In this document: piece after piece, positions 1 through 64,000 of the stretch
Layout of the letters: each line of letters opens with the position of its first letter
Numbering within the stretch: position 1 is the first letter of the stretch
Assembly: GCF_016545825.1 (NCBI RefSeq)
Contig: NC_052619.1
Coordinates: forward strand, 2,867,501-2,931,500
DNA length: 64,000 nt
Direction of reading: 5' to 3'
Origin: Eucalyptus grandis
Lineage: Eukaryota; Streptophyta; Magnoliopsida; Myrtales; Myrtaceae
Notes under the pieces: generated by a model
What the model was told of the DNA's origin: nothing
Database searches by the model: none
What the model saw: the letters and a program-made list of their open reading frames with translations, nothing else
Program-made: the position numbers and the translations under genes

Positions 1-2965
1 TTTATCACATTAAAAAATTAGGGATTAATTTTTAACCCCTAAACAAATATATTAGAACTTAGTTGCATAGCATATAGTTTTAGGAGCATTTATCATCATT
101 GCATTGGACTGGCGACGGATAGACTCAAGTGAATGATCTCAAACTTAATGGAGCCCACAAAAGCACAAGCACAAAATTCAATCAAGCCCATCAAGTCTGC
201 ATAGCTGAAAATTAGTGATCTAAATTGGAAAGAATTTTGAAATCAAGAGAGCATATTCTTTATAATTCTAGGCCTTAAGAGGAAGGGTGCAGCAAATATA
301 GGCTGAATATATGATGGGTTTACGCAAAATCCAAGCTTTGGACCAATATCTTTGCTTGAAAAATTGAGCATATATGCTCTTCATATGTAACCGTGGCATT
401 ATATGTGCAAGTATGGGCAAATAAAACAAGAAAAATACAATCGTGCGGACAAAGCAAGTGAAAAGGGAGGAAAGAAGATTTTGACGTTCTTCACATATGA
501 GATTTCTTTCCTCGAACAATTCATCCACCGCTTGGGAAAGAGTTCTTTTGCTGATATCAACGCACACAATAGAATAAAATATTCGCATGGAATCAGCCAA
601 CCGGGGAAAGATTAAGGACAAGAATATATAAGGAGGTCAGCAATATAAATAAGACCATCGCACAGCACTATAGAAGGGGGGCCACACAATTCCATACACG
701 GCCACATTGAGAACGCATTGAGAGACACACGTGAGAGGGGAAGAGAGAGTTCCTTTGCTTTTTCATTGCAGGCCAACACTGAGCTGCCGTGCCCCGCGTT
801 TGTTCTTGCAATTATCAATGCCCGACCATCGTCGGCAATTTTAGGGAGAACACATTGAAAGAAACGTCCCTACTGCACCGCAAGCCCTTGGTGATTCGCT
901 GCTACCTTCTTGCACGATTGCCAAGCTTTCGGACGACCGATTGCTGCTGGACCTGCCACCGAGAGCTGCTCAGCCAAGATGACCAGCGAATCCAGCAAAC
1001 CTTAAAGGAGTCCCGGCGCACTCCTGCATCTCCGATGTGTCTGTTCTAGACGATCCCATCAAGAGGCCGACACCTTTCCGAGAGCTATTCTTCAATTTCT
1101 AGCGATCCCACGATCACCTTTCAGTCCTTCCCATTGGGATTTGATTTAGTTTTGCAAGTTTGTTAAGGATCTCTCTTACGGCCAGCAAGCTCTCTATCTT
1201 CTCTGGTGAACATCAAAGCATCCATCCCACACAGTGGCATCATCAAATGGTCGAGAGTTGGTAGAAGAGAAGAAGACAAAAGTCAAGTGGTGGATTGAAG
1301 ATTAAAATAAAGAAGTCCAAGAGCATTCCATCGCCAGTAGATAAGCTAAAGTTCTCGGATAGAATTCCAAAGTGCTCGGTCTAGGGGAACACGTCCGACG
1401 ATTACCGAGCGACCGTGCATGCTACGGATCGTCGGTCTTTCTCACCGTGATTCCGTGACCCATCATCCATCCGAATTTGGAAATGTCACCCGCATGACAT
1501 TGTGAATTAGGTAAGACTCTCGATTAATATGATTCTCATACATGACACTGCCTAATTCGCAATATTGCAATCTTTCTTTGAATGTTTGATCGATATAGCC
1601 ACATCCAAGAGATCTCTTGAGTAGCCTTATAAATTGGGAAATCTTCCTAATTTCGCAACATATATATGATTGACGGCCTGATTTCATACTCGAAATACGA
1701 CCCGCAATCATACGAAAAAATCACTAATCCGATCTCACGCTCGAGATACGATTCGTGATTTTATTTTAAAATTAGTCAATCCGATCTCATGCGCGAGATA
1801 CAATTCATCAATTTATTTCCCAAAATTAAATGGACATGGATGATATCTTGCTTGATTAGGTGCTGTGCTTTCTTGATGCCTCTATTTGATTGCTCCCGTA
1901 AAAGAAAAACCCAAAAATATATATTTGAGTTAGATTAGGTTCATGTTAGAATATTATTTGTTTTAGGGTTATTTTGCATGTTTGGCATAGGAAATTTATT
2001 TATTTCGAATTCCTTAAATAAAAATCCCAAAAAAAAAAAAAATGCGTTCAGTTAGGATGTTAATTTTTAAAGATTTGAATTGCACATTTAATTATTTGGC
2101 ATTTTTAATTTCGAATTTCATAAAAGAAAAAAAAATAGAATTAAGGCATTCTTTGCACGTCATTGCGTATTATGATAGATTGCATGCTTATTAGGAAAAT
2201 AAAAATCACGTGCACGTCATATAGAATTAGGTTCATGAAATGCACGTCATTAGTGATCATTGTTAAGTTCATTTAATTAGAAATTACCATCATTAGAATT
2301 AAGTCATTAGATTAATTTGGATTGCACATTTAGTTATTGCATTTCTTTTACCCACGTCATATAGCTTAGGCTATACTACCATGTCATATCATTCCATGTT
2401 AGATTAGAAGCATTGCATTGCATATGGATTTGATTCTCATTAATTAAGTGAAAATGAAAAAAAAATTGCGTGTTAATTAGAAATCATATCTAAGATTATT
2501 GATGTGAATTCTTATTTAACATTGCAGATACTTTCGTTGTTATGAGGTAAGTTTTGCAATTTATTTATTTGCTTTCTTGAGTGCTAAATTGATGATTTGC
2601 GTACCCATATGATCACCTCACATATTATGGAGATAAATTAAAATCAATTCAAGCTGCTTGCCAAATATTTTTTTCAAAATAAAAGAGAAAGGTACCGAAA
2701 TAGCATTAGAGAAATCTAGCGTAATCAAGTCCCCGAACTCACAATCTCTGGTTCATAGGAGTAAAGTAAATCTCTCATTATTTTACTTGGGTTTCTAATC
2801 AACCCACCAAAATTAATTAGTGGCGACTCCTAATTGAAAATCAATTGCATGTTAAAAACTTGAACCTAAATCGCGATATAGGTTTGGGAGAGCCCGAGTT
2901 AAGTCTAGACTTAACAATCCATTAGCCAAACCCTAATTGGTTCACCTGAAAATTTGGTCGCGACA
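1..2965. mobile_element. Probable solo LTR (Ty3/gypsy Tat/Ogre-like), 5' end outside or unresolved
   Basis: No gene is visible in this stretch. It ends in a tract with the wording of plant Tat/Ogre-type LTR ends: a 'gtggcgactcc' motif near 2820, a region on 'cgcgatataggtttggg', and a terminus 'ggtcgcgaca' at about 2956-2965. A TATA-like 'tataaat' lies at 644-650. No primer-binding site or polyprotein follows the terminus, so a solo LTR is more likely than an intact element. I found no matching 5-base target duplication and no clear TG start, so the left border is unknown. This is inference from resemblance. Confidence 0.35.
1680..1830. repeat. Three-copy imperfect tandem repeat, about 51-52 bp period
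   Basis: The core 'gatctcacgctcgagatacg' recurs at about 1680, 1731 and 1783 with substitutions, each followed by an A/T-rich spacer. It lies inside the LTR-like stretch. Such short direct repeats are common in U3 regions of plant LTRs; any regulatory role is not shown. Confidence 0.6.
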
Positions 2966-3113
2966 GACAGCAAATAGGAATGATGTTCCCTCGTCGCATA
3001 ACCATTTAATAACATCCGATTCTAACAATCGTCTCTGCCATAAAATGCTCCAAGGAATGCTTCACTTAAGAAGTAAATAGCAATGCTTCGTAGTTGATAG
3101 TCTAATTTTCTTT

Positions 3114-4755
3114 GGGAAAATTTCAATTAAGGGCCTAAAGTGGAATTGTTTTCTCAAAAAAGAACCTAAAATGGACATTGTCTCAAAGAGGAACCTAAAG
3201 TGACCAACTTAGTTTCAAATAAGAGCCTCAACTTAAAAGCCAACTAAATCTTATTTGCATCTAGGGGTATTTTTGTCTAAATACTTTTTTTCCTTCTTTT
3301 TTTAATTTATTTTCTCCTTCTCTTTCTTTTATTCATCATCATCATGCCTTCGCCTTTTTCACTCTTTAGATCACATTCTCCAAAGTCCATCTTTATCTTC
3401 CTTGCCGAATTAGCTATCAACACCCTCAACCTCATTCGTCATTGCCCTCAACAGCAATTCCAGTACCTTTGTTGACAGATGAAGGTCAATCCAAGCCCTA
3501 GATTGAGCACGAGTGGACCAAGATGTGACACTTAGCTCGATTCGATCCCCACATCTTGTGGTCATGGTTAAGCACGAAGCATGATGAGGTGTAAGCCATT
3601 AGCTTGCTGCCCTCGTTGTCGTTGATGCTTGAATTCAAATCGGTGCTCACGCAAGCTATGATCGATCTTAGCAAGGAGAAGCCAGATTGAAGTGCCTAAG
3701 CAAAATTTATTAGAGGTTTTTTGAGGATTCTCTGTGATACTCATGTGCATTGATTTGTTCGGTGAAATACGTGGTTTTGGGAATTTCTAAGCGATTTTGC
3801 ACCTTTTCATCTCATTATTCTCTCTCAAATTTGTGTAGATAATATTTCGGAGTTAGAGAGACAAATTTGTTTGAACATGTGTAGACCAAAGTCATTCATT
3901 TTTTAGATTGAGTGCTGTCTAATTCGAATCGCCACCAAATGCGAGTATCTTCAATCATAGGTCAGAATGATTCAGCAGCCTTTGAAAATAATCAACATGC
4001 ACGACACAATTGGACCCTCTTAAGAAGCCACATATTCCACCTCAATGCAATTTGCATCTATGAATGTTATGAATAATCCAACCCGGACCCAATAAAACAT
4101 TCCAAGAAGCTATGAGTGAAAGTTATCGTGGCAATTTCATTGGCGGGGGAGCATGAAATTGTTACTTTAATTGCCATAATAAGTTTTTACAAGCAAATTG
4201 AATAAAAACAAAACTCACCGATGGATATTTCTTGATTCTCAAGTTCATTATCATTATCGGAGAAGGTGAGCGATGACGAATAACTTAAAAACCAGCTTAT
4301 GCCGAAATCGATGAGTTCTTGGGTGAGGATGCAAAATTGCATAATATAGAGAATGCGCTTTGAAGTTTGCTGATGGGGAGGCTGCAGAACTGAAGTATGC
4401 AATTTGCAGTTTTGCAAAACTGCATAACTTCTCGAATATCTTTTCGTTTTCTCCTTTTCCTAAATTGTTCAAATTGTTTTGCACCTGTGCAAGCTCGTGC
4501 GTGAGGAGTCTGATGCATTTGTCAAGAAGGAGGTGAGCAAGATGAAAAAAGAAAGAAAACAAAAACAAAAAGGAAAGAAAAAAAGTCTTTAGACGAAAAT
4601 ACCTCTAGTTACAAATAAGATTTGACTGGCTTTCAAGTTGAAACCCTCATTCGAGACTTAATCAATCACTTCGGGCCATTATTTGATACAATGTCCACTT
4701 TACGCCATTTTTTGATAAAACGGTTCCACTTCAGGCCCTTAATTGAAATTTTCTC
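3114..4755. mobile_element. Non-autonomous Mutator-like element (1.64 kb) with 9-bp target duplication
   Basis: Long terminal inverted repeats are visible: the left end starts gggaaaatttcaattaaggg and the right end is ...cccttaattgaaattttctc, with homology continuing inward through the 'cctaaagtgg' / 'ccacttcagg' blocks. Both ends are flanked by a perfect 9-base duplication, attttcttt, at 3105-3113 and 4756-4764. Long inverted repeats with a 9-base duplication are the signature of Mutator-like elements. The interior has only short open frames (the longest about 104 codons, minus strand, 4254-4568) and no recognisable transposase, so it is non-autonomous. Confidence 0.8.
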
Positions 4756-4764
4756 ATTTTCTTT

Positions 4765-5039
4765 TGAAGGATATGTGGTTTAGTTCATGATGTGCTTTTC
4801 CAAGTTAGCCAAACCTGGACTAGGGACCCCCTATTTTGTTGTCATATATGTGGATATAATTAACCAAATGTAGTTATTTCCAATTGAAAGCACTCGTCAA
4901 TTCAGCTTTCCGATCATATTTCCTTTCGTGCAATGATTGCGATTAGTTTCGTTACACGTTGAAAAATAAGTCGGTTCTCCTTTCCATCCATATTACATGC
5001 TCCAAAACCATAACAAGAAAAGGGAGACTGAGTTGATTC
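4765..5039. other. Intergenic spacer
   Basis: A/T-rich sequence between the Mutator-like element and the first resistance-gene unit. I see no gene, RNA or repeat in it. Confidence 0.5.
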
Positions 5040-5520
5040 TCATTTGCCAATCATTTTATGCGACTGGGTTCTACCCGGACCAGAGGGCGCACGTTTTCTG
5101 TTTGTGTTGGTGGCGTAGCAAGCCAGCCCAACCGATTTGTCTGCGACCTCGGCTGCAACACTGTCCGAGCATGGGTCGACGGCGAGGGGAATCCTTGCAT
5201 GGACTTCTTCATCGACCCCACGAATCGCGTTCGGTCGAACGTATTCCGAGCAAGGGATCGTCTCCGCGTCTCCATTGAGACTCGTTCCCGCGCCTCCCTT
5301 GACTTTGCGCGTCTCGCATGAGAAAGAGGGCCGATGGCTCTCTCTCCGATGGACTTCCAAGGCGACTGCATCCTCCTCCTCCTCATCTGTTTCTTCTTCC
5401 TCGTCTTGTGCCGCCATCCTTCGATGGGACTACGACGTCTTCATCAGCTTTTGAGGCTAGGACACTCGCGCAAATTGGCTGGATTCTCTTGATTGTTGTT
5501 TGTCTGGTAAAGAATTTATG

Positions 5521-6784
5521 GGGAGAATTACCAAAAAAATTTTAAATCTTTAAACCTATTGCAATTATGCTAATTCAGTCCTAAACTTTTTTTTGGCTAA
5601 TTTAGTCATAAACCTTTTTATAATTATGTCAATTCAATCCATCCAGCCAAAGTTAGCCAGCTGGCACTGACGTGGACGCTGGCAGGGATAGCCGATCGGC
5701 GAACGCTGATGTGGCAATTTTTAATTTTTTCAATTTTTTAAATATTTTAAAATTCTTTTTTTTCTCGCTTTCTCCTTCCTCTAGCCGGCCGGCCAAAGGC
5801 GAGGGCCGGCAAGGCTCACCCCGCCGGCCGGAGGCGAGGGCCAACGAGGTCAACCTCACTAGCCACCGACGAGGGCGAGGCCCCACCGGATTTGGCAAGG
5901 TCAGCCTTGCCGCCTAGCCGGGAGGGCCTCGCCCAACCAAGGCAAGGGTCAATCTTGCCAAGGATGTCGGGCTTCTCTGGCAAGTGATAGCAACAACGGT
6001 GGAGATCGGAACAGAGAAGCAGACATTGCTGATGAGCTTGATGAGGTTCTAGGCGACAGCTCCGCTCCTACATCCGGGATCTTTCATTGGGGGGCTCGCT
6101 TTCTTGCCTTTTTGCGGCGGGCGGTCGAGACCCGAAGCGCACGAGTGAAAGAGCCGAAATGGGAGCGAAAAGATGAGAACGTGGAGATTGGTTTTCCACT
6201 TGCAGTCAAGCTCGAGTTGCAGAAATGGAGATGGAGACGAGGATGTCGGGTTTCTCTGGCGAGGAGCCTTGCCAGCCACTAGCGAGGTCAACCCTCACCT
6301 TGGTTGGGTGAGGCCTTGCTGGATCTGGCGAGGCTTGGCCTCGCCTAGCTTTGGCGAGGACCGAGCTCGCCAAATCTAGCGAGGCCTCGCCCTCTCCGGG
6401 CCGGCAAGGAGGCCTTGCCAGATTCGGCGAGCTCGCCCCCTCACCTCCGGCCTGCGGGGCGAGCCTCGCCGAGTGGTCGGTGAGGCCGACCTCGTCGGCC
6501 CTCACCTTCGGCCAGCACCGGTCAGCCAAAGGAAGGAGAAGGTGAGAAAAAAAGAATTAAAAAAATTTAAAAATTTAAAATATATTAAAAAATTGCTACA
6601 TCAACGTTCGCCGGCCGGCTATCTCCCGCTAGCGTCCACATTAGCGTTGGCCGGCCAATTTTGGCCGGATGGACTGAATTGGCACAATTATAAAAGGTTT
6701 AGGACTAAATTGGCCCCAAAAAAAAAGTTTAGGACTAAATTGGCATAATTGCAATAGGTTTAGGACTTTTTTGGTAATTCTCCC
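5521..6784. mobile_element. Non-autonomous Mutator-like element inserted in intron 1 of copy A
   Basis: The ends are gggagaattacc (5521) and ggtaattctccc (to 6784), with inverted repeats extending over about 200 bp ('taggactaaattgg' blocks and their complements). A flanking duplication agaatttatg / agaatttctg (5511-5520 and 6785-6794) differs at one base. Copy B carries the uninterrupted site at about 13819, so the insertion came after the tandem duplication. The interior is GC-rich, built from 'ggcgaggcc'-like words, and has no transposase; open frames there are compositional. Confidence 0.88.
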
Positions 6785-8569
6785 AGAATTTCTGCTAGAT
6801 CAAATCAGATTAGAACTGGCTAGAATTGGTAAAGATGAAGCTTGTTGCATAAATTTAGCAGAATTGTTTGAGAAATGGAGTTTCGATTGAGCCTGCGTCG
6901 AAGGAGGAAGCAGAAATATGTGTTTAGAACTGGCATTCTCACTTTCATAGTCTGCTGGATCCGATACATTACATGGATGCATTGAGAGACATTTGAGCAA
7001 CTTATGCTCCTAAAATTGCTGACATTTGTTGATCCGAAGGTTAATGTGTTGAATTCTCAGTCCCTTTCTGGTTTTTTTATGACCAAGATTACTAGTCTCT
7101 TATTTGCTCAACTAGCTTCCAATCATGCATACCTTACCTTAGTGCACCGTGTACATCTCTGTGCTCAAGCACTTTAATAACTGACAACATGAAACTTATC
7201 ATCACTCTTTTTATTTCATAGTCAAACTCAAGGGGTAGAGTCTAACCACTTCTTGCCGCTTGATCGATTCATCTGTTCTCCGTTCAGGAACAAGGTTTTG
7301 TTTCTGATAATCCTCCTCATCAGCTTATTATTAGCAAAGGATGTGCATACCTGTGCTAGATATGGGTAGCTAGAGTAAATAGTTTAACCTCTGGAGAACC
7401 TAATGCTGTTGTACATACATCATTTGGATATGTGGTACCCCCTAAAAGATCTCTAACAAGTAAATATCAACTTTCTTTGTTTAGCTTGGTTTAGCGGGCT
7501 GTCACATTTTTTTATTAGTGATTGCAATTCGCAGTCTTGAATCTGAACTCATCCAGAAAATTATCGAAGAAGTGTCAAGCAAACTTCATCGCTCATACTT
7601 GTATGTTGCAAAGCATCCTATTGCTCTTGACAAACATGTACAGGCTTTAAGAACATTATTGCACATAAAGGATGATGGTGTTCGCGTGGTGGGTTTCTGT
7701 GGGATTGGCGGAATAGGCAAGACAACCATCGCTAAAGCATTATACAATATGATCGCTGATCAATTTGAAGGTAGCAGCTTTCTAGCAAATGTCAGAGAAA
7801 TTTCTCGGCAATATGGCCTATATAAACTGCAAGAAGCTCTTCTTCATGACATTTCGGGGCATAATACCATAAAGGTGGGCTACATTCAGACAGGAATAAA
7901 TTTGTTATGATGTATCTAACTTGTTTTCATGCACATAAGGGTGTGCACCCAGACAGAGAATTTTGTCTTTTTGAGCGTGATTTACTCCTGATCGCATGTT
8001 CGCTTTGGATTTGAAGGGAACAAACTCTGTTGAAGGTATTAAATTAGACATGCTTGAACCTGAAGAGGTGTTTATAGGTACGAAAGCCATCAAGCAGATG
8101 AAAAGGCTAAGACTGATTATGGTTCGTAACATACGTGTATCCGGATGCCCCAAGTATCTTTCGAATGAGATAAGGTGGCTCAATGTGCATGGAAACAACT
8201 TGCCAACCACTGTAAAGAGCAATGGTCTTGCACAACCTAGAAATCATGATTCCAGCCCCACCAAACTTGCTAAGAATGAGAAACATCGTGGTCAGATCAG
8301 AACAATCTTGTTCAAATTTAGATGCAAAGGTGCGGCATCAAGAAATCGTAGAATTAATTGTGGAGTTGCTCTGTCAGACTTTAAATGTATCATGGCTTCC
8401 GCATATAAGCTTGCCCTGTTTTTATGCTCCAGAAGACGCGAGGGATATAGTTATAACAATGGCGGACCAGATTCTAACAGTGATGTGCTGTTGGAAGAGT
8501 ATTCGGTATATTTTTGTCGTTTCAATGGCTTTATTTCTCATTACTTTATTTTACTGAATTGCTTGCGGA

Positions 8570-9345
<776 letters not shown>

Positions 9346-9380
9346 CAATTCTTAGTGTTTTTCTTTTTCTTTTAATTTGA

Positions 9381-10562
9381 TTGAACTTTTTAGTTAATGT
9401 GCTTCGCCCTCTTGATTCCATTACGTGTCTTTGGAATAAATTGAAATTATTCGATGCATATGTTTGAGGTGATAATGTTATTGTTAAGGAAATTGAGGTT
9501 CGATTCCAGCAGTGCCAGAAATGCCACCTCTACTTTGAAGTCCACGGGAGGCTGTATTATGTTGTTTGTCACACGTCCGACCATGGCAAGAATCCTTGAT
9601 TGATTAAGGAGACTCCACATGTTAATCACGATGTTGGTCCTCAAAATCATCAATTCAAATTGCTTATACCTTGCTGCCGTGATTGCCGCTGTGCCACGCT
9701 CTCCTCATATCGCCAGGGCCCAACCACCCTTGTCGTTGGTGCCCGGATGGCGGCAGCCACTTTCGCTCCCACTTCTCTCTCCATACAAGGGATTGAGCTC
9801 GCCTTTTCTTCTTCCCATTTTTTTTAGTATTTCGATTTTTGCCAACGCCATGGGCCAGAATAGTGCGGATGTGACGATCCAAATGGATATCCTCGTTTGC
9901 ATATCGGACCAAAAGATAAAAACATTTAAAAAATCTCGAGATCACAATATCAAATGAATCGCTAAATTTCTAAAAGTCATTGATACAATTTTCCTCCGTA
10001 AAGTTCAGGAACCTCACAAATTACACAAAAAGGGTAATTCATCAAAAGTCAAAAGTATCAAAATCGCCCAAAAAAAAAGTCAATTGATTAGAAATCTAAC
10101 GAAACGACTCGTGTGCGGTTCACATCCTCCCCCAACAATCTCCCACATACCCTACACTACACAACAACCTCCTTTGATGTGAAACTCCATGCGTGTATCT
10201 TCGCAAGAAAACGATGAAAGATCGAACGGAAGAAGAAATCAAAACCCAATTTGGACGTCACCGTCGCCTCCATGAATGGCAGAAATGGACGAGCCAGCCA
10301 GCCCCTCGATTTAAGATATCGAATTGACTGAGATCGATCGTGAGTGATGGTAAAATTGGGGAAAATGACACAACCCCATTAAATTATTATTACTCCTCTT
10401 TTTATATATATTTTTTTCATATTAAGGCAACATAAAATGAATAAATAAAAGGAAAAATTGGTGGCCACAATTTTCGCGCGGCTGCTAATGACTGGTGGCA
10501 ACTCGTGGGTTTGGACCCTGCCGTCGCACGGTTGGATCCACCATATTTCTTGCTTTTGATTT
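9381..10562. other. 3' flank of unit A
   Basis: From about 9520 this resumes similarity to the 3' flank of copy B (17560-18618). The 9346-9500 stretch has no counterpart there and replaces the kinase C-terminus. It contains 'ggttcgattcc' at 9499-9509, which resembles a pol III B box, but no A box is clear. No gene is seen. Confidence 0.5.
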
Positions 10563-10849
10563 GGAAACACCATTTTTTCCAATAAGAAATAAAATAGTCA
10601 CATCATGAGATGACATTAAAAACTACAGAATTATCAATTCACATAAAATCTTGACATCACGTATGAACACAATATCGTTATAAGATACAATATCGTCATT
10701 AGATGCAACTTTTTGGCATATGTCATATCTTGCTACAATTGTAATACTTCACACATCTCATTAGCCTTGATTTAGACCTACCTCTTGACTTTCCCTAATT
10801 ATTGTTATTATGAAACTTTTTTGATTGACTTATCGCTCTATTTTCTATT

Positions 10850-11260
10850 ACAAGAACATCCAATTTAGAAACATAATTCAAGCATTTTCTTTTTTCTTGT
10901 TTCTTCCTTGAACAAGCTTTCTTGAAAGAGTTCAACTGTTTAACACAACAACCAATGTGCCTCAACTATTGGGAAGAGTACCAAGCAATAAACATGATTG
11001 CAATTCATCATTAAGGTCAATATAAAGATTTGTCAATTGATTTACAATATCTTGAAATTCATTGGAGTGTTCTGACATGCTACTCCCCTCTTTGTATTTT
11101 AAATTCATAAATCATTTAGTTAGAAGAACTTTATTTTGTGGAGTTTTCCTCTCATAAAGAGTGTCACCTTCGTTTTTTAAAACATGATAAAACTCATTAT
11201 AATCAATCTATTGCCAGATAAACCCAATTGTCTTCTGATTCATTCTCTCTCATTATCATT
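10850..11260 (-). mobile_element. Decayed Copia-type gag fragment
   Basis: On the minus strand, broken translation gives phrases typical of the Copia Gag (UBN2) domain: YERKTPQNKVLL, then after a stop MNLKYKEGSSMSEHSNEF, QDIVNQLTNL and ELQSCLLLGTLPNS. Several stops interrupt it and no protease, integrase or reverse transcriptase is visible nearby. It is a relic of a Ty1/copia retrotransposon. The surrounding 10563-11429 is A/T-rich and otherwise featureless. Confidence 0.6.
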
Positions 11261-11429
11261 TTCTTTATCTTCTTTAACTTTTTCACCCTCAACGAGATCA
11301 AACAAGTCTTTGCAATATAACATGTTTCCTATCTGACGTTTTTAAATAAAATAATTCAAGACATTTAACTTAACACATTGTGTCGCTAGTTTCCATCATT
11401 AATAACTAGAATCTTAACTCTAACTCTTA

Positions 11430-12382
11430 GGCTCCGTTCATTTCGCGGAAAATAACTTCCAGGAAAATATTTTCCATATTTTCCGGTATTCGGATGGGCG
11501 GAAAATCACGGTCAAGGAAAACATTTTCCGTTGACCGGAAAATTTACATGCAAAGCTAAGGAAAATGTTTTCCACTTCGAAAAGTGGAAAACATTTTCCA
11601 CAACTTCCCTGCCTTTTTTTTTTTTTTTTTTTTTCTTTCTTTAGCTTGGACGGTGGCCGGCCCCGATGCCGGCGGCGGGCGACCGGCGACCGGCCGCGGT
11701 CGCGAGCGCCGAGCTCGCCCTCAGGCCGGCGAGGCCCGCCTAGCCCGATCGTTGGAAGCCCCTCGCCCGAGCTCGGCGAGCTCGAGCCTCACCCCGATTG
11801 GGCGAGGCGGAGCCTCACCGGCTTGGGGCGGAGCTCGGGCCTCACCAGATCCCGGTGAGCGGGCGGGGCTCAGCCTCGCCCGAGCTCGCTAGAGGTCTAG
11901 CGAGCCGCGAGCTCGCCGGATCGGTGGCGGAGCTCGGGCTCCCGATCAAGGCGAGCTCGAGCTCCGCCGCCAGATCCGGCGAGCTCGCGGCTCCCTGACC
12001 TGGGCGAGCTCGGGCGAGGCCCGAGCCCGCCCGGCTCGCCGGATCTAGCGCCGGACCTTGGTCGACCGGATCGCGACCGGATCTTGGTCGGCTCGCCTTC
12101 TTCGGGCGTGCTGCAGCGGAGGAACGAGGAACGAGGAACGAGGAGGAAGAAGGAGGAGCGGCGGCGGAGGAAGGAGGAGGAAGAAGGAGGAGGAAGGAGA
12201 AGGCAAAGAAAAGGAAAAAATAAAAGAAAAAGAAAGAAATTAGTTAACGAACGATGGAAAATGTTTTCCATTCAAAATTTAAGAATTAGCCGAACACCGG
12301 AAAATATAGCTATTTTCCTGGAAAATAACTTCGGGAAAATATTTTCCGGAGATGGTCAATTTTCCGTGAAACGAACGCAGCC
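11430..12382. mobile_element. PIF/Harbinger-like non-autonomous element (953 bp), TTA target site
   Basis: The termini ggctccgttcatttcgcgga and ...tccgtgaaacgaacgcagcc are inverted repeats, followed inward by repeated 'ggaaaatattttcc' palindromic words. The element is flanked by TTA at 11427-11429 and 12383-12385, the target choice of PIF/Harbinger elements. The interior (11640-12200) is very GC-rich, dominated by 'gagctcg/cgagctc' words plus a purine-rich 'aggaggaa' tract. No transposase is present; long open frames there reflect composition. Confidence 0.75.
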
Positions 12383-13019
12383 TTATACTACTTTGTTGGG
12401 GAGAATTGAGCAACAATTCACTCTGAACTAAACCCAATTCAAGATCAATTTCTTTCCAAAAGCTAAATCAAACAAAAATCAAATTAACCCAATCAATAAC
12501 TAGCCATATATATCCCCATGATAGCCGAAATGATAAGTAAACAAACCCAACAACAACACCAAGATTTTGATGCGGAAACCCAATGCGGGAAAGTTCACAA
12601 TCCTCTTAAAAACTTCTAGTAATTATTAAGAATAGTATAATATACAAAATAGTTTTTTTCTAGTCACATACTAAAGATTTTATATAAGCATTACAAACTC
12701 ATTTCCTCACTATGAAGATGAATAAATATAAATGGAGTTAGAAAATTCTAATCACAATTAAAAAAATCTGGAGGAGATTCTCCACGAACGAGACTACTCA
12801 TGATCTCACGAATAATATACTCGAATTTGAGTGAATTCTATCAAATATTTGGCGCCGCATAGTTTCAGCGAAAGTTTCAGCCCCATTTCTTTTTCTTCTT
12901 GGCTTCTCTCGGTGAGCTCTCGTCTCTCGCCCCTCACTCTTTTTCTCTCTCCTTGGGCTCTCCTTCTTCTTCTTTTTACCTTTTTTTTTTTTTTTTTGAA
13001 CTTTCCCTCCTATTTCTAT
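12383..13019. other. A/T-rich spacer with Copia LTR-like remnant
   Basis: The phrase 'caagattttgatgcggaaacccaatgcggg' near 12571-12600 resembles a segment frequent in plant Copia LTRs; that is a recollection, not a search result. It may belong to the same dead element as the gag relic at 10850-11260. No gene is seen. Confidence 0.3.
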
Positions 13020-13183
13020 TCCTTCGTTTTGCGTTAGCTGGGCCCCACTTGAGGGTGGACCCAGCCAACACCATGAAGCCAGCCCGACCGTGGCAGCAAT
13101 GTCTGAAATTGCTTCGGCGGCGCATGGATCGTCCCCGCATCTCTGACTCGTTCCCCCGCCGCCGTTGACTTTCGCGCGCCTCG

Positions 13184-13191
13184 CATAAAAG
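13184..13191 (+). promoter_or_regulatory. Possible TATA box of copy B
   Basis: 'cataaaag' lies 36 bases before the ATG at 13227, which would give a very short leader. Copy A has 'catgagaa' here. An out-of-frame ATG at 13198 precedes the real start. Weak call from position and sequence only. Confidence 0.25.
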
Positions 13192-13226
13192 AGGGCCATG
13201 GCCGCCCTTCTCTCCGACGGTCTTCC

Positions 13227-16200
13227 ATGGCGGCTGCATCGTCATCCTCATCATCTTCTTCTTCTTCTTCCTCGTCTTGCGACGCCGTCCCTCGATGGGA
13301 CTACGACGTCTTCCTCAGCTTCCGAGGCGAGGACACTCGCGCTGGCTTCGTCAGCCACCTCCACAGCGCCCTCCGCCGCGGAGGAGCCCGCGTTTTCATT
13401 GACGACGAGCTCCGGCGGGGGGAGAGGATCTCCCTTTCGCTGGAGCGGGCCATTGAGAGCTCCAGGATCGCCATCGTCGTCTTCTCCCGCAACTTTGCTG
13501 CCTCCACCTGGTGCTTGCAGGAGCTGACCAAGATTCTCGAGATGCAGGACTCGAGAGGGCAACTGGTCCGGCCGGTGTTCTACCACGTTGACCCAAGCGA
13601 TGTGCGGAAGCAGACCGGGGACTTCGCGGAGATCATGGCGAGGCATGAAGAGGTTTTTGGTGGTGGTGGTGGTGGTGGCGATGGTTCGGAGAGAGTGAAG
13701 AAGTGGAGAAACGCACTTCGCCAAGCGGCTAATTTGTCCGGATGGCATCTAGACAAGGGGTAACTGTCTAATTACTCTCGGCTAATTGACTGGATTCTCT
13801 TGATTGCTGTTTGTTTTCTAGAGAATTTCCGTTAGATTATGTCAGGTTAGAATTCGCTAGAACCGGTAAAGATTAAACTCGTTGCCTAAATTTAGCAGAG
13901 TTGTCTGAGAAATGGAGTTTTAATGAGTCTGCTTAGAAGCAAGCAGGAAGCAGAACTGTGTTTGGAACTGAAATTTTTACTTTCAGAGTGTTGATGTTCT
14001 GATAAATAACGCGGATGCATTGAGAGACATCGTTTCGCCTTATGCTCCTGACATTGCTAACATTTGTGGTTTCCAAAGTTGAATGTGTTGAATTATAAGT
14101 CTCATTTTATTTTTTGGATGGCCAAGAATTATTGGTCTCTTATTTGTTCAATTAGCTTCGAATCATGTATCCCTTCCCTTAGTGTTCACCGTGTATATCT
14201 CTATGGTTAAGCACTTTAATAACCGGCAAGATTATAGTTATCATCACAAGTCAAATTCGAGTACTGGAATCTAACCAGTTCTGCAGCTTAATTGGTTTCT
14301 ATCCCCTCGGATCAGGAGGAAGGTGTTACCTCTGATAATCCTCCTCATCTGCTTATTTAGTTTAGTTTAGCAGGGGATGTGCCCGCTGTACTAGATTAAG
14401 GAAGCCAGACTAAATAGTTTAATCTTTGTAGAACCCAATGGCCATCGTATGATGCATCATTTGGAAATCCGCTACTTTTCAAAGAGCTCTTACAAGTAAA
14501 TATCAACTTCTTTTGTTTAGTTTTTTGGCTTAGTGGGTTGTCACATATTTTTAATGATTGCAATTGGCAGTGTTGAATCTGAACTTATCCAGAAGATTGT
14601 TGAAGAAGTGTCAAGCAAGCTACACCGCCCATACTTGAATGTTGCGCAGCATCCAGTTGCTCTTGACAAACATATACAGGCTATTAGAATGTTGTTGCAT
14701 CCAGAGGACAATGGCATTCGTGTAGTGGGTATCTGCGGGATTGGCGGAATAGGCAAGACAACCATTGCTAAAGCTGTACACAATATGATTGCTGACCAAT
14801 TCGAAGGTAGTAGCTTTCTGACAAATGTCAGAGAAATTTCTTGGCAGTATGGCCTAGATAAATTGCAAGAAGCTCTTCTTCGTGACATTTTGGGGGATAA
14901 AACCATAAATGTTGGCTACATTCAGACAGGTGTAGATTTGATAAGGCAAAAGCTTTGCAATAAAAGGATTTTGTTAGTTCTTGATGATGTGGATAGTACA
15001 GACCAACTAAGGGGCTTATTGGGTGAAAGAGGTTGGTTTGGTCAGGGGAGTAGAATAATTTTAACAACAAGAGATGAACAAGTAGTAGTCACTCACGGTG
15101 CAGAAATCTATAAGGTCGGTGAACTAAATTATGATGATGCTCTTCAACTTTTTAGTTGGAATGCCTTTCAGGAACCATCTCCTACAAGAGATTACCAGCT
15201 TATCTCCTTTGGCTTTGTTCACTTTGCCAAACGTCTCCCTTTGGCTCTTATTGTATTGGGATCTTTCTTGAGTGGTAAGAGTATTCAAGAATGGAATTGT
15301 GCATTAGAAAGATTGAGAGTCATTCGTGATGGTGAGATTGATGAGATTCTAAAAATTAGTTTTGATGGATTGGAAATTCATGAACAAACTATCTTTCTTG
15401 ACATCGCTTGTTTCTTCAAAGGTGAAGATAAAGATACTGTAACAAAGCTGCTAGATCGCTGTAACTTTTATCCAGACAAGGGGCTCCAAATTCTCTCTCA
15501 AAAATCACTTATATATATAGACTCAAACAAGATCTGGATGCATGACTTGCTTCAAGAAATGGGTCGAGAAATTGTGCGTCAAGAATCTCCTGAGAATCCT
15601 GGCGGCGCAGCAGACTCTGGTATCATGAGGATATTCTGAGAGTCTTCCGAGAAAATTTGGTAATTTTTCAATTCAATAAGATCTGCATTTTCTTGTTCTT
15701 GAAAGCTAATATTTCAAAAAATTACTAGATGGATGACACTACAATTACTTTAGGGTGCGGCACTTTGTCATTGACTTGACAATTTAAATGCATATACATA
15801 GGTTCTTGCATGAAGACCCACGAATGTTTAGGAATCTATTTATGATGCATCTAACTTGTTTCCATGTACACAAGGTTGCGCACACAGACACAGTATTAAG
15901 TCTTACCCAGTAAGATTAACTATTGATTGCATGTTTGCTTTGGATTTCAAGGGAACAAACTCTGTTGAAGGTATTAAATTAGACATGATTGAGCCTGAAG
16001 AGGTGTTTATGGGTACAAAAGTTCTCAAACAGATGAAAAGGCTTAGATTGATTTTGGTTCGAAACATCCATATGTCTGGATGCCCCGAGAATCTTTCGAA
16101 TGAGATAAGGTGGCTCGATGTGCATGGAAACAACTTGCTAGCACCTGTAGAGAGCTCTGGTCCTGCACGACCAAGCATTCATGATTCCAGTCCCACCAAA

Positions 16201-17436
16201 CCTGCTAAGAATGAGAAACATCATGGTCGGATCAGAACGATCTTGTTTAGATCAAGAAACTACAAAATTAATTGCAGAGATGCTCTGCCAGACTTTAAAT
16301 GTATTATGGCTCCCTCGCATAAGCTTGCCCAATTTTTATGCTTCAAAGGACGCAAGGGTTGTACTCATAATCATCGCCAAGCAGATTCTGACCGCGGGGA
16401 CTCTGACAGCGCGAGTGCAGATTCTGAGAGTGATATGCCCTTGCAGGTATATTGTTGTCATCTTGATGGCTTTGTTTCTCATCACTTCATTATACTGGAT
16501 TCCTTGCTGATACAATTTGCTTCTCAGGTGTTCAGAAAATTTTCGAAGGCTGAGCTAATTCATGCAAGTAACAATTTCTCCGATCATAATAAGATTGGAG
16601 TAGGCAGCGCCGGTTCAGTGTATTACGGGATATTGGATGGGCGGGAAGTGGCCATCAAGTGGACATATGTAACCAGAAAAGGCTTTGAATATGGTGCTTT
16701 CATCGCCGAGATCCAGACTCTCTGTCATGTCAATCACAAGAATCTTGTTCGGATGTTGGGATTTCATGCAACATGCAGTGAGCACGCCCTAGTATGTGAG
16801 TACATGAACAATTGCTTGCTATTCTAACAACTTTACACTTTCAAAAGCTCAGCTCTGATTTCGTGGACGACACGGCTCAAGGTGGCACTAGATGTCGCGA
16901 GGGGAATGGAGTACTTGCATGAATTCACACGTCCTCAAATAGTGCACGGAGATGTGAAGTCAGCAAACATATTGCTGGACAAAAGCTGGACTGCCAAAAT
17001 TGCAGATTTTGGATCCTCCGTCCATCTTCCTGAAGATGAAGAATCAGACCATCGGGAAGTTGTTAGCGGCACCATGGGTTATTTGGCTCCAGAATATATC
17101 TCGACCAATAGACTAACAACTAAGGCGGATGTGTATGGCTATGGCATCGTGTTGCTTGAACTATTATCTGGGCGCAAAGCACTCCAAAGGGATGAAGATG
17201 GCCCATTATGCCATATCACGGAGGTCGTAGTTCCAAACATAATCGAGGGTAAAATTTGCCAGTCTCTGGACCCAAGATTGCCAGTTCCGGCCCATTTCGA
17301 GATGATAGCAGTATCAGACATGGCGTACCTCGCGGTGGATTGCGTTCACATGCAAGCGGAAAACCGACCCCCTATGACTTATGTAGTGGACTCCCTCAGG
17401 AGTGCTTTAGCTAAATGCTTACCGGATTGTCTCTAA
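13227..17436 (+). CDS. TIR-NB-ARC protein fused to a CCR3/CCR4-like kinase, copy B (one frameshift, one nonsense codon)
   Basis: Exon 1 (13227-13759) encodes a serine-rich leader and a full TIR domain: YDVFLSFRGEDTR, FIDDELRRGE, and the STWCLQEL segment with the glutamate required for NAD-cleaving activity in TIRs. Exon 2 (14571-15659) is a complete NB-ARC: P-loop GIGGIGKTT, kinase-2 LLVLDDVD, RNBS-B GSRIILTTRDE, LPLAL, RNBS-D FLDIACFFKGED and MHD in WMHDLLQEMG. Exon 3 (from 15952) has only about 65 residues of LRR-region start (GTNSVEGIKLDM...NEIRWLDVHGNN), an acidic Ser/Asp linker, then a kinase domain to the stop at 17434-17436. Splice phases fit, but exon 2 is one base short near 15605 (a GGC-CGC context), and TAA at 16825-16827 interrupts the kinase in frame. 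Uninterrupted, the product would be about 1,035 residues. It is a predicted intracellular immune receptor with the LRR replaced by a kinase. Whether it is expressed or a pseudogene is open. Confidence 0.75.
16528..17436 (+). CDS. CCR3/CCR4-type receptor-like kinase module within copy B
   Basis: The opening VFRKFSKAELIHASNNFS, glycine loop GVGSAGSVY, lysine in REVAIKW, HGDVKSANILLD catalytic loop, ADFG, GTMGYLAPEY, DVYGYGIVLLELLSG and the PEDEESD insert, with the C-terminal VVPNI...LDPRLPVPAHFE block, together match the CRINKLY4-related kinases CCR3/CCR4 of Arabidopsis rather than SRK, WAK or LRR-VIII kinases. The catalytic HRD is HGD, so it is a non-RD kinase, but the aspartate and DFG remain. 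One TAA (16825-16827) falls between subdomains V and VIa; the frame is otherwise open. No convincing transmembrane helix lies in this frame. An 81-bp stretch just upstream (16447-16527) could be an intron (cag|gtat ... ctcag|g), divisible by three. Confidence 0.7.
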
Positions 17437-18618
17437 TCACTCTGCGGATGAAACTAACCTGAAATCTACTGCATAGCAGATATGTTTAAATTCTGAGAGC
17501 TTACATCTGCTTAATGTTGAGTATAATCATTGTAAACATTACGTTTGAGTATAATCATTCTAGCCAAGCCAAAAATGCTGCTTCTACTCTGAAGTCCGCC
17601 GGAGGTCATTCTATGTTGTTTGTCGCAAGTCTAACGTAATCGTTGATTGATTAAAGGAGGCTCCACATGTTAACAACGATGCTGGTCCTCAAAATCATCA
17701 ATTCAAATTGGTTATGCCTTGGTGCCGCAATTGTGGCCCTGCCTAGCTCTCCTCATATCACGAGAACTCGACCGCCCTTTTCGATGGTGCCTAGATGGCG
17801 GTGCCCACCTTATCTCCCTCTTCTCTCTCCATACAAGGGTTTGAGCTCTCCTCTTCTTCTTCCCACTTTTTTGTAATATTTCGACTTTTGCCGACGCTCT
17901 GAACCAAAGTAACTGACAATCCAAATGAATATTCTTATTCGCATACCAGACAAAAAGATAAAATTTCTTAAAAAAAATCTCAAGATCATAATATTAAACG
18001 AATTGTGAAATTTCATAAAACCATCGATCCCATTTTCTTCCTCAGAGTTCGGGAACCTCACAAATTACAGAAAAATGGGTAATTCATCGAAAGTTGAAGG
18101 TATCAAAGATGCCCTAAAAAAAAGCCACCGAGTTGATTAGAAATCTAACAAAAGCACTAGTGTGTGGTTCACATCCTCCCCGACAATCTACACACATAAC
18201 CTTCACTACACAACGACCTCCTTTGACGTGAAACTCCATGCGTATCTCTTTGCAAGAAAACGACGAAAAATCGAATGGAAGAAGAAACCAGAACCCAAGT
18301 TGGACATCACCGTCGCCCCCATTAATGCCAGAAAAGGACGAGCCAGCCAACTCTATTTAAGATATCGAATTGACTGAGATCGATCCCGGGTCTTGGTCAA
18401 ATTGGGGAAAATGACACAACCCCATTAATTATTATTACTATTATTATTACTCCTCTTTTTTATATATTTTTCTTATTAAAGGCAACATAAAATGAATAAA
18501 TAAAAAGGAAAAGTTGGTGGCCACAATTTTCCCACGGCTGCAAATCAATGGTGGCCACTCGTGGGGTTTGGACCCCACCGTCGCACGGTTGGATCCACCA
18601 GATTTCTTGCTTTCGATT

Positions 18619-19554
18619 TGGGCAGATCCAAAATATTTATAAAAATAAAAAGAATTATAAAGAAAGACATGAAGGACATCTTATCTTCACGCCCTCAACT
18701 CTCCACCAATCACCTCCGCAATTCGCGGCCCCCTACCATGAAATTATTATTTTTTATTCTCGTTTTCCAGTTCCATACAAAAATAAAATATATATATAAA
18801 AGATAAATACACCCTTCCTTCCACAATCGTACATTTTAAGCTCAACTAATAATTCGGTGGTCTCCTCACGTGTTGATGACTCTTTATGTATCTGACCGAT
18901 AAATTGCACAATGCATCGATCAATCAACTCAAGGAAGAAAAGGAGTTGAAAATTATAATTCTACAATTTTGAAGGGATGTAGGTTTTTTAAAAAAGGAAC
19001 AAGATGCATTTTCGAATTATCTTCCACGAGTCTTGTTGGGAGTCTTGAGATCTTCTTTTTATTTAATTAATTAGCCAAATAAAGAAGGGCAAACACATAG
19101 GTCTATACATGGAAAAAAGGAGATCTAGGTAGAAGCTTTGATTTGAGCTATTCTAAGAGATGGGTGAAATTATTGAGACATGAAAGGCATTACTGTAGAT
19201 GTAAACGCATGAGAGATTAACGAAATGATAATAATGATTTTGTCATTTTGTAATAAGATCTTATCTAATATTTAATAATTACTGTTAATTAAACAACATG
19301 CACGAGCTCTAATGAACTTTCTTGTTTATAGATACACAGCCAACTCATCTCTCTCTCTCCTCTCTCTCTCTTCTCTTTCCTCCTCCTCCTTCCTTCTGCT
19401 TCGATCACTCAGCACCGTCCCGCGATTGGTTCGTCGCTCCGGTAGCGACCTCTGAGCTTCTTCCTCGGTTTCTGCTTCTGGGTCCTCCTCGGCGGCGGGA
19501 AATCTTTCGGCTTTCTGGAGTTTTTCCGGGGGAAAAAAGAAGCAAGAACCGACG
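18619..19554. other. Intergenic region and promoter/5' leader of the B-box gene
   Basis: This stretch is A/T-rich to about 19320. 'tttata' at 19325-19330 is a possible TATA box, followed by a pyrimidine-rich CT tract (19341-19400) typical of plant 5' leaders, and then the leader to the ATG at 19555. I see no other gene. Confidence 0.4.
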
Positions 19555-21816
19555 ATGAAGATACAGTGCGACGTGTGCGAGAGGGCGCCGGCGACGATGA
19601 TCTGCTGCGCCGACGAGGCCGCGCTCTGCGCCAAGTGCGACGTCGAGGTCCACGCCGCGAACAAGCTCGCCAGCAAGCACCAGAGGCTCCTCCTCCACTC
19701 CCTCTCCAGCAAGCTCCCTGTTTGCGACATCTGCCAAGTGAGTCAAGTGGCTTCGGTTCGGTTTCTCAGTTTCTTTATCAATTTCTTTTCTTTCTCTTCT
19801 TTATGTGGTTCTTGTTGGAGCATGCATGAGATCGAGCGACGTGGCGATGACGTTCTGCCTTCTAAACTTCTTCTTCTTCTTCTTCGCTCTCAAGCTGTGA
19901 GAGAAATTGTACTGGGGAATCGAGGGGATTTGTTTGGGGGATCTCTGTCACTGGTGGTTGTTGAGGAAAGAGGGTTCATAAACATGTCGGGTACCTGAAT
20001 TATGTGTAGATTCAGCTGATTTGGGTTACCGAAAGCTTAAAAAGATTTTGATCATAATCGGCTTCAGCTGAGCAGAGTAGTGCACAGGGGTTGCGTTCTG
20101 ATGGTCGGTTGGGTCAGATGAGTGTTGATTTTAAAGGGTGGTCAAAGTTTGAACCTTTTTTTCAGCCACAAAACTTGTAGGAAGGACAGAAACCAGAATT
20201 TGCCTCGAATAACGTTGAGATGCGATGTGGTTCCTCTGTTTTCCAGATCCAGGGTCATACTTTGACTAGGATTGATCTGGGGGGAAATAGCCACGCAAAT
20301 CGTAAGCTCGAATCCATCTTTTGCCGGAATCAACTGCTTCCTGCTCTTTGAGAGTTGATATTTGTTTGATTGTGGCAATATTTTAGGACCTCGAGGCGAC
20401 TGTTGGGAGCCTCTAGCAAAACCCTGGTCCTATCCAAAGTGGTCCGACCCTTCCCCGGACCCTGGACATCACTGGACTTGGTGCACCGTGGCACAGTTAT
20501 GGAAAGATCTTAGGAAGAAATTGAACAGTACAATGATATGTTGAAGTAGTTTCTAGTTTGATGTGCTTTAGAATCAATGAAACGCGAAGATACGCTAAAA
20601 TGGATGACAGCAAGCATCAAACAAGTGTATGATTAATTAAAACAAGATTGTAAAGCAAGTTGGTTCTAGTTGATGAGAAATTTTAGCTCTCTCTCTCTCT
20701 CATAACTACGTTGCTATACAGGAGAAGGCAGCTTTCATCTTTTGCGTGGAAGACAGAGCTCTCTTCTGCAAGGATTGTGATGAATCAATTCATCCCGCCG
20801 GAAGCCTGTCTGCAAATCACCAGAGGTTACTGGCAACTGGAATCAGAGTCGCTCTTAGCTCTAGCTGCACCAAAGAAGCTGAGAAGACTGAACCTGAGCC
20901 ACCAAGCCGGAATAAACCTCATACCTCGGTGAAATCGCCCCAACAGGAAGCTCCCAGTTTCACATCTTCGTGGGGTGTCGATGATGAACTGCTACAGTTG
21001 CCAGACTTTGAATCCTCCGACAAGGTAAGGGATTACAATGTCAATGCTGGAACTCCATGTGCTTTTCCAGCTGTATTTCCCTAAAGAACCTATAATTGCT
21101 CAAATGGGAAGCCACAACCTGCCGTATGATGATCATGAACCCCCAAAAATCTTCAAAATGCTTCTTCATAATGTTATTCTCTTGACTCTACTTCATAGAC
21201 TGCAAGAGTCATAAGGACAACCACTAATTGAAATTCAACAGAAAGCATTTAACACATGACTGCTTCAAATAGGTGATTTTCTTCGAGAGATATGAGGGTA
21301 GAAATTGCATGTGCTAGAGATGTAGAACAAGTTTATGTTTCTGTAGCAAGTACAGCAAAGTTTATTCAATTACAGGACCACATCCTTCTTATGTTGGAAA
21401 TCATATGCTATATCACACACGTCTCGAATGAGTCTTTGGCTTATATTGCATGTGCAATCATTGAAATCAATGTTACCATGTTGCAAGTGGGATCATTGAA
21501 ATTAATGTAATCTTCGAAAATGGCAAACATTTTCCTCCCACTCCGTTCTGTATTTAAAAACTAACGATTGCCTTTATTTTTGCAGAAGGAACAACTCGAG
21601 TTTGGTGAGCTAGAATGGCTCGCCGATATGGGTCTCTTTGCTGATCAGGTTCCTCAAGAAGCCCTAGCCGCAGCTGAAGTTCCTCAGCTCCCGTTGCCAC
21701 CCTCAAGCAACTGCACTTCATACCGGACCTCGAAATCCCAGATGCCTCACAAGAAACCTAGGATTGAATACGTAGATGATGACGACGAGTTTTTCACCGT
21801 TCCTGATCTTGGCTGA
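19555..21816 (+). CDS. BBX24: Double B-box zinc finger transcription regulator, BBX24/STO-like
   Basis: There are three exons: 19555-19737, 20722-21024 and 21586-21816, with consensus borders and matching phases, giving 238 residues. Exon 1 encodes B-box 1 (CDVCERAPATMICCADEAALC...CDVEVH...HQR). Exon 2 encodes B-box 2 (CDICQEKAAFIFCVEDRALFC...CDESIH...NHQR). No C-terminal CCT domain is present, which places it in the two-B-box, CCT-less group. Exon 3 ends with a basic KKPRIEY patch, an acidic run and TVPDLG, as in STO/BBX24 and BBX25. Family knowledge: these nuclear proteins act in light signalling, interacting with HY5 and COP1 and promoting shade or de-etiolation responses; the VP-type tail contacts COP1. 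The exact paralogue (24 or 25) is inferred from memory of the family. Intron 1 is about 1 kb. Confidence 0.9.
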
Positions 21817-22633
21817 TAAGAAAGAGACACCGGTGGATCCTCTCTGCACTGACATATGTGTATGTATATCTACATATATGCGTAGGCATCTACTTCTATG
21901 TAATGAAGGAAACCTTAGATTAAGAATCGCCTCGTGATGTGAGGATATACTGCATCCTTTCATTTTTAATTTTTTTGGTCTTTTTGCAATATTCTTTTTG
22001 TAATCTTTTGGAACTACAAAGCAAATGTCCCATTTGTTTGGCTTTTGAAAGCTGCTCGGTGTAATCTCACCCCTTAAAAGTCATCCACTAGTAGTTCGAT
22101 CGATCGATCGATATAATCCTTGCCTGTCGTTTGAACTTGTGGAAGACATCGTTACCGTTGCGAGATGATGCGGTCGCTTGGCTTGAGAATGATAATTGCA
22201 TTCCTTGCTCTTTAACAAGCTAAACTGAATAGAATATTAGGGAAGAAGCGACTGCACCAACCAGGAAAGACTCCCACTTGCTTATTCATTTTTTATGTTC
22301 GGCTGTCAATCAACCAAACGTTTTTAGAGAAAGCTGCCCGGTGTGCTTTACCTGCTTCATCAGCTCGGGTAAAAGAGAATGATTGGCCAGTTGTTTTTGC
22401 CGTTTGACGTGTCCTGGAGAAACGAAAGATTATTTCGTGCGTACTTCACCCTCCGAGCCACTTCTGTGAGCCTGATTTTTGGATATATCAAGGACATCCT
22501 TTTGGCTCAAATGGTCTTCCCAGAGGGATGGAAGAGAGCCGTATGAAAATTGAACAGCCCCTCCCCCTAGTTAGATCATGCTCTACCGCCGAGCTCTCTA
22601 AAGGCAACCCGAGTCCCAACTTCGGTTTTTTAA
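21817..22633. other. 3' UTR of the B-box gene and spacer
   Basis: The 3' UTR probably ends near 22040 (A/T-rich, with 'tgtaat' signals near 22000). A short (gatc)n run sits near 22098-22112. Nothing else is recognisable up to the transposon at 22634. Confidence 0.4.
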
Positions 22634-22788
22634 GGGCGCGTTACATAACGATTTTGTTCCCAGGAATTGATTCTGAATAAAAAAAACGCGTTTGATAATT
22701 GTCCAAAATTTTTAATTTTAGAATAGAATTGCGTTTAATACCGTGTTCAGTGATTATTCCAAATCAATTTTTTAATTTTTAAATAATT

Positions 22789-22821
<33 letters not shown>

Positions 22822-23312
22822 TTTTTTCTTTTTTTCCCTTTTCTTCTATTCTTCTTCTTCGTCGGGGCTAGGCGAGATTGGCCTGGCCACCAGTGGGGCT
22901 GGGCGAGGCCCGCCTGGCCACCGATGAGGCTCAGCCTCTCCCGATCTAGCAAGGTCGAGCCTCGCCTCGCCTCGGCTCGGAGGGGCTGGGCAAGCCTCAT
23001 CCAGCTGCCAGCAAGCTCGCCGGACCGGCGGACAATGGACGGCGGTAGACGGAGGCGGCGGGTGGCAGACGAGACGGCGGCGGCGGTGGGACGGCAGTTG
23101 CAAGATGACGGAAGGGAAGGAGACTTTCATTGTTTTGATTCTTTTTTTGATCCTCAAATAGAGAATCACTTTTTTTATTTTTTTATTCTCAATTCTTGTC
23201 CAAATCTGTTTCCGGGAACAAAAATTTTACCAAACGCAATTCTCGTCCCAAATTGATTCTGAGAACAAAAAATCAAAATCAGACATTGTTTAAATGATTA
23301 CCAAACAGTGCC
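22634..23312. mobile_element. PIF/Harbinger-like non-autonomous element (679 bp), TAA target site
   Basis: The ends gggcgcgttacataacg... and ...gattaccaaacagtgcc are imperfect inverted repeats, and inner blocks 'gaattgattctg' and 'caaattgattctgag' extend the pairing. TAA flanks both sides (22631-22633 and 23313-23315). The core is GC-rich ('ggcgaggc', 'gcctcgcc') next to a long T tract (22800-22830). No transposase is present. Confidence 0.7.
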
Positions 23313-23587
23313 TAAGACTACATCGCTATCGCCTCTGTCTCCTCTTTCACTAACCAAGAAGTTGAAGAAATTTTCTACAGCCATTGAATCTGCAGCTTCA
23401 GTTCAATCAGGTGGTACAACTACTAAACCAATGCAAATCATACTCGCAGCAACAACAGAAACAAGAAGATTCAGTAACCAAATGAATGGAAGCAACGGCT
23501 AGATTGCAAGCCTGTATAACTTTTGGTAATCTGCTAGAGACGTTTTCTACATTGCTTCTCAGAATGTGACACTACAAGATTCATCAA

Positions 23588-26241
23588 TCAGAAAAGCCAA
23601 TTGACACTGATATTGCCAAGCCACATGAAGAGCGGAAACTGAGCAAGGGCAATAAAGATCAACAGATAGTGGTGCCTGCTTGAATCATAACTCCTCACCT
23701 CCGCAAACAGAACTCGCTTCATGGTCTTCACCAGAAAGATTCCCATGCACAAGCAGGTCCACGGCATCAGCACGAAGTACGTGTATCTCAACACAATCTT
23801 CCCAAGAATTGCCAAGCACAATCCTGTGAAAGTATAACCAGCGTATGCCACGATGTCCAGCAACGGTGCCTCACCACTACCCAATGACAGTAATGTTACT
23901 TTTAGCAGTCCTACTTGCATACACCAGCCAAGCGATCCTTTGACAAACAGCCAGTTTAAGGCTTCAGGGCTGAACCTGCAAATGAGTGATTCATGAAAAA
24001 AGTGAGGGAAAAAATCCCAAGGTTCAGCAGCAAAATGGGAGACCCTTGGAAGATATTAAATTAAGATTTAGAAAAGAATCTTGAAACTAATTCGTTCCAT
24101 TATCACAGCATTCAAAATGGCCAACAGGCACAAAAGTAGAAGAGCAGGAAACACCAATTTAAATATGCTTTAGCTACCTACTTTGCCCTTTGCCTCAAGC
24201 AAAGAGCAATAAGTTTCAATTAACTCAGAATATAAACCCAGTGAGTCGAAGCCCAATAAAACAAAAGTGAAAAAAGAAATGGGAGTGTCATGAACCAAGA
24301 AGAAATTATGCCTAACATTTTCAAATATCACAAGCGAAAAATGCTGGCTCCTTTCCATCAAAAGGATAACCATTCTTGTAACAAAAAATGCCTGCACCTT
24401 CTCTGTAATCATGGCAACCTCTTTCCATGTTTTTCAAGGAACCCCTTCTGGAAAGATTGTCACTGCAAAAATTGCCTTCTGAGGTATAGATTACTTTCCA
24501 TTTTCATCTGAAATATGGCTTTCCAATATAAGCCATGGTGTGGAAAAAACTTCAATGTTGAAATATATAAACTTGTCTACGAAGGTCTATTCATAGCTTA
24601 GCATAAGAAACCTCTTCATAAAAAATTTTCCTAGAATGACACTGCGGTATCAAGAGGTTGACAAAACTGGGAGCAAAAGTAGGACTAAGACCAGTAATTT
24701 GTTGAGAATAACTCTAGCAAACAAGAGATCTATTCAGTGCAAGATACAAACTCCTTATCACTTACTTCCCCTGAAGACCCAACAGCACGCCTGCAAGAAC
24801 AACATAAGTACCAAATGCCATAAGCGGAATGTACAAATCTGGAGCATTAATGTCATATATCGGGGGCTTATATGACAGCCTGCCTCCCACTGGCTCAGTA
24901 ATTCGTGTCCAGTGCCCCTGTGGAAATGGTACATGGTTGAAAAATTGTGAGTGGTCTGAAAATTGAGTACAGGTGCAGTAATAAAGTTTGATGCGATGTT
25001 AGGACTCACCCTATGGAGGAATGGAAACATAACCACCTTCAACTTGTTCCTCACATATTGGTCATTCACTTGAAAATAGTACTGAGGATCAGAAAAATAC
25101 CTGCTAATCTGTCGTCAAGAAAGCATTGATCATACTGTTTCAGTAAAACAAGAAAAAGAAAGAAAGATACAGTGATCGACTATTAAAAACTATGTCTGCA
25201 GGTCTCCCACTCATGTAAATAAAACTCAACTGCAAAAGTGATGCATCAGTAGGGAAAAGCACAAAATGCAATATACATGGTTTAACCAATATTCAAAGCA
25301 TTCAAAGAATAGTTTATCCACTTTCCAAAGAAGTTAAGTGCCAAGTGGTACATTATTGTAAATGAAGAATGCAATCAAGGAACTTCATTATCTTCATAAG
25401 AAAATTATTCCTTTTGATGTTAGTGATGGAGTCTCTTTGCATTTATGATTTAAAGCATCAAAGTACCAGTGTAACAAAGCAATTCAGTATATTGAGTGCT
25501 GCAAAATTCACATATTTAAAAACTAAAGTGCAAAGGCAATCATGTAAACCACAGACAGCTGAATGATCAGGCTCCTAAAGGAAGCCTGTTCAAGCCATGT
25601 CATAAGTTCTGAAGGGCAAACAGAGCGAGTTCAACTTCTACGGACAACATGGTCAAGAAAAAGGACTTCTGTATAGTATAGGTTACTGCCCAAGAAGCAG
25701 CGAATCCTCACACATCAAACACCTTGCAAGAAGCAACCAGGTTTGCCGCCCGCTCTCTTCTAGTTTTGTTTTACTTCTTTGTTTGCCTCTTTGTCACGTG
25801 GTGTGTAGGGAAGAGTGTAGTTTACCTCTTGCCCTTAACTATGTGCTCAATTTGGCAAATTTTCTTTTCATCAAAAGACAAATATATACAACCGCCAGGA
25901 TGCTATATTGATGATGAAATTTCAAACAGCATAACCTGTCCTTCTTCATGAAGGTATTCAATAGCAATGCACAACGTAATATGAACAAGCTAACTAGCGT
26001 CATTCAGCTTGTCAGTCACAGAATCATCAAAATACAATTGAATGTATAGCTGAAGCCTCATACTTACATTACTTTGCACATACTCAGAGCTAGATCCTAA
26101 AATTTTTTCTCCATAAGCACCAAGCCCACCACGGATAAGTCCTGAACCAGCACCATAAAAAGTATTCCCAAAGGGGGTGGGCTGAGGATTTGTTGGAGGT
26201 ATGGGCACCCCACCAGGCTGTGTGGCCGGATTGTTATACAT
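23588..26241 (-). CDS. YIF1: YIF1-family ER/Golgi transport membrane protein
   Basis: There are four coding exons on the minus strand: 26241-26068, 25108-25010, 24917-24766 and 23975-23588. All borders are GT/AG and phases agree, giving 270 residues. The N-terminus [11 protein letters not shown] is Pro/Asn-rich and cytosolic; [31 protein letters not shown] and FPFLHRGHWTR are family blocks. About five membrane segments follow (for example [17 protein letters not shown] and [19 protein letters not shown]). YIF1 partners YIP1 in COPII vesicle function and ER-to-Golgi transport. The start is the MYNN methionine, two bases inside exon 2, so the first exon is non-coding. The gene appears intact. 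Confidence 0.92.
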
Positions 26242-27786
26242 TCCTGCAAATTGACATACAATCAAGAGAATTAGAAAGAAGAACAGTCAGAACAAAATGG
26301 GCAGACTAAGTAGAAGCCAAAGTGATGATAGATAGATGCAATCATGTCCTTCACCGCTCTTGTATTGCTAGCTCATCCCACTAACCTTAAAAAATTTAAA
26401 GAACTCGCACATTAACATTAACAGGTTATGTTGAAATAGACCTTCTAGACACTTCTACAAATTATCGAACTACCAAAAAAAGACAATGATGCAGTGCTTA
26501 ATTATTCGTATCATATGTGATAATTGACAATCATCAGGTGATCTTTCAAGAGGACTACAACTATGGTAAATCTAAAAATCAACAGGAGTATTCTATCTCC
26601 AGCTCTCAGAAACTGATACAGCCATTAAAGAAGTCAAATCCATCCTCCGTACCTCTCTAACCCAACTCTAACCCAACCCAATGTATTTGTATAGCAGTTG
26701 AAATTGAGCAAAAGCACTCAATATAATACAACTCCATGATAATAACAATTATTTGGGCCACAGGTTTGTTGAAGCAAAATGTCTGTTAAGATGACAACTT
26801 ACTTATTGGCATTCTTTAAAGTAAAATGACTAAACACCTCCCCATGATTTTCTTCATAGTTATCAAGCATATTCAACATCATCTACTAGGTCTTGAGGTC
26901 CTCTTACACACAACAGGAGAAGATATGAGAGGACCAAAATCCTTTTACAAACTTAATTTCATTCAGAACATCATCAACCTCTCACACCTTAAAAGTGACT
27001 TCTCCAATTTATTAGCCAGTTATACCCGCCAAACACAATTTCCAGCCAGCTTCACTAACACAACCTTCATCAGCAATCCTCAATAGAAGTCCTAGGAAAC
27101 ATCTCCACATAATCTACTTTCTTCACTTGAGCCCGCCATCTCCACATTGCTGAGGAACACCTACCACGCCACAACACGCAACCCTCAAGCCCCATAACCC
27201 AACTTCTCAACCCTCATTGGAGTAAGTCCAACAGCAAAAGCCCACTAAATCTTCCATTACCCTCCCTCCTTATCCCCCTAAAAAAAAAAAAAAAAAAAAA
27301 GGCCTCGCATAGCCAGCAACATCAACCATCATCTTTCCCCGCAGGCAAAATCTAAAGCATATTGCCGAATGCCCATCAGGGGAATCCCCAAAATCTCTTC
27401 CCCTCAATCCCATCCCACCCACAGAGCAGCCCTTCAGTCCCGAAAAAGAACCAAGCACTCTCGAGCTCGACCCGGCAGAACTCCCGCAGCCTCAACACAC
27501 TCCCAACCTCCACAGTTCCTCAACCCTATCACCTAGAATCACGCCATCTCACACAGCCTCGAGCACTCGCGATGCCCCAAGCACCAAAATTTCGCCTGCC
27601 AATCGAACTCGCTCGCAGCGAACCAGAGCCTAGAAACTGCGATCGAGGAAAGGGAAGCGCAACGCAGGACGACCCGATCCATGCGCGCGGGCACGCATTG
27701 GCAGAATCCGGCACGAACGGAAACGAACTCGAAGAATCGAATCGATAGGAAAAGAATGAAGAAGGGGGAAGGAAGGAGAAATCGGA

Positions 27787-27930
27787 CCTCGATCTCGGAT
27801 TCGAGATTTGCAGAGAGAGTTCGCGCGCGGAGCAGATCCGATCTCGAAACTCTGCCAGAGTCGAGTCCTGCAGAAACGTCGGGCAGAGAAAGGGGGGCCA
27901 GTAGGTTGAAGGCGAAAACATAAAACACAA
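27787..27930 (-). other. Probable 5'-untranslated exon and promoter of the YIF1 gene
   Basis: A GC-rich stretch (27400-27900) lies about 1.5 kb upstream of the first coding exon on the minus strand. A plausible donor, gag|gtccga, is at about 27797. This fits a leader exon starting near 27900 and a long leader intron. No transcript evidence is available. A 20-base A run is at 27281-27300. Confidence 0.35.
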
Positions 27931-28619
27931 AAAAAAAAAAAAAAAAAGCACAGTGACACGTGTAAAAAGATTTTTCGCAAGGAGGGTCCTTTTTTCTTTT
28001 TCTTTTTTTCTTTTCGGTATTTCCATATTCAACGTATACGTATTAGTGTTGCGTTAATTTTTTGAAAAAATATAGTACACAAAAGAACCCATGATTGAAA
28101 ATCTCTAACTGTAAGACACAAAATAGAAGCTTGAAATGGAAATGAATAGAGAGAGAGGGAGAGAATTAAAAATGAAAAGGCATGAAAAGAAAAATACTAT
28201 TAATATTGTATTGAGAAAGTTCTCGTATTTCCTTGCTCTCCTCTCATACATTTATTTTCCTATCGGTAGGAAGAAATTAGATATCCAGCAATCACATTAC
28301 ATTTATCAAAATGTTGTAACCAACATAAATCAAATGAATTGCTTACGAATTAATATTGAAAACATGCATCTGAAGAATATAAAATCGCCATGAATTTAAT
28401 CACATCCAACCATGAAATATTCCATGAAAACTAACAAGTCGGTACTATAATAAACGCAGCCCAAAACTCGATAATCAAATATAACTATAAATATCCCCCT
28501 TCTTCTTTGCCTCTTCAAGATCCTATAACACCAAATTCTATGTACTCCGTCTTCCTATGTACACCTCAGATTTTTGCGCATGACTTCGGATTCCAATTCA
28601 GTCATCGTGTTGGAGTTTA

Positions 28620-29240
28620 CGGTGCGTTTGGTAATATTTTTATTCAAAAAATATTCCATAAAACAGAAATAGAAAAAACTATTTCTATTCCGAGAAATAA
28701 TTTTTAAGCAGAAGAATGCATTTGGTAAACATGTATAATTTATGTTCCGGAATTAAAAAGAATGAAACACGTTTGGTAAAAACTTATATAATTTTTTTAT
28801 TTTAAAAATTTTTAAAAAAATCTTTTTTTCTTTTTTCTTCCTTTTGGCCGGTCGCCGGCCTCGACCATGGCCGATGACCGGCCGACGAGGGCTAGTGGCC
28901 TCACCTAGCCACAGCGAGCTCGGCCTCGTAATAGGCTAACGACGCTCTAGCAAGGTCGCCTGCCCTTGATAGCCGGTCGCCGGTCATGGCCGAGGCTGGC
29001 GATCGACCAAAAAAACAAAGAAGAAGAAAAGAAAGAGAAGGAAAAAAAATAGAAGAGAGAAAAATTGTTTCTCGGAAGTATTCCCATGAACAAAATATAA
29101 GTTTTTCTTGTTTATTATTTTTATTCCCGAAAACAAAAGTGTAAACAAACGCGTTTCTTTTTTTTTTTGTTCCCTAGAACAAAAGAACATAAATTGTGTT
29201 CCGAAAAATAAAAATAAAAAGAACACAAATAAACAGGCCC
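28620..29240. mobile_element. PIF/Harbinger-like non-autonomous element (621 bp), TTA target site
   Basis: The ends cggtgcgtttggtaatattt and ...acacaaataaacaggccc are imperfect inverted repeats, with repeated 'ttccgaaaaataa'-type words inside. TTA flanks both sides (28617-28619 and 29241-29243). The core has GC-rich 'ggtcgccggcc' sequence on both sides of a cgagctcgg palindrome. No coding capacity is seen. Confidence 0.7.
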
Positions 29241-29243
29241 TTA

Positions 29244-30282
29244 GTCACTCTACGGTGCTTTTTAAAGAGTTGAAATCGTTAAGAAGAAAAAAAACAAATC
29301 GCATTCCAACTGTGTCTCTGCCTATCCCTCGCGTCATCTTTCGACCAGCAAGAGTACTTGGCATGGGAAAATTTGAGGTGCCGGTAGTAGTGGACAAGAT
29401 TCATGAGAGGAGTGATATCCGTAGGTTCGTAACAAGGGGCAAAAGTGAAAATGTTGAGCTTAACATAATGGGCTCTGATAACGTAATAGGTTTGTAACTA
29501 TTTTATTTTTTACCATAATTATTTTTCTGTTCTTATGAATAGATTTGGGATAAAAATCAATTTGGTAATACAATTTTATTTTTATTTCTGAAATAAATTT
29601 TTAGTTCAGAAATAAATTTATAATAAAAATGAAATGCAAAAACTTTGTACCTTCCTATTTTAGGATACAAAAAAGTAATAAACTCTTCTTATTACTTGTC
29701 ATCACTACTAGGCAGCCATCCACTTGTTGCCACCACACTTCAATGTCTGTTGTTGCCAGCCATCCACCAATCATCGTTCGCCACCCAAGAGGGATAAATT
29801 AGGTATCATTATCAAACACATATTTTTACTTAAAAATTCGTCTGAAGAATAAAATTAGAAAAATATATTTCTAGAACCAAAATAAATTTTTGAACAAAAT
29901 GATTATCTTTCACGCTGTTATTGGCCGCAAAGATTCTGCTCAGTAAAGCTTCTGTGATAATGTCTCCATAGCTCTTTTGGCAGTCCTCCCGCTGGCGCCT
30001 TGAAAGGCAAAACACCCATCTACGGTAGCGAAAGCCCAAGAGAGAAAACGCATTCCTTATCTTTTCTTTTCCTAAAGACTATTATTTTTTTTTTTCTTCC
30101 TTTCATTAGAAGCAGGCATGGAAAGGGCAAAATCCCAATGTTCCTTCTCTCTTTTGGACAGTCTACACTCCAAGAGACTTTTTGAGCTGTGCATCGTGTC
30201 ATCATCACGCATGTAGGTTCCCAATGGTGCATGGCCGGTTAATTAATTGCCTCCAGGAGAGGTGGATTGTCTTCGTCATCAC
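29244..30282. other. Intergenic region
   Basis: A/T-rich sequence with short unsupported open frames and several words ('aaataaattttta', 'ttctgaaataaa') resembling transposon ends without a resolvable element. I see no gene. Confidence 0.4.
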
Positions 30283-30293
30283 CATGTGTTTTT

Positions 30294-30459
30294 TTTTTTG
30301 ATGATTTTTGGTGTTAAGCCGAGGAACTGAGAGCAACATGAGAAAACCACCACCCCATACCATAAATTAAATAACTCCCAAGCCTGTCGCAGCGAGGGAT
30401 TTGAACTCCTTACATCTCCGGCAAAATATCACGTGAAGCCACAGGGTGGTGGTTTTCGT
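30294..30459 (-). mobile_element. SINE retrotransposon with target-site duplication
   Basis: Read on the minus strand it begins with a tRNA-like part (ccctgtggcttcacgtgata; B box ggagttcaaatccctc) and ends in a poly(A) run (the T run near 30289-30299 on the plus strand). The flanks share catgtgttttt (30283-30293 and 30460-30470). This is the structure of a tRNA-derived SINE. Confidence 0.65.
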
Positions 30460-30470
30460 CATGTGTTTTT

Positions 30471-33400
30471 ATCATCACATTTTTCCCTCATTTAAAAATC
30501 GTAGAATCCTACTATGTGAATAAATAGGTCCATCCAGTCAAGAGAATAATTATAAGAACAATTATGCCACTTGAAAGTTTGTAATTGTATCTCCGAATGT
30601 TGAGACTCGTATAGTTCCAGCCACACTAAAATGTCTTGAGATCCAAACTAGGACCCGAATTAGAGACTTAAAACGCTCTTGGTTCGTCTTGCATTCATTG
30701 ACTTCACTTAAAAGAGAAGTTCAAGAGTAATGGATAACATGGCAGATAAAACGGCCTAAGTGTCCTATTGCAATATCTTTGAAATCTAAAAAGAGGAGAT
30801 ATTGTTCTCTATTCTTTAAAGTTCGTGGCTCTCTCACAAGTACTACTTGACATTCTAAAGAAAGAAAAGTGGAAAGAAGTCTTTGGTATGTTCAACTACC
30901 ATAAACCGCTTAAAAATCGTGTCATGTAATTCTTTTTTTTTTTTTAAAAATATGGCATGTCTTTACTTGAGAATTATGTCATGCAATTCTTTTCTTGGGG
31001 GATGGTTATAAAAGTGCCAGGCCTAAAATGTTTTGCTTATTTTGAGTTCTTTTCCAATTCTTATTCTAATTAACGTCACTCAATCATATGGGTCTAGCGT
31101 CGTCCTATATCGGCCGGAAAGTAGATGATTTTGTCTGATGTAATTTTGCACAGAAGCATGTAAGCAAATGATAACAAAAGGAGAACCTAGATTTTAACAA
31201 TAAGACGGGCTCTTGCACCAGTTGTAGAATATATATGGTCTGCTCAATGATCGTCTCTTTTGAGATTCTTTAGTTTGCAGATATTCTGAGTTCAAATCCA
31301 TTACTCATTCAAAAGGAAGAGAAGGAAACAACAAATATGAAATAAAACCATAAAACTAAAGACAATACCCATCATTTATTTAGGGGGAAGAAAAGGAAAT
31401 GACAAGCATGAAATAAGACTTCAAATAGCAAAAGAGACTATTGGCGAGAACAATCTTAACTCGAACATGCTTTAAAGTATAGACTTGAGTATGTTCTAAA
31501 ACTGTTTCGTCTAAATTCTAGAACGTAAAATTCGAGGGTATTCTTAGGGATAAGAAAAGAGAAAATATCTCTCCATTTAGATAAATAAGACGGGTATCGA
31601 TATATTAAAATAAGGAATGCATCTAGGTTGGATGCTAAGTTACTGGTTTAAGTGTTCTTGCATATTGATTAAAAGTGAAAAAGATAAGAAAAAAGAAGGG
31701 AAAAAACATACGGGCAAAGCACTACTATATCCTTCCACGAGTAAGAATCCGCCGACCTCTGGACTCTCCCTCATTCCCTCGACCTCCACATCCATCATTT
31801 CTCTTAGAGGACTGCCCCCACGAACCATCACCTTATTAAGCCCATCAGACGGCGAATATTCTGAAGTAAAAGCTATAGGAACTTCGGTTTCTTACGGCGA
31901 ATGCACCGCGACATTCATTTGGCGGACGACTCTTTGTGCTCGTCGAGATAAGCTTGCTCAGCAGCCATATAGGCTTTGCCCGCACCAGACATTGCTCTGA
32001 TGGACGCACAAGAGCAAAAATAATTTAAATAAAAAAATAAAGTAAACGAAAATCAGATCAAATAAAAATAACATTGCCAATTGAAATTTGGAATCGGACC
32101 AGTAAGAGCCGTTCCCACCAGACCCGAGTGGGTCAAGGAACTGACAGGAATGCTGTGAACAACAATGAAACCAACAAGAAGCTGAATGAATTCAACAAGA
32201 AATTGGCAATTTGGAAATTTAGTTTACTTCGAACGCTAATGACGTAGCTAGAGAACATTTGAGTGCATCTAACAATTTAGTAAACTAACTTCTTTGCGAC
32301 AATTATTATTGAAAATTAGTAATGTGTTGTGGCTAGGTTGTTAAAAAAATTAATACTATATAGCATTGCCATATCAATATGAATGTAAAACTATGCATCA
32401 AAAGTACATTAACTTTTAGAAATTTAGATTGATCCCTGAAATTTATGACCATATTTTCAACTCTACAAAATAGCAACATTCTCTTATTTTCTCCTACGAC
32501 AGCATGTTAACTTTTCCCTCTTCAAAATCAATTCATATTAAAAGAAGGCAATTTTTCCACTTAATTTTCAGCTTTTGACACTTCTATCACTTTAAATAGA
32601 CTACACTATCTCTTATTAATCTCACTCTTGATTTAAAATTATATTTATCTTTTTGTTCTTCTTCTTCTTATCAACAGCTAATTATTCTGGGCAATCAAGC
32701 AAAAATAATATTCCACGTAATAATATTTTGGGGACCATTTTCTTTTGAATTTGCATAATGATAATGAATGTTTAGAATTTTTAATGTAACTTAACTCCGT
32801 CATATTTTTTTTTAATTTTTTGATGATATCTTTTAGAAAATCATGCAATGATGGCATGAAAATTAAAAGAAAATTGGCCTATTAGATATACCGAATATAA
32901 TGAAAGTTGAGTAGTCAAAATAGATGGATTATAATGTAATGACAATGTAAAGTTATAATTAAACAAAATTGTAGATGATTCTTTTTTCTCATAAATACAA
33001 TAATTGGTTGGCTATTTGTCAAATAAATTTATTTTTTTAGGAAAAGTGGGACGCCAATTTCATCCCAAAAGGAAAGAAAGCGGAAGGGAAAAAATTGTTA
33101 GAATTAATTTTAAATCAAGAGTGGGCATCAGATTTGACCTCGGTACTTATCCTACGAGATTGGTATAGGTAGTTTTATCTTTTAGTAAAATTGAAACCAA
33201 GCAAAAAATAGAAAAAAGAAAAGCCGGAATAACATTTAATAAAAAATGAGACCCAGAATGGATAATAATGTGGTTAATGATTTATGATAATAAAGAAATA
33301 TTATTCATGGAAATTATATACGATCCTACGTCTCGACATAAAAAAATAATTGTGTAAATATCATCCGTAAAAATTATACATGATTATACATGTTAATGGA

Positions 33401-33515
33401 AAATAAAAATAGAACAGTCCTAATTTTGCCCAGCAAATTTCTGCATCGTCTCTTTCCGATCGCCCCGAGCTCTGGCGCTCACTCTGCATACGAGATCGAA
33501 GCAGAGAGTGCGATC
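30471..33515. other. Long A/T-rich intergenic region
   Basis: No gene is supported. A relatively GC-rich patch at 31730-31990 gives an unbroken minus-strand phrase beginning MSGAGKAYMAAEQAYLDEHK but stops after about 25 residues; it might be a gene relic of unknown type. The last 100 bases hold the leader of the downstream gene. Confidence 0.4.
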
Positions 33516-36500
33516 ATGGAGGCCCCGGAGTTCGACGAAGCTCCAGCTCTGGCGTTGTTGGAATCCGCTCTTTCCCACGTCCAGTGGCGCCTCAAGTCCT
33601 CCTCCAAGCGTCGTCTCCAAATAGGTTCTCCTCCTTCATCTCTCTCTGTCGCCGGCCCTGTCGCATGTGTTTGATTCTTCCCGTTGATCTGGCTGTTCAT
33701 AGCTTTTTCATCTCGGAGGATGGTGATTCTGATGTGGGTCGATCTCCTTTTTGGGTTTTATGGCAGATGCGATGGCCTTGTGCGCGGGGATGAGGCCGGT
33801 GGTCATGGTGGACTATGGAGGGAAGCTGCCTGAACTGCAGCAACATCTGTGCGCTCTGTTAAGATTCTGTCACCAGGTTTGACCCTCTGTGCACAATGTT
33901 TTCAGCTGCCCGAAAGTTTGCGCATTTGCCTGATAGCCTGTGGATGGGCTTGGAAACTCAGTTTCATTTTGCTTATTCGTTGAATGCGTGACGTATTAGC
34001 GTTTCATTTCCTTGTTCTGCTGTGTCAGAGGTAGGCTGAGTTTGTTGATCGTCGGTCCCCTTTACGCCTGTATTGAAAGCCAGTGAGGTCAGTCTCATTT
34101 AGAAGGGCAATTCTTGAATGTCTTCTATGAATTTTAGATGGTCCATTGGCTTGATTGCTTGCCTTACTAAACGCATCAGATGACCTTATATCAAGCTGAA
34201 ATTTGAACTCAGCTTACTGTTGGTGAGTCATGGGTGTTTTTATCTTAAGTTGTTGCGTTCATTTGTCATGCCTTAATCTATCTGCGCACCGATGTCATAC
34301 AAGTTTTCATGAAATGTTGCTCTTTGGCCTTGCATGTATTTCTTATTTGCGTTCCTTTTCATGATTCTATTATTTTCGGCTTCAGATTGGTGTTTCCCTG
34401 ACTTGTTTTTGTTTTTGGTTTAACAATTATGGATCCAGGAATCACGCATATTTGAGCATTTAAGGGTAATGCTTATAGAGGATATGATTTATTTAGTACA
34501 TAGGAGAGGACTTGCCGAACACGTGAGATCTAGCTTGAACTCAGAAGCACAACTGTTCTTCGTGGACCTTGAACAGGATCCTCCTCAGGTTGATTCCTTG
34601 CTTGTGCTTGTTTCGTTGACACTTCTTGGTATAATTTTATAGACACGTATCCATATTGGCTTTCTTTTTGTGTGGTTCCATGAGGTTAAAAGCTCTTTTC
34701 CATTTCATCCTCAGATGATAAGAGAAAGGGAAGACAATGTTGCAGCAATTCAGCTTGTTTCAGTCCAGAAGATCTTCTCTCTGCATTTTCCCATTATAGA
34801 ACAGAACAATGAAAGCTTACCATGCAATAATACAAGCATAGTAAGCACTGCTACATCTTCGGTTGATGATTCTACTGCTCTGGGGATCCTGACTGTATTG
34901 ATTTGAGTAGCTGTCTGAAAGATACAAAGATTAGCATCCCAACATTGAATGGGTAAGTTGTTGCATTTATGATCGCTTCTTCTTACGATGTCAATGCAAA
35001 TTCTCCATCGTCATTCTACCCTTGTCCTTTCGTGTTGTTTGAAGCAATCTGTCTTACCCAGTCCAAAAACCACATGGCTGAAGCCTCTAAAAAGAGTATT
35101 CAAAGCCGGCATTTGTTTGTCCATCTCTATGTTATAATGCAGTACTGACTGCTTTAAGCAATTTGAGACTTGGCTTTCAGAGACTACTACATAGTTGTTA
35201 ACATCCTTTCCTCGGGACACTAACTAGCATGTCACAGTTGCCAAACACTTGCCAGCAATTTATTTTCTCATATCCAGTTAATTGATATAGCGTTGACAAG
35301 TGATTATTGGGTTTACTGCAGATGGCTTCTTGGTTATCCAGTCGTGTATTTGTTCAGCACAGAGCACATTGAAGAGGCGATCTATAATCTTTCTACCAAG
35401 TCACTTCGTATCTTCAAAATTTTAATCTCTAGGTTCTTTCTCTGTTTCATCTTTTATGCTATTAGAAGAGAAGAGTGAGTTCAATTAGACCAATGCATGG
35501 CAGCTTCACCTGTGCAAACAAATACTTTCACATGTTTTTTAACTTTGATTTTATACTTTAATGTTTTCTTTTACCTTGATTGGGAAAAAAATGATTTGGA
35601 GAATCATATGAGCTCGTCGGATGGAAGAAGAGAAGCAGACTTTGCAAAAAAGATCTGATGCAGTAAATTCATGATTTAGCCACTTTATGTAGGCCAGTTA
35701 TAGGATTTTTATTTTATTTTTTTTATTTTATTTTTAATTTTTGTCTTTACTGCTACTTGAATTTACTGGAAGCTTTTAATCTGTGGTTACTCTTAACTCC
35801 TTTTTCCTCCCTCTCTGTTTAGAAATAATAAGCGAGTCTTCCCACTGGCCTATTATTCTTTCAAAGCCCTGAGATTGTTGGTGCTTTCTCAGGGCATAGC
35901 CATACCTATGTGATCCTTGAACTAAAGTGAGTCATTATGTAAATTGGACAAATATAGCTGGAACATCCTTGATTCGAGTTAACTATGTGGCAATTGGGTA
36001 AGTTGCTGACATGTTACGCATTGAGTATTGGCATACTCTTCAACCTTGGTTTGGTGAATCTCACTGTTATCTTCATCTCATTTTGAATGATTGAAATTTA
36101 ATTCTCTCCATTTCCCATTGGATCATTTCTTCTCTGTGTATCCTTCAAACCTTTGTCATCTCCCTTTACACTCTTCTTGCAAGCACTAGCTTTATTAATT
36201 GATATATCATTCATCACTTTCATCAATGTCTTTTCTCTCAATTTCTTGACGGTTTCCCCTTTCTTTTTCTATTTGGTTGAATGCTTTGGTGCATCCAAAC
36301 AAGCATTCTACATTAAGAAGCCAATTCTAGATAGAGTTGAGTTCGCATTGGTGTATACTTGTTGGGATAGCATAATTGATATGAACAAACACATTTTCTT
36401 GGATTTGAATGATATTCATGAACTGGTAGTGGTGACCACAATTTGACTAGTATTAGATGCATTATTTGCAACAACAATCCAATCACTGCCTTATTGATCC

Positions 36501-37520
36501 CTTTCTTGATCATGCAGGAAAAAGACCCGTGGAAAAGTTACTGAACCAGAAGAAGAATTAATGAGGTATCACTTTCTTGCTGCATACTGGTCAATATGAA
36601 ATTACATTGCCTTTGAAGCAAAGAAACAAATCATGAACCCTAGACTCTTATACTTTAAAGTCCTAATCCAAGGAGAGTTCTTGCTCAATGTTTCTTCCTG
36701 GGACAATGTTTTACCAAATGAAGTGTTGCTTGATGCTAGATGGATTATACACCCAGTTTCTCGTTGTGAAGGGATGCTGATAGGAAGAAGCTTAAATGCT
36801 GTAGGCTTCTCAAGCCGACAGCATATCAATGAACACGATTATAAGGAAATTAGATGATTTGGAAGCTCCAAAAACCACAAAATCAAGCATTTGGCCCAGA
36901 AGGTGTCGAACTTTCTTAGGTTGAGAAGTTTTTTTTTTTGGTAAATTTCTTAGGTTGAGAAGTTCTTCCTTTAAAATAGTGTTATGCCCTAAACTTGTGC
37001 TCTAAACTTTCCAAAGTACTAATAGTCACAATGAACACAATTATAAGAAAATGAGATGATTTGGAATCTTCAAAAACCACAAGATCAAGCATTTGACCCA
37101 AATGTGATGGTTAGGTTGACCATGATGATGTTTTAGATTGACTCATACCTCAACCGTATGCAGGTAGTTTGCTGAAATTCTGTGAGCTTAGTCCAGAAAG
37201 GCATCTTATCCCTTGATTTAGCATTAGGCATTTGGATGTTCAGGTCTTTATATTGTTAAAGTTCAGTGGACTGATGCATGAGACTTTGGAGTTGCAAACA
37301 TGTGGAACATTTTGTAATCACTATCCTCTAGTTGGCTTAGAGGTTGAAATTCACGTGGCAGCTTTTCGGTGCCTTATGATCTGAGCATGGGGGGAGTCGT
37401 GAGCCGTGGGCCGAAGCATTCTTGTCCGATATGCACGAAAGGTGGGGAAGATGCAAGCCTGCTTGGGGTGCGTTGCGTATGGAGGTCACCGAATGCTATC
37501 CACAAGCCATTGTGCTGTAG
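33516..37520 (+). CDS. DUF4504 / C1orf74-like protein (two single-base gaps)
   Basis: There are seven exons: 33516-33624, 33767-33876, 34439-34588, 34715-34952, 35322-35432, 36518-36565 and 37362-37520. The protein starts MEAPEFDEAPALALLESAL; conserved blocks are ALCAGMRPVVMVDYGG, LRVMLIEDMIYLVHRRGL, LFFVDLEQDPPQM, WLLGYPVVYLF and a WAEAFLSDMHERW...ECYPQAIVL tail. These match the plant homologues of the UPF0739/C1orf74 family, whose function is unknown; no targeting signal is clear. All splice phases fit only if exon 4 and exon 7 each gain one base: at 'ctggggatcc' (about 34880) and at 'atggggggagtc' (about 37387). Both are G runs, so sequencing error is as likely as real decay. If real, the product would truncate after exon 4. 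Confidence 0.82.
36831..37093. repeat. Imperfect direct repeat in intron 6 of the DUF4504 gene
   Basis: A segment of about 65 bases (36831-36893: gaacacgattataaggaaat ... caagcatttggccca) recurs at about 37031-37093 with scattered differences. Between them 'ttcttaggttgagaagtt' also occurs twice. It is a local duplication with no coding role. Confidence 0.6.
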
Positions 37521-38023
37521 TATGATTGGGTAAGTAAACATCGAGAAATTTTTGAATACCCAATGTAAAAAATTAGTGTACGATATCAAACTACTGTACC
37601 AATAGTCAATTTTCCATGCAAATGATTTATATCTTGTTCATTCGCAACAAACTGTTCTCTATGCACCAAATATGCTCGGAGCTCGAGCAATGCAGCAACC
37701 AGTGACCCACTATTCTTGCATCGCCAAATGAACACAGATGCAGTCAGGCATATGTTATAATGGGCAGATACTGTAAAACGGAAGAAGAAATCACTGACTT
37801 GAAACATGTCTGCAATTTTATATCTCTCTCTCTCCCCTCTTGGTAAGTTTCGACATTAGAATAGATCTCAAGAAGTGCGATCACGAGTTCAATCATTAGC
37901 GGAAAGCAATTTTTCTGGAGGTCCTTTCAGGGGCTACTGGCCTCGTTAGTTTACGTGGATAGTGGAGGACAGGAGGACTGTTGTGACCCAAGAAGATAAA
38001 TTAGGTGCTCGCTCGGATGCTTA
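37521..38023. other. 3' UTR and spacer
   Basis: The 3' UTR of the DUF4504 gene lies here. A CT run sits at about 37821-37838. Nothing else is seen. Confidence 0.4.
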
Positions 38024-38626
38024 GGGCCTATTTGGTAAAATCTGTTTCTGTTTCTGGGAAATGAAAAAAAAAGAATAAAAGTCTGTTTGGTAAAACTTTT
38101 GTTCTTAGGAATAGATTTGAAACAGAAACAATAAGTAAAAAAAAATAGCTTTTTGTTTTCGAAAATAATTTTTAGAATCTATTTTTCTTTTCTCTTATTT
38201 TTTTGGCCGGTCTGGAATGGCCTTATTGGCCAGGGCCGACAACCTTGTCGGAGCGTCGCTAGCCCCGCCGAGATGCTTGGGCTCGCACGGCCACGGCGAG
38301 CCTTGTCGTGGCTGAGGTCGAGCCTAGATCTAGCGGGCTCCGGCGAGCTCGTTGGATGTCACCCATAGGAGGTTCGGATGTCATAGGCGTGGTGGTGATT
38401 GGCCAAAGAGAAAAAAAGAAAAAAAGAAAAAAAATAATAAAAGAATAAAAAAAAAAAAAAACTAAGAATCTTACCAAATATATTTTATCCCGGAAAATAG
38501 AAATTTTGGGAAGTTACATAAATATAAAATCATTCTTTTATAAAAATTATTTCAAGAATAGAAATAGAAAGTCATTTCTCATAAAAAAAATTATTCTTTT
38601 TTCATTTTAATCGTGCTAAAGAACCT
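38024..38626. mobile_element. PIF/Harbinger-like non-autonomous element (603 bp), TTA target site
   Basis: The left end gggcctatttggtaaaatct and right end ...cgtgctaaagaacct pair imperfectly, flanked by TTA at 38021-38023 and 38627-38629. Inner 'gaaatagaaa/tttctgttt' words extend the inverted repeats. The GC-rich core (38210-38400) carries 'gccacggcgag' words as in its relatives in this window. No transposase is present. Confidence 0.65.
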
Positions 38627-38629
38627 TTA

Positions 38630-41103
38630 GTCTGTAAAAGGAATGAAAATAGATAAGTGCATTCAAACTTCTAAAGATTGTCACAAATATGTTTCTAAAC
38701 TTATTTTATTATGTAATCAAATACTTCAATTAGTTCTATTAAATTTGAGTAATGAACAATGTCGGTGTGACTTGTTTTATTAATCTCTCTTTACTATGTT
38801 GCCATTATGTTAATAAAGAGTGCAATGATGGCCAAAGTAATGCTGCTTACTAGATTAAAATGTAAAGGCGCTTCGCCGAGGACGGCTACTATTAAAAAAG
38901 AAAAAGAAAAAGGAAAGGAAAGGAAAACATGCTCTATCAGAGGATGCATCTCCATCCCCTACTCCGCCGGCTGAGAACCTCCTTTTCATTTTATTTCACA
39001 ATATTGGACATCTTTTTCCCTCAGATACATGGCAGTTACATGCTGAACATAGAGGGACATTGAAAGTTTTGCCTGCTGTAATTAAAGATATTTCATGCAT
39101 AAAGAGTGGAAGAAAATTGTCTTGAACTAATCTATAAGTTCATGCAGGATGAGAAATTTAAAAGAATCTAAGAACTGTCGCTTGAATTGTACAATGGAAG
39201 GCGAAAATGCAGAAGGCACTGAGCTGCATATGAGAAACATTGAACGTGATTTTGAAAGATTTGCAGAATCACACTGAGCACCTAACAATAGAAAAGTCGA
39301 TGATGTAATTCAGAGAATCAGAGAAATTGAGGAGGATCAGTCAGAGAACTCGGAGAGCAAAGGATTTTGACTCATGGAGTGCAAGATTTCCCTTGTTTGA
39401 ACTTTCGGCAGTTCTCTGCTTTCCTAGCTACTATCAGAATCCGGTTCACAACTGCTATATCATGTTCAATTTGGGAGAAGATATTTCAAGGTGAACTGAG
39501 AAAGAAGGCCTTACTAGAAATCTGGAATATCTCAGTTCAAGGTGCCTACATCGGTGAGTTGTGGCCTGGCCACTTGCATAATCTCTCCGTGTGCTCATTA
39601 AAAAATGTGAGAAATGGTGGGAGTGAAATCTGTCCATGTTCTTCTTATTCCACATCGTGCCAATACATTGGAGTCCGCTGGATTTAAAAGGACTGTTATA
39701 GTATCTTTCCCAATTCCAGTTCTTTTCTTTGGCTTGTTGCAAGCATTTCACAGGAAACCAGCAGGATTTTCTTGACAAATTGACCTTCAGATGCAACTTC
39801 AGCTCTTTTCTTGGCTTGTTGCAAGCATTTCACAGTAAACCAGCAGGATTTTCTTGACAAATTGACCTTCAGATGCGACTTCAGCTCTTTTCTTGGCTTG
39901 TTGCAAGCATTTAACTGGAAACCAGCAGGATTTCTTTGACACACTAACCTTCGGATGTTTATCGTTTGCCTGTGAGACCATTGTGGTGACCGCTTCTGGG
40001 AACTTGACAAGCTGCAGTCGTTCATGCTTTCATCCTTTCATCTCTATATTAGGTTGGGATTCCCCTAAGGCAGAATGCATGGATATTTCGCCTATCAAGA
40101 AGAATTCATGTGTATTTGTAGAGCAAATTCTTTCATTTTTCAGTCGGCTGGGCACTCTTCTTGGTTAGATAGTTCTATATATGGCAATTTTGAATACCGT
40201 CTTTTTGTCCCGCCCGATTACAATGCAACTATAGAATTTATTTTGACCATATACAGATAAAGACTTTGGTTTTCCCCTTAGGTAGGGAAATTGTCACTGT
40301 CTCAGGTCGCATTGATGGTGTCATATCTAGGTATTGTATAATGGTAATGTTCATAGTAAGAGTAAATCCAAGTCAAAATACAAGAGTGAAAGGACAAGAA
40401 GTTGAAGGGGTCAAAGAGAGTAAGCAGACGATTTTGGAATGATGCAGTCAATTGTTTCTGTCGAATATTTCAGAAGTCGTTGCACATAAGCGAGCTTATG
40501 TAAAACATGAACCACATTTTCCCTTCGTTCGTCCAATCTTTTCTGTCCTTTTTTGGTGGAAGTAGTGATGCAAATTTGCTGGTCTCCTTCCATCAGATTT
40601 CTTTTCCCAAAGGAAATAAAAGAAGGAAGTTTCCATCTTGACAATCAATGACAATGGGGCTATCAAAATGCTACCAAACAAGAGAACCACAAACTACAAA
40701 CGCACGAGAATCTTGATCCTTTTCTTCCATGTGCTCAACTTCGCCGCGCCCCCACCATTCGCCACTCGATTAGATCTCCGTTCACTCGGATCCGTTCGTA
40801 TCAACCACATGAGAGATCTACCGTGCATTGCACCTCGAATTACTCGATCCATGTGGTTAGTGGCGGCAATGGAGACTCCGGAACGCCTTCCTCTCGCACG
40901 TGCTCGAGCTCTTCGGCGCGCGAACCATGAAAACAAATGACACAAAGGAACCCCAAATCCTTCCAATCTCTCCCTCCTTTTCTTTCCCCTCCCCTCACGC
41001 ATCCACCCACCATGGAGAAAAATACTATGTACAACTTCATGAAAATTTGAAAGAAGAGAAGAGAGAAGGATAAAAAGAAGGAAAAAGAAAAACATAATGT
41101 GGG
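38630..41103. other. Intergenic region
   Basis: No gene is supported. It holds the 82-bp tandem repeat at 39717-39960 and several short open frames without family resemblance. The 40700-41103 part is GC-richer and would include the 3' UTR of the minus-strand calmodulin-like gene. Confidence 0.4.
39717..39960. repeat. Tandem repeat, 82-bp period, about three copies
   Basis: The phrase ggcttgttgcaagcattt starts at 39731, 39813 and 39895, exactly 82 bases apart, followed each time by 'cagcagga' and 'ttcttgac'. Since 82 is not a multiple of three, the repeat does not conserve one reading frame. Confidence 0.85.
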
Positions 41104-41748
41104 TCAACTCAAAGCGCTGAAGCCGCCACCTTTCATCATCTGCTTGAACTCCTTGAAGTCGACCATCCCATCACCATCCACATCCACCTTCATGATCATC
41201 CTCTTGCAATCCTCCAACGTCCTCCCTTGCTTCAGCCCCAGGGAGGCCAGCACCGACCTCAGCTCATCCACCGTGATGAACCCGTCCCCGTTCTGGTCGA
41301 ACACGTTGAAGGCCTCCCTCATGTCCTCCTCCTCGTCGCGCTCCTCCATGATGGACCGGTACAGCGCGCCGAACTCGTCGATGTCCACGCAGCCGTCGCC
41401 GTTCACGTCGATCTTCTCGATCATCTCCGCGAGCTCCTTGTCGGGGATGTAGATCCCGAGGTTCTCGAGCGAGTCGCTGAGCTCCTTCTTGGTGATCCGC
41501 CCGTCCCCATTGCGGTCGAACATCTGGAAGACGCGCTTGAGCTCCGCGGCGTCCATCGGGGCCTTGACCAGAGAGAGGGAGCGGAGCAACGACGACGGAG
41601 CCGGCGGCGGTGGCGGCGGCGTCGGGTCGAGGCGGAGAGGGGACCAAGAAGGAGGGAGGTAGACTCTCAGCTTCTTGGGGACCAAATAGTGGAACCAAGT
41701 GTGGAGGAGGTGGTAAAGGAGGAAAATCCTTGTGATTATGGCTGGCAT
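41104..41748 (-). CDS. Calmodulin-like protein with N-terminal membrane anchor (CML5-like)
   Basis: An intronless minus-strand gene of 214 residues. The N-terminus [20 protein letters not shown] is hydrophobic and is followed by [11 protein letters not shown]; Arabidopsis CML4/CML5 carry a very similar segment that places them on endomembranes. A Pro-rich linker leads to four EF-hands: [39 protein letters not shown] and [13 protein letters not shown]. Each loop has Asp or Asn at the calcium-binding positions and Glu at position 12, so all four should bind calcium. The start is the MPAI methionine at 41748, because upstream in-frame residues (to 41877) look like leader sequence. The C-terminus is KGGGFSALS. 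It is predicted to act as a calcium sensor at endomembranes. Confidence 0.92.
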
Positions 41749-41906
41749 TGCTATGCTTTGGCTCCTTTGTTGGTGGGTTGGTTGGCGTTTGATGAATTGT
41801 GTGGTGAGCGTTTGGGGAGCGATGAGAAATTCTCGGGGAGACACAAGGCAGAACTTCTGTGAGAGGGAGTTCTTCAAATAGAAAGTTGGGGGAGGAGGTG
41901 GGAGTG

Positions 41907-41912
41907 TTTATA
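41907..41912 (-). promoter_or_regulatory. TATA box of the calmodulin-like gene
   Basis: Minus-strand 'ctataaacac' lies about 160 bases upstream of the ATG at 41748, which would put transcription start near 41880. It is a good match to plant TATA boxes, inferred from sequence and position only. Confidence 0.5.
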
Positions 41913-44042
41913 GCAAAGGGACCATATCATATATATATGATGATCATGTCATTAATGTATGGTGAGTTAGGTCAAGGGGGATTCACGCGTTTTTGGGTAT
42001 CATTTTTTTTTTATTATTGTTATAATAATGATTATTATTATTATTATTATTATTTGTTGCTGACATTGTTTAATTGTTATTTTTTTTATGGGGTATCGAA
42101 TTTCAAAGACGCGTTGTTATAATTGCTGTTGTTGGGTGATGGTGAGACCTTGTTGGCGGCCACCTTGTGAGTTATTATATTCTCCATTGTCAAATTTAAA
42201 AAAAAAAAAAAAGTTAATTTGCGATGAAGAGTGCCTGTTTGTTGCTTTTGTTGTACCCTTTTCTTTCTGTGTGGTGGGACGTGAGAATGGGACCGCTGAT
42301 AACGGATCTGAAATCTAAGGCTCTTTTTCTTTTCCTTTTTCAAGTTACGGTAACGGGTACGCAAGGCAATTTGAGTACTCGAGTAGCTCTCATTGAGCGT
42401 GGTAGTTCCTCTCTTGGCAAGCGCAAAGTAATTGTTAAGAGTATGCCAGCTCGAGTGCTTAAAAGGAGGTCGCGTTATTATTTAGAAATGTGGCGATTCA
42501 TGCTCGGATTTAGAGCCAAAGGCGAGGAACATGCTTGTGATTTGAATAACATAAGAGAGTCGAACTGAATTTGTAGGCTTTTTTATTTCAATACAAGGGA
42601 ATAGAGAGTAGGAAAATGTGATAAATAACTAGTGAAAATATGCAGCTCGGCCAAACTGAAGGGCAAGATGTGCTTGTCTAAGTACATAAGCTCTTTCATG
42701 AGCTCAGTTAACTCACCTTGCTTTACTCAAGCCCATATAGGTTGCCCTCATATGGAAAAAAAAAATGATTTTCTTTATCATTACAAGAATTTTTATGGCA
42801 AATAATAAAGTTAATACTTGGATCGGTTAATAATTCGGATCTAAACAAATCTTCTGATTTTGGAGAAATACAAAATCAAAACATGTCTTAGTTCTTACCT
42901 AATGATCAATTGCATGCTTTTATGTTTATTGTCCACGCACTGTAAAAACCCTACGTTGAAAAGAGCAAGTTAGTCATTTTTCAAACTCATTTCAATATTT
43001 TACCTAAGGTTTGGATGGTTTAAGCTGCCGTTAATATTTATAATTATGGATGGCGGGGGATGTATGATTTAAAATAGGCAATTTTGAGAGAAAATATGAT
43101 ATTTTCATGAATGACATATAATTTCAAAAATTAAAACTCAGATATACATTCAAATGTAGAAATATGTAAACGGTCGTGGGATTAAAGAGAGAGCCGTTGT
43201 CTAATTTCTATTACGCCCTTTTTGAAGGTTTCTTCTTTTGGCTAGAGCCGTTGAGGAACATGACGCAGACGCGCTATAGTAGTTGGAGCAGGCCGGACGA
43301 TAGGGACCGTCGGATTGGATCTTCCCCCAACGGCTATTGCCGCGTGACTGGTGGGTTGGCGACGCGTGGCGTGTGTTAGGGAAGACCATCGATCGTTCTT
43401 TTTTTCATTTTTTCCTTTTGGTCCGTACCGTCGATCGTTCTTTCTTGCCGGCACTTTTCTGGTTGGCCTGCCCCTCGCTATGATGGTGACTCGTTGAGCG
43501 GTGACGGTGAAGCCATTCAGGGTTGAGGTGTGCTCAGATCTTGGTGGAACGAGTTGAGACGTAGCTCTCTCCTACACCTACACGGATTGAGATTTCTCGT
43601 GGAAAATTGCCATAAAATGAGGCTTGAACTTATTGTACCGTAATCAACTCAATCATGAAATTTCTAATTCAATCAATTTAGTTTTACATCTTTTAAAATT
43701 TAATGCAGTCCATTCATTCAATTTATGACTCGAATATTGCCGACACAGTAGTTTAATCGCCCCTGATGACTGATAGAGGAAAAATATGAATAGCTGAATA
43801 AAAAAACAAAAAAAAAATTAGAATAATTTTAAAAAATTACAAAGCTAGTTCACGTAAACCATCTTCAACATAAATTTATCAGCTATACTATTTAAAATTT
43901 ATTAAAAATTTAGAATTACATTGACTAAATTGAAAATTTTATGATTAAGTTGATCTCCTTATAATTGATTTAAGACTTTTTTAATAATTTTTTTGGGATT
44001 GCTCTTTAGGCTAGTAGAGGTCACACTCCTCTTCTTAGCTAA
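41913..44042. other. Intergenic region with (ATT)n microsatellite
   Basis: An (att)n run at about 42025-42053 and an A run at 42197-42213 are the only clear structures. The 43180-43560 part is GC-richer but has no recognisable coding block. Confidence 0.4.
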
Positions 44043-45400
44043 GGTGCTATTTGATAACGCTTTAGGAAACACTTGTTTCTCTTCTTTTCCTAGAAACAAT
44101 TTATTCTCAAGAATAGATTTAGAATAGAAATAAGAAATAATTGTTTGTTGTTCTTGGAAATAACTCAAGAAACAAGAAATAATTTTTTTTTTTTTTTTAC
44201 TTCTCTTTTCTTCCTTTTCTTTTCTTTCTTTCTTTCTCTTCCTCTCTTCTTCCCCTAGCCGGTTGCTGGCCCCAGTGACCAACCAGCCGAGGCTCAGTGA
44301 CCTCGTCGGAGCCTCGCCAACCCCCAGCGAGGCTCACCTGAGCCTCATGGTGGTTTGGAGAGGCTTAACCTTGCTAGATCTGGTCGCCTTGCCCAGTCAC
44401 AGCGAGGCTCCCCCAAGACCAATGACCTTGCGGGCCAGCCATGACCTAGTGACTAGGGGTGATCGGTTCGGTTTGGTCGGTTCCACCTTGGAAGGGAACC
44501 GGGCCGGGAGCACCGGTTCCCAAAATTGCCGAACCGTGGACCGGACCGTTTGGTCCCTAGGACCGGAACAGGACCGGACCATCGGTTCCATCATTCCGGC
44601 CCGGTCCAGTCCGGTCCAAAAAAATCAACTATACTTTTTGCACTAAAGAACTAAAGAGTGACCACGCTCTTGATCGATCAATTCAATTCGATTCTAAGGC
44701 AATTCAACAAAACTAATCACACGTGTTCCACGTGCAAAATATTCAAACTTCACTTGTGTGATTCACGGGATCTCTTGAAGTCTTAGTCCACGTCGAAACT
44801 ATCAAGGAGATTTTTTCTATAAATAAAAGAGTAATAAAAAGGATTTTAATGGTCTCTTGGCCACATAAGAGGTTGCTACCTCAAATTGCAATTTTGGTTT
44901 GCAATAAGTTATCATGTTTATATGTTTTATTAATTCTATGTATATAAATTATATATAAAAAAGTTTGGTTCGGTCCGGTCGGTCGGTTCGGTCCAGTTCC
45001 CACCTTGAAACGGGAACGGACCGATCGGCCACCGGTTCCAAGATTAGGAACCAGGGGACCGGACCGCCGACCGTGGGAACCGCCCAAAACCGACCGGTTC
45101 GGTCGGTCCCCGGTTCCCGGTTGGCGGTTCCCGTTGCACACACCCTACTAGTGACCGGCTAGAAGAAGGAGAAAAAAAAGAAAAAAAAAGTGTAATAAAA
45201 TTATTAATAAACTAAAATAAATCCTAAGTCACAAAAATATATGGGGTGGTACCAAATGCATTTCTCTTACGGGAGCAAAAATTTTGTTTTATTAGCAAAT
45301 GCTTTCAAATACTCAAAAACTATTCCCGAAAATAGAAATAGAAAAAAGTATTTCTCAAAAGAAATCGTTCTCAAGAATAAAAATGTTATCATATGCATTT
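44043..45400. mobile_element. PIF/Harbinger-like element, TAA target site, split by a nested hAT-like element
   Basis: The left end ggtgctatttgataacgctt and right end ...aaaatgttatcatatgcattt pair imperfectly, as do inner 'attctcaagaata' words (44112 and 45371). TAA flanks at 44040-44042 and 45401-45403. The core repeats GC-rich 'cagcgaggctc' words. A 694-bp hAT-like element at 44454-45147 with its 8-bp duplication is inserted in it, so about 656 bp are original. Confidence 0.65.
44454..45147. mobile_element. hAT-like non-autonomous element (694 bp), perfect 8-bp target duplication
   Basis: The termini taggggtg and caccccta-like 'caccctac' are short inverted repeats, flanked on both sides by ctagtgac (44446-44453 and 45148-45155). 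An 8-base duplication with such ends is typical of hAT elements. Subterminal parts are packed with 'ggttcggt' and 'ccggtcggt' words in inverted orientation at the two ends. The centre (44620-44900) is A/T-rich with no transposase. Confidence 0.85.
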
Positions 45401-45403
45401 TAA

Positions 45404-48218
45404 ATCATCGAAATTTGAGTCAAGTCACTCCCAATTACATACCTCTAAATTGCAGCATAAAAGTTTCAAGCCCTTGTGATCAAAACTCACATAAGATCAA
45501 CATCTAGGTTTGCTCTACCGATGATTTATATGATATGACACAACAGTGACACAGTGATCACAAGCCTCACAAATCAAGTGGACCGCAGTTGTAGCATCTC
45601 CTCTAATTAGGAGCTCGTCCAATCTTGTAGCTTCAAGTCAAAATGTTGTGCGTTTGAATGTACAAATCTCTAGGCAAGCAACAACACGAGTCATACCTTG
45701 GTTTTCTAAGCCGCGTCCATGAGTCTTGGGATAGAAGCAAAACACCGATGACCAGGTAGAGCATTAGGTAGAGCATTAGGTATTTCATCCCAGAAGCCAT
45801 CGCGGGCTTTAACATCTGAAGCCACAGTGTTATCTAAGTAAGAACACGTCTACTCGTGCTTGCACATGGGACTCGGTCCAATCAAAAGGGCTCAAATGAA
45901 AATTTGAGCAATTTCTAAATGTACACAGATCCCCATTTCAACAATGCATTTGCCGACACTTCTTTTTACACTACCAAGTACCAATGGATAGAATGACTAA
46001 ATTATGCGATGCTTTCGGATCATACTATATACAAACTCAAGCTCACTGTTACTTCATCTCCCGCCATTTAACAAATATGCCGACCCAAGAACAGTAAACG
46101 AAACCCTAGAAATTCTTCAGTCCTCATTGAGATCCAAAACCCTTTTCATCATGTTGTCCCTTTGCTGATGCCGTCAAGCCAGGAATTAACAAAAGGGATT
46201 AGCTGAATCTGTTGACTTGGCCCGGCTGGACAGGAACCAAAAACTGACTCTGCGAGTGCTCGACTGGGTCTGGTTTTGTCTGGACACAGCTTGGTCAATG
46301 CTTTAATGCAGGTGTCCAGCATCTTGGAGCGCTGCTTAGCGCGTATCATCATGTGCAAGCACGGATCCAGACAAGACACACTCGGTCCTTTTTATAAATT
46401 TAACGTGGGGGAGATGTCGATGATTTGTGGCGCAATACCGTTTATTATATAAGGCGAATGAAGGGATCGGTGAACAGTGGTAGGGTTGACCGGAAAGAGT
46501 GATGTTCCACTCGCGAGAGACAAGGCCAGGGGGTTGAGTCCAGCCAGTGCTCATTGGGTTCTGCGACACACCTGTCTCCATCTCTGCATGAGCTGTGTTT
46601 CTCTCTCTGGGGTGTTAAACGCCTCCTCCAATTGCGCCCCCAACTAAAGCTCCAAAGAGAAACCCTAGGAGTTAGGACCACGTTTCATCGTTCTAATTTA
46701 TAATCATGATAAAATTTGATAAGATATGATATGATATGAAATCAATATGATTTTACTATATCATATCCATTATTTATTAATTGTATTAATAAAATTAGAT
46801 ATATCACATCATATTACATGTATTTTTTGATATAAATGTCTATATGAATCACAAATTTTACAAACGAAGATAGTAAAAATCTCTAACAACACTCTTCTTT
46901 ACTTTATTTTTATTTTATTTTCCTCTCTTTTTTGATTAATTTATTTTTATTTCTTTTTTTTTCCATTCCATCGTTCTCTAATAAAATCTTATTAATTTGA
47001 AAATTGTACTAATATATCTAAAATAGTAAAACACCTAAGATATGTAATAAATATATATATTTATATATTGAACTTATATTATAAGATAGAATTAAATTCG
47101 AATATATAAATGAAGATAAGATTAAATTAAAAATAAATTTTTATTTTTTGTTATTTTGAATTACTTTTATTAGAATTCAAATCTTTTTTTATAATTTTAC
47201 TTTATTTATTTAAGAAATTTGTTATTTAAAAAAATTATATTATGAATATTAGAAACCACATCTATCTTTATTCTACCTCTCCTACGTGATAATTTTATCC
47301 GATTTATATACCATTTATATCCGACTTTATTTTATCTTAAGTAACCTATCTGAATTTTATTTTGACCGTAGCCTAGAGAGTTTTTCAACGTTTAGGAGGA
47401 TAATCAGCTTTCCAAGTTCTGAATGGATCTTGTATTGGGACGAGGGTTTAGCTCTGAGATCTGTGGGATACTCTACTCTCTACTCCATCTATTTTATAAG
47501 AAGTGCGACATATGCCAAGTTAGGTTGTTTGTGTTATGGCAAATCACCCCGTTAAATTTTGATTTTTACAATTTGCCTCTAGGATTCTCTAAATTGGTCA
47601 CGATGTGCTCCTAACATTGGCTCCAACCTAATTCTTGGAGCTCCAATCACATGACGACATGTAACAAAATGTGCAAGAATAAATCGGTCATATAAGTATA
47701 TACATATAAGGATAGAAAGACGACTTGGAAATATGTTACACTTAAAATGATAGAAAGACGACTCAGAAATATGTTACACTTAAAAAGCTTGTGCACCAAA
47801 GCCTTCATGAAAGTTTGACTGGAATCAATGGTTGAGACACATTGAAAACATATTTTTGAGATCTCTCTCTCTTCTTAGAACTGCTGAACCTTCCTTAGCC
47901 AAACTAGCGAGACCTTGGCCCGAAACTCATACGAAGGAAGGACTAGCCCTTTTCCAGATGAAGATGTTGGAAGCAGAGTGGGAGCTAGTCAATTAGCAAT
48001 AAGAGAGCTCTTGAGGAGCAATCTCCGAGCTAGACTTAGATATTTCCATTCCAAGTATGAGAGTAGGGTAGGACACAGATCGAAAAGGTAGATCATAAAT
48101 GGCGTATTCAAGGGCCGGATTTATTGATTGAGTGGATCTCGAGAATGAAAGTAACGCAACTCTCTCTCTCTCTCTCTTTCTCTCTCACACACACACTACA
48201 ATGCTCTTCTTATGCCAA
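45404..48218. other. Intergenic region, very A/T-rich at 46690-47300
   Basis: I see no supported gene. A minus-strand frame at 45815-45633 starts with a hydrophobic stretch (MKYLMLYLMLYLVIGVLLL) created partly by a 12-bp duplication and could be a signal peptide; a possible donor (cca ag|gtatga) follows, but no downstream exon is recognised. A CT/CA microsatellite is at about 48160-48198. Confidence 0.35.
47711..47786. repeat. Two-copy tandem repeat, 38-bp period
   Basis: 'gatagaaagacgact' starts at 47711 and 47749, each followed by 'gaaatatgttacacttaaaa'. Simple local duplication. Confidence 0.75.
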
Positions 48219-48221
48219 TAA

Positions 48222-48924
48222 GGCTGCGTTTGGTTCAGCATTTGTAATGGACTTTGAGTCCAATGCAAATGCTGAAAGCCCAAAGCTATTTGGGGAAAAT
48301 GCAATTGTGTTTGGTAAAAAAAATTTTCAAATGGACTTTGAGTTGAACGTGCGTTTGGTAAAAAAAACTTTCATAAGGGGCTTTGATGGGTATTGTATAT
48401 ATAATTTTTCTTTTTTCTTTTTTTTTTTCTTTTTTTTTGAAAACTCGGCTTAAACCCTTCGCCGGAGGTGGAGGTCTGCCCGGCGAGCCGGATCAGCGCC
48501 GGCGGGCCGTCGGGCGAGTCGCCGAGGTCGGGCGACCTCTAGCAGGAGTCGCGCGACCCTCGGCGAGGTCGCGCGACCCTCGGCGAGGGAATCACGCGAC
48601 CCGGTAGAGGCCGTCGAAGGTCGGGCGACCTCGGGCGACCTCGTAGACGACCGCCGCGGCGCAGAATCTGGCTCGCCGGTGGCCGTCGCCCGGCCGTCGG
48701 CGAAGGGCTACTCCTTTTTCATTTAAAAAAATAAATAAATGCGGGGGCAACGGTGGGTTTTCAAGAAAGTTTTGAGGGTAGAATAGGAAACTTCAATATT
48801 TTCATTAAAGCCTTCAACATTCCAAGGCTAAATTTTCACTTGAAAGCGCAGGAATCTTCTGCAACCCTTATTTGGGGTGAAATTTGGGCTTGGATGGGCT
48901 TTAAATGCCCATCCAAACGCACCC
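48222..48924. mobile_element. PIF/Harbinger-like non-autonomous element (703 bp), TAA target site
   Basis: The ends ggctgcgtttggttcagcat and ...ggatgggctt...catccaaacgcaccc are inverted repeats, flanked by TAA at 48219-48221 and 48925-48927. The core is GC-rich with a direct repeat 'gtcgcgcgaccctcggcgag' (twice, about 48549-48588). No transposase is present. Confidence 0.75.
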
Positions 48925-48927
48925 TAA

Positions 48928-49997
48928 GTGCATCCAACCCTCTTAAAGTATCTTGTTAATTCAATCAGACAACATGACAATTTTCCACATCCCACTTTAT
49001 TACCAAAGGTGACACATATAAAGTTATCTCTTATGAATTCAAATTGAAGACCATTCTTCTCAATGTGCAATCTCAATTAAGCCTTAAAATAACTCAAATG
49101 ACTCATTGGAAGTCGATAATCTAACTTCTTGGATCGGGTAATGATTTCTGTATGAAAACCGGAAGGATTACATTTTCCTTCATCTATAATTAGAGAATGC
49201 CCCTAATTGATAGCAAATTATAAATTACGGACACCATCCATGTACAAACTTAATTAGATGACACTGCTGGTGATGGTCATGTTTGTTCCACCAATAAGAG
49301 TGGTTGAAGGAAAGCTACGGATGAAAACTTGGTCCAGGAAAGGAAAGAAATGGGTAATTATAATGAGGCGAGCTGTAATCTAACTCAAGCAGCTGGCAAG
49401 CATATTGCAACAGTACTAGTACTATGGCTATGTTACTTGATTGATGGTCTTGCATCTGGTTGCTGGGGCCGGATTGACTGGGCTATAATTGAGATCATTT
49501 AAGCCCATTGGCTCACAAGAGATTGACCTCCCAAGCCCAATGGGCCAAAAACATGACTCATCCTTGGTAGACGGCCTTTAGTAGCTGACATCGATAGAGG
49601 TTTTTCTTCTTTTTCCTATTCCAAAACGGAATCGCTCTTCAGCTTTTCATGTTGGAGCTAAGCATTGTCTGAAAGATTATTATTCTCGTCTACTGACCGT
49701 CTCGAGGTAAGTGCGTTCGTCGTCTTCAAGACTTTCATGTGAGATATGAAATATGGCTAAGATTATCGGCTGTTTGTTCCAAAAAACCTTGAAAATATTA
49801 TTACCAGAAATAAAAGAAAATTCGGTGGAAAGCATATAAATAGGATTACTTTATATGTGAGATATAAATATAATTTCAGCTTTTAATGCTTCCCAAATGC
49901 TGGAAAATATTTGATATGTGACTTTCATGGTTCATGAAATATTGAAAAAAACAAAATAAAAATAAAAATAAGTGAGCAAAGAGTAGGAAGTATCGAG
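48928..49997. other. Intergenic region
   Basis: Nothing recognisable. A potential splice-donor-like 'gaggtaagtgcg' at about 49703-49714 follows a pyrimidine-rich stretch, but no coding exon follows. Confidence 0.4.
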
Positions 49998-50069
49998 TGC
50001 CCCCACGCAGGATCGAACTACGGACCTTCAGTTTACAAGACTGACGCTCTACCACTGAGCTATAGGGGC
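49998..50069 (-). tRNA. tRNA-Thr (anticodon UGU)
   Basis: The minus strand folds into a full cloverleaf: acceptor gcccctA pairing with tgggggc, D arm tagctcagtggtagagc, anticodon loop cttgtaa (anticodon at 50035-50037) and T arm ggttcga-type 'agttcgatcct'. A/B boxes are intact and there is no intron. It decodes ACA and, by wobble, other Thr codons. CCA is not encoded, as expected for a nuclear gene. Confidence 0.92.
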
Positions 50070-50420
50070 ATCTCATGCTTGCTGAGAAAATATTTTATTA
50101 TATAAACATTATTTAGTGTTTGTACTTATTCCTCTTCATCTACCCACCCCTCTGGTTAAAAGAAAAATAATAAAAAAAAAACGCAAACCCAAATATTAGC
50201 TCTTAGGATTTCAAGCGAAATTACTTGTTTTGACTTGAAAAGATCATATGATACTCAATTATGTGTGATTAGTTTCGGGGTGGGATGGTTCTCCGCTTAA
50301 AACTTTAATGAACTGAGTTCCCTTCTCTATTCATGAATCGGTCTATTTTATGTTTTCGGTAAAGAAAATCAAATTTTTATAATAAAATATAAGAAATTGT
50401 AACTAATTCACCGTAAAATA

Positions 50421-50492
50421 TATGGTGGTCTAGTGGTTCCATTGTTGACTCTTCGTATTGAAAAGACCATGGTTCAATTCTAGATTGATGCA
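50421..50492 (+). repeat. tRNA-like relic or SINE head
   Basis: 'tggtctagtgg' (A-box-like, 50427-50437) and 'ggttcaattctag' (B-box-like, about 50471-50483) are spaced as in a tRNA, but the stems do not pair well. It may be a tRNA pseudogene or a degraded SINE; no target duplication is seen. Confidence 0.35.
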
Positions 50493-51036
50493 AAAGATGT
50501 TTCCTCTTTTCTTTTATTTTTTAAAATTCTTAAAAGGTTTCAAAGTCAACAAAGTAATCGGTCTGGTTGAACCGGATTCGGTGCTCACCTTTACTTTGTT
50601 ATGGTCATTGACGAAAAGAACAAAGGCATCTGACTTGTTCTAAACTAAAAATCCTTGTTTATTTGGCTCACAGGAGTTAAAGATCATGCTTAACTATTCT
50701 ATTGGAGTGCTAGCAAAATAATCTTTACCACGTGAAAGCAAAATAATTTGTCGCTTTGTTACATATGTTGTTTTTATTCGAAGCATTGACAATCCAATCC
50801 CTAGAAAAAAACAATAATGTGGACATAAATCTAAATCTTCAATTTTCTTGGCCAATAGGAAGACACGAGTGTGTGTGTCCGTATAGACAAAAGGACAGGG
50901 GACACGACGTGAGGGGTAAACGGTGAGCCAATCGTACCGCAAAACATAAAAAGGAAGTGGCGGCTTTTGTACCACAAATTTTCTCGAGCAAATTGCTTAT
51001 CTTTTTTCTGTTTTTGGTCGGTAAATTACTTAACTT

Positions 51037-51229
51037 TTTTTTTGTACCAAAGGAACCTCCGTGCGCCGGCGGAATAAACCCTGGAAAAGCATAAGAGTCA
51101 TCACCACCATTTTTACCTCGGGCAAGTCATGGATTCATTTCCAACAAGATAGACGACGTAAGGATTCGAACTCTAGATCTCTCCTGAAAAGGACTGAAGC
51201 TCAACCACTACGCCGTCACCACGGGTGAT
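51037..51229 (-). mobile_element. tRNA-derived SINE with 16-bp target duplication
   Basis: On the minus strand it starts catcacccgtggtgacggcg with an A-box region (gcgtagtggttgagc) and a B box (agttcgaatcc), and ends in an A run (T run at 51035-51043 on plus). The flanks gtaaattacttaactt (51021-51036) and gtaaattgcttaactt (51230-51245) differ at one base. The element is recent enough for a clean duplication. Confidence 0.85.
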
Positions 51230-51245
51230 GTAAATTGCTTAACTT

Positions 51246-52657
51246 GTTAAGCCGGTTTGCTTAGAAAAATTAGAATTGGAAACTTTCATTTGGTGAGATT
51301 TATGAAATTTTTGACCTTCTCAATCTTGTATTTCACTAAATGATTAAGCATATGGAAAGCAGGAAAACTCCTTAAATATGAAGAAAGAAGAAACAACATA
51401 AAAGAAAAATACACTATCAGTTTGGATTTGCTTGTGGGCAAGCAAAATACACCGAGGGGGAATTAAGTAAGGATGAAAAAGAGTGGCAAATCATAATTAC
51501 CTATCCGTGTCATTTCATGTCATGATCAAAATATTCCAATACAATGACTAATGGTTTTTAACCAAAAATTTATAAAAGGTTGCCGGTTCATGTCAATTTC
51601 AAATTGGCTACTTTGTATTATGTCGTGTTCAATTTAAATTTGGAATTTTCAATTTAATTCATACAATATTTGGAACTTTTTTTTTTTTTTGGTATTGGAA
51701 ATTGCAAGCTCTAGTGTGAAACAATTTACCCTCATTTATTCCATACATCGCATTGTAATTTAATATTTCTTCTCTATTTAGTATTAAATCCAAATCAAGA
51801 GAGAAAAATAAATTTCCTTTTTCAGAAAAGGATGCTAACTTGGGTTTTAGTTTGCAAATAAAAGAGTTTATATCCAATGTCTCTTAGTGAATAAAAAAAA
51901 AAAAAAAAAAAAAAAAATTTAATGTCTAGTTTATCTACATCGTTTGCACATTGGAGATTTGATATTATTTATTTATGAATCCTTAAGCACCATATGATTT
52001 ATTTTGGAACAATACTCCTCCATAGTCCATGGATTTCCTTTTCATGAATAATGCCATCGAAGTTGTTTCTTTAAATATTGCACGCGCGCAAAAATAACAA
52101 GGGAATAACTTTTATTTTGGTGAAAGTAAACACTATAGAATTCAGCAAGGTAATGATTTTTTCAGGACAAAAACTATCATAGAAACAAAACTATAAATCG
52201 ACGATGATTTGCCACAATACCTTCATAATTAGATTGCAAGAGTAACTATAGACATACAAAAACCTAATGCTACTTACTCTAATTTCTGAATGACATTTTG
52301 CTTGATTTAGACATTCAATATCTATTAATGTTTTCCAGTCTCTCTTTTTTTTTTTTTGGTAGAATTTTCCAGCCATAAATTTGCATGAGGAAGACAAAAA
52401 CAATTTCCCCCTCTCCAAAATAGCACTAGAAAAAGTATATTAGGGAGAGAGAGAGAGAGAGATCTAGCCTCACCCTCGTGTAGCCAATCAAAATCCTCCC
52501 TGAAATTGCTCCTGATGAGATCCTTTTTCACTTCCCACTTCCCCTCTTCTCCTCCCTCCTTATCTTTCCCCCACACCATCATCATCATTCCATACTCATC
52601 TCCCTCCCTCGTCACACCAGACCACCCCACAAACTCCTCTCTCCCTCTCTCCATCGA
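51246..52657. other. Intergenic region and GUN4 promoter/leader
   Basis: A/T-rich sequence with A runs at 51892-51917. A (GA)n tract at 52447-52462 and a pyrimidine-rich stretch to 52650 probably form the GUN4 leader. No other gene is seen. Confidence 0.45.
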
Positions 52658-53527
52658 ATGGCGACGAATTCTCTAAACCCCCTCCGCCACCATCACAGCC
52701 GCCACCACGGCGGCCGCCACCACCACCTCAGACGCCGCCACTCCCTAGACTCCCCGTCCTCTCTCTTCCTCAAACCCACCACCACCACCACCATCACCAC
52801 CGCACAGTCTCTCTCCACCTCCACCACCACCACCTTTTCTCTCTCCCCCGCCACCTCCTCCTCCTCCTCCACCGCCGCCGACGCCGCCACCGCCACCACC
52901 CCCTCCCCCTCCCCCTCCTCCACCTCCCTCGACCTCCTCGAGCGCCACCTCGCCGCCAAGAACTTCCGGCAGGCCGACGAGGAGACCCGCCGCCTCCTCA
53001 TCGCTCTTGCTGGCGACGCCGCCCTCAAGCGCGGCTACGTCTTCTTCTCCGAGGTCCAGTTCATCGCCGCGGCCGACCTCAAGGCCATCGACGGCCTGTG
53101 GCGTCGCCACAGCGGCGGCCGCTTCGGGTACAGCGTCCAGAAGAGGCTGTGGGACAAGTCCAAGCGGGACTTCACGAGGTTCTTCATCAGGCTCGGGTGG
53201 ATGAAGAAGCTGGACACGGAGGTGGAGCAGTACAACTACAAGGCGTTCCCGACCGAGTTCATGTGGGAGCTGAAGGAGGACACTCCCGAGGGCCACTTGC
53301 CGCTCACCAATGCCCTGCGAGGGACTCGGCTGCTCAGCAACATCCTCACTCACCCGGCTTTCGCCGACGCGGAAGCCGAAGGAGGAGGAGGAGAAGAAGG
53401 AGAGGCGCAAGAACGAGGTGATCCAGCAATCAAGAAAGGCGGGTTGTTGAAGGGCTTGAAGGGCGAGAACGCCTCCTCCTCAAAGCCGCAATCCGAAAGG
53501 GTGTTCAAACCAGACTACAGCTTCTGA
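52658..53527 (+). CDS. GUN4: Tetrapyrrole-binding protein GUN4, chloroplast
   Basis: An intronless gene of 289 residues. The first 75 or so residues are rich in His, Ser and Thr with few acidic residues, as in a chloroplast transit peptide; the run of His and Thr codons is unusually long. The GUN4 core follows: DLLERHLAAKNFRQADEETRRLL, GYVFFSEVQFIAAADLKAID, GRFGYSVQKRLW, FIRLGWMKKLDTEVEQYNY and TPEGHLPLTNALRGTRLL. The C-terminal tail is acidic and then basic, ending FKPDYSF; the end is a phosphorylation region in Arabidopsis. GUN4 binds protoporphyrin IX and Mg-protoporphyrin, activates Mg-chelatase through CHLH, and takes part in plastid-to-nucleus signalling. The start ATG follows a pyrimidine-rich leader. 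The gene appears intact. Confidence 0.95.
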   Translation: MATNSLNPLRHHHSRHHGGRHHHLRRRHSLDSPSSLFLKPTTTTTITTAQSLSTSTTTTFSLSPATSSSSSTAADAATATTPSPSPSSTSLDLLERHLAAKNFRQADEETRRLLIALAGDAALKRGYVFFSEVQFIAAADLKAIDGLWRRHSGGRFGYSVQKRLWDKSKRDFTRFFIRLGWMKKLDTEVEQYNYKAFPTEFMWELKEDTPEGHLPLTNALRGTRLLSNILTHPAFADAEAEGGGGEEGEAQERGDPAIKKGGLLKGLKGENASSSKPQSERVFKPDYSF

Positions 53528-55559
53528 TCTTGCTTCAGGAATTACTGTTACTGATTCATCAATCTTGATGAAATCAGCACACCCATAATCGGTACATTGT
53601 TGATTGGTCTTTCTTTATCTTTTGGTTTCTGCATATTCTGCTCTCTTTTCTTTTTCCTTTTTTGGGTTTCCATCATCGTTTAACACATAGTCATCGGCAT
53701 TGCCATGTTGCAATGTGACCGATTCTGTGTGTGCCAAGTGCGGAAATGAAATGGTTTATAGAAAGAGCATGGGGACAAGTCAAATAGTAATATGTAATTT
53801 AAGTGCTTTTTTCTATGGGACAGTGGGGACAAAGGCAGGGGCCAGACATTTTGTTCATTTATATGTCTTCTTTATAAGGTCAATACTAAATATTAACACA
53901 CGTAGAATTTGTTTTTTCTTTTTATCTTTCACTGGCGATACTGAGGAAACCACTTGGAGAAATCTGATTGGCTTTTATTTTTTATTTTTCTGGTCATAAA
54001 ATCTGATTGGCTTTCGCATCCATGGAAACATCACATTCCCCCCGTCCCATTCCGTGATGGCGTTCATCACCAGGCCATTGAATTCACGCCTCCCTTTGTT
54101 AATTCCCATAAAGAAACGCCCGTTCTGGCGAAACAAGGGCTAATCAAGAGCAGCACATTAGAGTTATTGTTCTCCCTTTGTCATTCGTCCTCAACGACTG
54201 GGTCAATCACTCCCCCACCATATTCCTTGATTTACTTCATATGGTCATCAAAATAAGCAATTTTTAAGTAAGCAGTAGCTCCAAAAGGGAATATGCTCTC
54301 TAGAGGTCTAAATTTAGACATCAGCAAATACAGAAAATATCGTCTTGATCATACTCTCAGTTTTTATTGGGGTGATCATTATTCCCTTTTCTGGTCAAGC
54401 ATATTTTTAAAATCTCCATTTGTTGTTCGATTTGCATCAGTTTTGTCGTACTGATGTCGAGGAACTGAAGGAAACCTGATGATTATTCTTTTCTTTTTTG
54501 TTTTCGTCGTGCAGAATTCGTTTTTTTTTTTGGCTCCCGTAATGAAGTGAACAAGATGTTTGCGCAATCCTTTCGTAGAGGGAGAGATTTCAATTCTACG
54601 AAGCAGGCGAATGCTATAAAATATGCATGCAAAACAAAACACAGATATCCTACGCTCATCTTTCTTCTTAACAGTGTTCCAATGTGGAGAACATCCAAAA
54701 ATACTAAAATTGAAGATCTAAATTATAACTGCACGAACATGTGCTACCCCATTGAATCTCGATTCTTGACTGACTCTAAGTATTTTAACTCGAGGTGTCA
54801 GCCGGCCGAAAAATCAGTACTCTAGGCATCGGGCTCAGCCCTTCAAAAATAAGGCCTGTTGCTGCAAGGAAGATTGACACCGTGCACGGCACGGATGAAA
54901 CTCCAAAATTCATCACATTTCCTGAATGAAATTCAAAATATGAGACAACGACTATCTTTGAACCAATGCACAGACAATCAATGATGGTTGAAAATCATGC
55001 CATCACACAGATTTTTTTCAAGCCACGTTCCCATAATTTATTTTGGAGAACTTGCACGAGGGATAGTCCATTTGGAACTATTGTACAAATGAAAACACAT
55101 GCATGCGTTTGTCTTCATGAAGAACAGGATGCTGTCACAGCATGATTATCATTTGTGGTTGCTACAATCTTTCTGTAGTATGAGCAGACAGAGTGGGATC
55201 ACCACATGCATATGCAGACAGGTCTTCAGTCACTTTTAAGGCTTGACTCTACCATTGTATAAACCACATGGGAACGAGATACAAAGACAATAAAAAATCG
55301 TTGTGTACCATTCAAAAATACATGAGAAGTGTTCAATTGTTTGCGAGCATGTTAGAAACTCAAATCCTCATTAAGACACCACAACTGCATAAAGATTGGA
55401 CCACGAGAGATTTATGAACCACTTCCGACATGCAAAAGACAAGCTTAAGGTTTAATTAATCATTCATGCCCTTCCACAGGCAGCACATGCTAGAAAACTT
55501 GTACACATAAAAGTTTCATGGCAGAAGATGATGATGTCAGAACTTACCAAAAAATTGTA
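53528..55559. other. Intergenic region (3' UTRs of convergent genes)
   Basis: GUN4 (plus) and the SPRING-like gene (minus) converge here. Only short open frames with no family resemblance are seen. The 3' UTR of the minus-strand gene probably extends to about 55000. Confidence 0.45.
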
Positions 55560-58500
55560 TTAAGCACACGGGCAGAGTCTCCTAGTATGCCGATGTGAAC
55601 CCTCACATGAAAGTACTGATTGTCTTTGGGTATACAAACAAGCTCCTGGATTCTGCAACTCATAGAAAATACTTCAGTATGCTTGCAATGTTTGTCAGCA
55701 CAATTCTGTCTATCTAAAAGCACACATCTATGCGTACTAATTTCGTATTCAGAGCATTACCAAATCCTGTAGCAACACATGGTCCCTAGCCTAAATTCCC
55801 CTAGACGATGCCAAAGAAAATATATCCAAGTGATTACTCAGGTGTCCAATCTCTTCTTATGTATCACTAAACCACGTCCTTCCTAGCAGGACTTGGAGCA
55901 TTACATATCCACCATATTGTCAAGGCTGTCCTCAACACACAGGCTAATTCAATGCATGCATGACCATATAGACATGAGTTTCTGGAAGCTAAAAGCCCAT
56001 TGCACTCGCTGCATCAAAAATCATACCAGATGTCTAGGCGCATCATCAACAACTTCAGCAGGTTGATCTGGTCCAATGCTGGCCAAACAAGCTCCTTTAC
56101 AGCTCAGATATTTCTGCATACTGTCGAAAGAAATTGGCAATAAGAAACCGAAAGAAAAATATAAATCATCTACTGATAAACAATCACCGCCAAGTTCTTT
56201 AGAGAAGAAAACTTGCAAATTTTCTAAAAGCCCCCCTCCTCTCTCTTCTAAAAATTCAGTCCATGCCAAGGATTTCAAAATCATCTAATGAACTAAACCA
56301 GGGTAACATATTTTTCCTGAAAAACCGCTCAGAAGGTCCATCCACGTAGTATGTCCATTTATGGAATCATATTTAGGTGAAAATAAGGTCCATTACAGAT
56401 GTACGGAGTAAGGATAAAGGAAAAACTCCAGTTTCTCTTTCAAAGCCCAAAAAGAGAAGGATAAGCAGCCATTGTCTAGCATATCTTGTTAAGACTTTGA
56501 AACCCATCGCCTATCTTGTTAATATAATCAAAACATATGAAATGGTGATGAATCAATTAGAATTGAATCACGATTAAGCAGATGATAAAAGGGAAGCACA
56601 TAAAACTCCAATCACCCAGAAATTAGCAACCTTTTGCCACAAACAAAGAAAAGAAATGAAGACCATAGCAAAAGAGATCAACAAAAACATAAAAGTAAAG
56701 GAACATTGAAATAAGATCCAAAAATGAATAATGTTCCTGATTTGATGAAAAGATTTAACTATTTTTACCATCCAATGCAAAAGAAGAACACCAGGAAGGG
56801 AAAAGAAATCAGTTATGAACGAAGAATCAAGCAAGCATCATTACAAATAGAAACGACAAGGGATAACTGAAGTGGACTTACATTTCACATTGGTTCAGAA
56901 GTGCAAGCTTATTTGGTACACACGACTGCCCAATTGACCTGCAAACTGAATCGCAGGACTCGCCTTGCCTAAAGGATGGAATAAGAAATCAAAAGGAATA
57001 GGCCCCTCCACATATAACTTGGATAAGTAGAAGGACTACTAACACTGCTTACCTTCCCACAATGACATTAATACCAGTCAGTCCTGCTTCTAAACTCTTG
57101 CTGCTAGCCCCTATTGCAGTTTCAATTGTAAAGCAGTGTTAATATTGTAAATAATAGCATCTATGCATGCAAAATCCTCTGATGCTTTTACAAGATAGAT
57201 TTTTGCCTGGGTATTTTCAACTTACCTGAAGAATTTGCAGGCAGGGAGAAACAATGATGGAATTCGCTGAGATAAGCATTTTCATGAACCTGGAATAATG
57301 AGATCATTCAGATGTCACATTAATTATTTACAGAACTTAAATTCAGGTATTCTACAGCAATTACAAAGGAATCAGAGATATAAGCAAGTATATACTACGC
57401 AGAAAACATGAAAGAGAGGTGCAATGCACTCATCTTAATAATCTACGTATTACTTGTCCCTCAAAACTTAGTAAGCTAATATTTGCACTGAAACTCTATG
57501 TTACCTTAATCCTCTAGAATGCATAGCCACATTATCGCCACCAAGCAATCCATTAACAACGTATAATAGCTAGCATCACCCATAGTCCCACATCACAATG
57601 TTACAGATGAGAAAAGTAGACAGTGGCTAATAGGACTTTGAAAGATTTAAGGCTCGAAAAGAAGCATAAACAAACAAACACATTTACAAGCAAATATGGG
57701 GTGCTATGGAGCACATAAAACATGGATAGTGCAAACAAATCACAATACTCAGAACTACATACATGTCCAACAATGAGGGCAGGCATACTTCCAGTGGTCA
57801 CATCATCAGAAAATATAATGGGCCACATGAGGTACTTCTCAATGTTTATACTGCAGTTCTTTTGTCGCAACGCACTCCTAATAAGCAGTCATAAAACTAA
57901 ACATTTAACGTGAAGATCAACTTTATGACCTCATAGAGGGAAAGCAACCCAATCATAAACTTGAATATGGAAGGAAAAGACAGGTTTCTACTCCAAAATA
58001 TCAAACAACAACAATATCTTTTAAAAGGAGAATCATTAACTCCCGTCAAAATGATTTGCTTACCACACTTTCGGAATTGTGACGGCATCTCCCAGTGCAG
58101 AAATCAAATACGCTACTGTAAGTACCTGTCACATGTAAAGTTGGCTTAATATCATCCACGCAAGACTTAAAGGAGGCTGTCTCATTTTAGAAGGAAAACT
58201 GCATTTCAGCACTACTTTCAAATTAGAACCGATTGCTATCCATCCAGCTGCCAAATAAAGGGAGTTAAATGCACATGTCGACCCTCATTTGAAGGTGCTC
58301 CATGATATGTGCCACAGAATTTTTTTTCATATAACTGAAATCATCCATACTTTGAGATGTTACAGATAATAAAGTGAAATATGCTAAAAGCATCTTGTGA
58401 GAAGCACATGCACTAGATGAAATCAGATGATGCAGGCAAAGCATACTTGACAAAACAAATCAATAAAAAAACCACCACCGTGTAGAACTTCAACTTTTTC

Positions 58501-61071
58501 TTGAAAAAGAAAAAAACCAATAAATTCGTCAAAATTGATGTGAGCTCAATATTATATACCACTATTTGTTTACCAGTTACATTCGATCAATATATACTCA
58601 AGATTGCAGATAATAAGGCCATAAAAAAAAAAAAAAAAAGAATACAAACATAAGGTGGAGCATAGTAGAAATGAATAATTTGCTAACAAGTTAAATTACT
58701 TTAAATAGTATTGTACATCTAATGAACTTTAGATACAGACTATTACAAAGATGCAGAAGAAGACTTAGCAATAAGTTCTCCATATTGATTAAGTAAAATG
58801 TACCTGCTGTAGCAGGCTTGGCTATTTTTACTTTGAGCACTTCATCCTTCTGAGTCTGCAAATCAATTAATAATGAAGCTATAGACTTCTGAACAACTCC
58901 AAGATAGAAAGTAAATCCAAAAGATAACTAAATACAAGAGAAGCATGGATGAACATACCCTACTTGGGTTCAGGCAGCATGACACACAATATTCATATGA
59001 GTTGCAACATTGTGAAAAGAGATTGCACCCACTACGTAAGCGAAAACAAGAAATTTCATTAGAATTCATGTATAAGTGTATGCAGTCAAAACCAAAAGTC
59101 TAATCAGCCTCAACAACTCACTAACAAGAGAATTTCTCTCCATTTTCTGGACAGCAGCGAGTCTGTGGATCTAGGGAAAAAGCATCACAAACATGACCTG
59201 CAATTCACATAATTTTTTCGAATGTTGAAACTATTAAAACAAAGAAAAACGTAAATTCTCACTGCATGCACAAAATTATGGCTGCTATGACATGTTGTTG
59301 GCTTCAATCAAGTATATTAAGGCAAATTAGTAGCAAAAGAGATTCAGGGCAATGAGATAACTACACGTTCATGGAAATAATACAGTGGTGAAGAAGATCA
59401 GAAATGACAAAGGCTCACCATTATCATCGGAAAGCATTAGTCTCCCTTGGACTGTGTTTCTACATATCTGCCTCTCAAGGAAGCTTGTATCTTTCCTGCA
59501 ATGCAAAATTTTGCACTAAGATAGGATATCACGGATACATGTGATATTACCATGTGGTAAAATTCCCCAAAATAACATATGGAGCAGATGGCTGTCATTT
59601 AATCATCTCAAAATTTCTAATTGTTAGTACAAGCAAAGAGAAGCCAGAATTCATCAGCTGAACGTGTCATTATCCCCCAGCAGAATAAAACTCAGAGACC
59701 ATTCAGGAAAGTGTTATGTATTGATAGCATCTAACAAGCACTATCATACCATAACCTTTATCCTAATGAGCGTATCTGAATGAGGAACTTCATTTTTCTA
59801 TCACCCTAAAGATGTTCCCCTCTAACTTAACCTTGTGCACAAAACTTCTTTCCTGTTATAGTGTCCTCCATCATTACCATACAAATATGCACATGTCTAC
59901 AAGATTTTAGCTGTTAAGAGCTCAAAACATACTGTGCCTCATCGTTCTATACTCATGTCTAGGCTGAGGAAATAACTCCTTGCACAAGATCAGACTGCAG
60001 TAAACTGATAAATAACTGAGTCCAGAAAATCCACTACCATATTAAAGACCATTGAAGACTGCTATGGGAAAGTAAAAATACTCGAAAGTAATCAGATAAA
60101 TACAAGATTCCAAATGACAGTAGAAACTTATCCACTGGAATGACAAGGAAAACCGCCATAGAAGCTCAAAAGCCAGACAAACCATTAAGTTCTTTGGTGC
60201 GTGGATATATACTCATCTATCTCCGTCACTAAAAATCGGGAGCATGTTCAAATAACCAACCACCACTGGTATAAAACCTCATCAGTTAAGGGAAAGAGTA
60301 CTTAAGCACAGTCTAGGCACCCGATTTAGTCACATTATCCGAATTACATAATTCACAGGAGAAAACGAGGATTGCAATAATGGGGGGTGGCTCTTGCAAA
60401 TTTACACTGAGTGCTAATGCGGGGCTTATTTAGGATGAGTAATGCTAGCGATACAACTAAAGAAGCGGCCCACAAAATTGGTTTACAAAAGGGATGCTTG
60501 CGACAACCCATCAAGCAGATGATAAGCGAGCACTCAACAAGAGTCCCTCATGTGACTGTATCATTTTACAAACCAATCGGTCCACCCTCTTTGTCCCTCT
60601 ACCATCAATGATGTAGGAAAACATTTTCCCATGAATACACCGTGAAGTTCCAAGACACAGTAAGTACCCTTTCTTGTTTCTGCACATTTACGTCATAAAA
60701 TATGGTGATTTCAAAGAGAGATGCACAGCCGCCTCAAACTTCAGTCGAATGCAACGATTCTTCACAGGACAAAACCGAACTCTCCCCAAATCTTGAAAGC
60801 TCCCCCCCCCCCCAAAAAAAAAAAGTGAACTTTCATTTTCCTTAGACACGAGACAGGGGAGGCGATTAGCCACGCATGGAAAAATCCCCCCTTTTTTCTA
60901 GTTTTTTCCTTCGATTCTTGAATCCCCAATGACGGGAGACGCAATGCTATCGACGTGGTCGAGAAAGAAAGGGATTGAAAATTTGTACCTGATCGCCAGA
61001 ATTCTCGACGAAAAGTGAAAGACGAGCAGATGCGAGATCGCCCATAACAAATTCCACCGAGATCTCCTCAT
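55560..61071 (-). CDS. SPRING / DUF2054 homologue (SREBP-regulating gene protein family)
   Basis: I reconstruct eleven minus-strand exons: 61071-60989, 59495-59419, 59197-59126 (end uncertain), 59031-58959, 58855-58804, 58125-58064, 57289-57226, 57110-57053, 56968-56882, 56120-56027 and 55652-55560. Phases agree everywhere except the exon 3/4 junction. The product is about 271 residues. An N-terminal membrane anchor (WNLLWAISHLLVFHF) is followed by ICRNTVQGRLMLSDDNGHVC, a Cys-rich block with CCNSYEYCVSCCLNP, and FDFCTGRCRHNSESV..ENAY; these correspond to the human C12orf49/SPRING signature. A second Cys-rich half (GESCDSVCRSIGQSC ... LSCKGACLASIGPDQPAEV ... TRRLCPCA) extends beyond the human protein and recalls the C-terminal Cys pattern of MGAT5-type proteins. 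In animals SPRING acts in the Golgi on S1P maturation; plants have S1P but a lipid role is not established. It is predicted to be a Golgi luminal type II protein. Confidence 0.85.
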
Positions 61072-61177
61072 CCTCGTACCCGGGAATTCAGGAAGTCATC
61101 GCCATCTCCCTCCCCTCCCTCCCTGTTCTCCCTTTGAAGTCTGTGTCGGCATCTGCAACGATCACGAGTATGGGTTT

Positions 61178-61224
61178 GGGCCTGGTCCTGGGCCTGTTCC
61201 TGGGCCTGGTCCTGGGCCTGGCCT
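61178..61224. repeat. 12-bp minisatellite upstream of the SPRING-like gene
   Basis: 'gggcctggtcct' and variants repeat about four times, about 100 bases upstream of the ATG at 61071, in the leader or promoter. On the plus strand it spells a Leu-Gly rich frame, which is not a gene. Confidence 0.75.
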
Positions 61225-62475
61225 GTCAAGCACAGGCTAAGCTCTCATTTTACAGCTTTTTGGTGGAGTTTTTGTTAGGTACACTGTACACACAACATTG
61301 TTTAAAAGTCAGGTAGATTTGATTTATGATAACTAAATTTCCGTGAGCTTTTACGATTAAGTTTATTGACTTTCGATTTTAATTGTCACATGCAGGAAAA
61401 AAATCATTTTCTCCTTCAAAATTGGTAAACTTAAAGTCCCTAAAATGAAAAACTTAAAAAAGAAAAGATAAAATGGAATATAGTGATGGCTGCCCAAAGG
61501 ATAATAAAGTCCCTAATTTTTCTTTAATATTAGGTATAATCCCTCAATTTTCTTATTGTTCATTTTATCTTGAATTTGGAAAATTTACTTAACGTAATTC
61601 TTCTTTAAAATGTAACATCATCAATTGACGTGACAAGAACACCGCTAATATCATTATAATTTTCTTTGACTAAGAGTTAGATTTGCCATACTAACTTCCA
61701 CGCGTAGCTTCCACATTATATAGCCTATAGACATCCCTTAATTATTATTTGAGCCTAGAATGAAAAGGAAAAAGAGAACGAGAGCAAAAAGGATTTATTG
61801 ACTTGAGAAAATAATCAATATCATTATTTTGACTCAATAAATGCTAATATAACAGTGTGATAAAAATACATGTGATTTGACATTCCACCTTATAGATAAG
61901 AAAATTGTAAAAAAAAAAAAATTATTTTACTTTAATCAATTTTTTTATATACTTTAATCAATTTAGTCATAACATTTTAAATTGTGTCGATTGGATATTA
62001 AATATGTTCACGTTTTATCAATTAATTATATTGATTAAATTTTAGTTGAAAATTGTTACGTGAATGTTACTGTCTTACATGGACATAACTAGTAGCCTAG
62101 TACTAATATAAAATATAATTTTTAATTCTATTTTTGAATTATTTTATTTTATTTGAACTTTTTTTTGTTTTCTTTTCCCTTCTTTATGATATTCCTCTAT
62201 AGAGTGTGCTCTTTTCCTGATTAAAAGTGCGGATACAACATTCAAGACAAGATGACAGAAAATACACGAATTTGAACAAAATAAAAGAGATAAATCGAAA
62301 TCGGCCATCTTTTTTTCTAATTAAAACAAGCACAAAATCATCAAACATTAATTTTTGTGTTTTTCCTTTTTTCTGCTTATCTAAGAAGAACTCCAACATA
62401 TATTTCGTCGAACAGCGGCAGAGCAGCGTGCGGGTCTTTCTGTCCTGTCTCTCTCTTCTCTGTTCCATCCGCGAA
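61225..62475. other. Intergenic region
   Basis: A/T-rich spacer between two divergent genes. The last 100 bases, with a CT-rich tract (62436-62465), are the probable leader of the uL18 gene. No other feature is seen. Confidence 0.45.
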
Positions 62476-62883
62476 ATGTCCGCAACCGGAAACCACCTGC
62501 TCCGCCTGGTGCTGTCGTGCCGCAAGATCACCGCCCAGGTCACCGACTCCGCCACCTCCTCCATCGTCGCCATGGCCTCCTCCTCCGAGCACGAGTTCCT
62601 CGCCCACAGCCGCGCCAAGCTCGACCGCTTCCCCCGCACCCGCCACGGCCTCTGGGACGCCCGCGTCGCCTCCCGCGTCGGCGAGAAGCTCGGCTTCCGC
62701 CTCGTCGGGATCGGCGTCGGCAGCGTCCAGATCGACCTCGACGAGGAGCTCGCCCGCCCGATCCGGCACCGCCGGATGGTGCTGCCCCTCTTCGACTCGG
62801 TGCGCCGCGCCGGGGTCAGCGTCGGCGGGGCCGAGAAATTGGGAGGGATTGGGCTCGCGACGCGCGAGTCGGGCGTCGCGTGA
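62476..62883 (+). CDS. Organellar-type ribosomal protein uL18 family member
   Basis: A single-exon frame of 135 residues starting MSATGNHLLRLVLSCRKITA. The block AQVTDSATSSIVAMASSSE, then EFLAHSRAKLDRFPRTRHG, WDARVASRVGEKLGFRL and DLDEELARPIRHRRMVLPLFDSVRRAGV match the plant L18p/L5e proteins of the single-domain type (Arabidopsis At1g08845-like). uL18 binds 5S rRNA in the large subunit; this short plant type is thought to be mitochondrial or related. The N-terminus lacks a long targeting sequence, so import is uncertain. The start at 62476 is chosen because similarity begins there; the frame is open upstream but without family match. The third codon position is strongly G/C-rich, unlike the flanks. 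Confidence 0.85.
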   Translation: MSATGNHLLRLVLSCRKITAQVTDSATSSIVAMASSSEHEFLAHSRAKLDRFPRTRHGLWDARVASRVGEKLGFRLVGIGVGSVQIDLDEELARPIRHRRMVLPLFDSVRRAGVSVGGAEKLGGIGLATRESGVA

Positions 62884-64000
62884 GTGTATAGAAAAGAGGG
62901 CTTCGGTCGAGAGCCGGCCGCCTGCTTGTTGCGGGTGAGTTGTAAGTGTAACCGGCGAACGAGTTTTGATTATGTGTTGCCGAAATTGGCCATCATTTGT
63001 AATTCCTTTTTGGCGATGGAAGAATAATGAAGACGATAGATTCTGAAAGTTCCATGTTTCATGCTTGGCATTTGAGTTTTACTTGCCGAGTTCTGTAGCA
63101 CGAGTAGGTTGCAGTTAAAGCCTCAAGGTGTCTTTTTTTTCTTGGAGTGATTGGATGGTTTCAGTTCAGCAGCTAGATAAGTATAACAGCAAATTATAAC
63201 TAGAAAGAAATTAGAAAGGGGTGATGCTGGGCAGGCCAGTGAACGTGACGCATGACCATTACACTGAATTTGGTGGAAGGGAAAAGGAGGAGGATAGAGA
63301 ATGGCAAAGATAGTCAGCACTCTTGAACTTGCATGCAATCACACTGAAGAAGCACTGGCTCTCAAGCATTCCTGTTACAGAGGGTTGTTTAGCAGGATTT
63401 TTTTTTTTTTTTTGGATTGTTTTGATGTGCTGGAAAAATGTGGCGGCTGTCCATTTTGAAGCCACAGTTTATCCAAGGGGAACTTGGTCTGCATCTCTTT
63501 CTTCTTGAGATATGCTTGATTGAAACCGGAGTTAGTGAGGCGCGTGAGCTTGGAAGATTCGATTCTTGCTCTCTTGTTCATAAAAGTCTCCACCTCCTAA
63601 TGGCCGTGTCTAGGTGTTTTAAGACTCTTCTCTGGTAGTGGATGTCCTTTAAGTTGATGCTGAGCAAATACTTTGTCAATTGTTCATAGACGAGGGGTAT
63701 CTCACTTCTCGTCCACTTCATGTATGCTTTTAATAATGCTAGTGCCCCGATGATAATAATGTTCTTTGTATACATGTACAGTAGATTTTGTGTCCTGTGT
63801 CTCTATTTGCTTGGATGGTTCTCAGTGGTTTTGATACCATGAAGGGTTGGTTATAAGAATACAACAACTGGGATTTTCTCATGATTGTTTGGGTATGGCT
63901 GACTTGAAGTCAATACATTGAATTGCCGCTCTTTCTTTATCATTATTTTTGTGGGAATTTCTTCACAAGTTCTAACAAGCAACGTTTGATGGATTCATTT
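62884..64000. other. 3' UTR of the uL18 gene and spacer
   Basis: A 3' UTR to about 63040 ('gaagaataatgaagacg' near its end) is followed by A/T-rich sequence with a T run at 63399-63413. I see no further gene up to the window edge. Confidence 0.45.

Follow-up and report, generated by a model that had tools for sequence, protein, structure and literature searches.

A Myrtales gene family joining a TIR-NB-ARC receptor to a CR4L-type kinase, and two apparently disabled tandem copies of it in Eucalyptus grandis

Results

A TIR-NB-ARC-kinase gene family and its copies in the window

The window analysed here, a stretch of 64,000 nucleotides from the genome of Eucalyptus grandis, appears on balance to contain two disabled copies, arranged in tandem, of a TIR-NB-ARC-kinase gene family of the Myrtales. 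We have little doubt that the fused family itself is real. Its gene plan would comprise a ROQ1-like TIR, an NB-ARC with winged helix, a stub of one LRR exon, a linker and a CR4L kinase, the last standing where the LRR (and C-JID) would otherwise be. The domains, splice sites, lesions, tandem copy and relatives of the family are established observations; the join of the domains is real, as the relatives in pomegranate and Melastoma show, and probably of old date.

In the downstream copy, copy B, which lies on the forward strand, the exons follow one another in the order TIR, NB-ARC with winged helix, LRR stub with linker, and CR4L-family kinase, with canonical splice sites. Exon 1 (13227..13759) starts with an ATG and encodes the TIR domain (Pfam TIR, E 5.1e-46), the best solved relatives of which are RPV1 and RUN1. 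Its WCLxEL motif reads WCLQEL, retaining the Glu that we take to be catalytic; in PDB chain 7s2z_A this position is occupied by Ala. Intron 1 (13760..14570), with a canonical GT at 13760 and AG at 14570, is followed by exon 2 (14571..15659), which encodes the NB-ARC (E 2.2e-28) and the winged helix (Pfam WHD_ROQ1, E 1.1e-22), has undamaged P-loop and MHD motifs, and finds its closest solved chain in ROQ1 (E 4.3e-74). Intron 2 (15660..15951) is likewise canonical (GT 15660, AG 15951), and contains, near its 3' end, an in-frame ATG at 15931 at which P0242 and P0240, two models of a kinase standing alone, start.

Exon 3 (15952..16446) begins with the LRR-region opening GTNSVEGIKLDM and continues into the linker. 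The LRR stub is around 60 residues long, extending to about 16128, as does the Punica match (15952-16128). Pfam LRR models gave no match to the window pieces up to an E value of 1, and C-JID was absent from the Pfam matches of the window pieces and of nine scanned proteins. Intron 3 (16447..16527) is 81 bases long, bounded by GT and AG, frame-neutral and free of in-frame stops; it is missing from the relatives P0234 and P0235. Exon 4 (16528..17436) is identified by Pfam, motifs and phylogeny as a CR4L-type protein kinase, having VAIK, DFG and APE motifs and HGD in place of HRD; it is open in two stretches, which match Pkinase at E 3.6e-10 and 3.1e-28. An earlier, sequence-only reading of this locus had described a TIR-NB-ARC receptor bearing a CRINKLY4-related kinase and hardly any LRR, and this much is borne out; the single third exon it envisaged, passing straight from the LRR opening into the kinase, is instead two exons, separated by intron 3.

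Lesions in copy B

As sequenced, copy B is almost certainly disabled. The frame of its NB-ARC ends at a TGA (15637-15639), 20 bases short of the last base of exon 2. Of the 12 relatives compared across this region, six (P0001, P0003, P0234, P0235, P0236 and P0237) match frame 1 upstream and frame 3 downstream, switching near 15603, with each of the other six failing to match on at least one side; since these six relatives change frame at this point, the lesion is a frameshift, and it falls 3' of the MHD motif. Within the kinase there is an in-frame TAA (16825-16827), at which P0234 and P0235 are open. No open frame therefore spans all the exons, and a fused TIR-NB-ARC-kinase protein is not encodable by copy B in the sequence given. 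Hence the three-part structure originally proposed stands as regards its TIR exon, NB-ARC exon and kinase, but not as a single open frame, whilst the NB-ARC exon considered complete is cut short by the frameshift. At most, the product of copy B would be a TIR-NB-ARC protein ending at 15637, the mRNA for which is probably unstable.

It is improbable that both lesions are assembly mistakes and that the E. grandis gene is intact. The lesions number only two, and neither of them interrupts the frame of the near relatives P0234 and P0235; however, the two are separate and of different kinds within the same gene, which moreover adjoins an unmistakably dead duplicate.

A second, more decayed copy upstream

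This duplicate, copy A (5255..10564, forward strand), is a diverged tandem repeat of 13126-18621 in which decay is further advanced. Self-comparison aligns the two copies in four collinear pieces at 77-81% identity, and copy A has the same join. It begins with an upstream region and a broken TIR fragment (5255..5471), followed by an insertion (5511..6793, no strand assigned) whose terminal inverted repeats lie at 5511-5814 and, in the opposite sense, 6793-6490. Only the first part of the NB-ARC (7535..7907) is present, the remainder having been deleted; the LRR stub, linker and kinase occupy 8017..9347, both of these stretches being recognised by self-comparison and Pfam. The downstream flanks of copy A (9503..10564) and copy B (17557..18621) are repeats of one another, again on the forward strand. 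The stub-to-kinase stretch of copy A contains stops at 8920-8922 and 9148-9150 and has lost its 3' end, and the kinase is already changed around the Lys and DFG. Copy A is matched by P0242, an annotated protein of E. grandis, with 100% identity across 75 residues and 95.3% across 215.

Estimated between copies A and B alone, both of them dead, omega is 0.41 (bootstrap 0.30-0.54; 517 codons), being lowest in the NB-ARC (0.24) and 0.47 in the kinase. The evidence for constraint is weak, because the pN of 0.14 between the copies is not appreciably lower than the divergence of the introns and flanks (0.15-0.21).

Relatives carrying the fusion

The domain order of copy B recurs in proteins of at least five named species. 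Chance adjacency of open reading frames was ruled out by the same order being found in copy A and in these relatives. Punica (pomegranate; P0011) and Melastoma (P0016) have a TIR, NB-ARC, winged helix and kinase in unbroken predicted proteins without Pfam LRR or C-JID matches at E values up to 0.01. Both are gene predictions, and P0016 extends, rightly or wrongly, into a B-box gene. The predicted protein P0003 of Syzygium oleosum has an NB-ARC, winged helix and kinase, and partial TIR-NB-ARC-kinase proteins are annotated in Corymbia and two Syzygium species. There were no Pfam LRR matches at E values up to 0.01 in the nine proteins scanned, and no PF13540 either; the fusion proteins each have one kinase, and the RCC1-like PF13540 is likewise absent from P0001, P0002, P0003, P0011 and P0016.

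In P0234 and P0235, which share 97.4% and 94.9% identity with the window across 467 residues, the winged-helix exon, stub and kinase are joined with introns 2 and 3 gone, an arrangement that we take to resemble a spliced mRNA. P0237, like these two, starts in the winged-helix exon. A TIR-kinase protein of Mikania, P0170, was rejected as kin, since its order is kinase-kinase-TIR and it has no NB-ARC match.

Six Myrtaceae copies retain a trace of the TIR or NB-ARC (copies A and B, P0001, P0002, P0003 and P0246). As none of them keeps all three domains intact, the fusion may be dying in this family of plants.

Phylogeny of the kinase

Seventeen Myrtales kinases are placed next to a CR4L clade of 28 rows (supported at 98/90), which contains the CCR4 and CCR3 rows; the Myrtales and CR4L rows together form a group at 100/99. 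Being outside the CR4L clade, the Myrtales kinases are not of the CCR3/CCR4 type to which the kinase had been assigned; a true CCR4 orthologue is ruled out by this position and by the absence of the ectodomain. The Punica kinase joins the other Myrtales sequences with a support of 64/5, and the Melastoma kinase with 93/56. When the Punica kinase was constrained to the CR4L clade, the resulting tree scored better by 1.69 log units (p-AU 0.54), hence its exclusion from this clade is insecure; the equivalent constraint on Melastoma was still acceptable (p-AU 0.38). A single fusion is not proved by the kinase tree alone.

Most of the Myrtales kinases retain the catalytic Lys, the HxD Asp and the DFG; for the HxD position this applies to the 15 of the 17 aligned kinases in which it could be read. 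The HRD arginine has been replaced by G, L or C in eight of these 15, the tree calling for four changes or more, as against none of the 28 CR4L rows.

Discussion

One fusion or several

We favour a single fusion predating the split of Myrtaceae and Melastomataceae. A B-box zinc-finger gene lies 3' of copy B (19543..21813, forward strand) and serves as a synteny marker: in tblastn, three of its exons align collinearly with Melastoma P0016, at identities of 63%, 59% and 47%. P0016 has a B-box Pfam match, and is collinear with the window from the TIR through to this neighbour; because the Melastoma gene model continues into the gene found beside copy B, one old locus can be argued for. That a CR4L kinase instead joined a TIR-NB-ARC gene separately in Lythraceae, Melastomataceae and Myrtaceae seems unlikely. 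Such independent fusions would be in keeping with the weak placement of the Punica and Melastoma kinases, which the AU test leaves unresolved, and with a window linker that is not alignable to that of Punica. However, the break-point is identical in all, a first LRR exon with GT(N/D)xVEGI(K/R)LDM being followed by the linker and then the kinase, and the B-box neighbour is common to Melastoma and the window.

More tentatively, these genes could represent a Myrtales-wide class of LRR-free, single-chain immune receptors. The CR4L kinase would have replaced the LRR and C-JID as sensor once, beside the B-box gene, before Myrtaceae, Melastomataceae and perhaps Lythraceae diverged; repeated loss of the HRD arginine would have followed, and Myrtaceae would now be shedding the receptor half, leaving free kinases born of NLRs.

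What the fused kinase may do

In the intact relatives, those of Punica and Melastoma, the kinase may have assumed the LRR's role in sensing and restraint. Binding or modification of the kinase by an effector would then cause the NB-ARC to switch and oligomerise, and the TIR to produce NAD-derived signals read by EDS1 partners. We consider it about evenly balanced whether the fused kinase is indeed a sensor, rather than an output. It is rather unlikely that it acts as an output or brake, phosphorylating partners or the receptor itself so as to relay or restrain the signal, with recognition taking place elsewhere. The VAIK, HxD and DFG retained by most of the Myrtales kinases would suit such a role, as would the conserved active site reported, in passages of PMC4759884, for NLR-fused kinases, the commonest fusion. 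Against it stands the loss of the HRD arginine, seen in over half of the readable Myrtales kinases and in none of the CR4L rows; with this loss the mode of kinase control has shifted, and such a shift fits a bait at least equally well.

A further reading, possible though doubtful, is fission, the useful product in Myrtaceae being the kinase alone, with or without the stub, as the TIR-NB-ARC half decays. The sequence-only reading had regarded a separately starting kinase with no fused relative as telling against its own proposal of a fused receptor: stand-alone kinase models do exist, as paralogues (P0238 and P0242 in E. grandis, P0239 in S. grande, and P0240), yet so do relatives with the fusion. 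Fission is also consistent with P0242 and P0240 starting at the ATG towards the end of intron 2, and with the TIR or NB-ARC half being incomplete in five of the six Myrtaceae copies, the sixth, copy B, being frameshifted. However, P0234, P0235 and P0237 begin in the winged-helix exon, the NB-ARC of P0003 is whole, and in the comparison of copies A and B the NB-ARC has a lower omega than the kinase, although the reverse would be expected had the TIR-NB-ARC half been lost early. The suggestion of a resistance protein sensing attack on a CCR3/CCR4 receptor is conjectural for the family, and unlikely for copy B itself.

Comparison with known systems

The family is a natural experiment in whether a kinase, and not an LRR, can run a TIR-NB-ARC engine, and the E. 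grandis copy is such a gene caught mid-decay. No description of an LRR-less, CR4L-bearing TIR-NB-ARC lineage was found in the literature searched; an unnamed entry in the supplementary tables of a survey is possible. Surveys demanding an LRR would miss these genes, the downstream analyses described in part of PMC10720953, for instance, being restricted to models with both NB-ARC and LRR.

A TIR, NB-ARC and winged helix are common to this family and to TNL receptors of the ROQ1/RPP1 type; unlike those, it has a kinase where they have an LRR array and C-JID, neither of which was found. LRR-less TIR-NB-ARC (TN) proteins, many models of which are counted in E. grandis in a section of PMC4709456, are what copy B might still encode, here as the by-product of a frameshift and not by design.

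The kinase domain is 50-52% identical to CCR4 examples among the matches listed, and the CCR3/CCR4 (CRINKLY4-related, CR4L) receptor kinases are its neighbours in the tree. PF13540 is present on most CCR4 proteins among the matches listed, whereas the fusion proteins have no RCC1-like ectodomain. The Sr60 tandem kinase of Triticum monococcum, the second kinase of which is given as CR4L in a passage of PMC8956640, matches the window kinase at 42% identity and belongs to the same kinase family; however, it has two kinases and no TIR or NB-ARC, and is not especially near the Myrtales kinases in the tree. The presence of a CR4L kinase in this resistance protein also hints at a common effector target.

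Fusions of NLRs with kinases are an already known kind, kinases being the commonest NLR fusion partner according to that part of PMC4759884. Barley Rpg5, wheat Tsn1 and Arabidopsis WRKY19 all combine an NLR and a kinase in a single chain, as do predicted proteins of the family described here. PMC9528084 places Rpg5 and Tsn1 among the CNLs and also lists WRKY19, a TNL to which WRKY and MAPK-type kinase domains are added; by contrast with these CNLs, and with the different kinase and extra domains of WRKY19, the Myrtales proteins combine an LRR stub with a CR4L kinase, an architecture restricted to Myrtales among the matches listed.

Structure and decay of copy B

Copy B (13227-17436, forward strand) consists of a TIR exon (13227-13759), an exon encoding the NB-ARC and winged-helix domains (14571-15659), one encoding the LRR stub and a linker (15952-16446), and a kinase exon (16528-17436), with GT...AG borders at every intron; exon 1 ends in phase 2, its final codon being completed by exon 2. 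Among solved structures, the TIR is closest to RPV1 and RUN1 and the NB-ARC exon to ROQ1, whilst the second kinase piece has various plant RLK/RLCK kinases as its nearest chains. The sequence-only reading, of a TIR-NB-ARC receptor in which a CCR4-like kinase replaces the LRR within a single open third exon, holds for the domains and their order, but not for the frame. A TGA (15637-15639) terminates the NB-ARC frame, a TAA (16825-16827) interrupts the kinase, and the supposed third exon conceals an 81-base intron, free of in-frame stops.

Six of the 12 aligned relatives (P0001, P0003, P0234, P0235, P0236 and P0237) match frame 1 upstream and frame 3 downstream of a switch near 15603, which indicates a frameshift in copy B just after the MHD region. 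Given these lesions, copy B as sequenced yields at most a TIR-NB-ARC protein, and its mRNA is probably degraded, since a splice junction lies far downstream of the stop; it is possible that the lesions are assembly errors. Close to the 3' end of intron 2 there is an in-frame ATG (15931-15933), with a counterpart in copy A; two annotated models that contain the kinase alone, P0242 and P0240, begin at this codon, which may represent a separate start for the kinase.

Two database entries join the winged helix to the stub, linker and kinase, and in both of them intron 2 and the 81-base intron 3 are absent: P0234, with 10 member sequences and a contig of up to 1828 bases, and P0235, with four members and contigs of up to 2712 bases. 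Their lgn source tag presumably denotes Logan assemblies of public reads. The loss of introns fits a spliced mRNA, although a retrocopy is a possible source. Their coverage excludes the TIR and the NB-ARC core, and P0237, from S. oleosum, likewise starts within the winged-helix exon.

The tandem duplicate

Self-comparison of the window identified copy A (5255-10564) as four collinear pieces with 77-81% identity to the copy B region. It retains a broken TIR fragment and, of the NB-ARC, no more than the beginning, followed by a stub-linker-kinase segment that has two stops and has lost its end; as this arrangement is found here too, the join is older than the duplication. The TIR fragment is separated from the intron 1 remnant by an insertion (5511-6793) with inverted repeats of about 300 bases, 79% identical, at its ends, which looks like a transposable element. 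Omega between the copies is 0.41 (0.30-0.54; 517 codons), being 0.24 in the NB-ARC, 0.46 in stub and linker and 0.47 in the kinase; however, pN (0.14) is not below the divergence of introns and flanks (0.15-0.21), hence the apparent constraint depends solely on the high pS (0.31). The Eucalyptus grandis protein P0242 has 100% identity to copy A over a stretch of 75 residues and 95.3% over another of 215, the shortfall in the latter being located at the splice model; it shares one sequence record with P0238.

Relatives carrying the fusion

A search with exons 3-4, with lengths set by the entire fusion (E <=1e-10), gave 1274 matches, of which the best 120 included five combining the kinase with TIR, NB-ARC or both: P0001 (Corymbia citriodora), P0002 (Syzygium grande), P0003 (S. 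oleosum), P0011 (Punica granatum) and P0016 (Melastoma candidum). No further Myrtales fusion was found among the best 120 of 770 matches to the Punica query, whilst exons 3-4 alone recovered 14 Myrtaceae or near-identical entries among the best 120 of 145. In a Pfam scan of nine proteins, TIR, NB-ARC, winged helix and kinase were all present in P0011 and P0016; P0003 had all but the TIR, P0001 and P0002 had a partial TIR and no NB-ARC, and P0246 had partial TIR and kinase. Neither LRR nor C-JID was detected in any of the nine. When P0002 and P0246, both from Syzygium grande, are compared with the window's TIR exon, their TIR parts fall in two different frames, an indication that these two models are also damaged or wrongly assembled. 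A predicted Mikania micrantha protein (P0170) has the order kinase-kinase-TIR, opposite to that of the fusion.

By tblastn, P0016 matches the window collinearly over the TIR (13293-13760), NB-ARC (14572-15648), stub to kinase (15952-17415) and a B-box zinc-finger gene (19543-19737, 20719-21024 and 21577-21813). This gene (19543-21813, forward strand; at least three exons) is probably included in the Melastoma model through an annotation merge, which thereby reveals the same neighbour in both genomes. Elsewhere the window contains a tandem repeat (39711-39957; unit of about 83 bases, overlapping copies 91% identical), a single-exon reverse-strand ORF (41107-41907) whose EF-hand repeats make it look calmodulin-like on visual inspection, a tRNA-Thr (TGT) predicted by ARAGORN (49997-50069, reverse strand), and a forward-strand ORF (52484-53524) which, by eye, we take to resemble the tetrapyrrole-binding protein GUN4.

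Origin and state of the kinase

The kinase tree (56 rows, 312 columns, built from rows other than ACR4, CCR1 and CCR2) groups the Myrtales and CR4L rows with support of 100/99. Within it, the CR4L clade of 28 rows (98/90) holds the rows named CCR4, one CCR3, Sr60 and other tandem kinases, and the 15 Myrtaceae-type rows form a group (100/99) to which Melastoma attaches at 93/56 and Punica at 64/5. Placing Punica with CR4L was 1.69 log units better and not rejected by the AU test (p 0.54); the equivalent values were p 0.38 for Melastoma and p 0.40 for both together. Hence the sequences place the Myrtales kinases firmly in the CR4L group, whilst a single fusion event is likely.

The HxD motif is readable in 15 of 17 Myrtales rows, with the arginine retained in seven and replaced by G, L or C in eight; it is retained in all 28 CR4L rows and changed in one of 11 outgroup rows, giving five changes over the tree, including that within the outgroup. 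VAIK and DFG are retained in copy B, P0234, P0235, P0001, P0002, P0003, P0011 and P0016, and are replaced by ATK and NFG in copy A. That the HRD arginine was lost more than once, whereas the catalytic Lys and Asp were retained, fits a kinase under changed control, a pattern as compatible with bait as with output.

Comparison with known receptors

The interpretation offered by the sequence-only reading is partly supported: a TIR-NB-ARC joined to a CRINKLY4-related kinase with almost no LRR is borne out, whereas a resistance protein sensing attack on, or signalling through, a CCR3/CCR4-type receptor is speculative for the family and unlikely for this copy. By analogy with integrated-decoy receptors, our best guess is that the kinase would be a bait for, or a restraint on, a TIR-NB-ARC engine. 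To the observed parts and their order we would add the inferred steps that an effector contacts the kinase, the NB-ARC then switches, and the TIR signals as an NADase via EDS1. The window copy is a wreck, yet it indicates a conserved receptor design that is apparently undescribed.

A literature search for TIR-NBS-kinase and similar phrases found nothing, and no kinase fusion was seen in the available sections of the E. grandis NBS-LRR paper (PMC4709456); a Melaleuca analysis was, in its available text, restricted to models with NB-ARC and LRR (PMC10720953). In the portions available of each source, kinases, RD as well as non-RD, are the most abundant NLR fusion (PMC4759884, with no mention of Eucalyptus in that main text), NLRs with Pkinase occur in 105 species (PMC12787737, with Myrtales, Eucalyptus, Punica and Melastoma absent from that main text), and the studied NLR-IDs include Rpg5, Tsn1 and WRKY19 (PMC9528084). 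The kinase group itself recurs in Sr60, the second kinase of which is, in the excerpts available, CR4L (PMC8956640).
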